Shown here: positions 1 through 64,000 of the stretch, piece after piece
Layout of the letters: each line of letters opens with the position of its first letter
Numbering within the stretch: the stretch's first letter is position 1
Assembly: GCF_943181405.1 (NCBI RefSeq)
Contig: NZ_CALPBY010000001.1
Location: forward strand, 372,001-436,000
DNA from: Cellulosimicrobium sp. Marseille-Q4280
GTDB taxonomy: Bacteria > Actinomycetota > Actinomycetes > Actinomycetales > Cellulomonadaceae
Direction: 5' to 3'
Length of the DNA: 64,000 nucleotides
Translations under genes and position numbers: made by a program
The notes under the pieces: generated by a model
Seen by the model: the letters and a program-made list of their open reading frames with translations, nothing else
What the model was told of the DNA's origin: nothing
The model's database searches: none

Positions 1-126
1 GTGTCGCTGTGGGGCGAGCGCGCCGCGAGCGGCCTGCGCGTCCTGCAGAGCGCCCTCGCCCACCTGCGGCTCGACGTCGAGGACGACGTCGCGGCAGAGG
101 CGGAGTACGACGCCCTGCAGTCCTGA
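1..126 (+). CDS. C-terminal fragment of an unidentified protein
   Basis: An open frame runs from the first base of the window to a TGA at 124-126 and gives 41 residues ending EAEYDALQS. The true start lies outside the window. The fragment is mostly helical and acidic and carries no motif I can assign. It ends 9 bp before the stop of the converging SRPBCC gene, so the two are arranged tail to tail. The first base happens to begin a GTG codon, but nothing suggests that this is the real initiation site. Confidence 0.5.
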   Translation: MSLWGERAASGLRVLQSALAHLRLDVEDDVAAEAEYDALQS

Positions 127-135
127 CCGACCGGC

Positions 136-681
136 TCAGGAGGCGTTCGCCTGGGCCTGCTCGTAGTGGTCGGCCAGACCGGCGAGGTAGGGCTCCCACT
201 CGACGGTCGCGACGTCCCGCCCTTCGCGCACCGCGGTGAGCCGCTCGAGGTAGTACTCCCACCCCGGGCCGACGTTCCGGGCGTCGTCGGACGGGCCGAG
301 CACCTGGCGGAACGTCAGCGTCGTGACGCCGTCCTCCTCGGCGAGGTCGAACGCGAGGTGCCAGGTCTGGTCCCCCATGGCGGTGTCCCCGGCGAACCGG
401 TGCGGGGGCTCGCACCGCGTGATGCGGTACTCCTCGGGCTCGGGGTCGTCCCCCTCGGCGGTCATGAAGAACTGGACGCGGCCCGTCGAGGGGTCGCCCT
501 CCCAGTACCCGATCCACCGGGCGAGCCGCTCCGGCTCGGTGAGGCTCGCCCACACGTCGGCGGCGGGGGCGCGGAACGTGCGCGTGACGACGAGCTCGGG
601 GCCCGCCGGCCCGTGCTCGACCGTCCCGTGCGGCACGGGGCCCGTGGGGGCGGAGGGGGTCGGGGTCGTCGGGTCGCTCAT
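136..681 (-). CDS. SRPBCC/AHSA1-domain protein
   Basis: This 181-residue protein is an SRPBCC (START-like) domain of the Aha1/AHSA1 type. The typical entry strand reads VVTRTFRAPAADVWASLTEPE, followed by the W-x-G-Y-W segment and a C-terminal helix (WEYYLERLTAVREG). In this family a hydrophobic cavity binds small ligands, but the substrate cannot be predicted. The ATG at 681 overlaps the stop of the upstream ArsR gene (ATGA), so translation is probably coupled. ArsR-AHSA1 pairs are common in actinobacteria and both genes are expected to be under the ArsR operator at 1051-1070. A longer open frame extends upstream in the same frame, but it runs antisense through the ArsR gene and was not used. 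Confidence 0.85.
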   Translation of the reverse strand: MSDPTTPTPSAPTGPVPHGTVEHGPAGPELVVTRTFRAPAADVWASLTEPERLARWIGYWEGDPSTGRVQFFMTAEGDDPEPEEYRITRCEPPHRFAGDTAMGDQTWHLAFDLAEEDGVTTLTFRQVLGPSDDARNVGPGWEYYLERLTAVREGRDVATVEWEPYLAGLADHYEQAQANAS

Positions 682-1043
682 GCGATCTCCTCGTGTCGGC
701 CCGCGCCCGGCTCGGCGCGGCGCTCTCGGGTGGTGCGGCGGACCTCGAGGTCGAGGCCGTCGAGGGCTCGGGCAGGGACGGGTGGCACGACGCCGGCGAG
801 GGCCGCGACGATCGCGCTCACGGGGGCGAGGGCGTCGGGGCGCAGCGAGTAGACGCGACGCCTCCCGTCGGGCACGACGGCGACGAGCCCGGCCTCGCGC
901 AGGACCCGCAGGTGCCGGCTCACCCCCGGCCGGGAGACACCGGGCTGCGAGGCCGCGAGGTCGCCGGCCGACAGGTCTCCGCGGCGCAGCGCGAGGAGGA
1001 GATCCCGACGGACCGGGTCGGACAGGGCCTCGAACGCGTCCAC
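678..1043 (-). CDS. ArsR-family transcriptional regulator
   Basis: A 121-residue winged-helix regulator of the ArsR/SmtB fold. It opens FEALSDPVRRDLLLALRRGDLSAGDLA, and the recognition helix region reads SRPGVSRHLRVLREAGLV (about residues 36-54) followed by the wing DGRRRVYSLRPD. No cysteine-rich metal site is visible, which suits the non-metal ArsR group that is usually paired with AHSA1 proteins. The GTG start at 1043 lies only 7 bp from the end of a perfect 20-bp palindrome. No Shine-Dalgarno sequence is clear, so a leaderless or nearly leaderless transcript is possible. The gene is the first of a two-gene unit and probably represses itself. Confidence 0.9.
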   Translation of the reverse strand: MDAFEALSDPVRRDLLLALRRGDLSAGDLAASQPGVSRPGVSRHLRVLREAGLVAVVPDGRRRVYSLRPDALAPVSAIVAALAGVVPPVPARALDGLDLEVRRTTRERRAEPGAGRHEEIA

Positions 1044-1050
1044 CCACGAA

Positions 1051-1070
1051 GCGTAACCGATCGGTTACGC
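1051..1070. promoter_or_regulatory. Perfect 20-bp palindromic operator for the ArsR regulator
   Basis: GCGTAACCGATCGGTTACGC is identical to its reverse complement over all 20 bases. It sits 7 bp upstream of the ArsR start codon and must overlap the promoter or transcription start. It also lies 57 bp upstream of the divergent TSUP permease start, so it could influence both directions. Binding by the adjacent ArsR protein is inferred from position. Confidence 0.75.
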
Positions 1071-1126
1071 GTTGTCAGTGGACCCGGTGGACACGGAGGA
1101 CGCTGACGCCGTGGTACCACTAGTGG

Positions 1127-1939
1127 GTGCTGCCAGCCTTCGTCCTCCCGTCCACCGGCGGGCTCGAGATCGACGGCCTGACGATCGCCCTCCTCGTGCT
1201 CGCCGCGCTCACGGCGGGATGGATCGACGCCGTGGTCGGCGGGGGCGGGCTGATCCAGCTCCCCGCGCTGCTGCTCGTCCCGGGCATCAGCCCGGTCCAG
1301 GCGCTCGCGACGAACAAGCTCGCGAGCATCATGGGCACGTCGGTCAGCGCGGCGACGTTCTACCGGCGCGTGGGTCCCGACCTGCGCACCGCCGGCCCGA
1401 TGGCGCTCGCCGCCCTGGTGGGCGCGATCGGGGGAGCGGCGCTCGCGTCCCGGATCCCGGCCGACCTGTTCACGCCGATCATCCTCGTCGTGCTCGTGGC
1501 CGTCGCCACCTACACGATCGCGAAGCCGAAGCTGGGCCACGCGACGAACCTGCGCTGGGAGGGCAACGGCCACCGGTGGGCCGCGGCGGGCATCGGGCTC
1601 GTCATCGGCACCTACGACGGCCTGCTCGGTCCTGGGACGGGCACCTTCTTCGTCATCTCGCTCGTGAGCATCCTGGGGTACGCGTTCCTGCCGGCGTCCG
1701 CGCTCGCGAAGATCGCGAACTTCGCGACCAATGCGGGCGCGCTGATCTTCTTCGTCCCGTACGGCGCGGTCCTGTGGGGGCTCGGCCTCCTGATGGGCGC
1801 GGCGAACCTGCTCGGCGCGTACGTCGGCGCGCGCATGGCGGTCGCGAAGGGGAGCGGGTTCGTCCGCGTCGTCTTCGTCGTCGTGGTCGGTGCGCTGATC
1901 CTCAAGCTCGGGTCCGACGTCGTGCGCGACCTGGTCTGA
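1127..1939 (+). CDS. TSUP (TauE/SafE) family membrane permease
   Basis: A 270-residue protein with about eight hydrophobic segments. It shows the two inverted family signatures: GWIDAVVGGGGLIQLPALL near residues 31-49, and GTYDGLLGPGTGTFF near 163-177. TSUP proteins export or import small anions such as sulfite, sulfoacetate or 2-oxo acids. The substrate of this copy cannot be read from sequence. The start is the GTG at 1127. No good Shine-Dalgarno sequence precedes it, but a weak TACCAC hexamer at 1115-1120 would fit a leaderless transcript. It is divergent from the ArsR pair and ends before a large hairpin shared with the ABC operon. Confidence 0.88.
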   Translation: MLPAFVLPSTGGLEIDGLTIALLVLAALTAGWIDAVVGGGGLIQLPALLLVPGISPVQALATNKLASIMGTSVSAATFYRRVGPDLRTAGPMALAALVGAIGGAALASRIPADLFTPIILVVLVAVATYTIAKPKLGHATNLRWEGNGHRWAAAGIGLVIGTYDGLLGPGTGTFFVISLVSILGYAFLPASALAKIANFATNAGALIFFVPYGAVLWGLGLLMGAANLLGAYVGARMAVAKGSGFVRVVFVVVVGALILKLGSDVVRDLV

Positions 1940-1969
1940 ACGCTCGCCCTCAGCGGCGGGTCGACTCGA

Positions 1970-2011
1970 GCGGGACGACGCGAGTGGGACGACGCGGGAG
2001 GGACGACGCGG
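1970..2011. repeat. Three tandem 14-bp repeats
   Basis: Three direct units (1970-1983, 1984-1997, 1998-2011) share the core GGGACGACGCG with small changes. They lie between the TSUP stop and the terminator hairpin and are outside any gene. Confidence 0.8.
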
Positions 2012-2077
2012 GCCCCGACCCGGCGGCCGTCGTGCAGCAGGGGCGTGCTGCACGTCAGGCGTGCCCGGGTCGGGGCC
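2011..2077. terminator. Nested bidirectional terminator hairpin
   Basis: The outer arms GGCCCCGACCCGG (2011-2023) and CCGGGTCGGGGCC (2065-2077) pair perfectly. Inside them CGTGCAGCA (2031-2039) and TGCTGCACG (2046-2054) form a second perfect 9-bp stem. The structure lies between the converging ends of the TSUP gene and the ABC transporter operon, so it can stop transcription from both sides. No T-run follows, as is usual in high-GC actinobacteria. Confidence 0.75.
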
Positions 2078-2128
2078 GTCGTCGGCGGGGGTGCTGAGCG
2101 GCCCCCCGCCTGCTCTCGCGCAGGGCGG

Positions 2129-3328
2129 TCACACCGAGCGGTGCGGCCATCCCGTCGCGATGGTCTCCTCGTCCTCCCCCTCGGTCGCGACCTGCGACGT
2201 GTCCACGCCGTCCGGCGCGGGGGAGTCCGGCAGCGGTGGCGCCACGCTCCGGTCGAGGAGATCGGGCCGGTCGCTCACGGTCGTCACGCCGCTCGTGACC
2301 TTGTAGCCCTTCCTGCGCGCCGCGCGGGCGCGCTCGCCCGCCGAGCGCAGGCGCGGGTTGACGTACTCGTCGATGCCGAAGTTGACGAGCGACAGCGCCA
2401 TGCCGAGCAGCGCGATGCACAGGCCGGCGGGGACGTACCACCACCAGTAGTCGGGGAACGCGCCGTTCTGCTGCGCCCAGAAGAGGATCGTGCCCCAGTT
2501 GAGGTTGGTGATGGGGATGACGCCGATGAACGCGAGCGTCGTCAGGCCCAGCACCGCGGCGGTCACCGTGCCGACGAAGCTCGACGCGATGATGGCCGTG
2601 AGGTTCGGGAGCATCTCGACGGCGATGATCCGGTGGATCGGCTCGCCGTTGGCCCGCGCCGCCTGGATGAAGTCGCGGTTGCGCAGCGACATGGTCTGGG
2701 CGCGCAGCACGCGACCGCCCCACGCCCAGCCCGTGATGGCGAGCACGGTCGAGATGAGGAGCAGGCTCGGGTTCTCGTACTGCGACGCGACGATGATCAT
2801 CAGCGGCAGGCCGGGGAGCACGAGGAAGACGTTCGTCAGCGCGGACAGCGACTCGGAGCGCCAGCCGGCCACGTACCCGGCCGTGACGCCGACCACCACG
2901 GCGACCAGCGTCGCGATGATGCCGGACACGAACCCCACCACGAGCACGCCGCGCGTGCCGTAGATGATCTGGCTGAGCACGTCCTCGCCCATGTGCGTCG
3001 TGCCGAGCCAGTGCTGGCCCGACGGCGGCTGCTTGAGCGCCGTGAAGTCCTTGTCGAGCGGCCCGTACGGCGCGATGAGGTCGCCGAACACGGCCAGCAC
3101 GGTGAAGAACCCGAGGATCGCGAGCCCGGTCAGCGACTTGCCGTTGCGGAACATCGCGAAGCCGCGCCCGAGGCGGGCTCTGCGCGAGCGGGCACGCGGG
3201 CTCGCCCCCGTGGGCGCCGGGGCGGACGACGTGGGACCGGTCGTCGTCCGGACGGGCGACGTCGGCCCGGAGGTCGGCGCGTCCGGCGCGGACGGCGTGC
3301 CGTTCGTGGAGGTCGAGGTGGACGTCAT
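2129..3328 (-). CDS. Opp/Dpp-type ABC transporter permease (DppC-like)
   Basis: This 399-residue inner-membrane permease has the BPD_transp_1 fold with about six membrane segments. The EAA-type loop reads NRDFIQAARANGEPIHRIIAVEMLPN. The N-terminal OppC_N region is preceded by about 55 residues rich in Thr, Ser, Pro and Arg. The C-terminal tail of about 70 hydrophilic residues after DEYVNPRLRSAGERARAAR is longer than usual. It is the last gene of the operon, 3 bp after the other permease. Family knowledge makes it one half of the heterodimeric channel of a peptide/oligosaccharide importer. Of the two permeases this one matches DppC/OppC, while the upstream one matches DppB/OppB. Confidence 0.92.
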   Translation of the reverse strand: MTSTSTSTNGTPSAPDAPTSGPTSPVRTTTGPTSSAPAPTGASPRARSRRARLGRGFAMFRNGKSLTGLAILGFFTVLAVFGDLIAPYGPLDKDFTALKQPPSGQHWLGTTHMGEDVLSQIIYGTRGVLVVGFVSGIIATLVAVVVGVTAGYVAGWRSESLSALTNVFLVLPGLPLMIIVASQYENPSLLLISTVLAITGWAWGGRVLRAQTMSLRNRDFIQAARANGEPIHRIIAVEMLPNLTAIIASSFVGTVTAAVLGLTTLAFIGVIPITNLNWGTILFWAQQNGAFPDYWWWYVPAGLCIALLGMALSLVNFGIDEYVNPRLRSAGERARAARRKGYKVTSGVTTVSDRPDLLDRSVAPPLPDSPAPDGVDTSQVATEGEDEETIATGWPHRSV

Positions 3329-3331
3329 GGC

Positions 3332-4315
3332 TCAGGCCTCCGTCGCGCGGGTGCGCGGGTCGAGGGCGGCGTGCGCGACGTCCGCCAGGATGTTCGCCAC
3401 GAGGACGGACAGCGTGATGACGAGGAACAGGCCCTGCATGAGCGGGTAGTCCTTCGCGTTCGTGGCGTCGAGGAGGAGCTTGCCGACACCCGGGTAGGAG
3501 AAGACGAGCTCCATGACGAGCGTGCCGCCGACGATGAACCCGAGGGACAGCGCGAAGCTCGACAGCTGCGGCAGGACGGCGTTGCGCGATGCGTAGCCGG
3601 ACAGGACGCGGCGCGGGCTCAGGCCCTTGGCCTGCGCCACGGTCACGTAGTCCTCGTCGAGCACGGTGATGAGCATGTTGCGCATCCCGAGGACCCAGCC
3701 GCCGAGCGACGCGACGACGATCGTCAGCGCGGGCAGCGTGCCGTGCTGGATCACGTCCCACGCGAACTCGAACGACCACTCCGGGCTCGCGCCCTTGCTG
3801 TACGCGTGGGACGCGGGGAACCAGCCGAGCGCGCTGGAGAAGACGGCGATCGCGATGAGGCCCATCCAGAAGTACGGGACGGTCGACATGAACGTCGCGA
3901 CCGGGACGATCGCGTCCGCACGGCTGCCGCGGCGCCAGCCGACGACCGCGCCCAGGGCGCTGCCGAGGAAGAAGCTGATGATCGTCGCGATGCCGACCAG
4001 GCCGAGCGTCCAGGGCAGGGCGACCGCGATGACGTCCCCGACGGGAGCGAGGCCCTTGGAGAACGAGCGCCCGAGGTCGCCGGAGAGCATGAGCCCCCAG
4101 TAGTCGACGTACTGCTGGAACAGCGACCTGTCCTCGTCGAGACCGAAGAGCGTGCGCAGCGAGGCCGCGGCCTCCGGGCTGACCTTGCCCTGGTTCTTCG
4201 CCAGGTAGGCGGAGACCGGGTCGCCCTTCATCATGCGGGGCAGGAAGAAGTTGATGGTGATGGCCGCCCAGGCGGTGAACAGGTAGAAGGCGGTGCGGCG
4301 GGCGAAGAATCTCAC
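3332..4315 (-). CDS. Opp/Dpp-type ABC transporter permease (DppB-like)
   Basis: A 327-residue permease beginning VRFFARRTAFYLFTAWAAITINFFLPRMM, the typical OppB/DppB first helix. It is followed by a long periplasmic segment and then the core domain with the EAA loop DEDYVTVAQAKGLSPRRVLSG. The GTG at 4315 overlaps the TGA of the preceding ATPase gene (GTGA), which fixes the start; a longer frame reading upstream is antisense-like translation of the ATPase gene. It should pair with the next gene's product to form the translocation pore. Confidence 0.92.
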   Translation of the reverse strand: MRFFARRTAFYLFTAWAAITINFFLPRMMKGDPVSAYLAKNQGKVSPEAAASLRTLFGLDEDRSLFQQYVDYWGLMLSGDLGRSFSKGLAPVGDVIAVALPWTLGLVGIATIISFFLGSALGAVVGWRRGSRADAIVPVATFMSTVPYFWMGLIAIAVFSSALGWFPASHAYSKGASPEWSFEFAWDVIQHGTLPALTIVVASLGGWVLGMRNMLITVLDEDYVTVAQAKGLSPRRVLSGYASRNAVLPQLSSFALSLGFIVGGTLVMELVFSYPGVGKLLLDATNAKDYPLMQGLFLVITLSVLVANILADVAHAALDPRTRATEA

Positions 4316-5127
4316 GGTCGGCTCCTCGACGCGTCGGTCGCCGCCCCGGCACCGGAGAAGTGGACCTCCGGGTTCGGCGAGGCGTCGCGCAGCGCGCGGG
4401 TGTAGGGGTGCTGGGGGTCGAGGATCACGTCGTCGGCGGGGCCGTGCTCCACGACGACGCCGTGGTGCAGGACCATGATCTCGTCGCTGAAGTGCCGCGC
4501 CGTCGCGAGGTCGTGCGTGATGTAGAGGACCCCGAGGTTCGACGCGCGCTGCAGCTCGGCGAGCAGGTTGAGCACGCCGAGACGGATCGAGACGTCGAGC
4601 ATCGAGACGGGCTCGTCGGCGATGAGCAGCGACGGCCGCGACGCAAGCGCGCGTGCGATGGCGACGCGCTGGCGCTGACCGCCGGACAGCTCGTGCGGGC
4701 GGCGCTCGACCACCCCGGCGTCGAGGTGCACGCGCTCGAGGAGGCGGTGCACCTCGTCGTCGACCTCGTCCTTCGGGACCACGTGGTCGAGGAGCAGCGG
4801 CCGCTCGAGGTGGTGCCGGATCGTGTGCGACGGGTTGAGCGACGCGAACGGGTCCTGGAAGACCATGCGCACCTGCTGCCGGTAGCGGCGCAGCGCCCGG
4901 CCCCGCTGGGGGATCGGCGAGCCGTCGAGCAGGATGCTGCCCGACGTCGCGCGCTCCAGCTGGGTGAGGATCTTCGCGATCGTCGACTTGCCGCTCCCGC
5001 TCTGCCCGACGAGCGCGACCGTGCGCCCGGAGGTGAGGGTGAAGCTGACGTCGTCGAGCGCGAGCATGTCGCCCGCGCCGCGGACGCGGTAGCGCTTGCT
5101 GACGTGGGAGAGCTCGAGCGTGGTCAT
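4312..5127 (-). CDS. ABC transporter ATPase, Opp/Dpp type (DppF-like)
   Basis: A 271-residue ATP-binding subunit. The Walker A motif GQSGSGKST is at residues 41-49, the signature LSGGQRQR at about 147-154, and Walker B LLIADEP at about 167-173, followed by the D-loop SMLD. The C-terminal DPQHPYTRAL segment is typical of the oligopeptide-type C-terminal extension. ATG at 5127 overlaps the preceding stop (ATGA). It is the second of two ATPases that energise the permease pair encoded immediately downstream. Confidence 0.93.
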   Translation of the reverse strand: MTTLELSHVSKRYRVRGAGDMLALDDVSFTLTSGRTVALVGQSGSGKSTIAKILTQLERATSGSILLDGSPIPQRGRALRRYRQQVRMVFQDPFASLNPSHTIRHHLERPLLLDHVVPKDEVDDEVHRLLERVHLDAGVVERRPHELSGGQRQRVAIARALASRPSLLIADEPVSMLDVSIRLGVLNLLAELQRASNLGVLYITHDLATARHFSDEIMVLHHGVVVEHGPADDVILDPQHPYTRALRDASPNPEVHFSGAGAATDASRSRP

Positions 5128-5987
5128 GCGACCGCACCTCCTGCCGCGCCGGCGTGGTGCCCGCGCACGAACCCGCCGCGCTCGCCCGTGAGGCTGGGGA
5201 ACGAGCCGAGGAGCGTGCGCGTGTACTCGTGTTGCGCGTGGTGGTAGATGTTCGACGCCGTGTCGAGCTCGACGATGCGGCCCTGTCGCATCACGGCGAT
5301 GCGGTCGGAGATCTCGAGCAGCAGCGGCAGGTCGTGGGTGATGAAGATGACGGAGAACCCGAACTGCCTGCGCAGGTCCGAGATCTGCTGGAGGATCTCG
5401 CGCTGCACGAGCACGTCGAGCGCGGTGGTCGGCTCGTCCATGATCATGAGCTGCGGCTTGAGGGCGAGCGCCATCGCGATCATCACGCGTTGGCGCATGC
5501 CGCCCGACAGCTCGTGCGGGTACGAGCGCAGGCGCTCGCGGCCCACGCCGACGAGGTCGAGCAGGTCGCCGCACTCGCGCGTCCGCTCGGCGCGGCTCAT
5601 CCCGGGGCGGTGGGTCTCGAAGACGTCGCCGAGCTGCTTGCCGATCTTCGTGACCGGGTTGAGCGCGTTCATCGCGCCCTGGAAGACCATCGACGCCTTG
5701 TCCCAGCGGAACCGGCGCAGCGCGGTCTCGGACAGCGCGGCGATGTCGACGTCCTCGCCGGACTCGTCGTGGAAGACCGCGTGGCCCGACGGGATGACGG
5801 CGGGCGGCTTGAGGAGGCGCTGCACGCCGTACGCGAGCGAGGTCTTGCCGCAGCCGGACTCGCCGGCGAGACCGAGGATCTCGCCGCGGTGCAGCGTGAA
5901 GGAGACGTCGGACACGGCCTCGACCGGGGGGTCGACGTCGTAGACCACGCTGAAGTCCGTGACGGTCAGCAGGGGATCGGTGTTCAC
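5124..5987 (-). CDS. ABC transporter ATPase, Opp/Dpp type (DppD-like)
   Basis: A 287-residue ATP-binding subunit with Walker A GESGCGKTS (residues 42-50), signature LSGGMRQR (160-167) and Walker B LMIMDEP (180-186). The C-terminal HEYTRTLLGSFPSL segment is typical of OppD/DppD-type subunits; the cysteine cluster sometimes found there (4Fe-4S type) is absent. The GTG start at 5987 begins MNTDPLLTVTDFSVVY. It follows the binding-protein gene after 137 bp and starts a run of four overlapping or nearly abutting genes. Confidence 0.93.
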   Translation of the reverse strand: MNTDPLLTVTDFSVVYDVDPPVEAVSDVSFTLHRGEILGLAGESGCGKTSLAYGVQRLLKPPAVIPSGHAVFHDESGEDVDIAALSETALRRFRWDKASMVFQGAMNALNPVTKIGKQLGDVFETHRPGMSRAERTRECGDLLDLVGVGRERLRSYPHELSGGMRQRVMIAMALALKPQLMIMDEPTTALDVLVQREILQQISDLRRQFGFSVIFITHDLPLLLEISDRIAVMRQGRIVELDTASNIYHHAQHEYTRTLLGSFPSLTGERGGFVRGHHAGAAGGAVA

Positions 5988-6124
5988 TCGTCCAACCTGT
6001 TCGTGGGGTGCGGGCGGTGCGGGGCGCGAGCACGCGTGCGTGGTGCTGCGCCGTGACGCGGCGGGTGCGCCGAGGACCGGGGCCCTAGCGCGCCCGCCGC
6101 GCGATGGTCACGACGGGTCGTGCG

Positions 6125-7795
6125 TCACTCCACCGGCTCGAGCTCGGTGAGGATGAGCACGGCCGACGGCTGCGTCGGGTCCGCGTTGGTGTACGGGTCG
6201 GCGTCGCTCGGCCAGCCCGTGTAGTTCCGCGTGTTGAACTCGCTGATGAACGGGCGCGTGCCGATCGGCATCGCCGGGACGTCCTCGACGAAGATCTTCT
6301 GGACCTTCTCGATCGCGGCGGTGCGCGTGGCGTCGTCCGTCGCGTTGGCGAACTCGTCGAGCGCGGCGGTCGCCTCGGGGTTGTCGTAGCGGCCGAAGTT
6401 GTAGTCCGCGGCCTCCCCGACCGGCTTGAGCCAGCGGCCGTCCATCATGTCGCTGTACAGGTCGTACGGGGTCGCGCCCGTCTCGGTCCAGTGCAGGATC
6501 GCGTCGAAGTCGCCCGTGCCCTTCGCGGCCCACCAGGAGTCGGAGTCGGGCGTCGTGACGGTGGCCTCGACGCCGAGCGCCTTGACCGACTCGGCGATGA
6601 GGCTGATGCCCGTGACGTAGTCGTTCCAGCCCTGCGGGACGGTGAGCTCGAACGTGACGGGCTCGCCGTCCGGGTCGACGAGCGCCTCACCGTCGAGGGT
6701 GTAGCCGGCGTCCTCGAGGACCTTCTTGGCGCCGTCCACGTCGACCGCGTACTCCTCGCCCTGGAACTCCTCGGCGATGTACGGGTCGCCCGCGGGCTGG
6801 GGGAGGCCGGTGACCGAGGTGAGCAGGGGCACGCCGTCCTCGCGCGCGATCTGCTGGTGCTGCGTGCGGTCGACCACCATGTTCACCGCCTGGCGGAACG
6901 CCACGTCGCTGAACGGCTTCTTCGTCGTGTTGACGAACATCGCGTCGACGCCGAGGCCGGCGGGGGCCCAGTAGACGTTGTGGTCCGGGTCCTTCTCGAC
7001 GTAGGCCGACTGCACGTTGGGGAGGAACGCCTGCGCCCAGTCGGCGTCGCCGTTGGCGAGCGCGGTCGTCAGGGCGCTGTTGTCGTTGTACGACACGTAG
7101 TACAGCGTCGGGACCGCGAGCTCGCCGCCCCAGTAGTCGTCGCGCGCGGTGAGCTCGACGCTCTCCGTGCTGAAGCTCTCGAGCGTGTACGGGCCGGTGC
7201 CGACGGGCTCGGGGTTGACCTCCGTCGTCGGGTCGGCGACGCCCTCCCACACGTGCTTCGGCACGACGTAGCGGTGCAGCACCTTGTCCTGCTTCGCGTA
7301 CATCGAGCTCGTGAACGTCAGCGTGACGACGTCGCCGTCGACCGTGACGCTCTCGAGCGGCAGCGCCGCGGTGTTGAGCTCCGGCGTGTCGAGGAGGATC
7401 TGGTAGGAGAACGCGATGTCGTCGGCGGTGAGCGGCTCGCCGTCGTTCCACGTCACGTCGCTCTGCGTGGTGAGCTGGACGGACGTGTAGTCGTCGGACC
7501 ACACGATCTCCGACGCGAGCCACGGCTTGACCGGGTCGCTCGGGCTCACGACGTTGACGAAGCCCACTGGCTCGTAGATCGCGTTGACGTAGCCGAGCTT
7601 GAGCGCCGACGAGTCCCCGATCCACGGGTTGTTCGACTCGGTCGCGATCGCGCCGTCGGGCTTGGCGATCGTCAGGGCGGCGCCGCCGGCGCCGGTGGTC
7701 GTGTCGGTGTCGCCGTCGCCGGACGACGCCGAGCAGCCGGTGAGCACGAGGGCAGTCGCGACGCCGAGCGCGATCGCGGAGGCCTTCAACCTCAT
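6125..7795 (-). CDS. ABC transporter substrate-binding lipoprotein (SBP_bac_5)
   Basis: A 556-residue extracellular solute-binding protein of family 5, the peptide/nickel/oligosaccharide type. The signal peptide ends in the lipobox VLTGC, with Cys21 as the predicted lipidated residue, followed by a Ser/Asp/Thr-rich linker. The family core is clear: WNDGEPLTADDIAFSYQ, then GTGPYTLESF and FRQAVNMVVDRTQ. The start ATG at 7795 has a good GAAGGAGA Shine-Dalgarno sequence. The gene lies 86 bp downstream of a GH3 glycosidase on the same strand. Family 5 binding proteins are used for cello- and other beta-glucan oligosaccharides as well as peptides, so a sugar ligand is a reasonable inference from context. 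Confidence 0.93.
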   Translation of the reverse strand: MRLKASAIALGVATALVLTGCSASSGDGDTDTTTGAGGAALTIAKPDGAIATESNNPWIGDSSALKLGYVNAIYEPVGFVNVVSPSDPVKPWLASEIVWSDDYTSVQLTTQSDVTWNDGEPLTADDIAFSYQILLDTPELNTAALPLESVTVDGDVVTLTFTSSMYAKQDKVLHRYVVPKHVWEGVADPTTEVNPEPVGTGPYTLESFSTESVELTARDDYWGGELAVPTLYYVSYNDNSALTTALANGDADWAQAFLPNVQSAYVEKDPDHNVYWAPAGLGVDAMFVNTTKKPFSDVAFRQAVNMVVDRTQHQQIAREDGVPLLTSVTGLPQPAGDPYIAEEFQGEEYAVDVDGAKKVLEDAGYTLDGEALVDPDGEPVTFELTVPQGWNDYVTGISLIAESVKALGVEATVTTPDSDSWWAAKGTGDFDAILHWTETGATPYDLYSDMMDGRWLKPVGEAADYNFGRYDNPEATAALDEFANATDDATRTAAIEKVQKIFVEDVPAMPIGTRPFISEFNTRNYTGWPSDADPYTNADPTQPSAVLILTELEPVE

Positions 7796-7881
7796 GAGTC
7801 TCTCCTTCGAGAACGTCGGCCCGGCCGGTGCCGGGACGAAAGGGGGCGGTGCAGGGGTGGTGCCGCGGTCCGGTGGTGGTG

Positions 7882-10374
7882 CTACTCCCGTCCGGTGGTG
7901 CTCTCCAGCGCCCGGACCGCGGTGTCCAGGCGGAGGTCGTCGATCGAGCGCCCGACCCGGAGCCGGTACGTCCCGGCGGGCAGGTCCCAGCGCTCGCTGT
8001 CGGTGTCCCACACCTCGAACCTCCGGCGCGGGACGGTCACGGTGACGTGGGCGGACCCGCCCGCCGCGACGTCGACGGAGGCGAACCCGCCGAGCCAGCG
8101 CGACGGTCGGTCGCGGTGCGCGACCGGGGCCTCGAGGTAGACCTGGACGGTCTCGCGACCGTGTCGGGTCCCGGTGTTGGTGACACGGACGACGACGGCG
8201 GCGTCGCCGTCGGGCGTCCAGGTCGCGGGTGCGACCTCGTCGTAGGACCAGGTGGTCCAGCCGAGGCCGTGCCCGAAGGGCGCCGCGGGCACGCGGCCCG
8301 AGCGCACCCAGGCGCGGTGGCCGACGTGCACGCCGTCGGTGTACTCGACCACGCCACCGGCGGGGACGGCGTGGGGGACCGGGACGTCGGCCGCGTCCGC
8401 GGGGAGCGTCCACGGCAGGCGTCCGGTCGGCTCGACGGCGCCCGCGAGGACGTCGGCGATCGAGTGCCCGGCCTCCTGGCCCGGGAACCAGACCCACAGC
8501 ACGGTGCGCGCGCGGTCGAGCCACGGGAGGAGGACGGGGGCGCCGGCGTTGACCACGACGACCGCGTCCGGGTCGGCGTCGAGCACGCGCTCGACGAGCT
8601 CGTCCTGACGGCCGGGCAGCGCGAGCGAGGTCCGGTCCCAGCCCTCCGACTCGACCTCCTCGTTCGTCCCGACGACGACGACGGTGAGGTCCGCCGCGCG
8701 GGCGGCGTCGACCGCCTCGGCGATCTCCTGCTCGACGGACGGGGCCGGGACGCGGTGCCGCAGCTCGGCGCGCACCATGTTGCCGTAGCCCTGTGCGCGG
8801 GTGACGAGGAGCGACGCGGTGACGCGGACGCAGCGCGGGGCGTCGACGTGCACGAGCGCCGGGACGCCGACCGGGTTGTTGATCGAGGAGTCGAGGATGA
8901 CCTCGACGCCCGAGCGGTGCGGGTCGTGCGCGACGACGACGCCGTCGACCTCGATCGTGTGACCGGGCACGGTGCCGACCTCGAGCGTGTGGTCGCCCGG
9001 CTCGTCGAGCAGGACGTCCGCCTCGAGCACGACGGTGTCGACCGTGTCCGGCAGGTCGCGCAGGAAGCCGTCCCAGTGCGCGAGGACCTCCTTGCGCAAC
9101 GTCGCGCCCTCGGCGTCGAGCCACGTGACCTGGAGGGCCTGGTCGGGGAGGGACCGTGCGGTCAGGTCGAGGCGCGGTGCCAGACGGCGCGCGTCGCCCC
9201 CGCGGGACACGGTGAGCGACGCGTCGGGCCAGCGGGCGGCGAGTCCCTCGGCCGGGGTGACGACGTGCGTCGGGACGACCGTCGAGCTGCCCCCGCCGAG
9301 CACGTGCGGACGCACCGCGTTGGGGCCGGCGAGCGCGATCGAGCGCGGCGGGGGTCGGTCCCAGACGGGGTTCTCGGCGTCGGACCGCAGGACGACCGTG
9401 CCGCGCGCGGCGGTGCGGCGCACGAGCTCGCGCAGGTCGCCGTCGTACGTCAGGGGACGGGCCGGCTCGTCGAGCGCGCCCACCCGGCGGGCGAGGAGGA
9501 GGAGGCGCGCGACCTTGTCGTCGATCTCCGCCTCGGGCACGAGGCCGTCCTCGACGGCGCGCACGAGCCGGTCCTCCCAGGGCCCGCCGGGACCCGGCAT
9601 GACGAGGTCGAGCCCGCCGTTCGCCGACTCCGCGGTGGTGTGCGTCGCGACCCAGTCCGAGACGACCGCGCCGTCGAACCCGAGCTCGCGCTTGAGGACG
9701 TCGGTGACGAGGTGCCGGTGGGCCGTCATCGGCGCCGTCTCGGTGTCGTCGTCCACCTGGTTGTACGCCGCCATGACCGACCACGCGCCGGCGTCGACCG
9801 CCGCCTCGAACGGGGCGAGGTAGACCTCGCGCAGCGTGCGCGGGTCGACGTGCGCGACGTAGCTCGTGCGGTCCGTCTCGGAGTCGTTGGCGACGTAGTG
9901 CTTGACGCACGCCGCGACGCCCTCGTCCTGGAGGCCGCGCACGACACCCGTGCCGATCTCCGCCGTGAGGAACGGGTCCTCGGCGTAGCACTCGAAGTGC
10001 CGGCCGCCCACGGGTGTGCGCTGGATGTTGACCTGGGGGGCGAGCACGACGTCGACGCCGTGGGTGCGCGCCTCGCGGGCGAAGGCCCGGCCGGTCTCGT
10101 GCGCGACGTCGCGGTCCCACGTCGCGCTGATCGCGCTGGGGGAGGGGAACAGGATCGAGGTCTCGCCCTCGACCTCGCTCGTGCCGCGGACGCCGACGGG
10201 GCCGTCGGACAGGACGACCGGGCGCAGCGCCAGTCCGTCGTGGCCGTGCGTGCGCCACATCGACTGCCCGGTGAGGAGCCGGACCTTCTCGCGGAGCGGC
10301 AGACGCTGCGCACGGGTGCGCAGGTCGTCGAGCTCCGGGGAGGCGTCGGCTCCCGGGCGGGACTGCGGTGTCAC
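7882..10374 (-). CDS. Glycoside hydrolase family 3 beta-glucosidase-like enzyme
   Basis: An 830-residue GH3 enzyme with no signal peptide, so it is predicted to be cytoplasmic. The N-terminal (beta/alpha)8 domain carries LSDGPVGVRG (55-64), VKHYVAND (157-164) and the nucleophile loop GAVVSDW with Asp240. A PA14-like insertion (about residues 390-520) interrupts the second domain, which resumes with GTNEEVESEGWDRTSLALP and NAGAPVLLPW. A fibronectin III-like domain closes the protein. The length and domain order match actinobacterial PA14-containing beta-glucosidases. The GTG at 10374 has a GAGGAG ribosome-binding site. Its promoter contains an operator at 10409-10432, and the downstream ABC importer suggests that it hydrolyses imported beta-linked oligosaccharides. 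Exact specificity is unknown. Confidence 0.92.
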   Translation of the reverse strand: MTPQSRPGADASPELDDLRTRAQRLPLREKVRLLTGQSMWRTHGHDGLALRPVVLSDGPVGVRGTSEVEGETSILFPSPSAISATWDRDVAHETGRAFAREARTHGVDVVLAPQVNIQRTPVGGRHFECYAEDPFLTAEIGTGVVRGLQDEGVAACVKHYVANDSETDRTSYVAHVDPRTLREVYLAPFEAAVDAGAWSVMAAYNQVDDDTETAPMTAHRHLVTDVLKRELGFDGAVVSDWVATHTTAESANGGLDLVMPGPGGPWEDRLVRAVEDGLVPEAEIDDKVARLLLLARRVGALDEPARPLTYDGDLRELVRRTAARGTVVLRSDAENPVWDRPPPRSIALAGPNAVRPHVLGGGSSTVVPTHVVTPAEGLAARWPDASLTVSRGGDARRLAPRLDLTARSLPDQALQVTWLDAEGATLRKEVLAHWDGFLRDLPDTVDTVVLEADVLLDEPGDHTLEVGTVPGHTIEVDGVVVAHDPHRSGVEVILDSSINNPVGVPALVHVDAPRCVRVTASLLVTRAQGYGNMVRAELRHRVPAPSVEQEIAEAVDAARAADLTVVVVGTNEEVESEGWDRTSLALPGRQDELVERVLDADPDAVVVVNAGAPVLLPWLDRARTVLWVWFPGQEAGHSIADVLAGAVEPTGRLPWTLPADAADVPVPHAVPAGGVVEYTDGVHVGHRAWVRSGRVPAAPFGHGLGWTTWSYDEVAPATWTPDGDAAVVVRVTNTGTRHGRETVQVYLEAPVAHRDRPSRWLGGFASVDVAAGGSAHVTVTVPRRRFEVWDTDSERWDLPAGTYRLRVGRSIDDLRLDTAVRALESTTGRE

Positions 10375-10408
10375 GAAGGCTCCTCGTCGTCGAGCGGCTG
10401 TGGCGATG

Positions 10409-10437
10409 AACTTACCGTGCAGTTAGTAAGTTGGCAA
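10409..10437 (-). promoter_or_regulatory. GH3-ABC operon promoter with embedded TetR-type operator
   Basis: On the minus strand TTGCCA (10437-10432) and TAAGTT (10414-10409) are separated by exactly 17 bp, a good sigma70-type -35/-10 pair. An inverted repeat AACTTAC (10409-10415) / GTAAGTT (10426-10432) with a 10-bp centre covers the spacer and the -10 box. A repressor on this site would block RNA polymerase. The divergent TetR gene at 10646 is the obvious candidate, but that link is inferred. Confidence 0.65.
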
Positions 10438-10645
10438 GAATCTGCGTCTCCGCAGGTCAGCGGGCATTTGTTCGACGGATGACGCCGACAGCGTGCTGCA
10501 GGAAGCGTCTGGGCATGCGTAGGATCACCCCGGCGCAGGCCCGTCGACGGCGGCCGGCCGGACGGGCTGCGCCGGAGACGGCAGACGGCAGCACCGTCAG
10601 CAGGGCGGACGACGGCGACAGCGGCGACGACGAACGGAGGCGACG

Positions 10646-11281
10646 ATGCCCAGCAGCACGAGCGAGAGGCGTCCCCGGATGCGCGCGGCGACCGTGCGCC
10701 GTCGTGAGGAGATCCTCCGCGCCGCGATGGTGACGTTCGGCAGCCGCGGCTACCACAACGGGCCGCTCGCCGAGATCGCCGAGCAGGTCGGCATGACGCA
10801 CGCCGGGATCCTCCACCACTTCGGGTCCAAGGACGACCTCCTGCTCGAGGTCCTGCGGTACCGCGACGAGACCGACGTCGCCGAGCTCGAGCCCCAGCAC
10901 ATCCCCGGCGGGCTGGAGATGTTCCGCCACCTCGTGCGGACCGCGTTCCTCAACGCCCAGCGCGCCGGCATCGTCCAGGCGTACGCCGTGCTGTCGGCCG
11001 AGTCCGTCACCGACGGGCACCCGGCGCGTGAGTTCTTCGAGATCCGCTACCGCACCCTGCGCGCCGAGGCCGTCGAGGCGTTCGAGGAGCTGTGCGCCGC
11101 GCGCGGCGTCGAGGCGCCGGCGACCGTGCGGCACGCGGCCGCCGCGATCCTCGCCGTCATGGACGGGCTCCAGGTCCAGTGGCTCCTCGACCCCACGCTC
11201 GTCGACCTCGGCGAGGTGAGCGAGTTCGCCATCGAGGCGATCGTCGCGGCCGTCGTCGAACCGAGGCCGTCGCCGCTCTGA
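10646..11281 (+). CDS. TetR-family transcriptional regulator
   Basis: A 211-residue TetR-type repressor. The N-terminal helix-turn-helix (about residues 17-62) reads RREEILRAAMVTFGSRGYHNGPLAEIAEQVGMTHAGILHHFGSKDDLL, close to the family profile. The remainder is an all-helical ligand-binding and dimerisation domain with no recognisable ligand signature. ATG at 10646 follows a GGAGG ribosome-binding site. It is divergent from the GH3-ABC operon, with 271 bp between the two start codons that include the operator-like inverted repeat. Control of sugar uptake by a TetR protein would be less usual than by LacI, so its role here is inferred from position. Confidence 0.9.
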   Translation: MPSSTSERRPRMRAATVRRREEILRAAMVTFGSRGYHNGPLAEIAEQVGMTHAGILHHFGSKDDLLLEVLRYRDETDVAELEPQHIPGGLEMFRHLVRTAFLNAQRAGIVQAYAVLSAESVTDGHPAREFFEIRYRTLRAEAVEAFEELCAARGVEAPATVRHAAAAILAVMDGLQVQWLLDPTLVDLGEVSEFAIEAIVAAVVEPRPSPL

Positions 11282-11295
11282 CCCGACCCCCGGCC

Positions 11296-11331
11296 CCGCG
11301 CGCGACCACGGTCCCGCGCGCGACCTCGGTC
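11296..11331. repeat. Two tandem 18-bp repeats
   Basis: Two direct 18-bp units (11296-11313 and 11314-11331) differ at one base and are followed by a degenerate third copy. They lie between the TetR stop and the FNT gene. No gene is seen in this gap. Confidence 0.7.
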
Positions 11332-11390
11332 CCGCTCCCGACCGACCAGGGACCCTGTCGGGTGCTGCGGGCACCCGCGAGGATCGAGTC

Positions 11391-12248
11391 GTGCAGACCC
11401 TCGCCCAGGCGTTGACCCTCCAGTCCGACGCGGCCCGGGCCAAGGTCGCCGCCGCCCGGCACCCGGGTCGCTACCTCGTCGCGTCGGCGCTCGCGGGCGC
11501 CTACGTCGGGGTCGGCGTCGTGCTCATGGTGGCCACGGCCGGACCGTTCCTCGCCGCCGGCGCGCCGGCCGAGCGGCTCGTCGCAGGTTCCGTCTTCGCG
11601 GCGGCGCTGACCCTCGTCGTGCTCGCCGGCGCCGAGCTCGCGACGTCGGCGATGATGATCCTCGCGCAGGGCGTCGCGACGCGCACGGTCCGGCTCGGTC
11701 CCGCGATCGGGACGCTGACGTCCTGTCTCGCCGGGAACCTCGCCGGCTCGATGGCGTTCGCCTGGCTCGTGGTGCAGTCGGGCGTCCTGCGCACGAACGC
11801 CGCCGCGGGCGACATGGTCGCCACGATGCTCACCGCCAAGGCGCACGAGACCGGACCCGAGCTCCTCGCGCGCGGCATCCTGTGCAACGTCCTCGTGTGC
11901 GCCGCGATCTGGGCGTGCGGCCGGCTGACCTCCGAGGCGGGCAGGGCGATCGTGATCTTCTGGGCCGTCCTCGCGTTCATCGCCTCGGGCTTCGAGCACG
12001 TGGTCGCCAACATGACGACCTTCTCGCTCGGCCTCTTCACGGGCGACGGCTGGACGACGTGGGCCGACTTCGGGCGCAACGTCGCCTGGGTGGGACTCGG
12101 CAACCTCGTCGGCGGCGCGGTCGTCGTCGGCCTGGGGTACGCCGTCGTCGCGGGCGGCGACCGGGCCGGGAGGGCGGGTCCTCGCGGGCCGTCGCCCGGT
12201 GCGGTGCCGACCTCTCCGGTCCGTCCCGCGCGCAGCGCACGGGTGTAG
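11391..12248 (+). CDS. Formate/nitrite transporter (FNT) family channel
   Basis: A 285-residue membrane protein with six predicted helices. It carries FNT signatures: GAYVGVGVVLMV near residue 36, NLAGSMAFAWLVV near 117, and the C-terminal motif GFEHVVANMTTF near 202. Family members form pentameric channels for formate, nitrite, hydrosulfide or acetate. The size and GFEHVVANM motif are closest to NirC/FocA-like proteins, but no nitrite or formate enzyme is next to it. The C-terminal 40 residues are Gly/Pro/Arg-rich and cytoplasmic. The GTG at 11391 lacks a strong ribosome-binding site. Confidence 0.88.
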   Translation: MQTLAQALTLQSDAARAKVAAARHPGRYLVASALAGAYVGVGVVLMVATAGPFLAAGAPAERLVAGSVFAAALTLVVLAGAELATSAMMILAQGVATRTVRLGPAIGTLTSCLAGNLAGSMAFAWLVVQSGVLRTNAAAGDMVATMLTAKAHETGPELLARGILCNVLVCAAIWACGRLTSEAGRAIVIFWAVLAFIASGFEHVVANMTTFSLGLFTGDGWTTWADFGRNVAWVGLGNLVGGAVVVGLGYAVVAGGDRAGRAGPRGPSPGAVPTSPVRPARSARV

Positions 12249-12258
12249 TGTCGAGAAC

Positions 12259-12501
12259 GTGGTTGATCGCCGGATCGGCCCACGCGAGGCCGATCGAACC
12301 AGCTCTCGCCCGCACCGCGACGACCCTGTCGCGGAGGACGACGGGTCGGACGCGCGGTGGGACGACGACGGTGGTTCCGAACCCGACCTGGAGGACGAGT
12401 CCCCGATCTCCTTGACTGGGACGCCTGGCGCCTCACCGCCCGCTGAGACAGCGGCGGATGCGAGCCGGCGAGCCGGCTCCGATGATCGGACGACGCCATG
12501 A
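12259..12501 (+). CDS. Possible small acidic, disordered protein
   Basis: An 80-residue frame begins at GTG 12259, 7 bp after a TAGTGT -10-like hexamer (12246-12251), the usual arrangement for a leaderless actinobacterial gene. The product is rich in Asp, Glu, Ser, Pro and Arg (for example DDDGGSEPDLEDESP) and has no hydrophobic core, so it would be unstructured. Its TGA overlaps the ATG of the next gene (ATGA), which supports translation. Against it, codon use is less GC3-biased than in its neighbours and no family is recognised. It may instead be a translated leader for the downstream genes. Confidence 0.42.
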   Translation: MVDRRIGPREADRTSSRPHRDDPVAEDDGSDARWDDDGGSEPDLEDESPISLTGTPGASPPAETAADASRRAGSDDRTTP

Positions 12502-12944
12502 CCGCCACGACCGCCCTGTCCTTCGACCAGGTCGACGAGAGCACGCTGCACCTGCGCGGCGTCCTCGACACCATGCTGCCGCGCGAGCTCGGCACCGACG
12601 ACGCGCCCGACGTCTACACCGTCTCGGCGGTCTTCTCGCGCCGGGTCTCGGGGCAGGAGCAGGGGCTCATCGAGCTGCCCGCCGTCACCGAGCTGCTGGC
12701 CGACCGGGGCTATCCCGGGATCCGGCTCACGGTCGAGGACCGCCGCCTCGTCATCGCGAACACGAACCTGGCGATGCTCGAGGCCGGGTTGGCACGGGAG
12801 ATCGCGGCCGTGCTCCGCGACGTCGCGACGACGATCGCGACCGAGCGCACCCGCCGGGCCGACGAGCTCGCCGGGTGGCGCGCCACCGAGGTCCAGCGCG
12901 CTGCCACGGTCAAGACCGAGTCCGATCGTGTCCGCTTCGAGTGA
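12498..12944 (+). CDS. Conserved-looking hypothetical protein
   Basis: A 148-residue soluble protein that I cannot assign to a named family. It begins MTATTALSFDQVDESTLHLRGVLDTMLPRELG. It ends in a long Arg/Glu-rich helix (AREIAAVLRDVATTIATERTRRADELAGW) that could form a coiled coil. There is no signal peptide, membrane segment or catalytic motif. It overlaps the preceding small frame by 4 bp and the following desaturase gene by 17 bp. Codon use is typical of the genome. The tight packing suggests a shared transcript with the desaturase, but a functional link is only a guess. Confidence 0.75.
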   Translation: MTATTALSFDQVDESTLHLRGVLDTMLPRELGTDDAPDVYTVSAVFSRRVSGQEQGLIELPAVTELLADRGYPGIRLTVEDRRLVIANTNLAMLEAGLAREIAAVLRDVATTIATERTRRADELAGWRATEVQRAATVKTESDRVRFE

Positions 12945-14025
12945 CCGGCCGACGGCGACCGGACCCGCGCCGCGCACGAGCGCGGCGACCCGCTCCGTAG
13001 CGCGCGACTACTCGGTCCTCGCGAAGATCGTCCGCGAGTCCGGGCTGCTCCGCCGCCGGTACACGTACTACTGGCTGCGGATGATCCTCACGCTCGCCGC
13101 GCTCGTCGGCGTCTGGACCGCGATCGTGGTCGTGGGCGACTCGTGGTGGCAGCTCGCCCTCGCCGCCGCGCTCTCGCTCGTCCTCGCCCAGCTCGCGTTC
13201 CTCGGGCACGACAGCGCGCACCGGCAGATCTTCCGCTCCCGGGCGTGGAACGACTGGACGGCGCGCGTCCTGGCGAACGGGCTCGTCGGGCTGAGCCACG
13301 CGTGGTGGACGGCCAAGCACGACGCCCACCACGCAGCCCCCAACCAGGAGGGCCACGACCCGGACATCAAGCCGGGCGTCATCGCCTTCACGCCCGCCGT
13401 CCTCGCCAGCCGCCGCGGCTGGCGCGGGTGGCTCGCCCGCCGGCAGGGCTGGTACTTCTTCCCGCTGCTCGCCCTCGAAGGACTCCACCTGCACGTCTCG
13501 AGCGTGCGGTCCGTCCTCCGCCGGGGCCGCGTGCCGCACCGGGGCGTGGAGGTCCCGGTCCTGCTGGCCCGGCTCGTCCTGTACCTGGTGGCCCTCGGCC
13601 TGCTGCTGCCTCCGGCCGTCGCCGGCGCGTTCCTCGCGGTGCAGCTCGTCGTGTTCGGCATCCTCCTCGGCGGCGCGTTCGCACCGAACCACAAGGGGAT
13701 GCCCATCGTCCCGGCCACCGCCGACGTCGACTTCCTGCGCCGGCAGGTGCTCATGTCGCGCAACATCCGCGGGAACGCGGTCGTGGACCTCCTCATGGGA
13801 GGGCTCAACCGGCAGGTCGAGCACCACCTGTTCCCCAGCATGCCGCGCCCCAACCTCAAGCGGGTCCAGCCCCTCGTCCGCGAGTACTGCTCCCAGCTCG
13901 GCGTGACGTACACGGAGGTGGGGTTCTTCGCGTCCTACCGGATCGTCGTCGGCTATCTCAACGACGTGCAGGGCCGCGCACGCGACCCGTTCACGTGCCC
14001 CCTCGCCGCCGACCTCGGCCGCTAG
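12928..14025 (+). CDS. Membrane fatty acid desaturase
   Basis: A 365-residue integral-membrane di-iron desaturase. The three histidine boxes are complete: HDSAH (residues 94-98), HDAHH (131-135) and QVEHH (296-300), with hydrophobic stretches between them as in acyl-lipid/acyl-CoA desaturases of the linoleoyl-CoA desaturase group. It would introduce a double bond into membrane acyl chains, using ferredoxin or a flavin reductase. Positional specificity cannot be predicted. The GTG at 12928 lies inside the upstream gene (17-bp overlap). An alternative is a later start near residue 25, since the first 25 residues are low-complexity. Confidence 0.9.
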
Positions 14026-14160
14026 CGGTCCGGGCGGACGTCCAGGCGATCCACGGCGGCTCCCAGGAGTCCTCCCAGGAAGCGCGCGTACGATCAGGAC
14101 ATCCGCGGCGAACGTGCCCCTCCTGAGGCGCGCGGGCCCGGAACCCCGGAGGAGGCCGTC

Positions 14161-14517
14161 ATGGCCACCACCCCGCTCACCCCCGCGACCAACGGTCATC
14201 CCGGCGGCTACCGCCACGACCGCGCCGACCGGTCCCGCGAGACCGGGATCGAGAACGGGCAGGCGAAGGCCCCACGCAGCCGTGCCGGCGCCACCTGGGT
14301 CGGCATCTGCATCGCCGCCCTCGTCCTCGTCGCCCTCATCGTCTTCATGCTCCAGAACACCCAGCCCGTCGTCGTGTCGTTCCTCGGCATGCAGGGCTCC
14401 GTCCCGCTCGCGCTCGCCCTCCTCATCGCGGGGGTCGGCGTGGGCGTCGTCGCGCTGGTCGTCGGGACCGTGCGCATCAGCCAGCTCCGCCGACGGCTGT
14501 CGCGCACCACCGCCTGA
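14161..14517 (+). CDS. LapA-like (DUF1049) membrane protein
   Basis: A 118-residue protein with a hydrophilic N-terminal 42 residues followed by two membrane helices ([19 protein letters not shown] and [22 protein letters not shown]). The link [15 protein letters not shown] is the hallmark of the LapA/DUF1049 family. The short cytoplasmic tail is basic (RRRLSRTTA). In proteobacteria LapA works with LapB in LPS control, but the actinobacterial role is unknown. ATG at 14161 has an upstream GGAGG. It is monocistronic. Confidence 0.85.
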
Positions 14518-14585
14518 CCGTCGGCCGACCGGAGCCGTGTCCCGGCGGCCGCGCCGGGCGCGCCGGACCGGATGGCGGGACGGAC

Positions 14586-14616
14586 TTGGCCCCGGCCCGG
14601 GCCGCGTGCCTATCAT
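14586..14616 (+). promoter_or_regulatory. Putative lysC-asd promoter
   Basis: TTGGCC (14586-14591) and TATCAT (14611-14616) form a plausible sigma70-type pair, with a 19-bp spacer that is slightly long. The lysC start at 14684 leaves a leader of about 60 nt. No hairpin or leader peptide is obvious in it. Confidence 0.4.
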
Positions 14617-14683
14617 CGAGCGTCCCACAAGCACCCGGCGGGCCGTTGAGAGAGACGGAGGCCGGCGACAGACGGAGCAGCAC

Positions 14684-17157
<2,474 letters not shown>

Positions 17158-17180
17158 TACCGCAGTCCCCGCAGCAGGTC

Positions 17181-17213
17181 CTCGGTCGGCCCAGGTGTCC
17201 TGGGCCGGCCGAG
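17181..17213 (+). terminator. Terminator hairpin after lysC-asd
   Basis: CTCGGTCGGCCCAGG (17181-17195) pairs with CCTGGGCCGGCCGAG (17199-17213) over 15 positions, including one G-T wobble, around a 3-nt loop. It lies 23 bp after the asd stop. There is no T-tract. Confidence 0.75.
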
Positions 17214-17306
17214 CAGTACCGGCAGCTCGCGGGCTAGGGCCTCGTTCGCAGGCTGCGATGCATGGCGGCGCGCGGTGCCTCGGCGGCTGCCCGGTGGCGG
17301 TCCGGC

Positions 17307-17371
17307 GACAGGTAAAGCTGTTTGACACGTCGTCCAGATACGTAAAAAACAAGCGCGGAAGTTTACCTGTC
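17307..17371. promoter_or_regulatory. Paired inverted 10-bp sites upstream of the Fic gene
   Basis: GACAGGTAAA (17307-17316) recurs as its exact reverse complement TTTACCTGTC (17362-17371), with 45 bp between. The inner copy ends 3 bp before a TAGTGT -10 hexamer (17375-17380), and the outer copy is beside a TTGACA (17322-17327). The local sequence is AT-richer than its surroundings. This looks like two operator half-sites able to loop or to block the Fic promoter. Confidence 0.6.
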
Positions 17372-17387
17372 CGTTAGTGTGCACTCC

Positions 17388-18458
17388 ATGGCCTGGCACC
17401 CGGACGTCCGGTACGACGACCTGCCGCTGCTCCCTCCGCGGGTCGAGCTCGAGTCACGGCGCGTGCTGAAGGCGACGATCGGGGCCCGTGACGCGCTCGC
17501 TCGCTTCGACGCGCGGGCACGGGCATTGCCCAACCCGACGGTTCTCATCAACGCGATCCCGCTGCTCGAGGCGCAGGCGAGCTCGGAGATCGAGAACATC
17601 GTCACGACGACGGACGAACTCTTCTCCGCCGCCGTGACCGACGTGGCGGCCACTCCGGCCGCGCGCGAGGCACTTCGCTACCGGTCCGCGCTCCGCCGCG
17701 GGTACGAGCAGGTCGGCCGTCGTCCCCTGACTGCGAACACGGCCGCTGAGGTCTGCGCTGTGATCCGCGGCCATGACGAGGGATTCCGTCGCGGCGAGGT
17801 CTTCATCGGTGACCCGGCCACGCGACGTCGCGTGTACACGCCGCCCGCTGGACGGGAGGCGATGGACCGTCTGCTCGACAACTGGTCCGCGTTCCTCAAC
17901 GAGCCGACAGACCTCGACCCGCTGGTGCGGATGGCCGCGGCGCACTACCAGTTCGAGGCGATCCACCCATTCACCGACGGGAACGGACGCACCGGTCGGA
18001 TCATGAACGTGCTCATGCTGTGCGACGCAGGCTTACTGCACCTTCCGCTGCTCTACCTCTCGCGCTACATCATCGAGTCCAAGGACGAGTACTACCGGTT
18101 GCTTCGGACCGTGACGGCCGACGGCGCGTGGGAGGACTGGGTCCTCTACGTCATCGAGGGGGTGCGTGCCACGTGCGTCCGCACGAGTGAACTGATCGAC
18201 CGTATCGAGGACGTGCAGGCGACGGTTCTTGACGACATCCGGGGCGTCGTCGGGTCCGCGAACCACGACCTCGCCGCACTGCTCATGGAGCACCCGTACG
18301 CGCGGTCGCTCGACGTCATGGAGCGCTGCGGGGTCTCGAGACCCACCGCGGTGAAGTGGCTGCGAGGACTCGTCGCCGGAGGAACGCTGCACGAGCTCAA
18401 GATCGGTCGCCAGGTCTTGTTCATCAACCAGCCGATGATGAGCGTGCTGACGGACTGA
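17388..18458 (+). CDS. Class II Fic-domain protein with C-terminal winged helix
   Basis: A 356-residue Fic protein. The catalytic motif HPFTDGNGRTGR (193-204) is fully conserved, so AMP or another nucleotide monophosphate transfer to a target protein is expected. An inhibitory helix motif S65-x-x-x-E69-N70 lies before the Fic core, defining class II autoinhibition. The C-terminal 65 residues (HPYARSLDVMERCGVSRPTAVKWLRGLVAGG) form a winged helix, as in Fic proteins that may regulate their own transcription. ATG 17388 was preferred to GTG 17379 because the latter overlaps the -10 box TAGTGT, and 7 bp from box to ATG fits leaderless expression. No antitoxin gene is adjacent. Confidence 0.92.
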   Translation: MAWHPDVRYDDLPLLPPRVELESRRVLKATIGARDALARFDARARALPNPTVLINAIPLLEAQASSEIENIVTTTDELFSAAVTDVAATPAAREALRYRSALRRGYEQVGRRPLTANTAAEVCAVIRGHDEGFRRGEVFIGDPATRRRVYTPPAGREAMDRLLDNWSAFLNEPTDLDPLVRMAAAHYQFEAIHPFTDGNGRTGRIMNVLMLCDAGLLHLPLLYLSRYIIESKDEYYRLLRTVTADGAWEDWVLYVIEGVRATCVRTSELIDRIEDVQATVLDDIRGVVGSANHDLAALLMEHPYARSLDVMERCGVSRPTAVKWLRGLVAGGTLHELKIGRQVLFINQPMMSVLTD

Positions 18459-18538
18459 ACCGCACGGTGCCGGTGCGGTGGAGCAGTCCGCGGCGCTCGA
18501 CGAGGCTCTGCTCGTCCACCTCGGCCTCGCCCGACCGA

Positions 18539-19225
18539 CTACCTCGGCCGACGCGTGCCGAGCGTCGGCGCGAGCACCCACAGCGCGACCGCCGCGAGCA
18601 CGTGCCACACGGCGTGGCCCTGCAGCGTGACGCCCAGCGGCCCGTCGGTGTCGCACAGCGGCCAGCCGGCGCGGGTCAGCGTCCCGATCGTCCCGCCCAG
18701 GGCGAGGAGCACGAGGGCGGTGACCGTGCGCCGTCGGACGGCAGGTCGGCGCCTCGCCCGCACGACGCTCGCTGCCACCGCGAGCACCGCCACGACCACC
18801 TGCGCCGCGGTCGATGCCGGGACGCTCACCGCGGCGAGCGCGACGCCGGCGAGCGTCGGCGCGAGCCACCACCACGTGCGCATCCGGCGTCCGGTGAGGT
18901 CGGCGACGGCGTCCGCCGCGACGAGTGCGAGCGTGCCGAGCAGCGGCGGGTCGTGCGCCACGGGGTTCCACGACGGCGACGGCCCGTGCTGGACGACCGA
19001 GCCGACGCCGATCAGGACGACCAGCACGCCGAAGGTGAGCCGCACGTGTCGGGCGGCCGCGTCGTCGGGCACGGGAGGCGTGGTGCTGCCCGACCGCGCG
19101 TGGCGGCGGGCGCGGACCGTCGCCCCGACGACCGCCGCTCCCGCGACGACGAACGCGAGGCTCGTCCACGTGCTGAGCGGCTCGGCCCACGGCGTCCCGC
19201 CGGCGAGCTCGCACGCTCTGTCCAT
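18539..19225 (-). CDS. Ceramidase-family-like membrane protein
   Basis: A 228-residue integral-membrane protein with about seven hydrophobic segments. The N-terminal MDRACELAGGTPWAEPLSTWTSLAFVVAG matches the CE...WAEP..t.tnlaF start of bacterial alkaline ceramidase-like (CREST superfamily) proteins. VGSVVQHGPSPSW stands at the position of the GS..fH motif, and GHAVWHVLAA supplies the C-terminal histidines. The middle Ser/His metal-site motif is degenerate (QHGP rather than FHT), so activity is uncertain. ATG 19225 was chosen because further upstream the frame runs into intergenic 21-bp repeats. It is convergent with the Fic gene. Confidence 0.75.
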   Translation of the reverse strand: MDRACELAGGTPWAEPLSTWTSLAFVVAGAAVVGATVRARRHARSGSTTPPVPDDAAARHVRLTFGVLVVLIGVGSVVQHGPSPSWNPVAHDPPLLGTLALVAADAVADLTGRRMRTWWWLAPTLAGVALAAVSVPASTAAQVVVAVLAVAASVVRARRRPAVRRRTVTALVLLALGGTIGTLTRAGWPLCDTDGPLGVTLQGHAVWHVLAAVALWVLAPTLGTRRPR

Positions 19226-19264
19226 GCTGCCTCCCCGCGAGCCTCGACTCCACACCAGCGCACC

Positions 19265-19348
19265 ACCTCGCGCAACCGGGGTATCACCTCGCGCAACCGG
19301 GGTACTACCTCGCGCACCCGGGGTGCTGCTTCGCCGGAACTCGGTACT
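19265..19348. repeat. 21-bp tandem repeat, three good copies and one degenerate
   Basis: Units at 19265-19285, 19286-19306 and 19307-19327 share the core ACCTCGCGCAACCGGGGT. A fourth unit at 19328-19348 is diverged. The array sits between the ceramidase-like gene and the divergent GntR operon and contains no gene. Confidence 0.85.
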
Positions 19349-19383
19349 CCCTGGCAATGAGGGTTGCGCCGCGAGGTGGGTCT

Positions 19384-19411
19384 GTGGTTCATTAGTCAAG
19401 TAATGAACCAC
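19384..19411. promoter_or_regulatory. 28-bp GntR operator
   Basis: GTGGTTCATTA (19384-19394) and TAATGAACCAC (19401-19411) are perfect 11-bp inverted arms around a 6-bp centre. The site ends 31 bp before the YtrA-like GntR start and is much AT-richer than its flanks. Autoregulation by the adjacent GntR protein is the simplest reading. Confidence 0.75.
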
Positions 19412-19442
19412 TGAACACGCGAACCGGGAGAGGATGGGCGCC

Positions 19443-19844
19443 ATGTTCGACGGTCCGGAACCCATCTACCTCCAGATCGCCCAGATGATCCGGGCGCAGG
19501 TCCTCGCGGGCGAGACGGCAGAGGAGGAGCAGGTCATGTCGACGACGGAGTTCGCGACGACGTTCCGCATCAACCCTGCGACCGCGGCCAAGGCGTTCGC
19601 GCTGCTCGTCGACGAGGGCGTGCTCTACAAGAGGCGGGGGCTCGGCATGTTCGTCGCCCCCGGGGCGCGCGACCGCCTGCTGCAGAGCCACCGCGAGAGC
19701 TTCTTCGCCGAGGTCCTCGACCCGGCCCTGGTCCAGGCCGACCTGCTCGACATCCCCACGGCCGAGATCGTGGCCCACGTCCTCGGCCGCCCGCGCCGCG
19801 ACGACGGCCCTTCCGACCACCCGACCCACGACACCCCGAGGTGA
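19443..19844 (+). CDS. YtrA-type GntR transcriptional regulator
   Basis: A 133-residue regulator with a GntR winged helix (PIYLQIAQMIRAQVLAGE, then EFATTFRINPATAAKAFALLVDEGVLYKRRGLGMFV) and only a short helical tail. That is the YtrA subfamily, whose members repress ABC transporter genes in the same operon. ATG 19443 was chosen over ATG 19434 because GAGAGG lies 9 bp before it; the earlier ATG directly abuts that sequence. It is followed after 4 bp by the ABC ATPase. The 28-bp operator upstream supports autorepression of the whole operon, with an unknown inducer, often a cell-envelope antibiotic in this subfamily. Confidence 0.9.
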   Translation: MFDGPEPIYLQIAQMIRAQVLAGETAEEEQVMSTTEFATTFRINPATAAKAFALLVDEGVLYKRRGLGMFVAPGARDRLLQSHRESFFAEVLDPALVQADLLDIPTAEIVAHVLGRPRRDDGPSDHPTHDTPR

Positions 19845-19848
19845 CCCC

Positions 19849-20808
19849 GTGACCGCCCGGCCCAGCTCCACCCCGAGCGCCGCCCCGACCGTCCCCGAGC
19901 CCTTCGGCGTCGAGCTGCGCGACGTCGTCGTCCGCTACGGGCGGTCCGACGACCTCGCGCTCGACGGTGCCACCCTGACGATCCGGCCCGGGACGATCAC
20001 CGGCCTGCTCGGCCGCAACGGCGCCGGCAAGACGACGCTCGCCGCGCTCCTCGCCGCGTTCCGCCGGCCGACCTCGGGCAGCGTGCGCCTCGGGTCCGAC
20101 GCCGAGCTCGAGGACCCGTTCGAGAACCCCTGGACCACCATGCACACCCAGCTCGTCCGCGAGAGCGGCGACGTGTGGGGCGACAGCAAGGCGAAGGACA
20201 CGCTCGACTACTACGCCGCGCTCCGACCGCACTGGGACGCGGACCTCGCCGGCCGGCTCCTCGACGAGTTCGAGATCTCGCCCCGCAAGCACCCGGACCA
20301 GATGTCGCGGGGCAAGCGCTCGGCCCTCGGCGCGGTGATCGGCCTCGCGTCGCGCGCACCGCTGACGATCTTCGACGAGGTCTACCTCGGCATGGACGCC
20401 CCGAGCCGGTACGCGTTCTACGACGCGCTCCTCGCGGACTACGCCGAGCACCCGCGCACGATCGTCCTCTCGAGCCACCTGATCGACGAGGTCGAGCGGC
20501 TCTTCGAGGACGTCGTCGTCATCGACCGCGGGAAGGTGCTGCTCGCCGAGCCCGCCGAGGACGTCCGCGGGCGGGGCGTCAGCCTCACAGGTCCCACCGA
20601 GCTCGTCGACCGGTTCGTCGACGGGCGCGAGGTGCTCGCCCGGCAGCGCCTCGGCGGCACCGCCCAGGTCACGCTCTTCGGCACGTTCGGCGCCGACGAG
20701 CGGGCGGCGGCGACGGGGGCCGGCCTCGAGGTCGGGAGCGTGCCCGTGCAGGACCTGTTCGTCCACCTGACCCGACGACCCGGGTCCGACCGGGAGGAGG
20801 CACGATGA
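19849..20808 (+). CDS. ABC exporter ATPase (YtrB-like)
   Basis: A 319-residue ATP-binding protein with Walker A GRNGAGKTT (about 52-60) and Walker B with D-loop LTIFDEVYLGMD. The signature MSRGKRSALG replaces the canonical LSGGQ, as is typical of YtrB-like and related ATPases that pair with YtrA regulators. The tail after residue 240 (GPTELVDRFVDGREVL) is a regulatory extension. The GTG at 19849 lies 4 bp after the regulator's stop, and the stop overlaps the next start (ATGA). It probably energises the membrane protein encoded next. Confidence 0.88.
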   Translation: MTARPSSTPSAAPTVPEPFGVELRDVVVRYGRSDDLALDGATLTIRPGTITGLLGRNGAGKTTLAALLAAFRRPTSGSVRLGSDAELEDPFENPWTTMHTQLVRESGDVWGDSKAKDTLDYYAALRPHWDADLAGRLLDEFEISPRKHPDQMSRGKRSALGAVIGLASRAPLTIFDEVYLGMDAPSRYAFYDALLADYAEHPRTIVLSSHLIDEVERLFEDVVVIDRGKVLLAEPAEDVRGRGVSLTGPTELVDRFVDGREVLARQRLGGTAQVTLFGTFGADERAAATGAGLEVGSVPVQDLFVHLTRRPGSDREEAR

Positions 20809-21617
20809 GCACCGAGACCCACCCGGCGCCCTCGGCGGACCGCGCGGCGGAGCGCGCCGCCCTGGTCGCCGCGGCGCACCGTCGCGGCGTCCGCGCGACG
20901 GCCGAGTACGCCGTCGGCGCGACGTGGGTCATCGGCCTGTGGTTCTGGGTGATCGCCCTCCTCATCGGCGGCATCATCCTGTTCGTCATGCAGCGCGCCG
21001 GCGACGTGGAGATCACGGCGGTCGGTGGCCCGGCGGAGTCGGCGCCCTACTTCCTGCTCGTCATGGGGATCGTCATGCCGCTGGCGATGATCGCGCTGCA
21101 CGTCGCGGCGGGCGGGACCCGTCGGTCGTTCCTCCACGGCCTCGTCGTCTCCGGCGTCGTGATCGGCGCGACCTTCGGCCTCGCGGCCGCCGCGGTCGCG
21201 TGGGTCACGTGGTGGGCGGCGGACCGGTACGGCTGGCCGACCGAGCCGGAGATCGACCGTCTCTACACCGACGGCTCGCAGCTCGGGCTGGTCTTCCTCG
21301 TGCAGTCCGTGTTCTGCGCGGTCTACTTCCTCGTGGGGGCCGTCGTGGCGCTGGGCTACTACCGGGCGGGGTTCTGGCGCGGCACCGGCGTCGCGCTCCT
21401 CTCGCTCGTCCCGCTCGCGGTCGCCGAGCTCACCCTGCAGTCGGGCTGGTTCGGCCGGGCGCTGGCCAGCGCGGTCGGCCTGCCCGTGCTCCCCGTGTGG
21501 GGTGCTGCGCTCGGCGGCCTCGCGGCCGTCGCGCTCGCTGCGCTCCTTCTCCGCGCCGTCCTGCGGGACGTCGCCATCCGGCCTGTCGAGTTCGCCCGGA
21601 GCGTCACGACGGGCTGA
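20805..21617 (+). CDS. ABC exporter membrane subunit, uncharacterised
   Basis: A 270-residue protein with about six hydrophobic segments, coupled by an ATGA overlap to the YtrB-like ATPase. No named domain is recognised. A first helix pair (WVIGLWFWVIALLIGGIILFVM and YFLLVMGIVMPLAMIALHVAAGG) is followed by RRSFLHGLVVSGVVIGATF, a pattern common in small ABC-2-like permeases next to YtrA regulators. Context makes it the transmembrane partner of the ATPase, and the substrate is unknown. Confidence 0.8.
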   Translation: MSTETHPAPSADRAAERAALVAAAHRRGVRATAEYAVGATWVIGLWFWVIALLIGGIILFVMQRAGDVEITAVGGPAESAPYFLLVMGIVMPLAMIALHVAAGGTRRSFLHGLVVSGVVIGATFGLAAAAVAWVTWWAADRYGWPTEPEIDRLYTDGSQLGLVFLVQSVFCAVYFLVGAVVALGYYRAGFWRGTGVALLSLVPLAVAELTLQSGWFGRALASAVGLPVLPVWGAALGGLAAVALAALLLRAVLRDVAIRPVEFARSVTTG

Positions 21618-21705
21618 ACCGCACTCCCGGCACAAACCGAGCACGACCTCGTCCGACGGCGCTCCCGCCGCTCGGCGGGTCCCGCACACCCTCCCGGAGG
21701 TTCGC

Positions 21706-22851
21706 ATGACCACCGCACCACGCCCGGCGGCCGCTGCCGCCACGGCGGTCGCCACGGCCGCCGCCACGAGCTCGCCCGACGCCGTCGCCCCCGTCATCGA
21801 GGTCCGGCACCTGCGCAAGACGTACCCGGGCCCGAAGGGCTCGGCCGCGCGCAAGGTCGCCGTCGAGGACGTGAGCTTCTCCGTCGCGCCGGGGGAGATC
21901 TTCGGCATCCTCGGCCCGAACGGGGCCGGCAAGACCACCACCGTCGAGTGCCTCGCCGGCCTGCGCGAGGCCGACGGCGGCTCCGTACGCGTCTTCGGCG
22001 TCGACCCGCAGACCCACCCGGAGCGGGTCCGCGACGCCCTCGGGATCCAGCTCCAGGAGTCGGCGCTCAACGAGAGGATCACCGTCGCCGAGGCGATGCG
22101 CCTCTTCGCGTCGTTCTACGAGGCGCCCGCCGACGCCGACGAGCTGCTCGAGCTGCTCGAGCTCGCGGAGCACCGCGGCGTCGCGTACGCGAAGCTGTCG
22201 GGCGGTCAGAAGCAGCGACTGTCGATCGCGCTCGCGCTCGTGGGCAACCCGCGCGTCGCGATCCTCGACGAGCTGACGACCGGTCTCGACCCGCAGGCCC
22301 GGCGCACCACCTGGGACCTCGTGGAGCGCGTGCGCGCCCGTGGCGTGACGGTTCTTCTCGTCACGCACTTCATGGACGAGGCGGAGCGCCTGTGCGACCG
22401 GCTCGTCGTCATCGACCGCGGACGCGTCGTCGCCTCGGGGAGCCCGGCCGAGCTGATCGACGCGCTCGACGACTCGCGGACGATGCGGCTCCGCGTCCCG
22501 GCCGTCGACCACGACGTCACGCTGCACACGCTCGCCGGTCTCGCCGACGTCGAGCGCATCGAGGTGGTCGACGCCGTGCGCCCGGCAGACCGCGAGATCG
22601 AGGTGCGCGGGTCGCGCCGGGTGCTGCCCGCCGTCGTCCTCGCGCTCGCCGAGCACGACATCGTGCCCGACGACGTCCGCACCCTCTCCCGGTCCCTCGA
22701 GGACGTCTTCGTGGCCGTGACCGGCCGCACGTACGACCCCACCGCGGCCGCCACCCCCGCCACGGCTGCGGCCCCCACCGCTGCTGCCCTCACCGCCGAC
22801 CCCGCGGCCACGACCGCCGTCGGTGCCCACCGCGAAGGAGCCTCCCGATGA
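21706..22851 (+). CDS. ABC-2 type exporter ATPase
   Basis: A 381-residue ATP-binding protein with Walker A GPNGAGKTT, signature LSGGQKQR and Walker B VAILDELTTGLDPQ, the drug/antibiotic exporter (DRA) subclass. The first 30 and the last 40 residues are Ala/Thr/Pro-rich low-complexity tails, unusually long. ATG 21706 has a GGAGG site. It follows the first ABC pair after 88 bp and overlaps its permease gene (ATGA). It may be read from the same GntR-controlled promoter. Confidence 0.92.
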   Translation: MTTAPRPAAAAATAVATAAATSSPDAVAPVIEVRHLRKTYPGPKGSAARKVAVEDVSFSVAPGEIFGILGPNGAGKTTTVECLAGLREADGGSVRVFGVDPQTHPERVRDALGIQLQESALNERITVAEAMRLFASFYEAPADADELLELLELAEHRGVAYAKLSGGQKQRLSIALALVGNPRVAILDELTTGLDPQARRTTWDLVERVRARGVTVLLVTHFMDEAERLCDRLVVIDRGRVVASGSPAELIDALDDSRTMRLRVPAVDHDVTLHTLAGLADVERIEVVDAVRPADREIEVRGSRRVLPAVVLALAEHDIVPDDVRTLSRSLEDVFVAVTGRTYDPTAAATPATAAAPTAAALTADPAATTAVGAHREGASR

Positions 22852-23654
22852 CCACCGCGACCCTCTCCCCGTCGTTGCCGACGACCCGCGTTGCCGGGTG
22901 GCGCGGCTTCGGCACCCTCCTGACGACCGAGGCGCGGCTCTGGCTGCGCGACCCCGGGAGCGTGTTCTTCTCGCTCGCGTTCCCGACCGTCCTGCTCGTG
23001 GGCGTGGGCTTCGCGATCCCCGGCATGCGCGAGCCGATCGAGGGGATGGGCGCGCCGTGGGACGGCCTCACGGCGATCGCGACTTACGTCCCGGTGGTGC
23101 TCGCCGCGGCGGTCGCGACACCCGCCCTCACGACGATGCCCGTCTACTTCGCGACCTTCCGCGAGAAGGGCCTGCTGCGACGGCTGTCCACGACGCCCAT
23201 GCGCCCGCAGGGCATCGTCGTCGCGCACCTCGTCATCAACCTCGTCGCGATCTTCGCCGCGGCCGCGGTCTCGCTCGTCGTCTGCCAGCTCGTGTTCGGC
23301 CTGGCCGCGCCCCGCCAGCTCGGGACGGTCCTGCTGGCCTTCCTGCTCACCGTCCTGTCGATGCTGTCGCTCGGGACGCTCGTGGCGGCGCGGGCGCCCA
23401 AGGCGAGCACCGCCTCGGCGGTCGGCACGCTGATCTACTTCCCGATGCTGTTCCTGTCGGGGATGTGGACGCCGGGCCCGATCATGCCCGACGCCCTGCG
23501 CGAGGTCGGGCAGTACACACCCCTCGGGGCGGCGTCCCAGGCGCTGACCGAGGGCTGGTTCGCGGACGGGTTCCCCACGCTGCAGATCGTCGTCATGGCG
23601 GTGTGGACCGCCGTCCTGCTCCCGCTGGCGATCAAGTTCTTCCGCTGGACGTGA
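22848..23654 (+). CDS. ABC-2 type exporter permease
   Basis: A 268-residue six-helix membrane protein of the ABC-2 family. Typical features are TTEARLWLRDPGSVFFSLAFPTVLLV at the N-terminus, FREKGLLRRLSTTPMRP in the cytoplasmic coupling region, and a last half with YFPMLFLSGMWTP and VGQYTPLGAASQAL. It pairs with the ATPase whose stop overlaps its ATG. Such exporters often move antibiotics, lipids or cell-wall precursors, and no substrate can be named. A long hairpin ends the operon. Confidence 0.92.
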   Translation: MTTATLSPSLPTTRVAGWRGFGTLLTTEARLWLRDPGSVFFSLAFPTVLLVGVGFAIPGMREPIEGMGAPWDGLTAIATYVPVVLAAAVATPALTTMPVYFATFREKGLLRRLSTTPMRPQGIVVAHLVINLVAIFAAAAVSLVVCQLVFGLAAPRQLGTVLLAFLLTVLSMLSLGTLVAARAPKASTASAVGTLIYFPMLFLSGMWTPGPIMPDALREVGQYTPLGAASQALTEGWFADGFPTLQIVVMAVWTAVLLPLAIKFFRWT

Positions 23655-23667
23655 CGATCGCGCGGCG

Positions 23668-23730
23668 TGCCGAACCCCGGGTTGTGTCCCGATCCACGAG
23701 CTGATCGGGACACAACCCGGGGTTTCGGCA
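23668..23730 (+). terminator. Long bulged terminator hairpin
   Basis: Arms of about 27 bases (23668-23694 and 23703-23730) pair perfectly except for one unpaired A in the right arm, around an 8-nt loop. The stem begins TGCCGAA and its right arm ends TTTCGGCA. It lies 14 bp after the ABC exporter operon. No T-tract follows. Confidence 0.8.
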
Positions 23731-23786
23731 CCGCGATCGGCCGCCCTCGGGCGGCGAGCGCCGCCGGCCGTGCCTAGCGTGGCGGC

Positions 23787-24521
23787 ATGCGGCCCTTCCT
23801 GCTCCTCGCGTCCCGGGCCGAGGACGTCGCCGCCGACGGCGAGCACGACGCCGTGCTCCGCTTCTCGGGCCTGCGCCCGGGCGAGCTGCACCGTGTGCGC
23901 ATGGAGGCGGGGCCGCTCCCACCGCTCGACCTCGACGACTACTCGGGCGTGATCGTCGGCGGCAGCCCGTTCGACTCGTCGAGGCCGGAGACCGAGAAGT
24001 CCGCCGTCCAGCGCCGCGTCGAGCGCGAGCTCGCGCCGCTGCTCGACGAGATCGTCGACCGGGACGTCCCGTTCCTCGGCGCGTGCTACGGCGTCGGGAC
24101 GCTCGGGATGCACCAGGGCGCGGTCCTCGACGACACGTTCGCCGAGCCGATCTCGCCGGTGACGGTCCGGCTGACGCCCGAGGGCCGTGCCGACCCGTTG
24201 CTCGCCGACCTGCCGGACGCGTTCGAGGCGTACGTCGGGCACAAGGAGGCCGTGCGGGAGCTGCCGCCGCACGCGGTGCTGCTCGCGTCGTCGGACACGT
24301 GCCCCGTGCAGATGTTCCGCATCAAGGAGAACCTCTACGCGACGCAGTTCCACCCCGAGCTCGACCTCGACGGCATCCTCACGCGCATCGGCGTGTACCA
24401 GGGCTACGGCTACTTCCCGCCGGGTGCCGCCGGAGAGGTCGAGGCGGTGGTGCGGCGCGGCGACGTCCGGTTCCCGGGGCGGATCCTCGCGTCCTTCGTG
24501 CGGCGGTACGCCCGGGACTGA
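23787..24521 (+). CDS. Class I glutamine amidotransferase-like protein
   Basis: A 244-residue protein with the GATase class I fold. The nucleophile elbow GACYGVG places the active cysteine at residue 100, and FHPELD supplies the histidine and glutamate. VGGSPFDSS forms the oxyanion region. No synthase domain is attached, so it belongs to the stand-alone group that includes GMP-synthase-like and gamma-glutamyl-cleaving proteins. ATG 23787 stands 6 bp after a TAGCGT -10-like hexamer (23775-23780), so it is probably leaderless. It is monocistronic and convergent with the TSUP gene. Confidence 0.88.
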   Translation: MRPFLLLASRAEDVAADGEHDAVLRFSGLRPGELHRVRMEAGPLPPLDLDDYSGVIVGGSPFDSSRPETEKSAVQRRVERELAPLLDEIVDRDVPFLGACYGVGTLGMHQGAVLDDTFAEPISPVTVRLTPEGRADPLLADLPDAFEAYVGHKEAVRELPPHAVLLASSDTCPVQMFRIKENLYATQFHPELDLDGILTRIGVYQGYGYFPPGAAGEVEAVVRRGDVRFPGRILASFVRRYARD

Positions 24522-24557
24522 GCCGGCGTCGAGCGGGGTCGTGGCGACCCGCGGTGG

Positions 24558-25508
24558 TCAGCGCCCGGTGGGCTGCTCCGCGCCCGCGAGCGCGTCGGTA
24601 CCGACGGCGTCGTCGGCGAGCGCCTCGGCCTCCGTCGCGAGGGCCTTCGCGCGGCGGTGCTCGCGGACCGACCAGGCGACGGCCGCGGCCCAGACGACGG
24701 CGACGAGGCCGAGGACGACGCCCTGGACCGCGCCGCTCGCGTCCACCCAGTCGGAGCGCAGGAGCGTGCGGACGTTCGTCAGGACGATGACGCCGCCGAC
24801 GGCCGACCCGAGGATGCGCGGCGGCAGGTGCCGCACGAGCCAGGCGGCGATCGGCGCGGCGACGAGACCGCCGAGCAGCAGGGCGAGCACCCAGGTGAGG
24901 TCGATGCCCTGCGTGCCGAGCGAGAGGAGGAAGCCGAGCGACGCGGCGACGGCGACGAGGAACTCGCTCGTGTCGATCGAGCCGATGACCTTGCGGGGCT
25001 CGATGCGCCCCGAGGCGAGCAGCGCGGGCGTCCCGACCGGGCCCCAGCCACCACCGCCCGTCGCGTCGACGAAGCCGGCGACCAGCCCGAGCGGACCGAG
25101 GAAGCGCTTGCGCAGCGGCAGGCCCAGACGGCCCGTGGGCAGCCCGGCGACGGTGAACCGCGTGAGCACGTAGAGCCCGAGCGCGAGGAGGAGCAGCGAC
25201 ATCACCGGGGCGGCGACGTCGGTGGAGAGGCTCGAGAGGAACGTGGCCCCGGCGAACGCGCCGACCGCGCCGGGAACGCCGATGCGCAGCACGACCTTCC
25301 AGTCGACGTTCCCGAAGCGCCAGTGCGCGGCGCCCGAGGCGAGCGTCGTGCCGATCTCGGCGAGGTGGATCGTCGCCGAGGCGGCGGCCGGGTTGGTCCC
25401 GATGGCGAGGAGGAGGGTCGTGGACGTCACGCCGTAGGCCATGCCGAGGCTGCCGTCGACGAGCTGCGCGCCGAGGCCCACGAGGGCGAGCAGGATGAGG
25501 GTCCGCAC
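24558..25508 (-). CDS. TSUP family membrane permease
   Basis: A 316-residue eight-helix permease. The repeated signatures are QLVDGSLGMAYGVTSTTLLL and FVDATGGGGWGPVGTPALL, close to the sulfate/sulfite-type TSUP proteins that take part in cysteine or sulfur metabolism. The last 40 residues are charged and cytoplasmic. The GTG at 25508 has a GGAGGA site. An Rrf2-family regulator precedes it on the same strand by 176 bp. Rrf2 proteins such as CymR control sulfur genes, so a sulfur-compound role is plausible but not shown. Confidence 0.88.
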   Translation of the reverse strand: MRTLILLALVGLGAQLVDGSLGMAYGVTSTTLLLAIGTNPAAASATIHLAEIGTTLASGAAHWRFGNVDWKVVLRIGVPGAVGAFAGATFLSSLSTDVAAPVMSLLLLALGLYVLTRFTVAGLPTGRLGLPLRKRFLGPLGLVAGFVDATGGGGWGPVGTPALLASGRIEPRKVIGSIDTSEFLVAVAASLGFLLSLGTQGIDLTWVLALLLGGLVAAPIAAWLVRHLPPRILGSAVGGVIVLTNVRTLLRSDWVDASGAVQGVVLGLVAVVWAAAVAWSVREHRRAKALATEAEALADDAVGTDALAGAEQPTGR

Positions 25509-25631
25509 CGCAGTCCTCCGTGGTCGGTCGGCCGGGCAGCGCCCGAGGTCTCCGACAAGGTTGACCGAGGAGGTCCAGTATGTGAAGCGCCGACCACATC
25601 GTGGGCGAGTGTTAACGGGTCGTCCGGGGCG

Positions 25632-25676
25632 GTGCCGTCGGTGCCGTCAGTGCCGTCAGTGCCGTCAGCGCCGCGG
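25632..25676. repeat. 9-bp tandem repeat
   Basis: Four copies of GTGCCGTCA/G run from 25632 to 25667 and are followed by a degenerate fifth. They lie between the Rrf2 stop (25685) and the TSUP start and are not coding. Confidence 0.85.
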
Positions 25677-25684
25677 GTGTCGTG

Positions 25685-26143
25685 TCACGGGTTCTCCCAC
25701 GCGTCGGCGCGCGCCGCGAGAGCGTGGACGCCGTCGGGCAGGTCGCGGCGCACGACGTCCGCGATCGTGACGCGGTCGAGGACGTCGCGCACGCTCGCGC
25801 GCAGCGCCACCCAGACCTCCAGCAGCGCCGCTGCCGACCCCTCGTACTCGAGGCTCGGCGGACGCTCGTCGCGCACGGTGACGAGCGGGCCGTCGACGGC
25901 GCGGAACACGTCGGCGAGCGTGACCTCCGTCGCGGGCCGGGCGAGCCGGTGCCCGCCCGAACGACCGCGGACGCTCGCGACGATGCCGGCGCGTCGCAGG
26001 TCGCCGAGGATCCGTTCGAGGAAGCTCACGGGCAGGCCCTGACCGGCCGCGAGGTCCTCCGCCCGCACGGGGTCGCCGTGCGGGGACGCCGCGAGCTCGG
26101 CGCACGCCCGCACCGCATAGTCTGCCTTCGCCGAGACACGCAT
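25685..26143 (-). CDS. Rrf2-family transcriptional regulator
   Basis: A 152-residue Rrf2-type winged helix that starts MRVSAKADYAVRACAELAA, with the recognition segment LPVSFLERILGDLRRAGIVASVRGRSGGHRLARP. The three conserved cysteines that bind the Fe-S cluster in IscR/NsrR are absent, so it belongs to the cluster-free group (CymR-like). ATG 26143 follows a short spacer. It is divergent from rsbQ and upstream of a TSUP permease in the same direction, which is its most likely target. Confidence 0.9.
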   Translation of the reverse strand: MRVSAKADYAVRACAELAASPHGDPVRAEDLAAGQGLPVSFLERILGDLRRAGIVASVRGRSGGHRLARPATEVTLADVFRAVDGPLVTVRDERPPSLEYEGSAAALLEVWVALRASVRDVLDRVTIADVVRRDLPDGVHALAARADAWENP

Positions 26144-26278
26144 GAGGCCATTGTGCCGTGGGTCGCACCGCTCCCGGGCGGGCGCGACGACGACCTGCCG
26201 GTCCGCCACGGTCCGCGATCCGATCTCACCCGGTCGGGCCGCTGCTCCGGGGCCCGTGGACGGCCTACGCTGTGACCC

Positions 26279-27079
26279 GTGGACGTGCGTGAACGCAACA
26301 ACGTGCGGGTCGTGGGCACGCCGGGCGCGCCCACGATCGTGTTCGCGCACGGGTTCGGGTGCGACCAGTCGATGTGGCGCTTCGTCGCCCCGGTCTTCGC
26401 CGCGGACCACCGCGTGGTCCTCTTCGACCACTCGGGCTGCGGCGCGGCGCACCCGACCTCCTTCGACCCCGTGCGGCACGCCGACCTGAGGGGGTACGCG
26501 GCCGACGTCGTCGAGGTCGTCGAGGCCGTCGCGGACGAGCCGGTGATCTTCGTCGGCCACTCGGTGAGCTCGATCATCGGGCTGCTCGCCGCGGCCGACC
26601 GACCGGACCTGTTCGACCGTCTCGTGCTCGTCGGCCCGAGTCCTCGCTACATCGATGACGAGGGCTACCGCGGCGGTTTCAGCGCCGCCGAGATCGACGA
26701 GCTGCTCGAGACGATGGACGCGAACTACCTCGACTGGACCCAGGCGATGGCACCGGTCATCGTGGGCAACCCGGACCGTCCGGCGCTCGGCGACGAGCTC
26801 GCGGAGGTGTTCCGCCGCAACGACCCGGCCGTCGCACGCCAGTTCGCCCGCGTGACGTTCCTCGGCGACAACCGCGCGGACCTCGCGCGGGTGCGCACGC
26901 GCAGCCTCGTCGTGCAGAGCCGTGAGGACGCCATCGCGCCGCCGGAGGTCGGGCGCTACGTGCACGAGCACCTGCCGGGGAGCGACCTCGTCGTCATCGA
27001 CGCCGTCGGCCACTGCCCGAACCTCTCGCACCCGACCGCGCTCGTGGGCGCGATGCGGGACTGGCTCGGGACACCCTGA
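26279..27079 (+). CDS. rsbQ: RsbQ-like alpha/beta hydrolase
   Basis: A 266-residue alpha/beta hydrolase of the RsbQ/KAI2-like group. The predicted triad is Ser95 (GHSVSS), Asp217 (SREDAI) and His245 (GHCPNLSHP), nearly the same numbering as in Bacillus subtilis RsbQ. The N-terminus ERNNVRVVGTPGAPTIVFAHGFGCDQSMWR matches as well. In Bacillus RsbQ is needed to activate the PAS-domain phosphatase RsbP under energy stress. Here the next gene, overlapping by 1 bp (TGATG), is such a phosphatase, which makes the assignment strong. GTG 26279 lies 7 bp after TACGCT (26266-26271), suggesting a leaderless transcript. Confidence 0.88.
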   Translation: MDVRERNNVRVVGTPGAPTIVFAHGFGCDQSMWRFVAPVFAADHRVVLFDHSGCGAAHPTSFDPVRHADLRGYAADVVEVVEAVADEPVIFVGHSVSSIIGLLAAADRPDLFDRLVLVGPSPRYIDDEGYRGGFSAAEIDELLETMDANYLDWTQAMAPVIVGNPDRPALGDELAEVFRRNDPAVARQFARVTFLGDNRADLARVRTRSLVVQSREDAIAPPEVGRYVHEHLPGSDLVVIDAVGHCPNLSHPTALVGAMRDWLGTP

Positions 27080-28611
27080 TGCCGAGGTCGCGGGCCGAGC
27101 GGTGGATGCTCGCGCCTGTCGCCCTGGCGCTCCTCGACGCCGACGCCCGGATCGTCGACGCGAACGACGAGCTGCTCCGCCTCCTCGACGTGCCCGACGT
27201 CGACGCGGTCGCGGGGCGACGCGTGGGCGACCTCCTCACCGTCGGCGGCCGCATCTACTGGGAGACGCATCTCGAGCCGCGCCTGCACGAGGCCGGCAGG
27301 GTGGACGAGGTCGCCGTCGAGCTGCGCACGCCGGGCGGACGGGAGCCCGTCCTGCTCACGGCGATCGAGCGCGACTGCCACGGCGAGCGCCTCGTCGACG
27401 TCGCGATGCTCGGCGCGCGCGAGCGCTCGCGCTTCGAGCACGAGCTCGTCGGTGCACGCCGCGCGGCCGAGGCGGCGGAGCGCCAGGTGCGGTTGCTGCA
27501 CGGCACCGCCGCCGAGCTCGCGAGCGCCGCAGGGGTCGACGGCGTGGCGCGGGTCCTGCTGCGGGTCGCGGGGGCCCTGCTCGGCGCCCGGAGCGCGGCG
27601 CTGTGGGTCGCTCGCGACGGCGGTCCGTTGCGCCGCTGGGGGGAGGCCGACGAGGTCGAGCCGCCGACGGTCGACGAGATCGCCGAGACCACCACGCGCC
27701 CGGACGGGAAGGTCGTCGTGCCCCTGCGGACGGCCGGGGCGCTGCTCGGAGTGCTGGTCCTGACTCCCCGCGACGCGCCGGGCGCGGAACCCCTGGACCC
27801 CGCCACGCTCGCCGCCGCGGGCCAGGTCGCGGCGCTCGCGCTCGCCCGGGCGCACATGCACGAGCAGAGCGTCTCGGTCGCGTCGGAGCTGCAGCGCGCG
27901 ATGCTCGCGGACGGGATCGTGCACGACCCGCGCGTCCAGGTCCTCGCGCGCTACCGACCGGGCGTCGACGACCTCCAGGTCGGCGGCGACTGGTACGACA
28001 CGTTCCGCGTCACGCCCGACACCCTGGCGCTCTCGGTGGGGGACGTCGTGGGTCGCGGCCTCGCCGCGGCGACGGCCATGGGCCAGCTCCGCACGGCCGC
28101 CCGCGCGGCCGCGGACGCGGAGCTGGGGCCGGTGCAGGTCGTCGAGCGGCTCGACCGGTTCGTCGACCGCACGGGCACCGGCTTCATGACGAGCCTCGTG
28201 TACGCGGAGCTGGACCTGGTCGAGGGGGTCCTGCGGTACTCGTGCGCCGGTCACCTGCCCCCGCTGCACGTGCGGCCCGACGGCGACGCGACCTACCTGT
28301 GGAACGCGCGGTCGACCCCGCTCGGGGTCCGAGCCCCGACCCCACGGGCGGCGGACACGCTGCGCCTGGCGCCCGGCGACCTCGTCGTGCTCTACACCGA
28401 CGGCGTGGTCGAGCGGCGCGACCGCTCGCTCGAGAGCGGGCTGGACGAGCTCGCGGAGATCGTCACGAACGCGTTCGCCGCCGGCCTGACCGGCGAGGAG
28501 GTCCTGGCCGCTCTCGTCGCCCAGGCACCCGAGCACGACGACGCGTGCCTCCTCGCGGTGCGCTGGCTCGGCCCCGGCACGGGCTCAGCGGACGAAGAAC
28601 GGGCCGTCTGA
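27079..28611 (+). CDS. rsbP: RsbP-like PAS-GAF-PP2C serine phosphatase
   Basis: A 510-residue protein with a PAS domain (about 10-115), a short coiled coil (ERSRFEHELVGARRAAEAAER), a GAF domain (about 150-275) and a C-terminal SpoIIE/PP2C phosphatase (about 285-500). Metal-binding motifs are GGDWYDTF, VGDVVGRGLAAAT, YTDGVVER and HDDACLL. By analogy with RsbP it would dephosphorylate an anti-anti-sigma factor and so release an alternative sigma factor. No anti-sigma or RsbV gene is in the window. The extra GAF domain differs from Bacillus RsbP (PAS-coil-PP2C). Its 3' end overlaps the converging Nudix gene by 27 bp. Confidence 0.88.
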   Translation: MPRSRAERWMLAPVALALLDADARIVDANDELLRLLDVPDVDAVAGRRVGDLLTVGGRIYWETHLEPRLHEAGRVDEVAVELRTPGGREPVLLTAIERDCHGERLVDVAMLGARERSRFEHELVGARRAAEAAERQVRLLHGTAAELASAAGVDGVARVLLRVAGALLGARSAALWVARDGGPLRRWGEADEVEPPTVDEIAETTTRPDGKVVVPLRTAGALLGVLVLTPRDAPGAEPLDPATLAAAGQVAALALARAHMHEQSVSVASELQRAMLADGIVHDPRVQVLARYRPGVDDLQVGGDWYDTFRVTPDTLALSVGDVVGRGLAAATAMGQLRTAARAAADAELGPVQVVERLDRFVDRTGTGFMTSLVYAELDLVEGVLRYSCAGHLPPLHVRPDGDATYLWNARSTPLGVRAPTPRAADTLRLAPGDLVVLYTDGVVERRDRSLESGLDELAEIVTNAFAAGLTGEEVLAALVAQAPEHDDACLLAVRWLGPGTGSADEERAV

Positions 28612-29082
28612 CGGCTGCGCGAGCCAGTCCGTCGCGTGGCCGAGGCGCTGGACCGACGAGCGGGCGACGTCGGCCGGGAGCGCGTCCGGGGCGAACCAGC
28701 CGACGGCGAGGGACTCGTCGTCGGCGACGTGCGCGGCCGCGGCCACAGCCGGGGACGTCGGCCGGCACAGGAACGCGAGGTCCAGGTACTGCGACCGGTC
28801 CCCGTTCGGGTACTGCACCGGTTCGGTCACGGTCACCGCGACGAGCGCCTCGACGACGACCTCCACCCCTGTCTCCTCGAGCACCTCGCGCGCCAGGCCG
28901 ACCGCCGGGTCCTCGCCCGGCTCGAGGATCCCGCTGATCACGGCCCACTGCCCGCTGTCCGCGCGCTGCCCCAGCAGCACCCGTCCGTCGTCGTCCACGA
29001 CGATCGCCGACACCCCCGGCATCCACAGGAGGTCGGTCCCGACACGGGACCGGAGGGCGGTGACGAACTCGGGGATCGGCAT
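28585..29082 (-). CDS. Nudix hydrolase
   Basis: A 165-residue Nudix protein with the box GILEPGEDPAVGLAREVLEETG (about residues 51-72), matching GX5EX7REUXEEXG. It hydrolyses a nucleoside diphosphate linked to another group. The short form and PGVSAIVVDDDGRVLLGQRADSGQW resemble actinobacterial MutT-like house-cleaning enzymes. The substrate is not predictable. ATG 29082. The gene runs convergently into rsbP with a 27-bp overlap of coding ends. Confidence 0.9.
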   Translation of the reverse strand: MPIPEFVTALRSRVGTDLLWMPGVSAIVVDDDGRVLLGQRADSGQWAVISGILEPGEDPAVGLAREVLEETGVEVVVEALVAVTVTEPVQYPNGDRSQYLDLAFLCRPTSPAVAAAAHVADDESLAVGWFAPDALPADVARSSVQRLGHATDWLAQPSDGPFFVR

Positions 29083-29168
29083 GGCCCGAGCCTAGGACGT
29101 CACCGTGCCGGGACCGCCACGCGAGACGGCCCGTCCGCCCCTCGGAGGCCCCGTGCTATCGTCCCCTC

Positions 29169-29234
29169 GTGACTTCTCAGTGGTATTGGCGCTTTACGCA
29201 GGCTCCCGGTGGGGCCGTGCGGGCGTTCGCCTGA
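29169..29234 (+). CDS. Aromatic leader peptide of the DAHP synthase attenuator
   Basis: A 21-codon frame starts GTG ACT TCT CAG TGG TAT TGG CGC TTT and ends in TGA at 29232-29234. The peptide begins VTSQWYWRF, with Trp5, Tyr6, Trp7 and Phe9 close together. TATCGT (29157-29162) stands 6 bp before the GTG, so the mRNA would start at the peptide. A GC-rich hairpin follows at 29263-29292, and then the DAHP synthase gene. Ribosome stalling at the Trp codons when charged tRNA is scarce would allow read-through. This is the classical attenuation layout, seen here directly; the function is inferred. Confidence 0.78.
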   Translation: MTSQWYWRFTQAPGGAVRAFA

Positions 29235-29262
29235 CCACAGATCACCACCCGGAGCCAGCACA

Positions 29263-29292
29263 GGGCCTTGGACGCGGACCGCGTCCGGGCCC
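29263..29292 (+). terminator. Attenuator terminator before DAHP synthase
   Basis: GGACGCG (29270-29276) pairs with CGCGTCC (29280-29286) around GAC. The outer GGGCC (29263-29267) pairs with GGCCC (29288-29292). TTCGTCGT follows. It lies 28 bp after the leader-peptide stop and 110 bp before the DAHP synthase start, so it can end transcription unless the ribosome stalls. The remaining stretch to 29401 holds no further gene. Confidence 0.65.
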
Positions 29293-29401
29293 TTCGTCGT
29301 CCAGACGGGCCGCTCCGGGGATCACGGGCGGTAGCAGGCCGGTACGCCTCCGTCTCGACGACGGTCCCGACCTACCGCAGCACGACACCAGGAGCCCTCC
29401 C

Positions 29402-30544
29402 GTGACCAGCACGACCGCCCAGCCCGCGAACGTCGGCCTCGATGCCGATACCGTCGACCCCGTGGACAGCCCCGAGCTGCAGGCCCGCACGAGCGACCTG
29501 CGCGCCCGTGCGCTCGACGCGCTCCCCGCCCCGCGGGCGCTGCTCGCCGACCTGCCGCTCGGCGCGACGCGCAGCGACCTCGTCACGACGTCGCGCCGCG
29601 AGGTCCGCGACGTCCTCGCCGGCGACGACGACCGCCTCCTCGTGATCGTCGGCCCGTGCTCCGTGCACGACCCGCAGGCCGCGCTCGAGTACGCGGGGCG
29701 CCTCGCCGCCGTCGCGCACGAGCTGGCCGACGACCTCGCGGTCGTCATGCGCGTGTACTTCGAGAAGCCGCGCACGACGGTCGGGTGGAAGGGCCTCATC
29801 AACGACCCGCACCTCGACGGCTCGCACGACGTGCACCACGGCTTGCGCCTCGCGCGCGAGGTCCTGCTCGGTGTGCTCGACGCGGGCGTCCCCGCGGCGT
29901 GCGAGTTCCTCGAGCCGACGAGCCCGCAGTACATCGCCGACGCCGTCTCCTGGGGCGCGATCGGGGCGCGCAACGCGGAGTCGCAGGTGCACCGCCAGCT
30001 CGCGTCGGGCCTGTCGATGCCGGTCGGCTTCAAGAACGCGACGGACGGCGACGTGCAGATCGCCGTCGACGGCTGCATCACCGCCGCGAGCGAGCACACG
30101 TTCTTCGGCATGGACTCGCTCGGCCGTGCGGCCGCGGTCGAGACCGCGGGCAACCCGGACTGCCACGTCATCCTGCGCGGCGGTCGCTCGGGCCCCAACT
30201 ACGGGGTCGACGACGTCGCGGCGGCCCTCGCGGTGGCTCGCACCTCGGGCCTCGGCGGGGTCGTGGAGCACGGGCTCGTCGTGGACGCGTCGCACGGCAA
30301 CTCGGGCAAGAGCCACGTGCGGCAGGCGGAGGTCGTGCGCGAGGTCGCGGCGCGCCTCGCCGAGGGCGAGCAGGGCATCACCGGCCTGATGATGGAGAGC
30401 TTCCTCGTCGCGGGCGCGCAGAAGCCCGCACCCTCGGGGCTGGTGTACGGGCAGTCGGTCACCGACGCGTGCATCGACTGGGACACGACGGCGGACCTCC
30501 TGCGCGAGCTCGCCGGCGCGGTCCGGGCGCGTCGCGAGGCCTGA
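29402..30544 (+). CDS. aroG: 3-deoxy-7-phosphoheptulonate (DAHP) synthase, type I
   Basis: This enzyme condenses phosphoenolpyruvate and erythrose 4-phosphate, the first step of aromatic amino acid synthesis. The 380-residue protein has the AroFGH-type core: VGPCSVHDPQAALEYA, YFEKPRTTVGWKGLINDP, GFKNATDG and DASHGNSGKSH. The N-terminal 60 residues are an extension of the type found in feedback-regulated type I alpha enzymes. GTG 29402 was chosen because it is the closest start to the conserved region; the longer frame upstream runs through the leader and terminator. Expression is probably controlled by attenuation by Trp and perhaps Tyr. Confidence 0.93.
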   Translation: MTSTTAQPANVGLDADTVDPVDSPELQARTSDLRARALDALPAPRALLADLPLGATRSDLVTTSRREVRDVLAGDDDRLLVIVGPCSVHDPQAALEYAGRLAAVAHELADDLAVVMRVYFEKPRTTVGWKGLINDPHLDGSHDVHHGLRLAREVLLGVLDAGVPAACEFLEPTSPQYIADAVSWGAIGARNAESQVHRQLASGLSMPVGFKNATDGDVQIAVDGCITAASEHTFFGMDSLGRAAAVETAGNPDCHVILRGGRSGPNYGVDDVAAALAVARTSGLGGVVEHGLVVDASHGNSGKSHVRQAEVVREVAARLAEGEQGITGLMMESFLVAGAQKPAPSGLVYGQSVTDACIDWDTTADLLRELAGAVRARREA

Positions 30545-30560
30545 CGCGCGGGACCTCGAC

Positions 30561-30587
30561 CCATCCGGGAGCCGTTCCGCGCCGAAC
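30561..30587 (+). promoter_or_regulatory. SigK-type promoter of sigK-rskA
   Basis: CCATCC (30561-30566), a 15-bp spacer and CCGAAC (30582-30587). The extended -35 region GACCCATCCGG is identical in the fasciclin and dipZ promoters at 33014-32988 and 33030-33056. The boxes resemble the mycobacterial SigK consensus (CCATCC...CCGAAT). Its position about 50-70 bp before sigK implies autoregulation. Confidence 0.8.
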
Positions 30588-30634
30588 CCTGGTCGTCCCG
30601 GGAGGTCCGGGACCGTGCACGCGTGAGGGGACCA

Positions 30635-31234
30635 GTGCTGGGGCAGACTGTCCGGGTGCCACCCTCCGTGACGACGAGCTCGTCGGGTGCCGTCGACGCC
30701 GCGCTGTCCGCGTGCGCCGGCGGCGACCCGGACGCGTTCGCGCCCGTGTACGACGCGCTCGCGCCCGTCGCGTACGGCACCTGCCTGGGTGTCCTGCGCG
30801 ACCCGGACCACGCGGCGGAGGTGATGCAGGAGGTGATGGTCGAGGTGTGGCAGACGGCGACGCGGTTCGACGCCTCTCGCGGCTCCGCGCGCACGTGGGT
30901 AGCGACCCTCGCGCGTCGCCGCGCCGTCGACCGGGTGCGGGCCGAGCAGTCGCGCCGCGACCGTGACCAGCGCGAGCTCGACGCCGCGATGGCGGCGGCG
31001 CCCCGGGACGTCGTCGCGGAGGACGTCGAACGCAGCCTGGAGGGCGCGGCCGTGCGGCGGTGCCTCGAGTCGCTCACCGCGACCCAGCGCGAGGCCGTGG
31101 TCGACGCCTACTACGGCGGGTACACCTACCGTGAGGTGGCCGAGCGTCTGGACGCGGCGCTGCCGACCGTGAAGTCCCGCATCCGCGACGGGCTGACCCG
31201 ACTTCGTGACTGCCTGGGGGTGCGCCGTGGCTGA
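30635..31234 (+). CDS. sigK: ECF RNA polymerase sigma factor SigK
   Basis: A sigma factor of about 199 residues with region 2 (AAEVMQEVMVEVWQTATRFD, RGSARTWVATLARRRAVDRVR) and region 4 (TATQREAVVDAYYGGYTYREVAERL, PTVKSRIRDGLTRLR). This is very like mycobacterial SigK, including the SAR-W-TLAHRRAVDRVR-like segment and AYYGG-YTY. The start is uncertain: GTG 30635 has a GAGGGG site 4 bp before it and is used here; GTG 30623 and GTG 30656 are in frame. Its stop overlaps the anti-sigma gene by 8 bp. The promoter at 30561 is its own type. In Mycobacterium SigK drives mpt70/mpt83 and dipZ, and homologues of the latter two lie just downstream. Confidence 0.88.
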   Translation: MLGQTVRVPPSVTTSSSGAVDAALSACAGGDPDAFAPVYDALAPVAYGTCLGVLRDPDHAAEVMQEVMVEVWQTATRFDASRGSARTWVATLARRRAVDRVRAEQSRRDRDQRELDAAMAAAPRDVVAEDVERSLEGAAVRRCLESLTATQREAVVDAYYGGYTYREVAERLDAALPTVKSRIRDGLTRLRDCLGVRRG

Positions 31235-32054
31235 CGAGTCCTTCGGGCCGGGGGGCGCGGGGCCCGACGGCCGGCGCGAGGACGACGGCCGGGGCGTCGT
31301 GTGGGACCTCCTGCCCGCGTACGCGCTGGACGCCGTCGACGACCTCGACCGCCGCGCGGTCGAGCGGCTGCTCGCCGCGGACCCCGCCGCACAGCAGGCG
31401 CTCGACGAGTACCGCGACGTCGTCGCGGCGTTCGCCGTCGAGCACGCCCCGCCGGTGTCGGTGCGCGACGCCGTGCTCGCCCGGGTGGCGACGACGCCGC
31501 AGGTCCCGCTCCCCGGGCAGCCCGCGGCCGGGCAGCCTCTCGGGCAGCCCGTCACGGCGGAGACCCGGGCGAGCGGCGAGGCGCGCGCCGGCGCGGCCTC
31601 GACCCGCGCGCGCCTGCGCTGGGGCCTCGTCGCGGCGGCCGCGGCGGCCGTCGTGGCGGTCGCCGTGCCGACGACCGTGGCCGTGCGTGCGACGCAGGAG
31701 CAGTCGCGCCTGCAGGCGCAGGCGGACGCGGTGGCGCAGATGCTCGCGGACCCGACGGCCACGATCGTGCGCGGCGAGGTCGCAGGTGGTGGCGAGGCGT
31801 CGGTCCTCGTGGCGGGCGACGACTACCTCTTCCGCGCGTCGGAGCTGCCCGGGGCGGGCGACGACCAGGACTACCAGCTCTGGGTGGTCGGCGACGACGG
31901 GGGCGTGACCTCCGCCGGCGTGCTCGCCGAGCAGGACGGCACGGTCGAGCAGCTCGTGCAGGACGCGCCGGGGGTCGGCGTGGCCGTCACGGTCGAGCCG
32001 GAGGGCGGGTCGGAGCAGCCGACGACCGACCCGATCGTCGCGCTCGTCACCTGA
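31227..32054 (+). CDS. rskA: Anti-sigma-K factor RskA
   Basis: A 275-residue membrane anti-sigma factor. The N-terminal cytoplasmic domain (VVWDLLPAYALDAVDDLDRRAVERLLAADPAAQQALDEYRD, about 24-65) binds the sigma factor and lacks the zinc-finger cysteines, as in RskA. A Pro/Gln/Ala linker leads to one membrane helix (LRWGLVAAAAAAVVAVAVPTTVAV, about 131-154). The extracytoplasmic RskA domain includes DDQDYQLWVVGDDGGVTSAGVL. Regulated proteolysis of this protein should free SigK. The GTG at 31227 overlaps sigK by 8 bp, so the two are coupled. A perfect hairpin ends the unit. Confidence 0.92.
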   Translation: MADESFGPGGAGPDGRREDDGRGVVWDLLPAYALDAVDDLDRRAVERLLAADPAAQQALDEYRDVVAAFAVEHAPPVSVRDAVLARVATTPQVPLPGQPAAGQPLGQPVTAETRASGEARAGAASTRARLRWGLVAAAAAAVVAVAVPTTVAVRATQEQSRLQAQADAVAQMLADPTATIVRGEVAGGGEASVLVAGDDYLFRASELPGAGDDQDYQLWVVGDDGGVTSAGVLAEQDGTVEQLVQDAPGVGVAVTVEPEGGSEQPTTDPIVALVT

Positions 32055-32179
32055 GGTCGGCGAGGCGCGCCTCCAGGTCCCGGGCCTCGGCGTCGCGCGG
32101 TGACGACGGACGTGCGCGCCCAGGTCGGCGCCCCGGCGAGGCCGGTCCGTCGCAGAGGGTCGCCCGCGGTGGCGCCGCG

Positions 32180-32226
32180 ACGACGAACGGCCCGGCCGCG
32201 AGGAGCGGGGCCGGGCCGTTCGTCGT
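32180..32226. terminator. Perfect 18-bp bidirectional terminator
   Basis: ACGACGAACGGCCCGGCC (32180-32197) is the exact reverse complement of GGCCGGGCCGTTCGTCGT (32209-32226), with an 11-nt loop. It separates the converging rskA and fasciclin genes and ends in a TTCGTCGT/ACGACGAA side that supplies a weak U-rich tract on both strands. The rest of 32055-32235 shows no gene. Confidence 0.85.
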
Positions 32227-32235
32227 GGTCGGAGG

Positions 32236-32937
32236 TCACATGGTCGGCATGAGCACCGAGTCGACGAGGTAGACGGTGGCGTTCTGCGTCATGACGCCGC
32301 CGCAGACGACCGTGGCGTCGTTGACCATGAGCTCGTCGCCCTCGCCCGTCACCTCGACGGTGCCGCCCTGGACGGTCGTCTGCTCGCCGACGACCTGGTC
32401 GGGCGTGAGCTGCCCGGGCACCACGTGGTAGGTGAGGATCGACGTGAGCATGTCGGAGTCGGTCTTCAGCGTCTCGAGGGTCGCGGCGTCGATCTTCGCG
32501 AAGGCGTCGTCGACGGGCGCGAACACCGTGAACTCGTCGCCGTTGAGCGTGTCGACAAGGTCGACCTCAGGGTTGAGCTCGCCCGACACGGCGGAGACGA
32601 GCGTCGTGAGCAGCGGGTTGTTCGACGCGGCGACCGCGACCGGGTCGGTCGACATGCCGGTGATCGAGCCGGCGCCGTCGGGCACCTGCTCGGCGTAGGC
32701 CTCGCAGCCCGCGCCGACGAGGTTCGCTGCGGGGTCCATCGCCATGTCGTCGGACGACTCCGTGTCCTCGGCCATGTCCTCGGACTCGGCGGAGTCGTCC
32801 GTCATGGCGTCCTCGCTCGCCTGCGACTCGGTGGTCTCAGCACCGGAGCCCGAGTCCGAGCTGCAGGCGGACAGGCCGAGGACGGCGAGGGTGGCGACGC
32901 CGGCCACGGCGTACGACGTGCGGGTTCGAGCGTTCAT
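32236..32937 (-). CDS. MPT83-like fasciclin-domain lipoprotein
   Basis: A 233-residue secreted protein. The signal peptide ends in a lipobox LSAC, and the mature part begins with a Ser/Glu/Asp/Met-rich acidic linker ([18 protein letters not shown]). A single FAS1 domain follows (about 100-233) with [15 protein letters not shown] and [11 protein letters not shown]. This is the architecture of mycobacterial MPT83, with the closely related MPT70 lacking the lipid anchor. The cysteine pair GAGCEAY and VVCGG also corresponds to those proteins. ATG 32937 has a GAGGAGAG site. It is transcribed from a SigK-type promoter divergent from dipZ. The role may be adhesion or envelope redox homeostasis. Confidence 0.9.
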
Positions 32938-32987
32938 CGGTCTCTCCTCGGGTCGTGCCCCGCGGTCTGCGGGGCGTCTCGAGGGGT

Positions 32988-33014
32988 GTTCGGAGCCCTC
33001 GACCGACCGGATGG
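32988..33014 (-). promoter_or_regulatory. SigK-type promoter of the fasciclin gene
   Basis: On the minus strand CCATCC (33014-33009), 15 bp, then CCGAAC (32993-32988), with the extended GACCCATCCGG. The leader to the ATG at 32937 is about 40 nt. Confidence 0.82.
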
Positions 33015-33029
33015 GTCCGGTTCCACGAC

Positions 33030-33056
33030 CCATCCGGACGAGGCGGCGTGCCGAAC
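33030..33056 (+). promoter_or_regulatory. SigK-type promoter of dipZ
   Basis: CCATCC (33030-33035), 15 bp, then CCGAAC (33051-33056). The ATG of dipZ at 33064 is 7 bp after the -10 box, so the transcript would be leaderless. Its -35 box lies only 15 bp from the -35 box of the divergent fasciclin promoter. Confidence 0.82.
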
Positions 33057-33063
33057 CGTCGGC

Positions 33064-35022
33064 ATGGAGACGCTGATCGTCATCGGACTGCTCGGGGGCC
33101 TCATCACGGGTATCTCGCCGTGCATCCTGCCCATGCTCCCCGTGATCTTCTTCGCGGGCGGCGTGCAGGGCGCCCGCCCACGGGACGACGGCGCGAGCTC
33201 GCCGCCGACCGTCTCGCCCGCGCTCTTCGCCGGGGCACCGAGGGCCGTCACCGTCGGCGGTGGTGCGCGACGCTCCGCCGGCGCGGGGACCGTCACGCTC
33301 GACGTCTCCCCGGACCCGGCGCGGGGCGAGCGGGTCGCCGCGTCGGGCGGCGCGTCGGTGGGCGACGCGTCAGGCAGCGAGGCTGCGGGAGGCCGCCGCC
33401 GGGCGCGGGAGCGGAAGCGCTCGTGGCGCCCGTACCTCGTCATCGCGGGCCTCGTGCTGAGCTTCAGCGTCTTCACGCTGCTGGGCTCCCTGCTCCTCAC
33501 CGCGCTCGGGCTCCCGCAGGACCTGCTCCGGTGGGCCGGCATCGTGCTGCTCGTCCTCATCGGCATCGGCATGATCGTCCCGCGCGTCGAGGAGGTGCTC
33601 GAGCGGCCGTTCCAGCGCATCGCCGCGCTCGGCGCACGGCGCGGGGCGGCGCGGCAGGACCGCGGAGCGTTCGTGCTCGGCCTCGGGCTCGGCGTGCTCT
33701 ACGTACCGTGCGCCGGTCCGGTGCTCGCGGCGATCACGGTCGCCGGGGCGACGGGCGACATCGGCCCGGGTACGGTCGCGCTGACGGTGTCCTTCGCCGT
33801 CGGCGCGGCGATCCCGCTCCTGGTCTTCGCGCTCGCCGGCCGCCGTGTCGCCGAGCGTGTCAAGGGCTTCCAGCGCCACACCCGGGGCATCCGCGTCACG
33901 GGCGGCATCGTCATGATCGCGCTCGCCGGAGCGCTCGCGCTGAACCTGCCCGCAGCGCTGCAGCGCGCGCTGCCCGACTACACCGGTGCGCTCCAGCAGC
34001 GCGTCGACGAGAACGAGACGGTCCAGGAGGCGCTCGACCTCGGCGGCCTCGTCACGGACGAGAACCGCGAGCTGTCGAACTGCTCGAACGGCGCGTCCGA
34101 GCTCGAGGACTGCGGCCCGGCGCCCGAGATCCGCGGCATCGACACGTGGCTCAACACGCCGGGCGGCGAGGCGCTCGCGCTCGACGAGCTGCGCGGCAAG
34201 GTCGTGCTCGTCGACTTCTGGACGTACTCGTGCATCAACTGCCAGCGCGCGATCCCGCACGTCAACGCGTGGTACGAGCAGTACCGGGACGTGGGCGAGG
34301 GGTTCGAGGTCATCGGCGTGCACACGCCGGAGTTCGCGTTCGAGCGCGAGACGCGCAACGTCGTCGCGGGCGCGGAGGACCTGGGCATCACCTACCCGGT
34401 GGCGCAGGACAACTCCTACGCGACGTGGACCGCGTACCGGAACCGCTACTGGCCCGCGCAGTACCTCGTCGACGCCGACGGGACCGTGCGGCACATCCGC
34501 TTCGGCGAGGGCGGCTACGAGGAGACGGAGAACCTCGTGCGCGAGCTCCTCGCCGACGCGAACCCGGGCGTCGACCTGCCCGAGCCGACCTCGGTGGGGG
34601 ACTCCACACCGCAGGCCGCGACGACGCCCGAGACGTACTTCTCCATCAAGCGCGTCGTGAACTACTCCGGCGAGCCGCGGTACGCCGCGGGAGAGCAGGA
34701 GTTCGCGCTCACCGACGACCAGCCGCAGGACACGTTCTCGCTCGGCGGCACGTGGGACGTCGACTTCCAGGGCGCCACGGCGGTGTCCGACGGCGCGCAG
34801 GTCCGTCTCGCGTACCGGTCCACCGACGTGTTCGCCGTCCTGGGCGGCGAGGGGACCGTCACGGCGCGCGTCACGGCGGGCGGGCGGACGACGGAGCGGG
34901 AGATCGACGTGTCGGGGAACCCGACGCTCTATCCCGTGCTCGAGGGCGACGGCCCCACCGAGGGGACCGTCGAGCTCGACGTGCCGCCGGGGGTCCAGGT
35001 GTTCACCGCGACGTTCGGCTGA
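33064..35022 (+). CDS. dipZ: DipZ: CcdA-like transporter fused to a thioredoxin domain
   Basis: A 652-residue membrane protein. The CcdA/DsbD-like region has [11 protein letters not shown] near residue 20 and YVPCAGPV near 215, the paired reactive cysteines that carry electrons across the membrane. A thioredoxin-like domain follows, with [11 protein letters not shown] (cysteines near 388 and 391), as in mycobacterial DipZ. A C-terminal beta-rich domain (about 530-652) completes the family architecture. Between the first and second helices lies a loop of about 85 Gly/Ala/Arg/Ser-rich residues, unusual in length. The protein is expected to supply reductant to secreted cysteine proteins, possibly the two-cysteine fasciclin lipoprotein next to it. 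Confidence 0.93.
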
Positions 35023-35025
35023 GCC

Positions 35026-35045
35026 GGCCGGTCCGCGGACCGGCC
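35026..35045 (+). terminator. Perfect palindromic terminator after dipZ
   Basis: GGCCGGTCCGCGGACCGGCC is a perfect 20-bp palindrome starting 3 bp after the dipZ stop. A second hairpin, CGCGCGGCGGC (35056-35066) with GCCGCCGCGCG (35089-35099), follows at once, so termination is probably double. No gene is seen between here and 35275. Confidence 0.7.
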
Positions 35046-35275
35046 CCAGGACGGGCGCGCGGCGGCTGATGTCGAGAACAGGCGTACGGCCGCCGCGCGT
35101 CCTTGCTCGCTGCCCGACCGGCCGAGACCTCCGGGACGGCGCATCCCGTGTCCCGGACGAGGCTGTACAGTCCGCTCACCCGCTGTGACATCGCTGGAGA
35201 TGCGCTGTGCCGGCGTCGCTGCCGCGGGCCCCGCGCCGAGCACGACGCGGGACGACGGTGTCTGACAGGAGAACG

Positions 35276-37291
35276 ATGAGCGGACGGGTGTGGCGACGGG
35301 TGACGGCGGTGGTCGTCGGAGCGGCGTTGCTGGCGGGAGGGCTCGCCGGAACGGCCTCGGCGACGACGGCGGACCCGGGGTCCGAGGCGGACCAGGCTGG
35401 GGTGGACGTGGTGGACGTGGTGACCGTCGGGGGTGTGACGACCCCGAGGACCGTGATCCGGTCCGCGGCGCCGCGGACCACCGCAGGCTTCGCCTTCCGT
35501 GGGCCGCGCGTGATCGGCGGGTGCACCGCCGGTGCCCTGTGCCAGGCGCTGGGTGAGACCCGGGTCGCCTGGGACTTCTCGTCCGGACTGACGGAGGCCG
35601 CGGTCGAGGGCAACCGGATCGTGCGGGCGACGCTCGAGGGGACGGCGAGGCAGAGCGCGGCCTGCCGCACGGCGCCGGTCACGGTGCACGCGGTCGGTGG
35701 GATCGACGCGTCGACCAGCTGGTCCACGCACGCGCCGACCTGGGGCGACGTCGTCACGGGTGCCGTGGCCGAGGGCCGGTGCGACCGCTGGGGAGCGGTC
35801 ACGTGGGACGTGACGGACGCGGTCCGGCAGGGGCTGGACGATCGGCGTGCCGTCGCGCTCGGGCTCTCGGTACCGGCCGGGAGCGGCTCGGCGCTGGTCG
35901 GGCCGCAGGCCTCGCTGCGGGTCGAGATCGGCCCGCCCCCGGGCCCGGCCGCGATCGCGCGAGGGACGAGCGATCCGCCCGGCCCGTGCGCGGTGGGCGA
36001 CGACCGCCCGTCGATCCGCTCGGTGACGCCGTCCCTCGTGGCGGACGTCGAAGGCGTGGGGAACCTCCGTGCGCGTTTCGCGGTGTCGGACGTCGAGGAC
36101 GGGGTCGAGCTCTGGTCCGCAGAGACCATGCCGCAGATGGCGGGCGGCGGCCCGGTCGTTGTCACTGTCCCGGCCGGTGTCATGGTCGAAGGTCGTGCCT
36201 ACTCGTGGGACGTCCGCGCGGCGACCCCCACCGGGCCGTGGAGCGCTCCGACGTCGTGCGAGGTCGTCCCGGATCTCACACCGCCGGTCGTCACGCCCGT
36301 CGCCACGCCCGTCGAGGGCGAGCCGGCCGTCTACCGCGAGGGCCTCATCTCGGGCGGTGTGGGCATCCCGGGGGCCTTCGTCCTCTCGTCCGACGAGGCC
36401 GACGTGAGGATCGCGTACTCGTTCTCCAGCCCGGACGCCCTGGTGAACACCGTCGCTCCGGGGACGCGGGTCGACTTCGCCCCGTCCGCCAACGGTCCCC
36501 ACACCCTGTACATGCGGGCCGTGGACGGCGCGGGTTGGGTCGGCCCGACCGGGGAGTACCGCTTCCAGGTCGCCAGGACCGCGCCGATGCGTTGGTCGTT
36601 CGACGAAGGAACGGGACTCGAGGCCCGGAACGCCGCAGGAACCGGCGCGCTCACGCTGAGCGGACCGGACCTGTGGGGCGACGGCCTGCACGCCGACTTC
36701 GCGGCCGATCCCACCGATCGCGCGCTCGTCCTCCGGGGCGGCGAGTCGGCAGCGTGGTCGCAGGTTCCTCTCGTCGCGACCGACAGGAGCTACTCGGTCA
36801 GCGCCACCGTCCGGGCGGACGACGCCGGGACGACCCGGGTCGCCGTGAGCCAGGCCGGTGCGCGCACCAGCGCCTTCGCGCTCGGTCAGCGCGAGGACGC
36901 CGCGTGCGGCACGCCGTCGGGCTCGTGCTGGGCGTTCTGGACCGCCGGGACCGACGTCGCGGACCCCGAGCTGGCGGTCGCGCTCTCGGGCGTCGAGGTC
37001 CGGCCCGGCTCGTGGGTCCGTCTCACCGGGATCCACGACGCGCGGACTCAGGAGAACCGGCTGTACGTGTGCGAGATCGGCACGGTCGACGAGCCCGCCT
37101 TCGGAGACGTCGTGCTCGCCGGGACCGCCTCGGGCGCGGGGACGGGATGGGCGTCGGGCGGGGCTCTCCAACTGGGCCGCGGCGGGGTCGCCGGCGCGTG
37201 GAGCGACCCGTGGGCAGGCACCGTCGACCGGCTCTCCGTCGCGGACGGGGTTCTGACGGAGAGCGACATGTTCCGCGAGTGCTACTCCTGA
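35276..37291 (+). CDS. Secreted LamG/concanavalin-like domain protein
   Basis: A 671-residue exported protein. The signal peptide (WRRVTAVVVGAALLAGGLAGTASA) ends near residue 30. The middle part includes a DNRLRE-like region with paired cysteines (GGCTAGALCQ, SAACRTAPVTVH) and fibronectin-like beta stretches. The C-terminal 200 residues form a LamG jelly roll starting MRWSFDEGTGLEARNAAGTGALTLSG and ending near AGTVDRLSVADGVLTESDMFRECYS. Such proteins are frequent in actinobacteria and probably bind sugars or cell-surface polymers. ATG 35276 has an AGGAGA site. Codon use is a little more varied than in the flanking genes. No wall-anchor or membrane tail is seen, so it is released. Confidence 0.88.
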   Translation: MSGRVWRRVTAVVVGAALLAGGLAGTASATTADPGSEADQAGVDVVDVVTVGGVTTPRTVIRSAAPRTTAGFAFRGPRVIGGCTAGALCQALGETRVAWDFSSGLTEAAVEGNRIVRATLEGTARQSAACRTAPVTVHAVGGIDASTSWSTHAPTWGDVVTGAVAEGRCDRWGAVTWDVTDAVRQGLDDRRAVALGLSVPAGSGSALVGPQASLRVEIGPPPGPAAIARGTSDPPGPCAVGDDRPSIRSVTPSLVADVEGVGNLRARFAVSDVEDGVELWSAETMPQMAGGGPVVVTVPAGVMVEGRAYSWDVRAATPTGPWSAPTSCEVVPDLTPPVVTPVATPVEGEPAVYREGLISGGVGIPGAFVLSSDEADVRIAYSFSSPDALVNTVAPGTRVDFAPSANGPHTLYMRAVDGAGWVGPTGEYRFQVARTAPMRWSFDEGTGLEARNAAGTGALTLSGPDLWGDGLHADFAADPTDRALVLRGGESAAWSQVPLVATDRSYSVSATVRADDAGTTRVAVSQAGARTSAFALGQREDAACGTPSGSCWAFWTAGTDVADPELAVALSGVEVRPGSWVRLTGIHDARTQENRLYVCEIGTVDEPAFGDVVLAGTASGAGTGWASGGALQLGRGGVAGAWSDPWAGTVDRLSVADGVLTESDMFRECYS

Positions 37292-37376
37292 GCGCCAGGT
37301 ATCCGCGGGAGGGTGGTCGGCCCTGACCGGCCGCGGCCGGCGGGCGCGCCGCTGACGAGGATCCCGCCCGGTGGGC

Positions 37377-38864
37377 TCACGGCTCACCGGGCGGGACCCA
37401 CGCCGCCCACGGGGTGACGGTCGCGGTCGCGCCGTCGAGAAGGTCGAGGCCGGTCTCGGCGCCCGGGACGTCGGCGAACGGGACGACGCTCTCCGGCGTC
37501 CCGGGTACGGGTGCGACGAGCAGGCTCGTCACGAGCGCGGGTCCGTCGGCCGTGGGACCCCCGCGCCACGACAGCGTCGACTGCGCGAGGTCACCCGGCG
37601 CGAGCGTGACCGGTGACCCGACGGCGATCGCGTCGGGCTCGACCAGCACCTCCTGCTCGCTCCCGTCGGACGCGACGAACCGCAGCACCGGGCTGCCGGC
37701 GAGCACGCACGGGGCGTCGTCGTCGTTGCGCGCCGTGACGGCGAGGAAGCGGCGGCCGAGGGCGGCGTCGAACCACGCGGCGTCGAGCGTCAGGAGGCCG
37801 ACCGCGCACGTCGTGCCGTCGGCCGGGACACCGGGGACGGACCCGCCGACGTACCCGGACCGGACGCTCGCGCCGCCGTCCTCCGCCGTGCCGTGGACCT
37901 GGTAGCCGAGCGGGTCCGCGCCGTACGTCGCCTCGTCGAGCCACCGGGCGACGGGAGCGGGGTCGCCCGAGCCGTACGCGGTCAGGAGGGGAGTGCCCGG
38001 CAGCACCGGCCGGCGCACCTCGTAGAGGACGGTGTCGACGCCCGGCCGGGCCGACGTGCCCGCGACGAGCGTCAGCAGCACGTCGTCGGGCACGGTGGTG
38101 CCGTCCGGCCCCAGGGCGAGGTTCACGGCGTACCCGGAGGTTCCCATCGCGGTCAGCCCACGGCCCTCGGCACGGACCGCCCCCGCCACGGGGACCAGGT
38201 CGGCGGCGTCGGCGACCTCGACGGACGCGCTCCCCGGTTCGAGCGCGACGCCGCGCACCCCGTCGACCGCGACGAGGCGGACCGCGTAGGCGACGGGGTC
38301 TTCGCCGAGGAGGTCCGGTGACGGGTCTCCGGTGGCGGGGTCGGTCCCGCGCGTGCCGCGGGCGACCGTCCCGTCGACGACCTGGAGCGTCGCGCCCGAG
38401 GCCGTAGTCCCGGAGAGACGCAACGACCACTCCGCGCCGCCGCGTGAGGCGGCGAGGATCTCGCGGGCGTCGTCGGCCGTGCGCTGCGCCGCCTCGGGGG
38501 CGGGGAGCGGGGTGTCGAGCGTGATCTCTGCCGAGGCGCCGCTGTACGCGTCCATCCGGGCGTCCGCGACGCCGGGCAGCGCGGCGAGCAGCGCCGTGGT
38601 GTCCTCGACCCAGCGCGTCGGGTCCTGCCCCTGCGGACCGGACCCCGTCGACGGCTCGGGCGAGGTCGTGGTCGGTGCGCCCTCGCCCGCGGTCGCCGTG
38701 GCGCGGAGCAACCCGGGCGCGACGAGAGTAGCGGTGACGGCGAGACCGACGCCGACGAGTCCGGCGACGACGGCCACCGCACCGCGGGTCCCGCGCGGGG
38801 GACGGCCTCCTGCGGCGTCGGCGTCACCGCTGGTCGGGGGAGGCGGTGTGCGCTCGTCGTCCAC
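37377..38864 (-). CDS. Membrane-anchored extracytoplasmic protein with DUF4232-like end
   Basis: A 495-residue protein with a Pro/Gly-rich cytoplasmic N-terminus and one membrane helix (GAVAVVAGLVGVGLAVTATLVA, near 29-50). A large extracytoplasmic part follows. The C-terminal section (CAVGLLTLDAAWFDAALGRRFLAVTARNDDDAPCVLAG) resembles DUF4232, a beta-sandwich domain of secreted actinobacterial proteins with two cysteines. No enzymatic motif is visible. GTG 38864 lies 7 bp after TACCGT on the minus strand (38877-38872), so leaderless expression is likely; the frame continues upstream but into non-coding-looking sequence. It is monocistronic. Confidence 0.78.
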   Translation of the reverse strand: MDDERTPPPPTSGDADAAGGRPPRGTRGAVAVVAGLVGVGLAVTATLVAPGLLRATATAGEGAPTTTSPEPSTGSGPQGQDPTRWVEDTTALLAALPGVADARMDAYSGASAEITLDTPLPAPEAAQRTADDAREILAASRGGAEWSLRLSGTTASGATLQVVDGTVARGTRGTDPATGDPSPDLLGEDPVAYAVRLVAVDGVRGVALEPGSASVEVADAADLVPVAGAVRAEGRGLTAMGTSGYAVNLALGPDGTTVPDDVLLTLVAGTSARPGVDTVLYEVRRPVLPGTPLLTAYGSGDPAPVARWLDEATYGADPLGYQVHGTAEDGGASVRSGYVGGSVPGVPADGTTCAVGLLTLDAAWFDAALGRRFLAVTARNDDDAPCVLAGSPVLRFVASDGSEQEVLVEPDAIAVGSPVTLAPGDLAQSTLSWRGGPTADGPALVTSLLVAPVPGTPESVVPFADVPGAETGLDLLDGATATVTPWAAWVPPGEP

Positions 38865-39054
38865 GGCGCCGACGGTACCGGCGACGGTCCGCCGCGGACC
38901 ACCCTCTGGCAGGTCTGCGCAGGTCGCACGCCGACCCTTCACGGGAAGCGGTCCTGGGGGAGCTTCAGGGCACGGGCGGACCTCTCGGACACAACGACCA
39001 GAAATTCCCATACCAGGATTCACGCACCGCGGCAACACGTGGCATGATCCGGCC

Positions 39055-39780
39055 ATGACAGTGCGGACGGCAGCGGAGCTCGCCGCGGTCGACGACCCCG
39101 CGTGGCCGACGCTCGCCCGGATGCTCGGGCGTGCCGGGGTGGACGTCGTCCCTGCGCCGGCGTGGTCGCTGGAGGTCCTCTACCGGCTCCAGGTCACCGT
39201 CCGTTCGACCTTGGGAGCGCTCGCACTGCACACCGGGGGGGTCCTGGTCGACGGCGGGTGGCTGCGCCTGCTCGGCGGCGGCGGCGCGGGTCTACCCGAC
39301 CTCGCGAGCGTCAACGGGCTGGGCGAGCCCGGTGAGGACACCGCCGTGCCGTCGGTGCTCGTCGTCGCGTACGACGTCCTGGGCGGGACGTTCGCCATCA
39401 ACGGTGGCGGCCTGGCCGGTCCGCTGGGGAACGTGCACTGGTTCGCGCCCGACGTCCTCGACTGGGTCGATCTCGGCTTCGGCCAGGCGGCGTTCCTCGA
39501 GTGGGCCGTGAGCGGCGGCACGGCCGACCTCTACGACCGGCTGCGCTGGCCCGGCTGGTACGGCGAGATCGGCGCCGTCGGCCTGGACGAGGGGCTGAGC
39601 GTCTACCCGCCGCTATGGTCGGAGGAGGGTCGCGACGTCGCGCGCGCCTCCCGGACGGCCGTGCCGCTCGGCGAGCTCGTGAACTGGCACTTCGAGATGG
39701 CCGAGCGCATGGCTCCCGTCGAGGACGGCGTCGACGACACCCCGCAGGGCGGCTACGCGGGCTGGACCGCGGGCCCGTAG
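39055..39780 (+). CDS. DUF2625 family protein
   Basis: A 241-residue cytoplasmic protein of the DUF2625 family. The family pattern is unmistakable: DDPAWPTLARML, LYRLQVTVRSTLGALALHTGGVLVDGGWLRLLG, GGTFAINGGGLAG, NVHWFAPDVLDWVDL, then LYDRLRWPGWY and LSVYPPLWSEEG. The family function is unknown; the fold is related to SUKH-type immunity proteins in layout, but that is only a suggestion. The ATG at 39055 stands 6 bp after CATGAT (39043-39048). No toxin gene lies beside it. Confidence 0.85.
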   Translation: MTVRTAAELAAVDDPAWPTLARMLGRAGVDVVPAPAWSLEVLYRLQVTVRSTLGALALHTGGVLVDGGWLRLLGGGGAGLPDLASVNGLGEPGEDTAVPSVLVVAYDVLGGTFAINGGGLAGPLGNVHWFAPDVLDWVDLGFGQAAFLEWAVSGGTADLYDRLRWPGWYGEIGAVGLDEGLSVYPPLWSEEGRDVARASRTAVPLGELVNWHFEMAERMAPVEDGVDDTPQGGYAGWTAGP

Positions 39781-39821
39781 GCGGGCCGCCACGAGACCTC
39801 CGTGCTCGGAGCGCCGCGCAT

Positions 39822-39832
39822 CTGTATACAAG
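39822..39832. promoter_or_regulatory. GntR/FCD-type operator
   Basis: CTGTATACAAG has the form of a GntR-family operator (CTTGTATACAAG type) with one mismatch around a perfect TGTATACA core (39823-39830). It lies 27 bp before the FCD-type GntR start, where a -35 box would be expected. Autoregulation of the prp operon is inferred. Confidence 0.55.
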
Positions 39833-39859
39833 TGCGCAGCCGTGTGCCACGATGGCGAC

Positions 39860-40630
39860 GTGACGACGACGCCCGTGCCGGCCGCCCTCCTCCGGGCCGA
39901 GCCCCTCGGTGGCGCGCGACGGCAGTCCGGGGCGCGCGCGGTCTACGACCTGCTCCGGACGCGCATCATCGACGGAACCCTCGCCCCCGGCGAGCGGCTC
40001 ACCGAACCCGTGCTCTCCGCGCAGCTCGGCGTCTCGAGGACGCCGGTCCGCGAGGCCCTGCGTCTGCTCCAGGCCGAGGCGCTCGTCGTCGAGCTCCCGA
40101 CCGGAGGCGTGCGCGTCGCGCCGCTCGACCTCGCCGACGCGCGTCGCGTGTACGAGGTCCGCGCGCGGCTCGAGGGCCTGCTCGCGCGGGACGCGTGCGA
40201 ACGGGCCCGGCCCGACGACGTCGCCCGCCTCGAGCGCCTCGTGACCCTCATGGACGCGGTCCGCGACCACGAGGACGAGGTGCTGCGTGTCGGCGCCCAG
40301 TTCCACGGCGAGATCGAGGCGCTCGCGGACAACCGCTGGTGCTCCGCGCTGCTGCGTCAGATCCGCGGGCACGTCGACCGGTACCGCACGCTCGCCGCCC
40401 GCGGGCGCGTCGGCACGACCGATCACGTGGACGAGCACCGCGCGGTCGCCGCCGCCTTCGCCGGTGGCGACGCCCCTGCGGCCGAGGCCGCGATGGTCGC
40501 CCACATCGACCGCAGCGCGGCCCTCGCGGAGCAGGCGTTGCGTGCGACGACCGCCGACGTGTCCTCCGCGCCCGACGTGTCCCCGACCGCCCCTCCGACG
40601 ACCGACTCCTCCACGACCGACGAGAGCTGA
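39860..40630 (+). CDS. GntR-family (FCD) regulator of the methylcitrate operon
   Basis: A 256-residue GntR regulator. The N-terminal winged helix is [51 protein letters not shown]. The C-terminal FCD ligand domain has the metal-binding Asp/His pattern ([35 protein letters not shown]). It is followed after 7 bp by prpD, so it belongs to the propionate catabolic operon and probably senses a C3/C7 acid. GTG 39860 lies 6 bp after CACGAT (39848-39853). An earlier GTG at 39842 would put the -10 box inside the gene and is less likely. The C-terminal 25 residues are a Thr/Ser/Asp tail. Confidence 0.9.
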
Positions 40631-40637
40631 GCCAGCG

Positions 40638-42236
40638 ATGCCGTACACCCACCACCTGCGCGTCTACCCCAGCGCCGAGCCGCTCGACCGCACGGACCAG
40701 CTCGCGTGGAAGCTCGCCGAGCTCGCGACCGACCCGGTCGAGGTCACGCCTGAGGTCGCGGACATGGTGATCAACCGCGTCATCGACAACGCCGCGGTCG
40801 CCGCCGCGAGCCTGACCCGCAGCCCCGCGGTGTCCGCGCGCGGCCAGGCGCTCGCCCACCCGTACACGCCCGGTGCCACCGTCCTCGGGTGCGACCTCGC
40901 GACCCGCACGAGCCCCGAGTGGGCGGCGTGGGCCAACGGCGTCGCGGTGCGCGAGCTCGACTTCCACGACACGTTCCTCGCCGCGGAGTACTCGCACCCC
41001 GGTGACAACATCCCGCCGGTCCTCGCGGTCGCGCAGCACGCCGGGGTCGACGGCGCGGCACTCGTGCGCGGCATCGTCACCGGGTACGAGATCCAGGTCG
41101 ACCTGGTCCGGGCGATCTCGCTGCACCGGCACAAGATCGACCACGTCGCGCACCTCGGCCCGTCTGCCGCGGCCGGCATCGGGACGATGCTCGGCCTGGA
41201 CACGACCACGGTCTTCCAGGCGATCGGCCAGGCGCTGCACACGACGACGGCCACACGACAGTCCCGCAAGGGGCAGATCTCGACCTGGAAGGCGCACGCC
41301 CCCGCGTTCGCCGGCAAGGTCGCGGTCGAGGCCGTGGACCGCGCGATGCGCGGCCAGACGTCGCCCGAGCCGATCTACGAGGGGGAGGACGGCGTGGTCG
41401 CGTGGCTCCTCGACGGCCCCGACGCGGCGTACGACGTCGTGCTCCCGGAGCCCGGCGAGCCGCGGACCGCGATCCTCGACACGTACACCAAGGAGCACTC
41501 CGCGGAGTACCAGTCGCAGGCGCTCATCGACCTCGCGCGCGCCCTGCACGACGAGCACCCGTGGCTCGCCGACCCCGCGAACGTCGCGAGCGTCGTCATC
41601 CACACGAGCCACCACACGCACTTCGTCATCGGGTCGGGCGCGAACGACCCGCAGAAGTACGACCCGACGGCGTCGCGCGAGACGCTCGACCACTCGATCC
41701 CGTACATCTTCGCGGTCGCGCTGCAGGACGGCGGGTGGCACCACGTCGACTCCTACGCGCCCGAGCGGGCCGCACGCCCCGACACCGTCGAGCTGTGGGG
41801 CCGGATCACGACGGCCGAGGACCCGGAGTGGACCCGCCGGTACCACGCGACCGACCCCGCCGAGAAGGCGTTCGGCGGTCGTGTCGAGATCGAGCTGGCC
41901 GACGGCGGCCGCATCGTCCGGGAGATCGCCGTCGCCGACGCGCACCCGCTCGGAGCCCGGCCGTTCGGCCGCGCCCAGTACGTGAAGAAGTTCCGCACGC
42001 TCGCCGCGGGCGTCCTCGAGGAGACCGAGATCGAGCGCTTCCTCGCCCTCGCCGAGCGGTTGCCGTCGCTGGACCCGGCCGAGGTCCGCGAGCTGACGAT
42101 CGTCGGCCGGCCCGGCCTGCTCGACTCCGTGCCCACGCCGACCGGGCTCTTCGAGCTCGGCCGCGACACCCCGCCGGCCGACGTCGAGGGCGAGGGCTTC
42201 ACGATGCACGAGCCGACCGAGGGAGAGGGCGCCTGA
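40638..42236 (+). CDS. prpD: 2-methylcitrate dehydratase
   Basis: This enzyme dehydrates 2-methylcitrate to 2-methyl-cis-aconitate in the methylcitrate cycle. The 532-residue MmgE/PrpD-family protein shows [51 protein letters not shown]-like [18 protein letters not shown] and [17 protein letters not shown]. The length is somewhat greater than the about 480-500 of other PrpD proteins. ATG 40638; its stop overlaps prpB by 1 bp (TGATG). With prpB and prpC next to it the pathway assignment is strong. Confidence 0.94.
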
Positions 42237-43153
42237 TGCTGTACAGCCAGGTGACGCCGTCGGACAAGCGACGGACCTTCCGCGAGGCGCTCGCGACGGC
42301 CCGCAGCACGGGCGAGCCGCTGCGGCTCCCCGGCGCGTTCAACCCGCTCTCGGCGCGGCTGATCCAGGACAAGGGCTTCGAGGGGGTGTACGTGTCCGGG
42401 GCCGTGCTGTCCGCCGACCTCGGGCTGCCCGACATCGGCCTCACGACCCTCACCGAGGTCGCGGGGCGCTCGCAGCAGATCGCGCGCGTCACCGACCTGC
42501 CCGCGCTCGTCGACGCGGACACGGGCTTCGGCGAGCCGATGAACGTGGCCCGCACGGTCCAGACGCTCGAGGACGCCGGGGTCGCGGGCGCCCACGTCGA
42601 GGACCAGGTCAACCCCAAGCGGTGCGGCCACCTCGACGGCAAGGAGGTCGTCGGGCTCGACGAGGCCGCGAAGCGCGTGCGGGCCGCCGTCGACGCGCGC
42701 CGCGACCCGGGGTTCGTCGTCATGGCGCGCACCGACGTGCGCGGGACGGTGCCGGGTCCGGAGGGCCTGCGCGTCGCGATCGACCGCGCGAGAGCGCTCG
42801 TCGACGCCGGCGCGGACGCGATCTTCCCCGAGGCGATGAAGGACCTCGGAGAGTTCGAGGCCGTCGCCTCCGCCGTGGACGTGCCGGTGCTCGCCAACAT
42901 GACCGAGTTCGGCAAGTCCGAGCTCTTCACGCGGCGACAGCTCGGTGACGCGGGCGTCGCCCTGATCATCTACCCGGTGACGCTCCTGAGGGTCGCGATG
43001 GGCGCGGCCGAGCGGGCGCTCGACGAGATCGCAGAGAGCGGAGGCCAGGGCTCCCTCGTCGCTGGCATGCAGACCCGCGCGCGGCTCTACGAGCTCCTCG
43101 ACTACGCCGCCTACAACCAGTTCGACGAGGGCATCTTCACCTACCGGCCCTAG
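42236..43153 (+). CDS. prpB: 2-methylisocitrate lyase
   Basis: This enzyme cleaves 2-methylisocitrate to pyruvate and succinate. The 305-residue protein of the PEP mutase/isocitrate lyase family carries the catalytic loop NPKRCGHLDGKE, with the active cysteine, and DADTGFGEPMNVARTV, ARTDVRG and ANMTEFGKS as in PrpB. ATG 42236 overlaps the prpD stop by one base. Two hairpin-forming repeats separate it from prpC. Confidence 0.95.
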   Translation: MLYSQVTPSDKRRTFREALATARSTGEPLRLPGAFNPLSARLIQDKGFEGVYVSGAVLSADLGLPDIGLTTLTEVAGRSQQIARVTDLPALVDADTGFGEPMNVARTVQTLEDAGVAGAHVEDQVNPKRCGHLDGKEVVGLDEAAKRVRAAVDARRDPGFVVMARTDVRGTVPGPEGLRVAIDRARALVDAGADAIFPEAMKDLGEFEAVASAVDVPVLANMTEFGKSELFTRRQLGDAGVALIIYPVTLLRVAMGAAERALDEIAESGGQGSLVAGMQTRARLYELLDYAAYNQFDEGIFTYRP

Positions 43154-43157
43154 CGTG

Positions 43158-43258
43158 TCAGGGCCGCAGACCACCCCGGTGTCCTGCAGCCCTGACACCT
43201 GGGTCGGCTCCTGCTCGCGTCAGGTCCACGGATCACCCCGGTGACCCGTCGCCCTGAC
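43158..43258. repeat. Two covarying 40-nt hairpin repeats between prpB and prpC
   Basis: Two elements of 40 nt (about 43157-43197 and 43219-43258) both open GTCAGG, share the centre CACCCCGGTG and close CCCTGAC. Each folds on itself. The middle stem is GCAG/CTGC in the first and ACGG/CCGT in the second, so pairing is kept although the bases differ. The first also forms a longer outer stem GTGTCAGGGC (43155-43164) / GCCCTGACAC (43189-43198). They may act as terminator, processing signal or paired protein site. Confidence 0.65.
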
Positions 43259-43288
43259 AACCCGACTGCCTCACGAAGGAGTGACTGC

Positions 43289-44428
43289 ATGAGCACCCCC
43301 GCCAGCACCACCACCGCCGACGGGCCCGAGATCCGCAAGGGTCTCGCGGGCGTCGTCGTCGACGTCACGGCCGTCTCGAAGGTGAACCCCGAGACGAACT
43401 CGCTGCTGTACCGCGGCTACCCCGTGCAGGACCTCGCCGCGCGCCGCTCCTTCGAGGAGGTCGCGTACCTCCTGTGGCACGGCGACCTCCCGACCCCCGA
43501 GCAGCTCTCCGAGCAGACCGCCGCCGAGCGGGCGCACCGCGCGCTGCCGGGGAACGTGCGCAACGCGATCCTCGAGCTGCCGACGACGTGCCATCCCATG
43601 GACGTGTGCCGCACCGCGGTGTCGCAGCTCGGCGCGCACGACCCCGACGCCGAGGACTCCTCGCCCGAGGCCGAGCAGGCGAAGGCGCTGCGCCTGTGGG
43701 CGGCACTGCCCGCGGTCGTCGCGCTGGACCAGCGTCGCCGGCGCGGCCTGCAGCTCGTCGAGCCGCGCGACGACCTCGGCTACGCCGAGAACTTCTTGTG
43801 GATGACGTTCGGCGAGGAGCCTGACGCCGCCGTGGTGCGCGCGTTCGAGGTGTCGATGGTCCTGTACGCAGAGCACTCGTTCAACGCCTCGACGTTCACC
43901 GCACGCGTCATCACGTCGACGCTCTCCGACCTGCACTCCGCCGTCACCGGCGCGATCGGCGCGCTCAAGGGTCCGCTGCACGGCGGCGCCAACGAAGCCG
44001 TCATGGCGACGTTCGCCGAGATCGGATCGGCCGACAGGGCCGCGGCCTGGCTCGACGACGCGCTCGCGAGCAAGCGCAAGATCATGGGCTTCGGCCACCG
44101 CGTCTACAAGCACGGCGACTCCCGCGTGCCGACCATGCGCGCGACGCTCGACGCCCTCGTCGAGCACTACGACCGGCCGGACCTCCTCGAGCTGTACACG
44201 GCCCTCGAGACCGCCATGACCGAGCGCAAGAACATCCTGCCGAACCTCGACTACCCCGCCGGTCCGGCCTACCACCTCATGGGCTTCGACACCCCGATGT
44301 TCACGCCGCTGTTCGTCGCGTCGCGCGTCGTCGGCTGGACCGCGCACGTCATGGAGCAGCGCGCCGCCAACGCGCTGATCCGGCCGCTCAGCGAGTACGT
44401 CGGCGAGGCGCAGCGCGACGTGCCCTGA
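43289..44428 (+). CDS. prpC: 2-methylcitrate synthase / citrate synthase
   Basis: This enzyme condenses propionyl-CoA with oxaloacetate. The 379-residue protein has the citrate-synthase-family histidines in PLHGGANEAVM and MGFGHRVYKHGDSR, and the aspartate region TALETAMTERKNILPNLDYPAG. It is of the short Gram-positive type. Context with prpD and prpB favours methylcitrate synthase, though such enzymes also use acetyl-CoA. ATG 43289 has a GAAGGAG site. It is 135 bp after prpB, the only large gap in the operon, filled by two hairpins. Confidence 0.94.
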   Translation: MSTPASTTTADGPEIRKGLAGVVVDVTAVSKVNPETNSLLYRGYPVQDLAARRSFEEVAYLLWHGDLPTPEQLSEQTAAERAHRALPGNVRNAILELPTTCHPMDVCRTAVSQLGAHDPDAEDSSPEAEQAKALRLWAALPAVVALDQRRRRGLQLVEPRDDLGYAENFLWMTFGEEPDAAVVRAFEVSMVLYAEHSFNASTFTARVITSTLSDLHSAVTGAIGALKGPLHGGANEAVMATFAEIGSADRAAAWLDDALASKRKIMGFGHRVYKHGDSRVPTMRATLDALVEHYDRPDLLELYTALETAMTERKNILPNLDYPAGPAYHLMGFDTPMFTPLFVASRVVGWTAHVMEQRAANALIRPLSEYVGEAQRDVP

Positions 44429-44434
44429 CTCGCC

Positions 44435-44487
44435 GAGCACGACCTGAGAGTCGCCAGAGCGTCGAGAGCGACCCTCAGATCGTGCTC
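44435..44487. terminator. Bidirectional terminator between prpC and the reductase gene
   Basis: Arms 44435-44454 and 44468-44487 pair in blocks of 8, 5 and 5 bp, with two single mismatches and a 13-nt loop. The hairpin lies 6 bp after the prpC stop, between convergent genes. A part of the arm, GTCGTGCTCGG, recurs at 44501-44511. Confidence 0.75.
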
Positions 44488-44522
44488 GACCGCGTGCGGG
44501 GTCGTGCTCGGCAGCCGGACGC

Positions 44523-45758
44523 TCAGCCGACGAAGGACTCCAGCTCGGCGCGGTCGACCGGGCCGTCGCGGTGGACGAGCGCCTTGACGTCGTCCATGCG
44601 CTCCCACACGTTCACCGCCATGCCGGCCTCGACGCGGCCGTCCTTGACCCAGAACGCGACGAGCTCGCGGTCGGCGACGGACCCGCTCACGACGACCTGG
44701 TCGTAGGCGTCCGGTCCGGCGACGAACCCGAGGTACTCCATCCCGACGTCGTACTGGTCGGAGAAGAAGTACGGCAGCTCGGGGTACGGGTCCGTCGCGC
44801 CGAGCATCGCGCGGGCGGCGTGCGGGCCCTGGTTGAGGGCCGTCGCCCAGTGCTCGACCCGGATCGACCGGCCGTAGCGGGCGTAGGGCACGCTCGCGAC
44901 GTCTCCCGCGACGAACACGTCCGGGTCGGTGGTCTGCAGCGTCGCGGAGGCGACGACCCCGCCCGTCCCGGAGTCGATCGCGAGGCCCGCGGCCTCCGCC
45001 AGGCCGACGTTGGGCACCGCGCCGACGGCGACGAGCACCACGTCGGCGTCGACGTGCGTCCCGTCCGCGAGCGCGACGCCGGTCACCGCCCCCTCGCTGC
45101 CCGTGATCGCCACCGCCTGGGCGCGCCTGTGCAGGTGCACCCCGTGCTCGACGTGGAGCTGTCCGTAGAGCTCGCCCATCTCCGGGCCGAGCACGCGCTC
45201 GAGCGGGTGCGCGCCGAGACCGACGACGCTGACGTCCATCCCCGTCGAGCGCGCCGAGGCCGCGACCTCCAGCCCGATCCACCCGTCGCCGACGATCGCG
45301 AGCCGGCCCGCGCCCTCGCGCGCCGAGGCCTCGAACGTCGCGGCGAGCCTCTCGCTGTCCTCGAGCGTGCGCAGCTCGTGGACGCCGTCGAGGTCGATGC
45401 CGGGTACGGGCAGGCGCCGGGGCTCGGACCCGGTCGCGAGCAGCAGGGTGCCGTAGGGGATCGTGCGGCCGTCGGCGAGGGTCACGCTCCGCGCCGTCAC
45501 GTCGACGGCCGCCGCGCTCGTACCGGTGAGCAGCTCGACGTCGTGCTCGGCGTACCAGGACTCGTCGAGCGGGAAGACGGAGTCGCGCTCGACCTCGCCG
45601 CGCAGGTAGTCCTTCGAGAGCGGCGGGCGCTCGTACGGTCGGTGCGGCTCGCGCGCGACGATCCGCACGTCGCCGTCGAACCCCTCGTCGCGCAGCGTCT
45701 CGACGGCCTTGGCGGCGGCGAGACCGCCCCCGACGACGACGATCGTCCCTGCGGCCAC
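44523..45758 (-). CDS. FAD-dependent pyridine-nucleotide disulfide family reductase (ferredoxin-reductase type)
   Basis: A 411-residue flavoprotein. FAD-binding GGGLAAAKAVETLRDEGFDG is at the N-terminus, PYERPPLSKDYL is the ferredoxin-reductase signature, and GDGWIGLEVAASARSTGMDVSVVG is the NAD(P)H fold. FVAGDVASVPYARYG closes the FAD site. It resembles AIF-like/ferredoxin reductases of oxygenase systems. No redox-active CxxC is present, so it is not a disulfide reductase. GTG 45758 has a GGGAGGG site; the frame extends much further upstream, but across the small membrane protein and phosphatase regions, and was not used. No ferredoxin gene is adjacent. Confidence 0.92.
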   Translation of the reverse strand: MAAGTIVVVGGGLAAAKAVETLRDEGFDGDVRIVAREPHRPYERPPLSKDYLRGEVERDSVFPLDESWYAEHDVELLTGTSAAAVDVTARSVTLADGRTIPYGTLLLATGSEPRRLPVPGIDLDGVHELRTLEDSERLAATFEASAREGAGRLAIVGDGWIGLEVAASARSTGMDVSVVGLGAHPLERVLGPEMGELYGQLHVEHGVHLHRRAQAVAITGSEGAVTGVALADGTHVDADVVLVAVGAVPNVGLAEAAGLAIDSGTGGVVASATLQTTDPDVFVAGDVASVPYARYGRSIRVEHWATALNQGPHAARAMLGATDPYPELPYFFSDQYDVGMEYLGFVAGPDAYDQVVVSGSVADRELVAFWVKDGRVEAGMAVNVWERMDDVKALVHRDGPVDRAELESFVG

Positions 45759-45984
45759 GATGCCCTCCCTCTTCCGGGGTTCCTCCGACGCCCTCAGTCT
45801 CTCGCGCGGGTCGCCCCGCCGCCCGACGCGTTCCCGAGAGGTTTCGCGGCCAGGTCCGGCGGGTGAACTTTGTCGCTCCGGGCACCGGATATAGCGGGAC
45901 ACAGAGGGCAAACATCCTGCCGCCGCGGAATCTGAACAACCGTCCAAGATGTGCAGTCGTGCGCACGCGTTGCACCATGTGCAC

Positions 45985-46170
45985 ATGCTCTGGGTGACGG
46001 TCGGTTGGGTGATGGTCGTCGTCGGGGCAGCAGCGGCGATCCTCTTCGCGCGCCGGGCCGGTCGACGGCCCTCCTCGGGCGCAGACGGCCTCGCGGTCGG
46101 CTGCGGCGGTGGCGTGGCGTTGTGGGGCGGGATCGTCGTGATCGTCGCCACGGTCCTCCAGGGACCGTGA
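45985..46170 (+). CDS. Small two-helix membrane protein
   Basis: A 61-residue frame from ATG 45985. It encodes a helix (MLWVTVGWVMVVVGAAAAILFARR), a basic/Ser turn and a second helix (GCGGGVALWGGIVVIVATVL). This hydrophobic pattern is hard to get by chance. It ends 6 bp before a 15-bp terminator hairpin. The upstream 226 bp are comparatively AT-rich and hold no other gene. The family is not recognised. An earlier in-frame ATG at 45949 would add 12 residues with no hydrophobic character. Confidence 0.6.
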   Translation: MLWVTVGWVMVVVGAAAAILFARRAGRRPSSGADGLAVGCGGGVALWGGIVVIVATVLQGP

Positions 46171-46176
46171 CGACGC

Positions 46177-46218
46177 GCCGGCCTTCCTCCCGCGCAGGGG
46201 GCTGGGAGGAAGGTCGGC
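46177..46218. terminator. Terminator hairpin shared by the small membrane gene and the phosphatase gene
   Basis: GCCGGCCTTCCTCCC (46177-46191) pairs with GGGAGGAAGGTCGGC (46204-46218) over 15 positions, with one G-T wobble and a 12-nt loop. It lies between the two converging genes. Confidence 0.75.
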
Positions 46219-46219
46219 A

Positions 46220-46765
46220 TCACCCGCGCAGGGCCGCCGTCAGGCCCGCGACCTGCTCCCGGACGTGCGCGAACACCCGCGAGTGGACGTCCTCGGGTCG
46301 GCCGTAGGGATCCTCCACGTCCGCTGCACGGGCGCCGCCGAGCGCGGCCCGGGTACGACCCGCCGACGCGACGACCGCCCGCAGCCGCGCCGCGTCGCCG
46401 GCCTCCCGGGGGGACTGCGCCGGCGTGTGCTCGGCGAGCGCCACCAGCTCGGTGAGGAGGAAGGTCCTGCGCAGCGCGCCCGGTGCGAGCTCCAGCACGG
46501 CGGCCCGGTGGGTGGCAGTCATCGTCACCACGACGTCGCTCTCGTCGACGAGCGACCGCGTCAGCGCGCGCGCGGCGAACGGCACGGGCGCCACCCCGAC
46601 GTCCGAGAGCCGGCGCGCGACCGGTTCGGCGACGGGCGCGCCGACGACGGCGCGCGTCCCGGCGCTCGACACCGCGACGGTGCCGTCGAGCGCGGCGGCC
46701 AGCATCAGGTGCGCTGCCGGGGACCGGCAGATGTTCCCGGTGCACACGACGAGCAGATCAAGCAC
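46220..46765 (-). CDS. Low-molecular-weight protein tyrosine phosphatase (Wzb-like)
   Basis: A 181-residue phosphatase with the P-loop CTGNICRSP (residues 8-16) and the general-acid segment DPYGRP near the end. A likely partner is the BY-kinase encoded at 58739-60331, since Wzb-Wzc phosphatase/kinase pairs control polysaccharide chain length. It is divergent from the DUF4012 gene that starts the polysaccharide region. GTG 46765 has a GGAGGAAGG site. The insert around residues 105-135 (AEHTPAQSPREAGDAARLRAVV) is longer than in the E. coli enzyme. Confidence 0.92.
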   Translation of the reverse strand: MLDLLVVCTGNICRSPAAHLMLAAALDGTVAVSSAGTRAVVGAPVAEPVARRLSDVGVAPVPFAARALTRSLVDESDVVVTMTATHRAAVLELAPGALRRTFLLTELVALAEHTPAQSPREAGDAARLRAVVASAGRTRAALGGARAADVEDPYGRPEDVHSRVFAHVREQVAGLTAALRG

Positions 46766-46878
46766 GAGCGACCTTCCTCCGCCGACCGAGAGGGCGGGGT
46801 CTCGAGGGCGTGGTTAATGTAGCGCGAGCGGTCGCGCCCTGCCGGGCGCGGCTCAGGGGGCGAGTCGCAGGGGGCGGC

Positions 46879-48795
46879 ATGGTGCACGACGGCTGGGGTC
46901 CACGATGGGCGGGCGCGACGCCCGCGGTCGACGTCGCGGAGCGTCCGCTCCCACCGGCCCGAGGGCACCGGCCCCCGGAGCGCGTCGCGCCGGCAGGGTC
47001 CCGGCGCCGCCGCACGCGGCGCGCGGTCGTCGCCGGGGTCCTCGTCCTCGTCGTGGTCGTCGTCGCCTGGCTGGCGTGGCTCGCCGCCGACGTGCTGCGC
47101 GCTCGCGACGCGCTCGAGCGCGCGGCGGACCGCCTGCCCGTGCTGCAGGAGCAGGTCGAGGGCGGCGAGGACGCGTCGGCGACGCTCGCCGAGGTCCAGG
47201 AGGCCGCGTCGACCGCCGCGGCGTCGACCCGGGGGCCGCACTGGCGGGTCGCCCAGGCCCTGCCCGTGGTGGGGGACGACGCGCGTGCGGTCGGCCTGCT
47301 CGCCGCCGCCGTCGACCGCCTCGCCGCGGACGCGCTGCCCCGCCTCGCCGCCGCCGCGGAGGTCGCGGTCCCCGAACGTCTCGCCCCGCGGGGCGGTGCG
47401 GTCGACCTCGCCCCGATCCAGGAGGCGCAGGCAGACGTGCTCGCGGCCGACGCCGCCGTCTCCTCCGCGCTGGAGACCGTCACGGCCATCGACACCACCA
47501 CGCTCGTCCCCCAGCTCGCCGGACCGGTGGGCGACCTCCGCGGCCAGCTGGCCGACGTCCGCGCGTCGACCGCGACGGCGGCTCGCGCCGTCGACCTGCT
47601 CCCGCCCATGCTCGGTGCCGACCGGCCGCGCGACTACCTCGTGCTGGTCCAGAACAACGCCGAGCCGCGCGCGGTCGGCGGCATCGCGGGGTCGGTGCTG
47701 CACCTGAGGGCCGAGGACGGCAGGGTCGGGCTCGTCGAGGTCCGGCCCGGCAACGAGCTCGGCGGGTACGAGGCGAGCGTCGTCGACCTCGCGGGCGCGG
47801 AGGAGGCGTTGTTCGGGGACGATCTCGGGCGCTTCATGCTCAACGCCACGTCCACGCCGGACTTCCCCCGCGTCGCGCAGGTCGCGCGGTCGATCTGGGC
47901 GGACCGCACCGGGCAGACCGTCGACGGCGTCCTCGCCGTCGACCCGGTCGCGCTGCAGGGCCTGCTGGCTGCCACGGGGCCGGTGAGCTTCGCCGATCCC
48001 GGTGGTGCCGAGGTGACGATCACGGGGGACGACGCCGCGTCGTTCCTGCTCAACGGCGTCTACCGGCAGTACGAGGACCCGACGGTGCAGGACGTCGTCC
48101 TCGCCGGTGCGGCCGACGCCGTGTTCCGCGCGCTGACCGACCCCACGTCGGCGGACCCCGCCCGGCTCGTCGGCGCGCTCGCGCAGTCGGCGCGCGAGGG
48201 GCGGCTGCTCGTCTGGTCGGCGGACGCGGACGAGCAGGAACGCCTCGCCGGGACCGTCCTGTCAGGAGAGCTCGAGGGCTCCACCCGCGCACCCACCGGC
48301 GAGGCGTCGCCCGTCGTCGGGGTCTACCTCAACGCGTCGTCCGCGGCGAAGGTGGGGTACTACCTCGACACGTCCGTCGCGATCGAGGACGTGACGTGCC
48401 GACCCGACGGGTCGCAGCAGTTCACGGCCGCCGTGACGCTCACGTCGACCCTCACGGCCGACGACGCGGCGACGCTGCCGGGCTACGTGACGGGGGCGCG
48501 TGACGGCGACGGCACGATCCGCACCAACCTGCTCGTGTACGCGCCGTCGTACGGCGCGATCCGCGGTACGGACGGTGGCGAGGGTGATCTTGGTCTCTTC
48601 TCCCAGGTGCACGACGGCCTCGTCGTCGGCGGGCGCAGCGTGACGCTGCCGCCCGGTGGATCGGCGACTTTCCGCTACGAGATCGTGAGCGGGAAGGACC
48701 AGCGCGGGGATGTTTCCGTGCGGAAAACTCCTGGTGTCCGTTCCACGTCGGACACCGTTCCGACTTCCGAGTGTGGAGAGAGTGTGTTCTCCTGA
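46879..48795 (+). CDS. DUF4012 membrane-anchored extracytoplasmic protein
   Basis: A 638-residue protein of the DUF4012 family. A basic cytoplasmic N-terminus and one helix (AVVAGVLVLVVVVVAWLAWLAADVL, about 51-75) are followed by an extended extracytoplasmic coiled-coil-like part. The family hallmark DYLVLVQNNAEPRAVGGIAGSVLHL appears near residue 252. Actinobacteria and other Gram-positives commonly have it next to polysaccharide genes, and the domain shares features with LytR-CpsA-Psr-like ligases, but its reaction is unproven. ATG 46879; a TAATGT at 46814-46819 may be its -10 box. It heads the surface-polymer locus. Confidence 0.86.
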   Translation: MVHDGWGPRWAGATPAVDVAERPLPPARGHRPPERVAPAGSRRRRTRRAVVAGVLVLVVVVVAWLAWLAADVLRARDALERAADRLPVLQEQVEGGEDASATLAEVQEAASTAAASTRGPHWRVAQALPVVGDDARAVGLLAAAVDRLAADALPRLAAAAEVAVPERLAPRGGAVDLAPIQEAQADVLAADAAVSSALETVTAIDTTTLVPQLAGPVGDLRGQLADVRASTATAARAVDLLPPMLGADRPRDYLVLVQNNAEPRAVGGIAGSVLHLRAEDGRVGLVEVRPGNELGGYEASVVDLAGAEEALFGDDLGRFMLNATSTPDFPRVAQVARSIWADRTGQTVDGVLAVDPVALQGLLAATGPVSFADPGGAEVTITGDDAASFLLNGVYRQYEDPTVQDVVLAGAADAVFRALTDPTSADPARLVGALAQSAREGRLLVWSADADEQERLAGTVLSGELEGSTRAPTGEASPVVGVYLNASSAAKVGYYLDTSVAIEDVTCRPDGSQQFTAAVTLTSTLTADDAATLPGYVTGARDGDGTIRTNLLVYAPSYGAIRGTDGGEGDLGLFSQVHDGLVVGGRSVTLPPGGSATFRYEIVSGKDQRGDVSVRKTPGVRSTSDTVPTSECGESVFS

Positions 48796-48895
48796 TGTCG
48801 CACGGCAGGGGGCCGTCGACGGGACGCGAGCGTCCCACGACGGGGTGGCGTGTCCGCTGGTCCCTTGCACCGTTCACACAGCAGGGGGCCAAGAC

Positions 48896-49462
48896 ATGAA
48901 CATCCGACGTACCGGAGCGACGCTCCTCCTCACCGCCGCGCTCGCCGCGGCACCCGCCGCAGCGGCCATCGCCTACGAGGCCGACGAGTTCGAGGTCGGC
49001 ATCTCGACGACGACACCCGCGCCGGGCGAGTCGTTCACCGTCACGGTGGGCGGGCCCGCGGGCAACCCGACGATCACGCTCACCATCACCTCGCCGGACG
49101 TGCCCGACGGTGCGATCTCCATCGCCGGCACCAAGGCGCTGACGAAGAACACCACGGACGGTTTCGCGTCGTTCACGGTGACCCTCGCGGAGCCCGGGAC
49201 GTTCTCCGTCGTCGCGACGGACGCCGACGGCACCGTCCTGTCCACGCAGCAGGTCGTCGTGGCGTCCGACGCCGCGGGCGGCGGCAGCGGGACCGGCGGC
49301 GACGGCGCGGGAGCCAGCGGCTCGACGGGCTCGGGCGGCTCCGGGCTCGCGGAGACCGGCTCCGACGACGTGCTGCTCCTGGGCGGGGCGGCGCTCCTCG
49401 TCGCCGGCGGTGCCACGGCGGTCGTCGTGGCGCGCAACCGCCGCGCCGCGAACCGGGCCTGA
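48896..49462 (+). CDS. Sortase-anchored (LAETG) small surface protein
   Basis: A 188-residue protein. The signal peptide is residues 1 to about 26, followed by one immunoglobulin-like beta domain (about 30-123) and a Gly/Ser linker (127-150). The sorting signal LAETG (151-155), a membrane helix (VLLLGGAALLVAGGATAVVVA) and the basic tail RNRRAANRA complete the pattern. LAxTG is the motif of class E sortases in high-GC Gram-positives. No sortase gene is in the window. It follows the DUF4012 gene by 100 bp and ends in a terminator. It may be a stalk or a spacer protein in the cell wall. Confidence 0.88.
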   Translation: MNIRRTGATLLLTAALAAAPAAAAIAYEADEFEVGISTTTPAPGESFTVTVGGPAGNPTITLTITSPDVPDGAISIAGTKALTKNTTDGFASFTVTLAEPGTFSVVATDADGTVLSTQQVVVASDAAGGGSGTGGDGAGASGSTGSGGSGLAETGSDDVLLLGGAALLVAGGATAVVVARNRRAANRA

Positions 49463-49467
49463 CGGCG

Positions 49468-49497
49468 GGCGGCGCCCACCGACAGGTGGGCGCCGCC
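49468..49497 (+). terminator. Perfect 13-bp terminator stem-loop
   Basis: GGCGGCGCCCACC (49468-49480) pairs perfectly with GGTGGGCGCCGCC (49485-49497) around the loop GACA. It lies 5 bp after the LAETG protein stop, so the exopolysaccharide operon needs its own promoter in 49500-49663. I could not define one. Confidence 0.8.
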
Positions 49498-49663
49498 GCC
49501 ACATCTCTCACGGACCGATCCGTCGGTCCGCTCCGGCCCGGGACGATGACGTCCAGATCCGGGTCATCATCATCTCGGTACGCGCAGGCGCGTGGTCCCA
49601 GCCGTTCGTGGCGGGCCCGCGTCCTTGTGGCGTTGCCGCAGCACGGACGTCGCGGGGGGCACC

Positions 49664-51199
49664 ATGACGTTGGAGAAGGATCAGGAGATCGGTCCGGTCG
49701 ACATCGATCGCACCGCACCGGCGGACGACGCACCGCGCGCCGTCTCGCCGTTCGACACCGGACAGCTCGTCCGGATCGCGCTCGGCGCCTACCGGCGGCC
49801 GGGCTGGAAGACGCGGCTCGTGCGGCGGGTCGCGCTCGTCGACACCGTCGCGGTCCTCGTGGCGATCGCGACGGCGTACCTCGTCCGGTTCGACGGGATC
49901 GGCGGGACGACGCTCGACCTGCAGTACCTCGCCATCTCGCTCGGGCTGCTCGCCGCGTGGCTGACCGCGCTGCGCATGGCGTTCTCGCGCGAGGGCCGGC
50001 TCCTCGGGACCGGCGCGCCGGAGTACGCCCGGGTGGTCAACGCGACGGTGGCGGTGTTCGGCCTCGTGGCGATCGTCGCCTACCTCGTGAAGTACGACCT
50101 CGCCCGCGGCTACGTCGCGATCGCGCTCCCGGTCGGGCTCGTGCTGCTGCTCCTCGGGCGGTACGCCTCACGGCGGCGCCTCGTCAGGCTCCGGGAGCAG
50201 GGCCGCTGCCGCTCCAAGACCGTCGTCGTCGGCGGGCGCGAGGGTGCGGCACACCTCGTCGAGGAGCTGCGCAGGGCCAGCCACACCGGGTACGAGGTCG
50301 TGGGGGTGTGCGTGCCCGGCGGGCCGATCCAGCCCTCGGAGCGCGTGGCGGGCGTGCCCGTCGTCGGTGACGTCGGCGACGCCGCGCGGCTCGTCGAGCC
50401 CCTGCGCGCCGACACCGTCATGGTGACGGGCTCGGACCTCGTCACCCCGCGGACCGTCAAGCGGCTCGCGTGGGACCTCGAGCCCTGGGGCGCGGACCTC
50501 GTCCTCGCCCCCGCCCTCACCGACGTCGCCGGCCCGCGCATCCGGACGCGACCCGTCGCCGGGCTGCCGCTGCTCCACGTGGAGGCACCGGGGTACTCCG
50601 GCCCGCAGCACGTGCTCAAGCGGACGTTCGACGTCGTCGGGGCGCTCGTGCTCATCGCGCTCTTCTCGGTGCCGCTGGTCGCGACCGCGATCGCGATCAC
50701 GGCGACCAGCCGCGGCCCCGTCCTCTTCCGGCAGGAGCGCGTCGGCCTGCAGGGCGAGCCGTTCACCGTGCTGAAGTTCCGCTCCATGGTGGTCGACGCC
50801 GAGTCGCGACTCGAGGACGTCCTCGGGAAGGGGAACGTCGGCGTCTTCTACAAGCCGAAGGTCGACCCACGCGTCACGTCGGTCGGACGCTTCATCCGCC
50901 GGTACTCGATCGACGAGCTCCCGCAGCTGTTCAACGTGCTCGGCGGCTCGATGAGCCTCGTCGGGCCGCGGCCGCAGGTCGCGCTGGAGGTGGACCAGTA
51001 CGACGACGAGATCGGCCGCCGGCTCCTCGTCAAGCCCGGCCTCACCGGGCTGTGGCAGGTGTCCGGGCGCAACGACCTCACGCTCGACGAGAGCGTGCGG
51101 CTCGACCTCTACTACGTGGAGAACTGGACGATGGCGGGGGACCTGCTCATCCTGCTGCGGACCCTGCGAGCGGTGGTGGGGCGTGACGGTGCGTACTGA
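49664..51199 (+). CDS. Exopolysaccharide initiating polyprenyl glycosylphosphotransferase
   Basis: A 511-residue membrane enzyme that transfers the first sugar-1-phosphate to undecaprenyl phosphate. The N-terminal half has about four helices and a CoA-binding-like domain ([33 protein letters not shown]). The C-terminal catalytic domain has [59 protein letters not shown] and [14 protein letters not shown]. This is the WbaP/CpsE class, which usually uses UDP-glucose or UDP-galactose. ATG 49664 was chosen because the frame upstream is not coding-like. It overlaps the next gene by 17 bp and starts the overlapping cluster. Confidence 0.94.
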
Positions 51200-52136
51200 G
51201 CGACCTGCCACGCACCACGGCCGATCGGCGGGGGACGGCGGAGGCCGTCGGGCGCCGGTCCTCCGTCCCGTGATCGGCATCGCCACGTACCGCCGGCCGG
51301 ACCTGCTGCGGGACCTGCTTCGGTCGGTCGGCGAGTCGGTCGGCGAGGAGCGGCCGAGGATCGTGGTCGTCGACAACGACCCGGCCGGCTCCGCAGCCGA
51401 GGTGGGTCCCGAGGCCGGCTACGAGCACGAGTACCACCGGGAGGACACGCCCGGGATCGCTGCGGCGCGCAACCGCATCGTGTCGCTGCTCAGGAACGAC
51501 GAGGACGCCCTGATCTTCGTCGACGACGACGAGGTCGTGCCCGTCCACTGGTTCTCGACGCTCGTCGACGCCGTCCGCGACGCCGACGTGATCTCCGGTC
51601 CGGTCATCGCCAGATACGGTCACGACGTCCCTCGATGGGTCGCCCGTGGGGGCTTCTTCGACCGCGATCGCCAGGCGTCGCGCACGCCGACCCGGCACCC
51701 GGCCACCAACAACGTGCTGATCCGCGTCGAGGCGCTGCGCGCCCTGCACGGGGAGTGGTTCCGGGAGGACTTCTCCAGCACGGGCGGGAGCGACACGGAG
51801 CTGTTCGACCGGCTGCGGCGGCTCGGCGCACGCCTCGAGTGGTGCGACGAGGCGGAGGTGTACGAGGACGTCCCCCGAGAGCGCGCCACGCTGCGCTGGC
51901 TGTGGCGGCGCAACGTCCGCCTGGGCAACGTCACCTCGCGCGTCCGGCTCTCGGGGACCCCGCGACCGGTCCGTGTGCTGCTCGGCCTGGGCCGGATCGT
52001 CGTCGGTTGCGTCCTCAGCGCCGTGGACCTTGTGGGACGTGGACACCTGACGCGGGCCCGCGCCACGCACATCCCCAAGGGGTGGGGCATGGTCCGCGCG
52101 TCGTTCGGGGTCAACGTCGAGGAGTATCACCGCTGA
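51183..52136 (+). CDS. Family 2 glycosyltransferase
   Basis: A 317-residue GT-A glycosyltransferase. VIGIATYRRPDLLRDLLRSV opens the domain, the metal-binding DxD-like site is FVDDDEVV, and GSDTELFDRLRRLGARLEWCDEAEVYE carries the catalytic acidic region. The C-terminus (LGLGRIVVGCVLSAVDLVG) is amphipathic and may touch the membrane. It should add a sugar to the lipid-linked repeat unit. GTG 51183 lies inside the upstream gene, and its stop overlaps wzy by 1 bp. Confidence 0.9.
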   Translation: MTVRTERPATHHGRSAGDGGGRRAPVLRPVIGIATYRRPDLLRDLLRSVGESVGEERPRIVVVDNDPAGSAAEVGPEAGYEHEYHREDTPGIAAARNRIVSLLRNDEDALIFVDDDEVVPVHWFSTLVDAVRDADVISGPVIARYGHDVPRWVARGGFFDRDRQASRTPTRHPATNNVLIRVEALRALHGEWFREDFSSTGGSDTELFDRLRRLGARLEWCDEAEVYEDVPRERATLRWLWRRNVRLGNVTSRVRLSGTPRPVRVLLGLGRIVVGCVLSAVDLVGRGHLTRARATHIPKGWGMVRASFGVNVEEYHR

Positions 52137-53488
52137 TGACCGACGTCGTGATGCTGTTCGCCGTCCTCATGGCGCCGATCGTGGTCCTGACGTATCGCCA
52201 CGCGCCTCTGCTCGTCCTCGTCGTGGCTCTCGTCTCGCTGGCACTGCCGATCGTGGTGCTGGACGCCGATCCCTCCGCCAACGAGGTCCTGCACCCAGGA
52301 CTGACCTCGTCGGCGCCCCGGATCCTGGCGCCGACGGTCGTCATGCTGGCGACGCTCCTGCCCCTCGCCGGCTGGCCCCGCTTCGCAGATCGTCGACCGC
52401 TCGTGGCGCTCCTCGCGGTACCGGTCCTCGTCGTGCTGGTGCTCGGTGTGTGGGACGGTACACCGGCGCAGTGGTCGGGGGCGGTCCACCTCTCGGCGGC
52501 CGCCGTCGCATGGGTGGCGGGTGCGCGGCTGTCCGCCTCCCTCGGCGTGAGCAGCCGACAGGACGGCGTGGTTCTCGCCACCGTTCTCGGCATCCTCGTG
52601 GCCCAGCTCCTGCTGTGCGCTCTGCAGGTCAGCGGGACGGCGTTCGCCGTCGAGGCGACCGACCAGGGACTCAGCCGTGCCCGTGGGTCGTTCGGGCATG
52701 CCGGCGATCTCGGGAAGGTCGTCGTCGCGCTCATGGCACTCGTTCTTCCCTGGACGGTCTCGGTCGTCTCGCGTCTTCGATGGACGGCGACGGCCGCGCT
52801 GGGCGTCGGATTCCTCGTGCTCGGCACGACGCTCTCCCGGGCGAACATCCTCGCGGGCGGAGTGCTCATCGTCGTGTGGGCCTTCGCCATCTCGCGGAGG
52901 CGGTTCAGCGGCCGGGCCTTCGGGATCGTCCTGCTGGCTGCCGCCGCCAGCATCCCGTTCCTCGGGACGCTCCTGCTCCGGTTCCGCCTCGACCCGGACG
53001 GGGGGTCGCGTCCTGAGCTGCTGCGTGCGGCCTTCGAGCAGCTCGGCCGGTCCCCGTGGTGGGGCACGGGTCCCAACTCCTACGTCGAGGTCGTCGGGCA
53101 GTACGACGCAGCCACCGCCTCGGGACTTCCGGTGCACAACGCCCTGATCCTCCTGCTGTGCGAGCTCGGGCTCGTCCTCTTCGTGCCGATCGCTGCGGCG
53201 GTCGGGGTGATGGCCGCTCGCGCCTTCGCAGCCCGCCGCACGGGTGATCCCCTTGCCTCGGCGTGCGCGGCCGCCTTGCTGGCCTGCCTGTTCGCGGGAC
53301 TCCTCATCGCCGTCACCGGCTGGGGGATGCTCAAGGGCACGGTCCTCCTGACGTGGGTCCTGGTCCCCTCGCTGCTGTACCACCGGTTCGGACGAACCCG
53401 TCCGCAGCCGACCGTCGAGGCCGCACCGGCCATGGACCGTCATCCCCACGACCGTCACCACGTCGTGGGAGCAGGAGGTAGGGCATGA
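52136..53488 (+). CDS. wzy: O-antigen ligase/polymerase-like membrane protein (Wzy)
   Basis: A 450-residue integral-membrane protein with about ten to twelve helices and a large extracytoplasmic loop between the penultimate helices. The loop includes DPDGGSRPELLRAAFEQLGRSPWWGTGPNSYVEVVGQY, typical of O-antigen polymerase/ligase (Wzy_C) proteins. It would join repeat units outside the membrane. The Wzy assignment rests on topology and gene context rather than on sequence identity. Base composition from here to about 58.7 kb is slightly less GC-rich and codon use more mixed than in the flanking genes. Confidence 0.85.
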   Translation: MTDVVMLFAVLMAPIVVLTYRHAPLLVLVVALVSLALPIVVLDADPSANEVLHPGLTSSAPRILAPTVVMLATLLPLAGWPRFADRRPLVALLAVPVLVVLVLGVWDGTPAQWSGAVHLSAAAVAWVAGARLSASLGVSSRQDGVVLATVLGILVAQLLLCALQVSGTAFAVEATDQGLSRARGSFGHAGDLGKVVVALMALVLPWTVSVVSRLRWTATAALGVGFLVLGTTLSRANILAGGVLIVVWAFAISRRRFSGRAFGIVLLAAAASIPFLGTLLLRFRLDPDGGSRPELLRAAFEQLGRSPWWGTGPNSYVEVVGQYDAATASGLPVHNALILLLCELGLVLFVPIAAAVGVMAARAFAARRTGDPLASACAAALLACLFAGLLIAVTGWGMLKGTVLLTWVLVPSLLYHRFGRTRPQPTVEAAPAMDRHPHDRHHVVGAGGRA

Positions 53489-54477
53489 CGAACGAGGTCA
53501 GGGAATCGCCGCTGGTGAGCGCCGTCATCCCGAGCGTCCTGCGGAGCGGGCTGCATCGCGTGGTGGCCTGCGCACGAGAGCAGCAGGTCGCCGGAGGCGT
53601 CGAGGTGGTGGTGGTGGTGGACACGGACGTGAGCGACGAGCAGCGGCGGGAGCTGGACGGCATCGCCGACGTGGTGATCCTGACGGGAGGTCGTCGAGGA
53701 GCCGGTGTGGCACGCAACCTCGGCGTGCGGTCGGCCACCGCACCGTACGTCGCCTTCCTCGACGACGACGACGAGTGGTGCGCCGGCCATCTCGCCTCGG
53801 CGATCGACGCGCTCGAGGACGCGGACGGCCGGGCCGACGTCGTGGGCGCCCGCGTCTGCCAGACCACGCCGGACGGGTCGACCTCCGGTCCGGTGCCCCG
53901 GCATCTCCTCCGTCCCGACCAGGACGTCCTCGAGTACCTCTTCCGGGGGCGTCGCCCAGACATCGCGCGCCCTTCGATCTACACGTCGACCCTCGTCGCG
54001 CGCAGGGAGGTCGCGCTGCGGTCGCCCTGGCGCGAGGGTCTGCCGAGGCACCAGGACTGGGAGTGGCTGCGCTCCGTGCAGGCCTCCGGACACGTCGTGC
54101 GTCAGTCGGCGCACCTCGGTGCACGCATCCAGATGGGATCCGTCGGCTCCATCTCGGCGACGAGCGACTGGCGGACGTCCCTGGAGTGGGGTCGGAGCTG
54201 GCGACGGGAGGCCAGTCGCGCCGTGTACGCCGACTTCGTCGCCGGGCAGCCGTTGCGCTACGCCATGCAGGCGCGGTCGTCGGCCGGTGTCCGGGCCTGC
54301 GTGCGCGAGCTCTCGTCGGCGGGTGCCTGGCCCTCGCTCGGCACGCTGGCTCTGGGACTGGGCGGTGCGCTGCCTCGGGGCGTCGCCCTCCGGGCGGTGA
54401 CGCTGGCGGCTCGCGTGCGCGGGCCGCGTGGTCGGCGAGCTGGCGTCCTGGCGACGGCGGAAGGGGTCTCGCCGTGA
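53485..54477 (+). CDS. Family 2 glycosyltransferase
   Basis: A 330-residue glycosyltransferase. The first strand LVSAVIPSVLRSGLHRVVACA is followed by VEVVVVVDTDVSDEQR and the DxD motif region YVAFLDDDDEWCAGHLASAI. HQDWEWLRSV matches the acceptor-side conserved ED/QDW pattern. It carries a C-terminal extension of about 90 residues (QARSSAGVRACVRELSS) as in many capsule GT2 enzymes. Its ATG overlaps wzy (ATGA), and its stop overlaps the next start (GTGA). Confidence 0.9.
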   Translation: MTNEVRESPLVSAVIPSVLRSGLHRVVACAREQQVAGGVEVVVVVDTDVSDEQRRELDGIADVVILTGGRRGAGVARNLGVRSATAPYVAFLDDDDEWCAGHLASAIDALEDADGRADVVGARVCQTTPDGSTSGPVPRHLLRPDQDVLEYLFRGRRPDIARPSIYTSTLVARREVALRSPWREGLPRHQDWEWLRSVQASGHVVRQSAHLGARIQMGSVGSISATSDWRTSLEWGRSWRREASRAVYADFVAGQPLRYAMQARSSAGVRACVRELSSAGAWPSLGTLALGLGGALPRGVALRAVTLAARVRGPRGRRAGVLATAEGVSP

Positions 54478-55310
54478 CGGGGCCGGTGACCGTCCACGTG
54501 ATGAGTGGTCTCGGCAACCGCATGCGTGCCCTGTGCGGCGCGGCCGTGCTCGCCGACCGGTGGGGTCGCCGGCTGGAGTACCGCTGGCCGGTCGGTCGTG
54601 GGTTCGAGCCGCGGTTGGACCAGCTGTGGACGACTCCGTGGACGCCGGTCGGACCCGCGCGCGCTCTGACGCGCCGGCTCGGTGGCGAACGGCACACGGA
54701 GCGTCTGGAAGCGCTCGACACCACGACGTCTCGCCCGCTGTACATCCGCACGAAGCACGCGCTCCGGCTGCCGGCCGGGTTCGACGACTGGGGGACGGCG
54801 CTGCGGCGGGCCGCCGTCGTGGAGGAGGTCGCGCGACGGGTCGAGACGACCTGGGCCGGCCTGCAGGCGGAGCCGTACGTCGGTGTCATGGTCCGGGCGC
54901 ACGCGCTCGCGCACGACAAGACGAAGGACGCCTCACCGATCGGCTGGTACGTGGATCGTCTCCGCCGGATCCGGGAGGAGCATCCGTCGATCCCGTTCTT
55001 CGTCTCGACCGATGATCCGAGCGCCGTCTCCCTCCTGGCCGACGAGTTCGACGACGTGCGGGCTCAGGACGACAAGGGCCGGTACAACTCGGTGGAGGGT
55101 GTCCAGGCAGCGGTGGCCGACCTCTACCTGCTCGCTTCCTCCGCCCACATCGTGGGGCCGTACTGGTCGAGCTTCGTGACGATGGCAGAGAAGCTCGCGC
55201 CCGGTGTGGGCTCGGAGAACAGCCGAGGGCTGACGGGGCCCAGCATGCCGGGTCCGGGGGCGCTCACGCGCGCGGCTGATCCTCTGCGGCCCTGGGAGAG
55301 GGCCGGATGA
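54474..55310 (+). CDS. Putative fucosyltransferase-like glycosyltransferase
   Basis: A 278-residue protein. The N-terminus VTVHVMSGLGNRMRALCGAAVLADRWGR has the GLGNRMxA loop found in GT11/GT23/NodZ-like enzymes, and YVGVMVRAHALAHDKTKDASP supplies the H-x-R-like sugar-nucleotide motif. FFVSTDDPSAVSLL and LYLLASSAHIVGPYWSSFVTMAEKLA match the C-terminal GT-B segment. The donor may be GDP-fucose or a related sugar. No GDP-fucose synthesis gene is in the window. GTG 54474 overlaps the preceding stop. Confidence 0.62.
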   Translation: MTGPVTVHVMSGLGNRMRALCGAAVLADRWGRRLEYRWPVGRGFEPRLDQLWTTPWTPVGPARALTRRLGGERHTERLEALDTTTSRPLYIRTKHALRLPAGFDDWGTALRRAAVVEEVARRVETTWAGLQAEPYVGVMVRAHALAHDKTKDASPIGWYVDRLRRIREEHPSIPFFVSTDDPSAVSLLADEFDDVRAQDDKGRYNSVEGVQAAVADLYLLASSAHIVGPYWSSFVTMAEKLAPGVGSENSRGLTGPSMPGPGALTRAADPLRPWERAG

Positions 55311-56353
55311 CGCCCGACCGACCTCGCACCCGTGTCCTCCTGTCCGCGGCACGTCCGGCATCGAGCGGAAATCCCTACGTGCGCCTGCTCGCCGAGTCGC
55401 TGCGTCCCGAGGCGGACGTCCGCTTCTTCGACTGGCGGGTCGCGCTCTTCTCCCGGTACGACGTCTTCCACGTCCACTGGCCGGAACACCTGACGCGGGG
55501 GGCCGGCTTCCTGCGGACCGCAGCCAAGAGTGCGTTGTTCGCCCTCCTTCTCGTCGTGATCATGTGCCGGAAGACCGTCGTCGTCCGGACCCTGCACAAC
55601 CGGGCACCGCACGAGCAGGGGTCGCCGGTCGAGAAGCTGCTCCACCGGACGCTCGACGCGATCACGGGCTCGACCATCCACCTGGTGCCGCCGAGCGCAG
55701 ACGGCATGGTGGGGTTGCGCGACGTCGTGGTTCCCCACGGGCACTACCGCTCCGAGTACCTGCCGGTGGAACCGCTCAGGAGGGCGACCGGCACGCTCCT
55801 GTACTTCGGCCATGTCCGCCCGTACAAGGGCGTGCCGAGGCTGTGCGCGCAGTTCAGGTCTCTCCGACGCGAGGACCTGCGTCTCGAGGTGGTCGGACGT
55901 CCCATGAACCGGCGGATCGCCGACGAGGTCCGAGCCGCGGCGGGTGACGAGCGACGGATCCGGTTGACGCTGGCGGAGCTCTCGGCCGACGACCTCTCGC
56001 GGGCTCTCCGCGACGCGACCCTCGTCGTCCTGCCCTTCGAGGAGTTCCACAACTCCGGTTCGGTCCTCCTCGCACTCTCGCTGAACCGCCCCGTCCTCGT
56101 CCCGAGGAGCGAGGCGAGCGTTCTCCTCCAGCGCGAGGTGGGCGCCGAGTGGGTGCACACCTTCACCGGTCCTCTCACGGCCGAGGTGATCGGGCGGACG
56201 TACGACGCGGTCGCCGACCACGCGGAGGAGCAAGGTTTCGCTGCCGTGCGCTTTGACGGCCGCGACTGGTCGGAGGTCGCCGCATCGCACCTCGACGTCT
56301 ATCGGCACGCGGCCAGGGACGGGGAGGGACATGTCCGCTCAGACCATCCCTGA
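55307..56353 (+). CDS. GT-B glycosyltransferase (family 4 type)
   Basis: A 348-residue enzyme of the GT-B fold. RVLLSAARPASSGNPYVRLLAESL opens the N-terminal lobe. The C-terminal lobe has LLYFGHVRPYKGVPRLCAQF, LRLEVVGRP and the acidic active-site region VVLPFEEFHNSGSVLLALSLNRPVLVP, as in family 4 GumH/I-type enzymes. It should add a late sugar of the repeat unit. The ATG overlaps the preceding stop (ATGA) and its end overlaps the flippase gene by 23 bp. Confidence 0.88.
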   Translation: MTPDRPRTRVLLSAARPASSGNPYVRLLAESLRPEADVRFFDWRVALFSRYDVFHVHWPEHLTRGAGFLRTAAKSALFALLLVVIMCRKTVVVRTLHNRAPHEQGSPVEKLLHRTLDAITGSTIHLVPPSADGMVGLRDVVVPHGHYRSEYLPVEPLRRATGTLLYFGHVRPYKGVPRLCAQFRSLRREDLRLEVVGRPMNRRIADEVRAAAGDERRIRLTLAELSADDLSRALRDATLVVLPFEEFHNSGSVLLALSLNRPVLVPRSEASVLLQREVGAEWVHTFTGPLTAEVIGRTYDAVADHAEEQGFAAVRFDGRDWSEVAASHLDVYRHAARDGEGHVRSDHP

Positions 56354-57836
56354 CCGTGCCCGCCGCGCGGCGAGCGGCGCGCGAGCCGTCGCCCTCGGGC
56401 AGGCGTGCCGATTCCTGCTGCAGCTTGCCGGTCTGACCGCCCTCGCGCGCCTCTTGACGCCGGCCGACTTCGGCCTCGTCGCGATGGTCACCGCGGTCGT
56501 CGGCATCGGCGAGGTGCTGCGGGACTTCGGCCTGTCCTCCGCAGCGATCCAGGCGAGGCAGCTGAGCCGCCAGCAACGGGACAACCTCTTCTGGTTGAAC
56601 GCCGGGATCGGCGCGGCCCTGGCGCTCGGGCTCGTCGTCTGCGCCCCGCTCGTCCAGAGCTTCTACGGGCAGGACGGGTTGTCGAGCGTCGTGATGATGC
56701 TCGCGCCCGCTGTGCTCCTCAACGCTCTCTCCACCCAGTACCGCGCCGGGCTGACGCGCGATCTCCGGTTCACCGCGCTGGCCGTGAGCGACGTCGTCGC
56801 CCAGGCGGTCGCCGTCGCCGTCGCCGTCACCGTCGCCCTCACGCGAGGCGACTATCTCGCTCTCGTCGGTCAGCAGCTCGCGCTCGCGCTGGCAGGCCTC
56901 GTCATGCTCGCCGTCTGGTCACGGTGGGTGCCGGGGCTGCCGAGGCGCGCCGACGGCACGTCGCGGCTCGTGCGCTTCGGCGGGAACGTCGCGGCGACGC
57001 AGCTCCTCGGCTACCTGAGTCGGAACGTCGACACCCTGGTGATCGGACGGGCGTTCGGCGAGGCCGCCGTCGGGCTGTACGGCCGGGCCTTCCAGCTGCT
57101 CATGCTGCCGCTCAGCCAGATCAACGGCCCCGCGACGAGCGTCGCCCTGCCTGTCCTGTCCCGCAGCCAGGACGATCCGGCCGACTTCCGCAGGATGATC
57201 CTCCGCAGCCAGACGGTGCTCCTGACGTTGGTGCTCGCGGCGATCTCCCTGTTGTTCACGACGGCTCCGCTCGTCGTCGCCACCTTTCTCGGGGACCAGT
57301 GGGACGCCGTCGTGCCCGTCATGCGCGTCCTCTGCCTCGGCGGCGCGTTCCAGGCAGCCGGTTACGTGTCCTACTGGTGCTTCGTCGCTCTCGGCCGCAC
57401 AGGCTCGCACCTGCGCTTCACCCTCGTGAGCCGACCTCTCCTCGTCGGGGCGGTCGTCGTGGGGTCTGCGGGTGGTGTGCTGGGAGTGGCAGGCGCCTAC
57501 GGGCTCGGAGTGATGGTGGTCTGGTTCGGCGGCCTGTGGTGGCTGCGGGCCGAGGCAGCCGTGCCCACACGACAGATGCTCACCGACGGACTGGTCCTCG
57601 TGACGGTCTTCGGCGTGAGCGCCGGGGTCGGTGCCGGGGTGTCGACGTCGTCCGGCCAGAGCGGTCTCGTGGCCGCCGCGGCACTCGGCGTCGGCGCACA
57701 GCTCCTCACCCTCGCCGTCGCGTACCTGACGGTGCGCAGGTTCCGCGCGAGCGCGCGAGCCACCACGGAGTTCGTCCGCCTGGCCGTCCGACGCCCGCCC
57801 CGCCCGAAGAGTCCGAGGAGGACCGACGATGGTTGA
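56331..57836 (+). CDS. wzx: Polysaccharide flippase (Wzx, MATE/PST family)
   Basis: A 501-residue transporter with about twelve to fourteen helices of the polysaccharide transport (PST, MOP superfamily) type. Key stretches are GQACRFLLQLAGLTALARLLTPADFGLVAMVTAVVGI and GGNVAATQLLGYLSRNVDTLVIGRAFGEAAVGLYGRAFQLLMLP, which match the WzxC/AmsL group. It carries lipid-linked repeat units to the outside, where Wzy would act. ATG 56331 has a GGGGAGGG site and lies 23 bp inside the previous gene. Confidence 0.93.
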   Translation: MSAQTIPDRARRAASGARAVALGQACRFLLQLAGLTALARLLTPADFGLVAMVTAVVGIGEVLRDFGLSSAAIQARQLSRQQRDNLFWLNAGIGAALALGLVVCAPLVQSFYGQDGLSSVVMMLAPAVLLNALSTQYRAGLTRDLRFTALAVSDVVAQAVAVAVAVTVALTRGDYLALVGQQLALALAGLVMLAVWSRWVPGLPRRADGTSRLVRFGGNVAATQLLGYLSRNVDTLVIGRAFGEAAVGLYGRAFQLLMLPLSQINGPATSVALPVLSRSQDDPADFRRMILRSQTVLLTLVLAAISLLFTTAPLVVATFLGDQWDAVVPVMRVLCLGGAFQAAGYVSYWCFVALGRTGSHLRFTLVSRPLLVGAVVVGSAGGVLGVAGAYGLGVMVVWFGGLWWLRAEAAVPTRQMLTDGLVLVTVFGVSAGVGAGVSTSSGQSGLVAAAALGVGAQLLTLAVAYLTVRRFRASARATTEFVRLAVRRPPRPKSPRRTDDG

Positions 57837-58752
57837 GATCGTGCACTGGAACCCGGTAAGGCGCCGGCGGCGGGGCTTGGCCGGCCTCCTGACGCGCCCT
57901 CGCCCCGTCGACAACTTCGGGGATCTCCTGGGCCCGCTCGTCGTTCGGGAGATCGTGCGTCGCGGGGGCGGGGACCCCGAGGCGCGTCGGGACGGGCGAC
58001 TCCTGACGGTCGGTTCGATCCTCTCGATGGCTCGGGCCGGCGACGTGGTCTGGGGAACGGGTGCGAACGGCAAGCTCCTCCACGAGGACTACGACCTGTC
58101 GCGGGTGGACGTCCGTGCCGTGAGAGGCCCGCTGACTCGCGCCTTCGCCCAGAGCAAGGGCGCCTCGGTCCCGGAGGTCTACGGCGACCCCGGCCTGCTC
58201 GTCGGACACCTGTGGACCCGAGCGGAGCTGGCCGGGGACCGGCCCGAGACGTCACGCCTCGTGGTCCCGAACTTCCACGACCTCGCCTCCGTCAGAGGCC
58301 GCCATCCGACGCTGTCGCCGCTCTCGCCCCTCGGGGACTGCCTCGGTGCGATCGCAGCGAGCGAGCTCGTCGTCGGTTCGTCCTTGCACGGTGTCGTCAT
58401 CGCCGACGCCCTCGGGGTGCCTGCCCGCTTCGTCAGGTCGGCGACAGAGCCGGAGTTCAAGTATCGGGACTATCTCTCCGGGACGGGGCGGTCGGGCACC
58501 GCGATCGCCGACTCGGTCGACGAGGCGCTGGCGATGGGCCCGCACCCCGCTCCGTGCTGGGACCGGGACGCGTTGCTGAGAGCCTTTCCCGCCGGGCTGT
58601 GGGGGATCGAGGATCCGTCGCGGACGTCGGAGAGCCGGAGATCGGTCACGACGACAGGCGAGTCGGGTCTCGAACGGGGACCATGGGCAGTGCAACGCAC
58701 CCACGAGACGTCCGGTGCGGAACAGGGGGCAGGATCAGATGGATCTTCGTGA
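57829..58752 (+). CDS. Polysaccharide pyruvyl transferase
   Basis: A 307-residue protein of the PS_pyruv_trans family. NFGDLLGPLVVREIVRRGG, VGSILSMARAGDVVWGTGAN, DVRAVRGPLTR, YGDPGLLVGHLW and SSLHGVVIADALGVPARFV are typical. It would transfer pyruvate from phosphoenolpyruvate to a sugar as a ketal, adding negative charge. It overlaps the flippase by 8 bp and the kinase gene by 14 bp. The C-terminal 60 residues are a charged and disordered tail. Confidence 0.92.
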   Translation: MVEIVHWNPVRRRRRGLAGLLTRPRPVDNFGDLLGPLVVREIVRRGGGDPEARRDGRLLTVGSILSMARAGDVVWGTGANGKLLHEDYDLSRVDVRAVRGPLTRAFAQSKGASVPEVYGDPGLLVGHLWTRAELAGDRPETSRLVVPNFHDLASVRGRHPTLSPLSPLGDCLGAIAASELVVGSSLHGVVIADALGVPARFVRSATEPEFKYRDYLSGTGRSGTAIADSVDEALAMGPHPAPCWDRDALLRAFPAGLWGIEDPSRTSESRRSVTTTGESGLERGPWAVQRTHETSGAEQGAGSDGSS

Positions 58753-60331
58753 CTACGTCGCGCTTCTGCGCAAGCGGTGGGTCTCCATCGCGCTGATCGC
58801 CGTGACCGGTGCGGGGTGCGGCGTCCTTGCGTCGCTCGCGACGACGGCGACCTACGAGGCTCGCGCTCAGGTCTTCGTCTCCGTGCGAGGGTCGGACACG
58901 ACGAGCGACCTGCTGCAGGGGTCGAACTTCACGGTGCGGCAGGTGAAGTCGTACACCGAGCTCGTGACGAGCCCGCGGGTGCTCGAGCCGGTGGTCGAGG
59001 AGCTCGGGCTGACCGACGACGCCGCCTCGCTCGCGGCACGCGTCCGGGCCGAGTCGCCGCTCGACACCGTGCTCATCGACGTCACGGCGACGGACGAGTC
59101 GCCGCAGCTGGCCGCGGCGATCGCGAACGCCACCGCCGGTTCGCTGGCGGACGTCGTCGGGGAGCTCGAGACGCCGGCCGCCGGCGGTGACTCGCCCGTC
59201 CAGATCAGCACCGTCCGCACCGCGACCGTGCCGTCGTCGCCGTCGTCGCCGAACGTCACGCTCAACCTCGCGCTCGGCCTCGTCGTCGGGCTGGCGCTCG
59301 GCGTCGGGCTCGCGGTCGCGCGCGAGCTGCTCGACACGCGCGTGCGGTCGACCGCCGACGTCGAGGCCGTCACCGACGCCCCGGTGCTCGGCGTCATCGG
59401 CTACGAGGAGGACGCGCCCGAGCACCCGCTCATCGTGCAGGAGTCGCCGCAGGCGCTGCGTGCCGAGGCGTTCCGTCGCCTGCGCACCAACCTGCAGTTC
59501 CTCGAGCTGGGCGAGCGGGCCCGCACCTTCGTCATGACGTCGGCCCTCCCCGGCGAGGGCAAGACGACGACGAGCATCAACCTCGCCATCACGCTCGCCG
59601 ACGCGGGACAGCGGGTGGTCCTCGTCGACGCGGACCTGCGCCGTCCGTCGGTCGCCACGTACATGGGCATCGAGGGGTCCGTGGGCCTGACGACCGTGCT
59701 CATCGGCAAGGTCGCGCTCGAGGACGCGGTCCAGCCGTGGGGGAGCGGCGCGCTCGACGTCGTCGCCGCGGGCCAGATCCCGCCGAACCCGAGCGAGCTC
59801 CTCGGCTCCACCGCGATGTCGGAGCTCGTCGAGCGTCTCGGCGCGGAGTACGACGTCGTGGTCATCGACTCGCCGCCGCTCCTCCCGGTGACCGACGCCG
59901 CGATCCTCGCCCGGCGCACGGGCGGCGCCATCCTCGTGACGGGCGTGGGCGCGGTTCACCGCCAGCAGGTCGAGGGGGCCGTCTCGGCCCTGGAGACCGT
60001 CGGCGCACGGCTCCTCGGCGTCGTCGTCAACCGCGTCCCGCTCAAGGGGCCGGGGACGGGTGCGTACGGGTACTCGTACTACGAGTACACGAGCGAGGCG
60101 CCGCAGGAGCCGTCCCGCACGCGGCGCGCGGAGCCCGCGCACGGAAGCAGGCGCAACGTCCGCGGGCTGCTGCGGGTCGACCGACCCGCGCCGACGGCGG
60201 CGCCCGCCCGGCCGGCCACGGCTCCGTGCAGCCCGGTCGAGGAGCCCGCGGCGGAGCGCGTGCCCACGGGGACGCCGTTCGCGCCGGCGTCGACGTTCGA
60301 CGAGGTCGTCGCGCCCCGCACCGGGCGCTGA
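58739..60331 (+). CDS. Polysaccharide co-polymerase / BY-kinase (Wzc/CpsCD-like)
   Basis: A 530-residue protein with a Wzz-type chain-length domain (DLRDYVALLRKRWVSIALIAVTG, second helix near 180-200) fused to a bacterial tyrosine kinase. Walker A SALPGEGKTTTS (about 267-278), Walker A' VLVDADLRRPS and Walker B VVIDSPPLLPVTDA are clear. A tyrosine cluster YGYSYYEY (about 442-449) lies after the kinase core and is the probable autophosphorylation site. A further 80-residue Pro/Arg-rich tail follows. Its phosphatase is probably the LMW enzyme at 46220. The start overlaps the previous gene by 14 bp. Codon use returns to the GC3-rich pattern here. Confidence 0.94.
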   Translation: MDLRDYVALLRKRWVSIALIAVTGAGCGVLASLATTATYEARAQVFVSVRGSDTTSDLLQGSNFTVRQVKSYTELVTSPRVLEPVVEELGLTDDAASLAARVRAESPLDTVLIDVTATDESPQLAAAIANATAGSLADVVGELETPAAGGDSPVQISTVRTATVPSSPSSPNVTLNLALGLVVGLALGVGLAVARELLDTRVRSTADVEAVTDAPVLGVIGYEEDAPEHPLIVQESPQALRAEAFRRLRTNLQFLELGERARTFVMTSALPGEGKTTTSINLAITLADAGQRVVLVDADLRRPSVATYMGIEGSVGLTTVLIGKVALEDAVQPWGSGALDVVAAGQIPPNPSELLGSTAMSELVERLGAEYDVVVIDSPPLLPVTDAAILARRTGGAILVTGVGAVHRQQVEGAVSALETVGARLLGVVVNRVPLKGPGTGAYGYSYYEYTSEAPQEPSRTRRAEPAHGSRRNVRGLLRVDRPAPTAAPARPATAPCSPVEEPAAERVPTGTPFAPASTFDEVVAPRTGR

Positions 60332-60401
60332 CGAACCGCAGGCCGCCTCGCGGCCCGCGCGGCGTGCAGGAGGCGCGCCGCGACGCACAGCAGGGGGAGA
60401 C

Positions 60402-61718
60402 ATGAAGATCTCGGTCATCGGGTGCGGCTATCTCGGCGCCGTCCACGCGGCGTGCATGGCGACGCTCGGCCACGACGTCGTCGGCGTCGACGTCGACGCG
60501 GCGAAGGTCGCGGCGCTCGCGTCCGGTCGCGCGCCGTTCTACGAGCCCGGCCTGCCGGAGCTCCTCGCCGAGGCCGGTGCGACCGGGCGCCTGAGGTTCA
60601 CGACCGACGTCGCGGAGGCCGCCGACGCCGCGGTGCACTTCGTGTGCGTGGGCACCCCGCAGCGCGCCGACTCCTACGCCGCCGACCTCACCTACGTCGA
60701 CGCCGCGTTCCGCGCCCTGCTGCCCCATGTCGCGCCCGAGGCGCTCGTGGTGGGCAAGTCGACGGTTCCGGTCGGCACCGCGGGACGTCTCGCGGCGGAG
60801 CTCGCCGCAGCACGGCCCGGGGCCGCGCTGGTGTGGAACCCCGAGTTCCTCCGCGAGGGCTTCGCGGTCCAGGACACGCTGCACCCCGACCGCCTGGTCT
60901 ACGGCGTGCCGGACGACGGTGCGCGCGACCGGGCGGTCGACGTCCTCGACGAGGTCTACGCGGTCCCGATCGCGGAGGGCACGCCGCGGCTCGTGACCGA
61001 CCGGTCGACGGCGGAGCTCGTCAAGGTCGCGGCCAACTCGTTCCTCGCGACGAAGATCTCGTTCATCAACGCGATGGCCGAGCTGTGCGAGGTCACCGGC
61101 GGTGACGTCACGCAGCTCGCCGACGCGATCGGCCTCGACGAGCGGATCGGCCGGCGCTTCCTCAACGCGGGCCTGGGCTTCGGCGGCGGGTGCCTGCCCA
61201 AGGACATCCGGGCGTTCATGGCACGCGCCGAGGAGCTGCACGCGGACCCCGCGGTCAGCTTCCTGCGCGAGGTGGACGCGATCAACCTGCGGCGACGCGA
61301 GCGCATGGTCGAGCTCACGGTCGGCGTGCTCGACGGCCGGCCGCTCGCGGGTGCGCGCATCGCGGTCCTCGGCGCGGCGTTCAAGCCGGACAGCGACGAC
61401 GTGCGCGACTCCCCGGCGCTCGACGTCGCGGAGCGCCTGCACGCCCGCAGCGCCCGCGTCGTCGTGACCGATCCCCAGGCCGTCGCGAACGCACGCCGCA
61501 AGGCGCCGCACCTGCGCTACGCGCAGACCGTCGAGGAGGCGGTCGACGGCGTGGACGCGGTCCTCGTGCTCACCGAGTGGCGCGAGTACCGCGACCTCGA
61601 CCCCGGGAAGCTCTTCGGGCTCGTGGCCGCGCCCCGCGTCGTCGACGGCCGCAACGCGCTGGACGCGGACGCCTGGCGCGGCGCGGGGTGGACGTACCGC
61701 GCCCTCGGGAGGCCGTGA
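60402..61718 (+). CDS. ugd: UDP-glucose 6-dehydrogenase
   Basis: This enzyme oxidises UDP-glucose to UDP-glucuronate with two NAD+. The 438-residue protein has the Rossmann motif VIGCGYLGAVHAACMATLGHDVVGVDVD, the linker helix AELVKVAANSFLATKISFINAMAELCE and the catalytic loop GFGGGCLPKD with Cys264, then GAAFKPDSDDVRDSPA. It follows the kinase gene after 70 bp and presumably supplies glucuronic acid for the polymer. ATG 60402 has a GGGGGAGA site. GTGA overlap with the next gene. Confidence 0.95.
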   Translation: MKISVIGCGYLGAVHAACMATLGHDVVGVDVDAAKVAALASGRAPFYEPGLPELLAEAGATGRLRFTTDVAEAADAAVHFVCVGTPQRADSYAADLTYVDAAFRALLPHVAPEALVVGKSTVPVGTAGRLAAELAAARPGAALVWNPEFLREGFAVQDTLHPDRLVYGVPDDGARDRAVDVLDEVYAVPIAEGTPRLVTDRSTAELVKVAANSFLATKISFINAMAELCEVTGGDVTQLADAIGLDERIGRRFLNAGLGFGGGCLPKDIRAFMARAEELHADPAVSFLREVDAINLRRRERMVELTVGVLDGRPLAGARIAVLGAAFKPDSDDVRDSPALDVAERLHARSARVVVTDPQAVANARRKAPHLRYAQTVEEAVDGVDAVLVLTEWREYRDLDPGKLFGLVAAPRVVDGRNALDADAWRGAGWTYRALGRP

Positions 61719-62275
61719 GCGTGTCCCGGTGGGCGTCGGTCCCGGCCGTCCTGTGCGTCGCGCTCGTCGGCGCCTGCGCCACGACGGCAGGGGACGAGAC
61801 CGCGCCCCGGACCGGGACGACGCGCGCTGCCGAGACGCGTCCTGCCGAGACGGCGACGACGCCTGCTCCCGAGGAGCTCGTCCTCGACCCGACCGATCCC
61901 GCGGCCTACGCCGACCTGGTGGTCTCCGAGACCAACGCGCTCCGCGTCGCGGCCGGGCTCGGCGCCCTGGCGACGGACCCGTGCGCGGCCGAGGTCGCCA
62001 CGGATCGTGCGGCGGTGATCGTCGGGGGCCCGGAGCTCGAGCACGCCCCGCTGGACGACGTCATCGCGTCGTGCGAGCCGCCGTCGGGCGTGGCGGCGGA
62101 GAACCTCAGCCGAGCGGCGGCGAGCCCCGCGCAGGTCGTCGAGGCGTGGGAGGGCTCGCCGGGCCACCGCGCGAACCTGCTCGACCCGACCCTCACCCGC
62201 GTGGGCGTCGGGTGCGTCCTCGACGGGACGGGCGACGCCGAGCAGATGCTCTGCTCCCAGGTCTTCCTCGGCTGA
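61715..62275 (+). CDS. CAP/SCP-domain lipoprotein
   Basis: A 186-residue exported protein. The signal peptide ends in LVGAC, so Cys21 would be lipidated. After a Thr/Ala/Glu linker, a CAP domain runs from about residue 62 (DLVVSETNALRVAAGLGALATDPCAAEVA) to the end, with AENLSR and GHRANLLDPTLTRVGVGCVLDG. Bacterial CAP proteins are extracytoplasmic and of unclear enzymatic role. The usual pair of histidines is only partly present (EHAP and GHRAN). Its GTG overlaps the ugd stop, so it is co-transcribed with the polysaccharide genes. Confidence 0.88.
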   Translation: MSVSRWASVPAVLCVALVGACATTAGDETAPRTGTTRAAETRPAETATTPAPEELVLDPTDPAAYADLVVSETNALRVAAGLGALATDPCAAEVATDRAAVIVGGPELEHAPLDDVIASCEPPSGVAAENLSRAAASPAQVVEAWEGSPGHRANLLDPTLTRVGVGCVLDGTGDAEQMLCSQVFLG

Positions 62276-62309
62276 GACGCCGCGGCGTGGGTGCCGTCGT
62301 CGCCGGTCG

Positions 62310-63293
62310 TCAGGCGTCGAGCGCCGTCCGCCACTGCTCGAGGAGGCGCGCCACGGCGCGGGTGTGCTCCCAGGGCATCTCGGGCGCCTCGGTCCGGCCG
62401 TCGGCGAGCGCGCGGGAGACGGCGTCCGCCTCGGCGGCGAACGGGTCCACGGGCGGTGACTCGACGACACGCTCGACGTCTCCCGTGTGCACGACGAACG
62501 ACGCCGCCGAGCCGGCCCGGCTGCCGAACGCGTCGTCGAGCCGCAGGACGCCGAGCGTGCCCTCGACGACGGCGGACCGCGGCAGCTCCGCGACGATCGA
62601 GCACTCCACGGCGGCCGTGACGCCGTCGGCGGCGATCGTCGCCGACGCGTGCTCGTCGACCCCCGTCGGGCCGACGGTGCCTGCGACGTCCGTGAGGGCG
62701 AGCGCGGCGAGGTCCACGCCGGCCGCCGCGGCGATCCCGACGGCGAGCGACACCGGGTAGCCGCCGACGTCGAGGATCGCGCCACCTGCGAGGGCGGGGT
62801 CGAACAGCCGTCCCGTCCGCTCCGCGGCGGCGAACCCGAACGCCGAGGCGGCGTGGAGCGGGGTGCCGAGCGGGCCGTCGGCGACGGTCGCGTCCAGGAC
62901 GCGCGCCAGAGGTCCGAACCGGTGCTTGTACGCCTCGACGAACGGCATGCCGGATGCGGCGGCGGCGGCGAGGACACGGTCCGTCTCGGCGGCGGTCGGC
63001 GCCACCGGCTTCTCGCAGAGCACCGCCTTGCCCGCGGCGAGCGCTGCGACGGCGAGGTCGGCGTGCGTCGTGTGGACCGTGGAGACGTAGACGGCGTCGA
63101 CGTCGTCGCGCGCCAGGACCTCGGCGTACGTCCCGGTCACGGGAGCTCCGTGGAGGCGGGCGAACGCCGTCGCCCGGTCGTGGTCGCTGCTGGCCACGGC
63201 GTGAAGGGTCCCGTGCTCCGAGCGAGGGAGCGCCCGGGCGAACCAGCCGCCGATCTGCCCCGGGCCGAGGACCGCCCACCGTGTCGTCCGCAT
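62310..63293 (-). CDS. Gfo/Idh/MocA-family oxidoreductase
   Basis: A 327-residue NAD(P)-dependent oxidoreductase. RWAVLGPGQIGGWFARAL is the Rossmann motif, AVLCEKPVAPT is the EKP motif and GGAILDVGGYPVSLA lies in the substrate domain. Members act on sugars and inositols; EKP with VEAYKHRFGP resembles trans-1,2-dihydrobenzene-diol and glucose-fructose oxidoreductase-like proteins. ATG 63293 follows TACGTT by 6 bp on the minus strand (63305-63300), a leaderless layout. It is convergent with the CAP gene and close to a tRNA gene. Confidence 0.92.
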   Translation of the reverse strand: MRTTRWAVLGPGQIGGWFARALPRSEHGTLHAVASSDHDRATAFARLHGAPVTGTYAEVLARDDVDAVYVSTVHTTHADLAVAALAAGKAVLCEKPVAPTAAETDRVLAAAAASGMPFVEAYKHRFGPLARVLDATVADGPLGTPLHAASAFGFAAAERTGRLFDPALAGGAILDVGGYPVSLAVGIAAAAGVDLAALALTDVAGTVGPTGVDEHASATIAADGVTAAVECSIVAELPRSAVVEGTLGVLRLDDAFGSRAGSAASFVVHTGDVERVVESPPVDPFAAEADAVSRALADGRTEAPEMPWEHTRAVARLLEQWRTALDA

Positions 63294-63348
63294 GCCGCGA
63301 ACGTAGCAGCACGCGCAGCGCGGGGAGGCGACGGTCCAGCACACATGA

Positions 63349-63394
63349 CGAGAGGCCCTCCGTCCAGCGTTTCCGCTGATCAGAGGGCCTCTCG
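63349..63394 (-). terminator. Terminator of the tRNA-Pro gene
   Basis: CGAGAGGCCCTC (63349-63360) pairs perfectly with GAGGGCCTCTCG (63383-63394). Between the arms CAGCG and CGCTG form an inner stem around TTTC. It begins 3 bp after the encoded CCA end of tRNA-Pro. Confidence 0.8.
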
Positions 63395-63395
63395 G

Positions 63396-63473
<78 letters not shown>

Positions 63474-63656
63474 GTTGCCCACCACGCGTCGTCGGGCACT
63501 GCGAACAGTGCTCGGCGGCCAGGAGTTCCTGACCTTCCGCGGGGGAAGCCTGCCCAGAATAGCCGACGATGTGCCGTGCGACGAAACCGGGTCCACGTGA
63601 CGTGGACGACGCCGGTCCGGCGCCCCGGCCCGGTCGACCGGACGCGCAACGCGACG

Positions 63657-64000
63657 TCAGCGCGACGTCAGCGTGACCAGCGTCGCCTCGGGCCGGCACG
63701 CGAAGCGGAACGGGGCGTACGGCGACGTCCCGGCACCGGCCGACACGTGCAGCCACGTCGACGCCTCGCCGCCGTCCTCGTCCGGCCGCGCTCCCGGCCA
63801 GCCGTGCAGGCCCTTCGCCCGACGGCGGTCGAGGTCGCAGTTCGTGACGAGCGCGCCGAAGCCCGGGACGCACAGCTGCCCGCCGTGCGTGTGACCGGCG
63901 ATGATCACGTCCGACCCGTCGGCGTGCATCTGGTCGAGGACCCGGCGGTAGGGCGCGTGCGTGACGCCCAGGCGCAAGTCCGCACCCATCGTCCGGGAGA
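63657..64000 (-). CDS. Metallophosphoesterase, C-terminal part (truncated by window)
   Basis: The frame is open to the end of the window and ends at a TGA at 63659-63657. The visible 113 residues contain the calcineurin-type motifs VTHAPYRRVLDQM and IIAGHTHGGQLCVPGFGALVTNCDLDRR, so this is the C-terminal half of a membrane-linked YkuE/YaeI-like metallophosphoesterase. The N-terminus lies outside the window. The 183 bp between it and the tRNA hold no gene. Confidence 0.88.
   Translation of the reverse strand, partial: SRTMGADLRLGVTHAPYRRVLDQMHADGSDVIIAGHTHGGQLCVPGFGALVTNCDLDRRRAKGLHGWPGARPDEDGGEASTWLHVSAGAGTSPYAPFRFACRPEATLVTLTSR

Follow-up and report, generated by a model that had tools for sequence, protein, structure and literature searches.

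A putative SigK-RskA regulon with a predicted leaderless dipZ transcript in Cellulosimicrobium

The genome of Cellulosimicrobium sp. Marseille-Q4280 very probably encodes a compact SigK-RskA regulon in which a sigma factor with a likely redox input would control its own operon, a fasciclin gene (fas), a leaderless dipZ and an unlinked gene for a DUF4383 protein. This model draws on sequence, homology, conservation, co-occurrence and spacing, and from these we infer SigK binding, the transcription start points, leaderless translation, the signal, how SigK is released, and the function and effect of the regulon. The predicted leaderless dipZ transcript is the least expected result of the analysis. 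Most of the genes concerned lie in a single locus within the 64-kb stretch of DNA that was analysed (hereafter the window), in the order DAHP synthase (29435-30544, the upstream neighbour of sigK), sigK, rskA, a convergent fas and, divergent from fas, dipZ. The features of the locus are the following:

30561..30587, plus strand: putative SigK-type promoter of sigK-rskA (-35 box CCATCC at 30561-30566, -10 box CCGAAC at 30582-30587)
30623..31234, plus strand: sigK, ECF sigma factor (the GTG at 30623 is taken as the start codon, which is uncertain)
31227..32054, plus strand: rskA, anti-sigma factor (8-nt overlap with the end of sigK)
32180..32226, no strand assigned: inverted repeat separating the 3' ends of the convergent genes rskA and fas (21-nt arms, 95% complementary, 5-nt loop), a probable terminator
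32236..32937, minus strand: fas, fasciclin-domain lipoprotein, MPT70/MPT83-like (PF02469; lipobox LSAC)
32988..33014, minus strand: putative SigK-type promoter of fas (-10 box and ATG separated by 50 nt)
33030..33056, plus strand: putative SigK-type promoter of dipZ (-10 box at 33051-33056; 7 nt to the ATG)
33064..35022, plus strand: dipZ (DsbD-type membrane domain, thioredoxin-like domain and C-terminal Thioredoxin_10)

Mycobacterial SigK promoters are written with the letters CCATCC and CCGAAT. In the window, the pattern CCATCC-N15-CCGAAC has three exact matches, upstream of sigK, the mpt70/83-like fas and dipZ, each at the coordinates and with the spacer of exactly 15 nt given in the original prediction, and each with a -10 box that ends in C where the mycobacterial form has T. 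Shuffled versions of the window contained 0.15 sites on average, and three or more were reached in none of 100 shuffles. The extended -35 block that had been noticed, GACCCATCCGG, is common to all three sites. The promoters had also been called identical, which is right for both boxes and for the length of the spacer and wrong for the spacer sequences, which are not alike. Across the genome (4.86 Mb in 12 contigs), CCATCC-N12..20-CCGAAC gave seven matches (four N15, two N14 and one N17) against two for the reversed pattern used as a control; with the spacer fixed at N15, four exact sites stood against none. Recurrence of the motif at many unrelated places, the outcome named beforehand as damaging to the prediction, was thus not observed. 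As candidate regulon members in this genome, the exact and one-mismatch sites with an N15 spacer were followed. Among the 19 one-mismatch sites, 16 overlap long GC3-rich open frames, none fits the extended consensus of the family, AC-CCATCC-G...GC[TGA]-CCGAAC-C, and none is a convincing further member of the regulon.

The product of sigK scored 233.1 bits against the NCBIfam model NF007228 (cut-off 226); its best relative of solved structure is SigK 4nqw (E 4e-42), and its closest named relatives among the matches listed come from Cellulosimicrobium strains (85-89% identity). The adjacent gene encodes an RskA-type anti-sigma factor, with 84.8 bits for RskA_C (PF10099), 146.3 bits for the anti-sigma factor model NF052375 (cut-off 100) and 24.2 bits for RskA_N (PF22618; E 4e-5, below the cut-off of 27). 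Judged by the SigK, RskA_C and NF052375 matches, the two neighbours are a genuine SigK-RskA pair. Cysteines C147 and C197 of SigK align to the two cysteines of 4nqw, and both are kept in all 31 loci examined, two of which (L015 and L155) represent one genome. According to PMC7509140, cysteines 133 and 183 of Mycobacterium tuberculosis SigK are redox-active, and the disulfide between them tunes the binding of RskA.

Relatives of SigK were taken as the best 80 of 391 loci, and the 16 closest (L008-L023, at least 69% identity) were read in detail together with the window, a site being accepted with at most one mismatch and a spacer of 15-16 nt. All loci read that hold the respective gene have such a site upstream: 17 of 17 for sigK (spacer 15, or 16 in L017), 15 of 15 for fas (spacer 16 in L010, L012 and L018) and 14 of 14 for dipZ. 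A fixed distance between the -35 boxes of the divergent fas and dipZ promoters was considered as well and dropped, their positions differing among loci. Among the 64 more distant loci of the same 80 (at most 61% identity), CCATCC-N13..18-CCGAA[CT] occurred anywhere in the locus in only 10, and the promoter code is therefore seen as a trait of the close SigK group and not of all SigK-like factors.

The 81 genomes of the family contain 154 exact N15 sites, compared with five for the reversed pattern. These include 130 sites in the 41 genomes with a sigK of at least 60% identity (39 of which have at least one), 19 sites in the 37 genomes without sigK (15 of which have at least one) and five in the three genomes with a weaker SigK match (49-56%); the presence of an exact site differs between genomes with and without sigK (Fisher p 2e-7). 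Two genomes, G030 and G076, have sigK and no exact site, and in G030 dipZ has a one-mismatch site in the usual position. Of the 94 sites in named gene groups, 76 have the letters AC immediately 5' of the -35 box, as do 15 of the 57 others. That the three matches of the window are accidents of GC-rich DNA, as most of the 19 one-mismatch sites of the genome seem to be, has a negligible probability: the shuffles, the retention of the sites in the close relatives read and across genera, and the 154 sites against five in the control led to the rejection of this explanation.

A different objection is that the sites are real promoters read mainly by one or more other ECF sigma factors, with SigK merely adjacent. 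The 15 genomes that have an exact site and no sigK speak for it, as does an ECF-like sigma factor gene, assigned by eye, that stands divergent beside the DUF4383 gene (L005, 1714-2454). Against it, the motif follows sigK across the 81 genomes, precedes sigK itself in every one of the 17 loci read, and fits the mycobacterial SigK code. PMC7509140 also presents promoter use as common to SigK orthologues, with SigK sites highly conserved among Actinobacteria and the mpt70 promoter recognised by orthologues. On balance another sigma factor is an improbable main reader, and the interpretation of the sites as SigK-type promoters is well supported by comparison of sequences: a gene matching the curated SigK model adjoins them, they are kept in close relatives, and the motif accompanies sigK family-wide. 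From this we infer autoregulation of sigK and direct control of its neighbours by SigK, as originally proposed.

DipZ contains the domains DsbD_TM, AhpC-TSA and Thioredoxin_10, which define it as full-length, and its structural matches are 5cyy (E 7e-116) and 2hyx (E 1e-115). The gene is found in 30 of the 81 genomes of the family, 29 with a sigK of at least 60% identity and one (G022) with a 49% SigK match. In all 33 family loci compared (those of the 30 genomes together with L010, L016 and L021, ATG starts being considered), exactly 7 nt separate the -10 box from the ATG. This spacing, with a spacer of 15, exceeds every other spacing from 0 to 119 by at least two matches to the site, and the sites so placed have no mismatch in 21 loci, one in 11 and two in one. 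The spacing had not been noticed in the original prediction. ECF polymerases begin transcription approximately 5-8 nt past the -10 box; given the 7-nt spacing, the dipZ transcript is therefore predicted to start at or next to the first codon, that is, at or beside the ATG at 33064, and to be leaderless. A later start codon has little room, since the SPCxLP motif in the first membrane helix lies 17 codons downstream of the ATG in 29 loci and 19 codons downstream in the other four.

A second family, from the same class and probably the one in which GTDB places the mycobacteria, shows the same arrangement; dipZ was found there in 17 of 121 genomes (18 loci). When spacings of 0-149 and spacers of 14-16 were compared, the best site fell at spacing 7 with spacer 15 in 10 of the 18 loci, and these ten are among the eleven highest-scoring dipZ loci; their sites have 1-4 mismatches, the -35 box often reads CAAGCC or CCAGCC, and one start codon is GTG. 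The other eight loci, including L299, have no site at 7 nt. A phylum-wide scan for the leaderless pattern found it in 10 of 296 genomes (none for the control), with dipZ downstream only at the window's own site; the other sites precede mixed genes, and several are probably due to chance.

The 7-nt spacing could instead be a product of compact packing, the working dipZ transcript beginning farther upstream. The intergenic regions of the locus are indeed short, and in L011, L155, L156 and L157 fas lies upstream of dipZ on the same strand, which would allow read-through there. Yet the spacing is invariant in the 33 loci although the 7 nt themselves take 24 different forms; it holds where the fas and dipZ promoters are some 650-730 nt apart (L010, L012, L014, L016, L018-L020) and at the ten loci of the second family; and it is fas whose spacing varies instead, the distance from the -10 box to the start being 48-55 nt in 26 of 29 loci and 61, 62 and 143 nt in the remaining three (that is, 48-62 nt in 28 of 29). 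A transcript with a distant start is thus unlikely, and a leaderless dipZ mRNA remains the preferred prediction. The fas mRNA, unlike that of dipZ, would have a conventional leader of approximately 40-45 nt, and a ribosome-binding-like GAGGAG stands upstream of the fas start in the window. The product of fas belongs to the MPT70/83 type of fasciclin proteins, matching MPT70 (1nyo) with E 3e-59, and two cysteines of MPT70 line up with cysteines in it. A scan of 30400-35300 against Rfam gave no match to a structured RNA.

According to the original prediction, one locus would suffice for reading the entire regulon. This is not supported: the fourth exact N15 site of the genome lies 54 nt upstream of an unlinked gene for a DUF4383 membrane protein and is kept at close orthologues. 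Among homologues drawn from the 41 genomes searched, the five closest (at least 73% identity, the gene itself included) have an exact site in four cases and a one-mismatch site with spacer 16 in one, and the 15 farther ones (36-46%) have an exact site in two cases, a one-mismatch site in two, a two-mismatch N14 match in three, which looks like chance, and none in eight. The genes behind 151 exact sites from 120 family loci were also grouped, with approximate cluster sizes and a wrong reading frame in some rows. These were fas (28), dipZ (20), sigK (19, rising to 21 if two rows read in a wrong frame are counted), CHRD-type secreted proteins (a cluster of 16) and DUF4383 (9, rising likewise to 11); a mixed cluster of nine rows takes in the two misread sigK rows, and 48 rows stand alone or in groups of at most three. 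The rows of L005 and L207 were read as DUF4383, and those of L139 (at 4328) and L152 precede sigK by their coordinates. Related genera thus have a gene for a secreted CHRD-type protein behind SigK-type sites, an assignment made by scanning one member of the 16-protein cluster against Pfam, where it matched CHRD. A search of the Marseille-Q4280 genome for a CHRD-type homologue found none, and the same query had a match in three of five congeners, one of which (G007) is the genome that the query came from.

In the mechanism that we propose, RskA, a membrane anti-sigma factor, would sequester SigK, and SigK once freed would take RNA polymerase to promoters of the form [GC]AC-CCATCC-G-N14-CCGAAC, thereby activating sigK-rskA itself, fas and dipZ at the locus, as well as the unlinked gene for the DUF4383 membrane protein. 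As both redox cysteines of mycobacterial SigK are kept, the input is likely to be the thiol redox state, and the output would be disulfide handling in the envelope. By its domain content, DipZ is expected to be an envelope electron-transfer protein and would act as a thiol-disulfide exchanger there, and on its leaderless mRNA the first codon would be set by the start point of SigK-directed transcription. The protein is described in PMC9861118 as potentially involved in the formation of the disulfides of MPT70/83. The cysteines of SigK, the domains and suggested role of DipZ and the matching cysteines of the fasciclin protein together make a redox-responsive envelope regulon the likeliest reading. 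More broadly, it is probable, with less assurance than for the regulon of this genome, that SigK places the start codon of a leaderless dipZ in Actinobacteria, that this arrangement has been kept across two families despite sequence drift, and that the ancestral regulon was an envelope thiol/redox module with DUF4383 and, in some genera, CHRD, found in environmental bacteria as well as mycobacteria.

MPT70 and MPT83, antigens well known from the tuberculosis group, are under SigK control. With few promoters, three of four of them together, the environmental relatives offer a simple and safe setting for a search for the signal, and the invariant dipZ spacing provides a sharp prediction on leaderless translation of a redox enzyme. 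For DUF4383 and CHRD proteins, the analysis adds a regulatory context. The stimuli to which SigK responds are called obscure in PMC9861118.

Taken as a whole, and as far as sequence allows, the regulon belongs to a kind already known, occurs here in a new host and has one conserved, testable feature, the dipZ spacing. Veyrier 2008 is said to be the founding comparative paper on the SigK regulon. Isoptericola, Oerskovia and Cellulosimicrobium are environmental genera, and full-length dipZ occurs in named loci of all three in addition to the 30 of 81 family genomes. The confinement of full-length dipZ in Actinobacteria to pathogens, a statement repeated in PMC3078919, does not hold for the family of the host, and the gene is not limited to pathogens. 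Literature searches returned no leaderless dipZ, no SigK in Cellulosimicrobium, no combination of SigK, fasciclin and anti-sigma factor in Actinobacteria and, among the matches listed, no SigK regulon with a DUF4383 or CHRD protein; searches for SigK with CCATCC gave only unrelated work, as did, among the matches listed, those for ECF19, promoter and fasciclin.

From mycobacteria, a SigK-RskA regulon that includes fasciclin and dipZ genes is known according to PMC7509140, PMC3078919 and PMC9861118. In Yersinia enterocolitica, a SigK-RskA pair drives an mpt83 promoter; the host is Gram-negative and the factor belongs to ECF19, whereas that of M. tuberculosis belongs to ECF18 (PMC7509140). The cskE-sigK-dipZ island of Corynebacterium pseudotuberculosis unites an anti-sigma factor, sigK and dipZ, and the accessible text on it (PMC3078919) does not mention a fasciclin gene or promoter spacing. 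The M. tuberculosis regulon (sigK-rskA; mpt83-dipZ-mpt70) has SigK, RskA, an MPT70/83-like fasciclin protein and full-length DipZ in common with the one described here. It differs in that here sigK, rskA, fas and dipZ lie within one 4.5-kb stretch and are joined by an unlinked DUF4383 site, the -10 box ends in C and not in T, and the locus has a single fasciclin gene, divergent from dipZ.

Genes for secreted CHRD-type proteins lie behind SigK-type sites at 16 loci (cluster 3: L153, L159 and 14 further loci), the assignment coming from a Pfam scan of one member, and in 12 of the 16 the site stands 46-54 nt 5' of the gene. Homology searches found a CHRD-type homologue in three of the five congeners of the window's genome, one of these (G007) being the source of the query, and none in the window's own genome. 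Downstream of such sites, a lipoprotein of about 430 residues with two repeats is also encoded, at six loci from four genera (L129, L131, L133, L149, L162 and L229); the L131 protein, the only member scanned, had no Pfam match.

The sigK-fas-dipZ loci of other genera contain extra genes. In Isoptericola and Paraoerskovia (L010, L012, L014, L016, L018 and L019), an additional gene of about 210 codons is found between fas and dipZ, directly 5' of the dipZ promoter, and most of its products have a C-terminal end resembling RFGFGSTPRRPSLTxVxTTVRG. In Oerskovia (L021 and L022, approximately 7560-9070), a 494-codon gene whose product looks secreted and wall-anchored is located between rskA and fas. 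Two neighbouring genes belong to the window's own genome:

L005 (the unlinked DUF4383 locus) 1714-2454, + strand, ECF-like sigma factor gene divergent from the DUF4383 gene, assigned by eye
35276-37291, + strand, gene after dipZ for a large, secreted-looking protein with Laminin_G_3, assigned by domain match

The motif scan of the window revealed no exact SigK-type site before the Laminin_G_3 gene.

Membrane-anchored molybdopterin oxidoreductases are encoded downstream of SigK-type sites in L209 (Oxidored_molyb, by Pfam scan), L213 and L239 (both by eye), and in L239 (genome G294) the ATG follows the site by 7 nt. The same spacing occurs on the minus strand of L237 (genome G368), where CCATCC-N15-CCGAAT at 1501 lies 7 nt before the ATG start codon of a gene for an FAD-dependent, amine-oxidase-like protein. 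Assigned by eye, this gene resembles the one that opens the sigK operon in mycobacteria, and it is possibly a further leaderless SigK gene.
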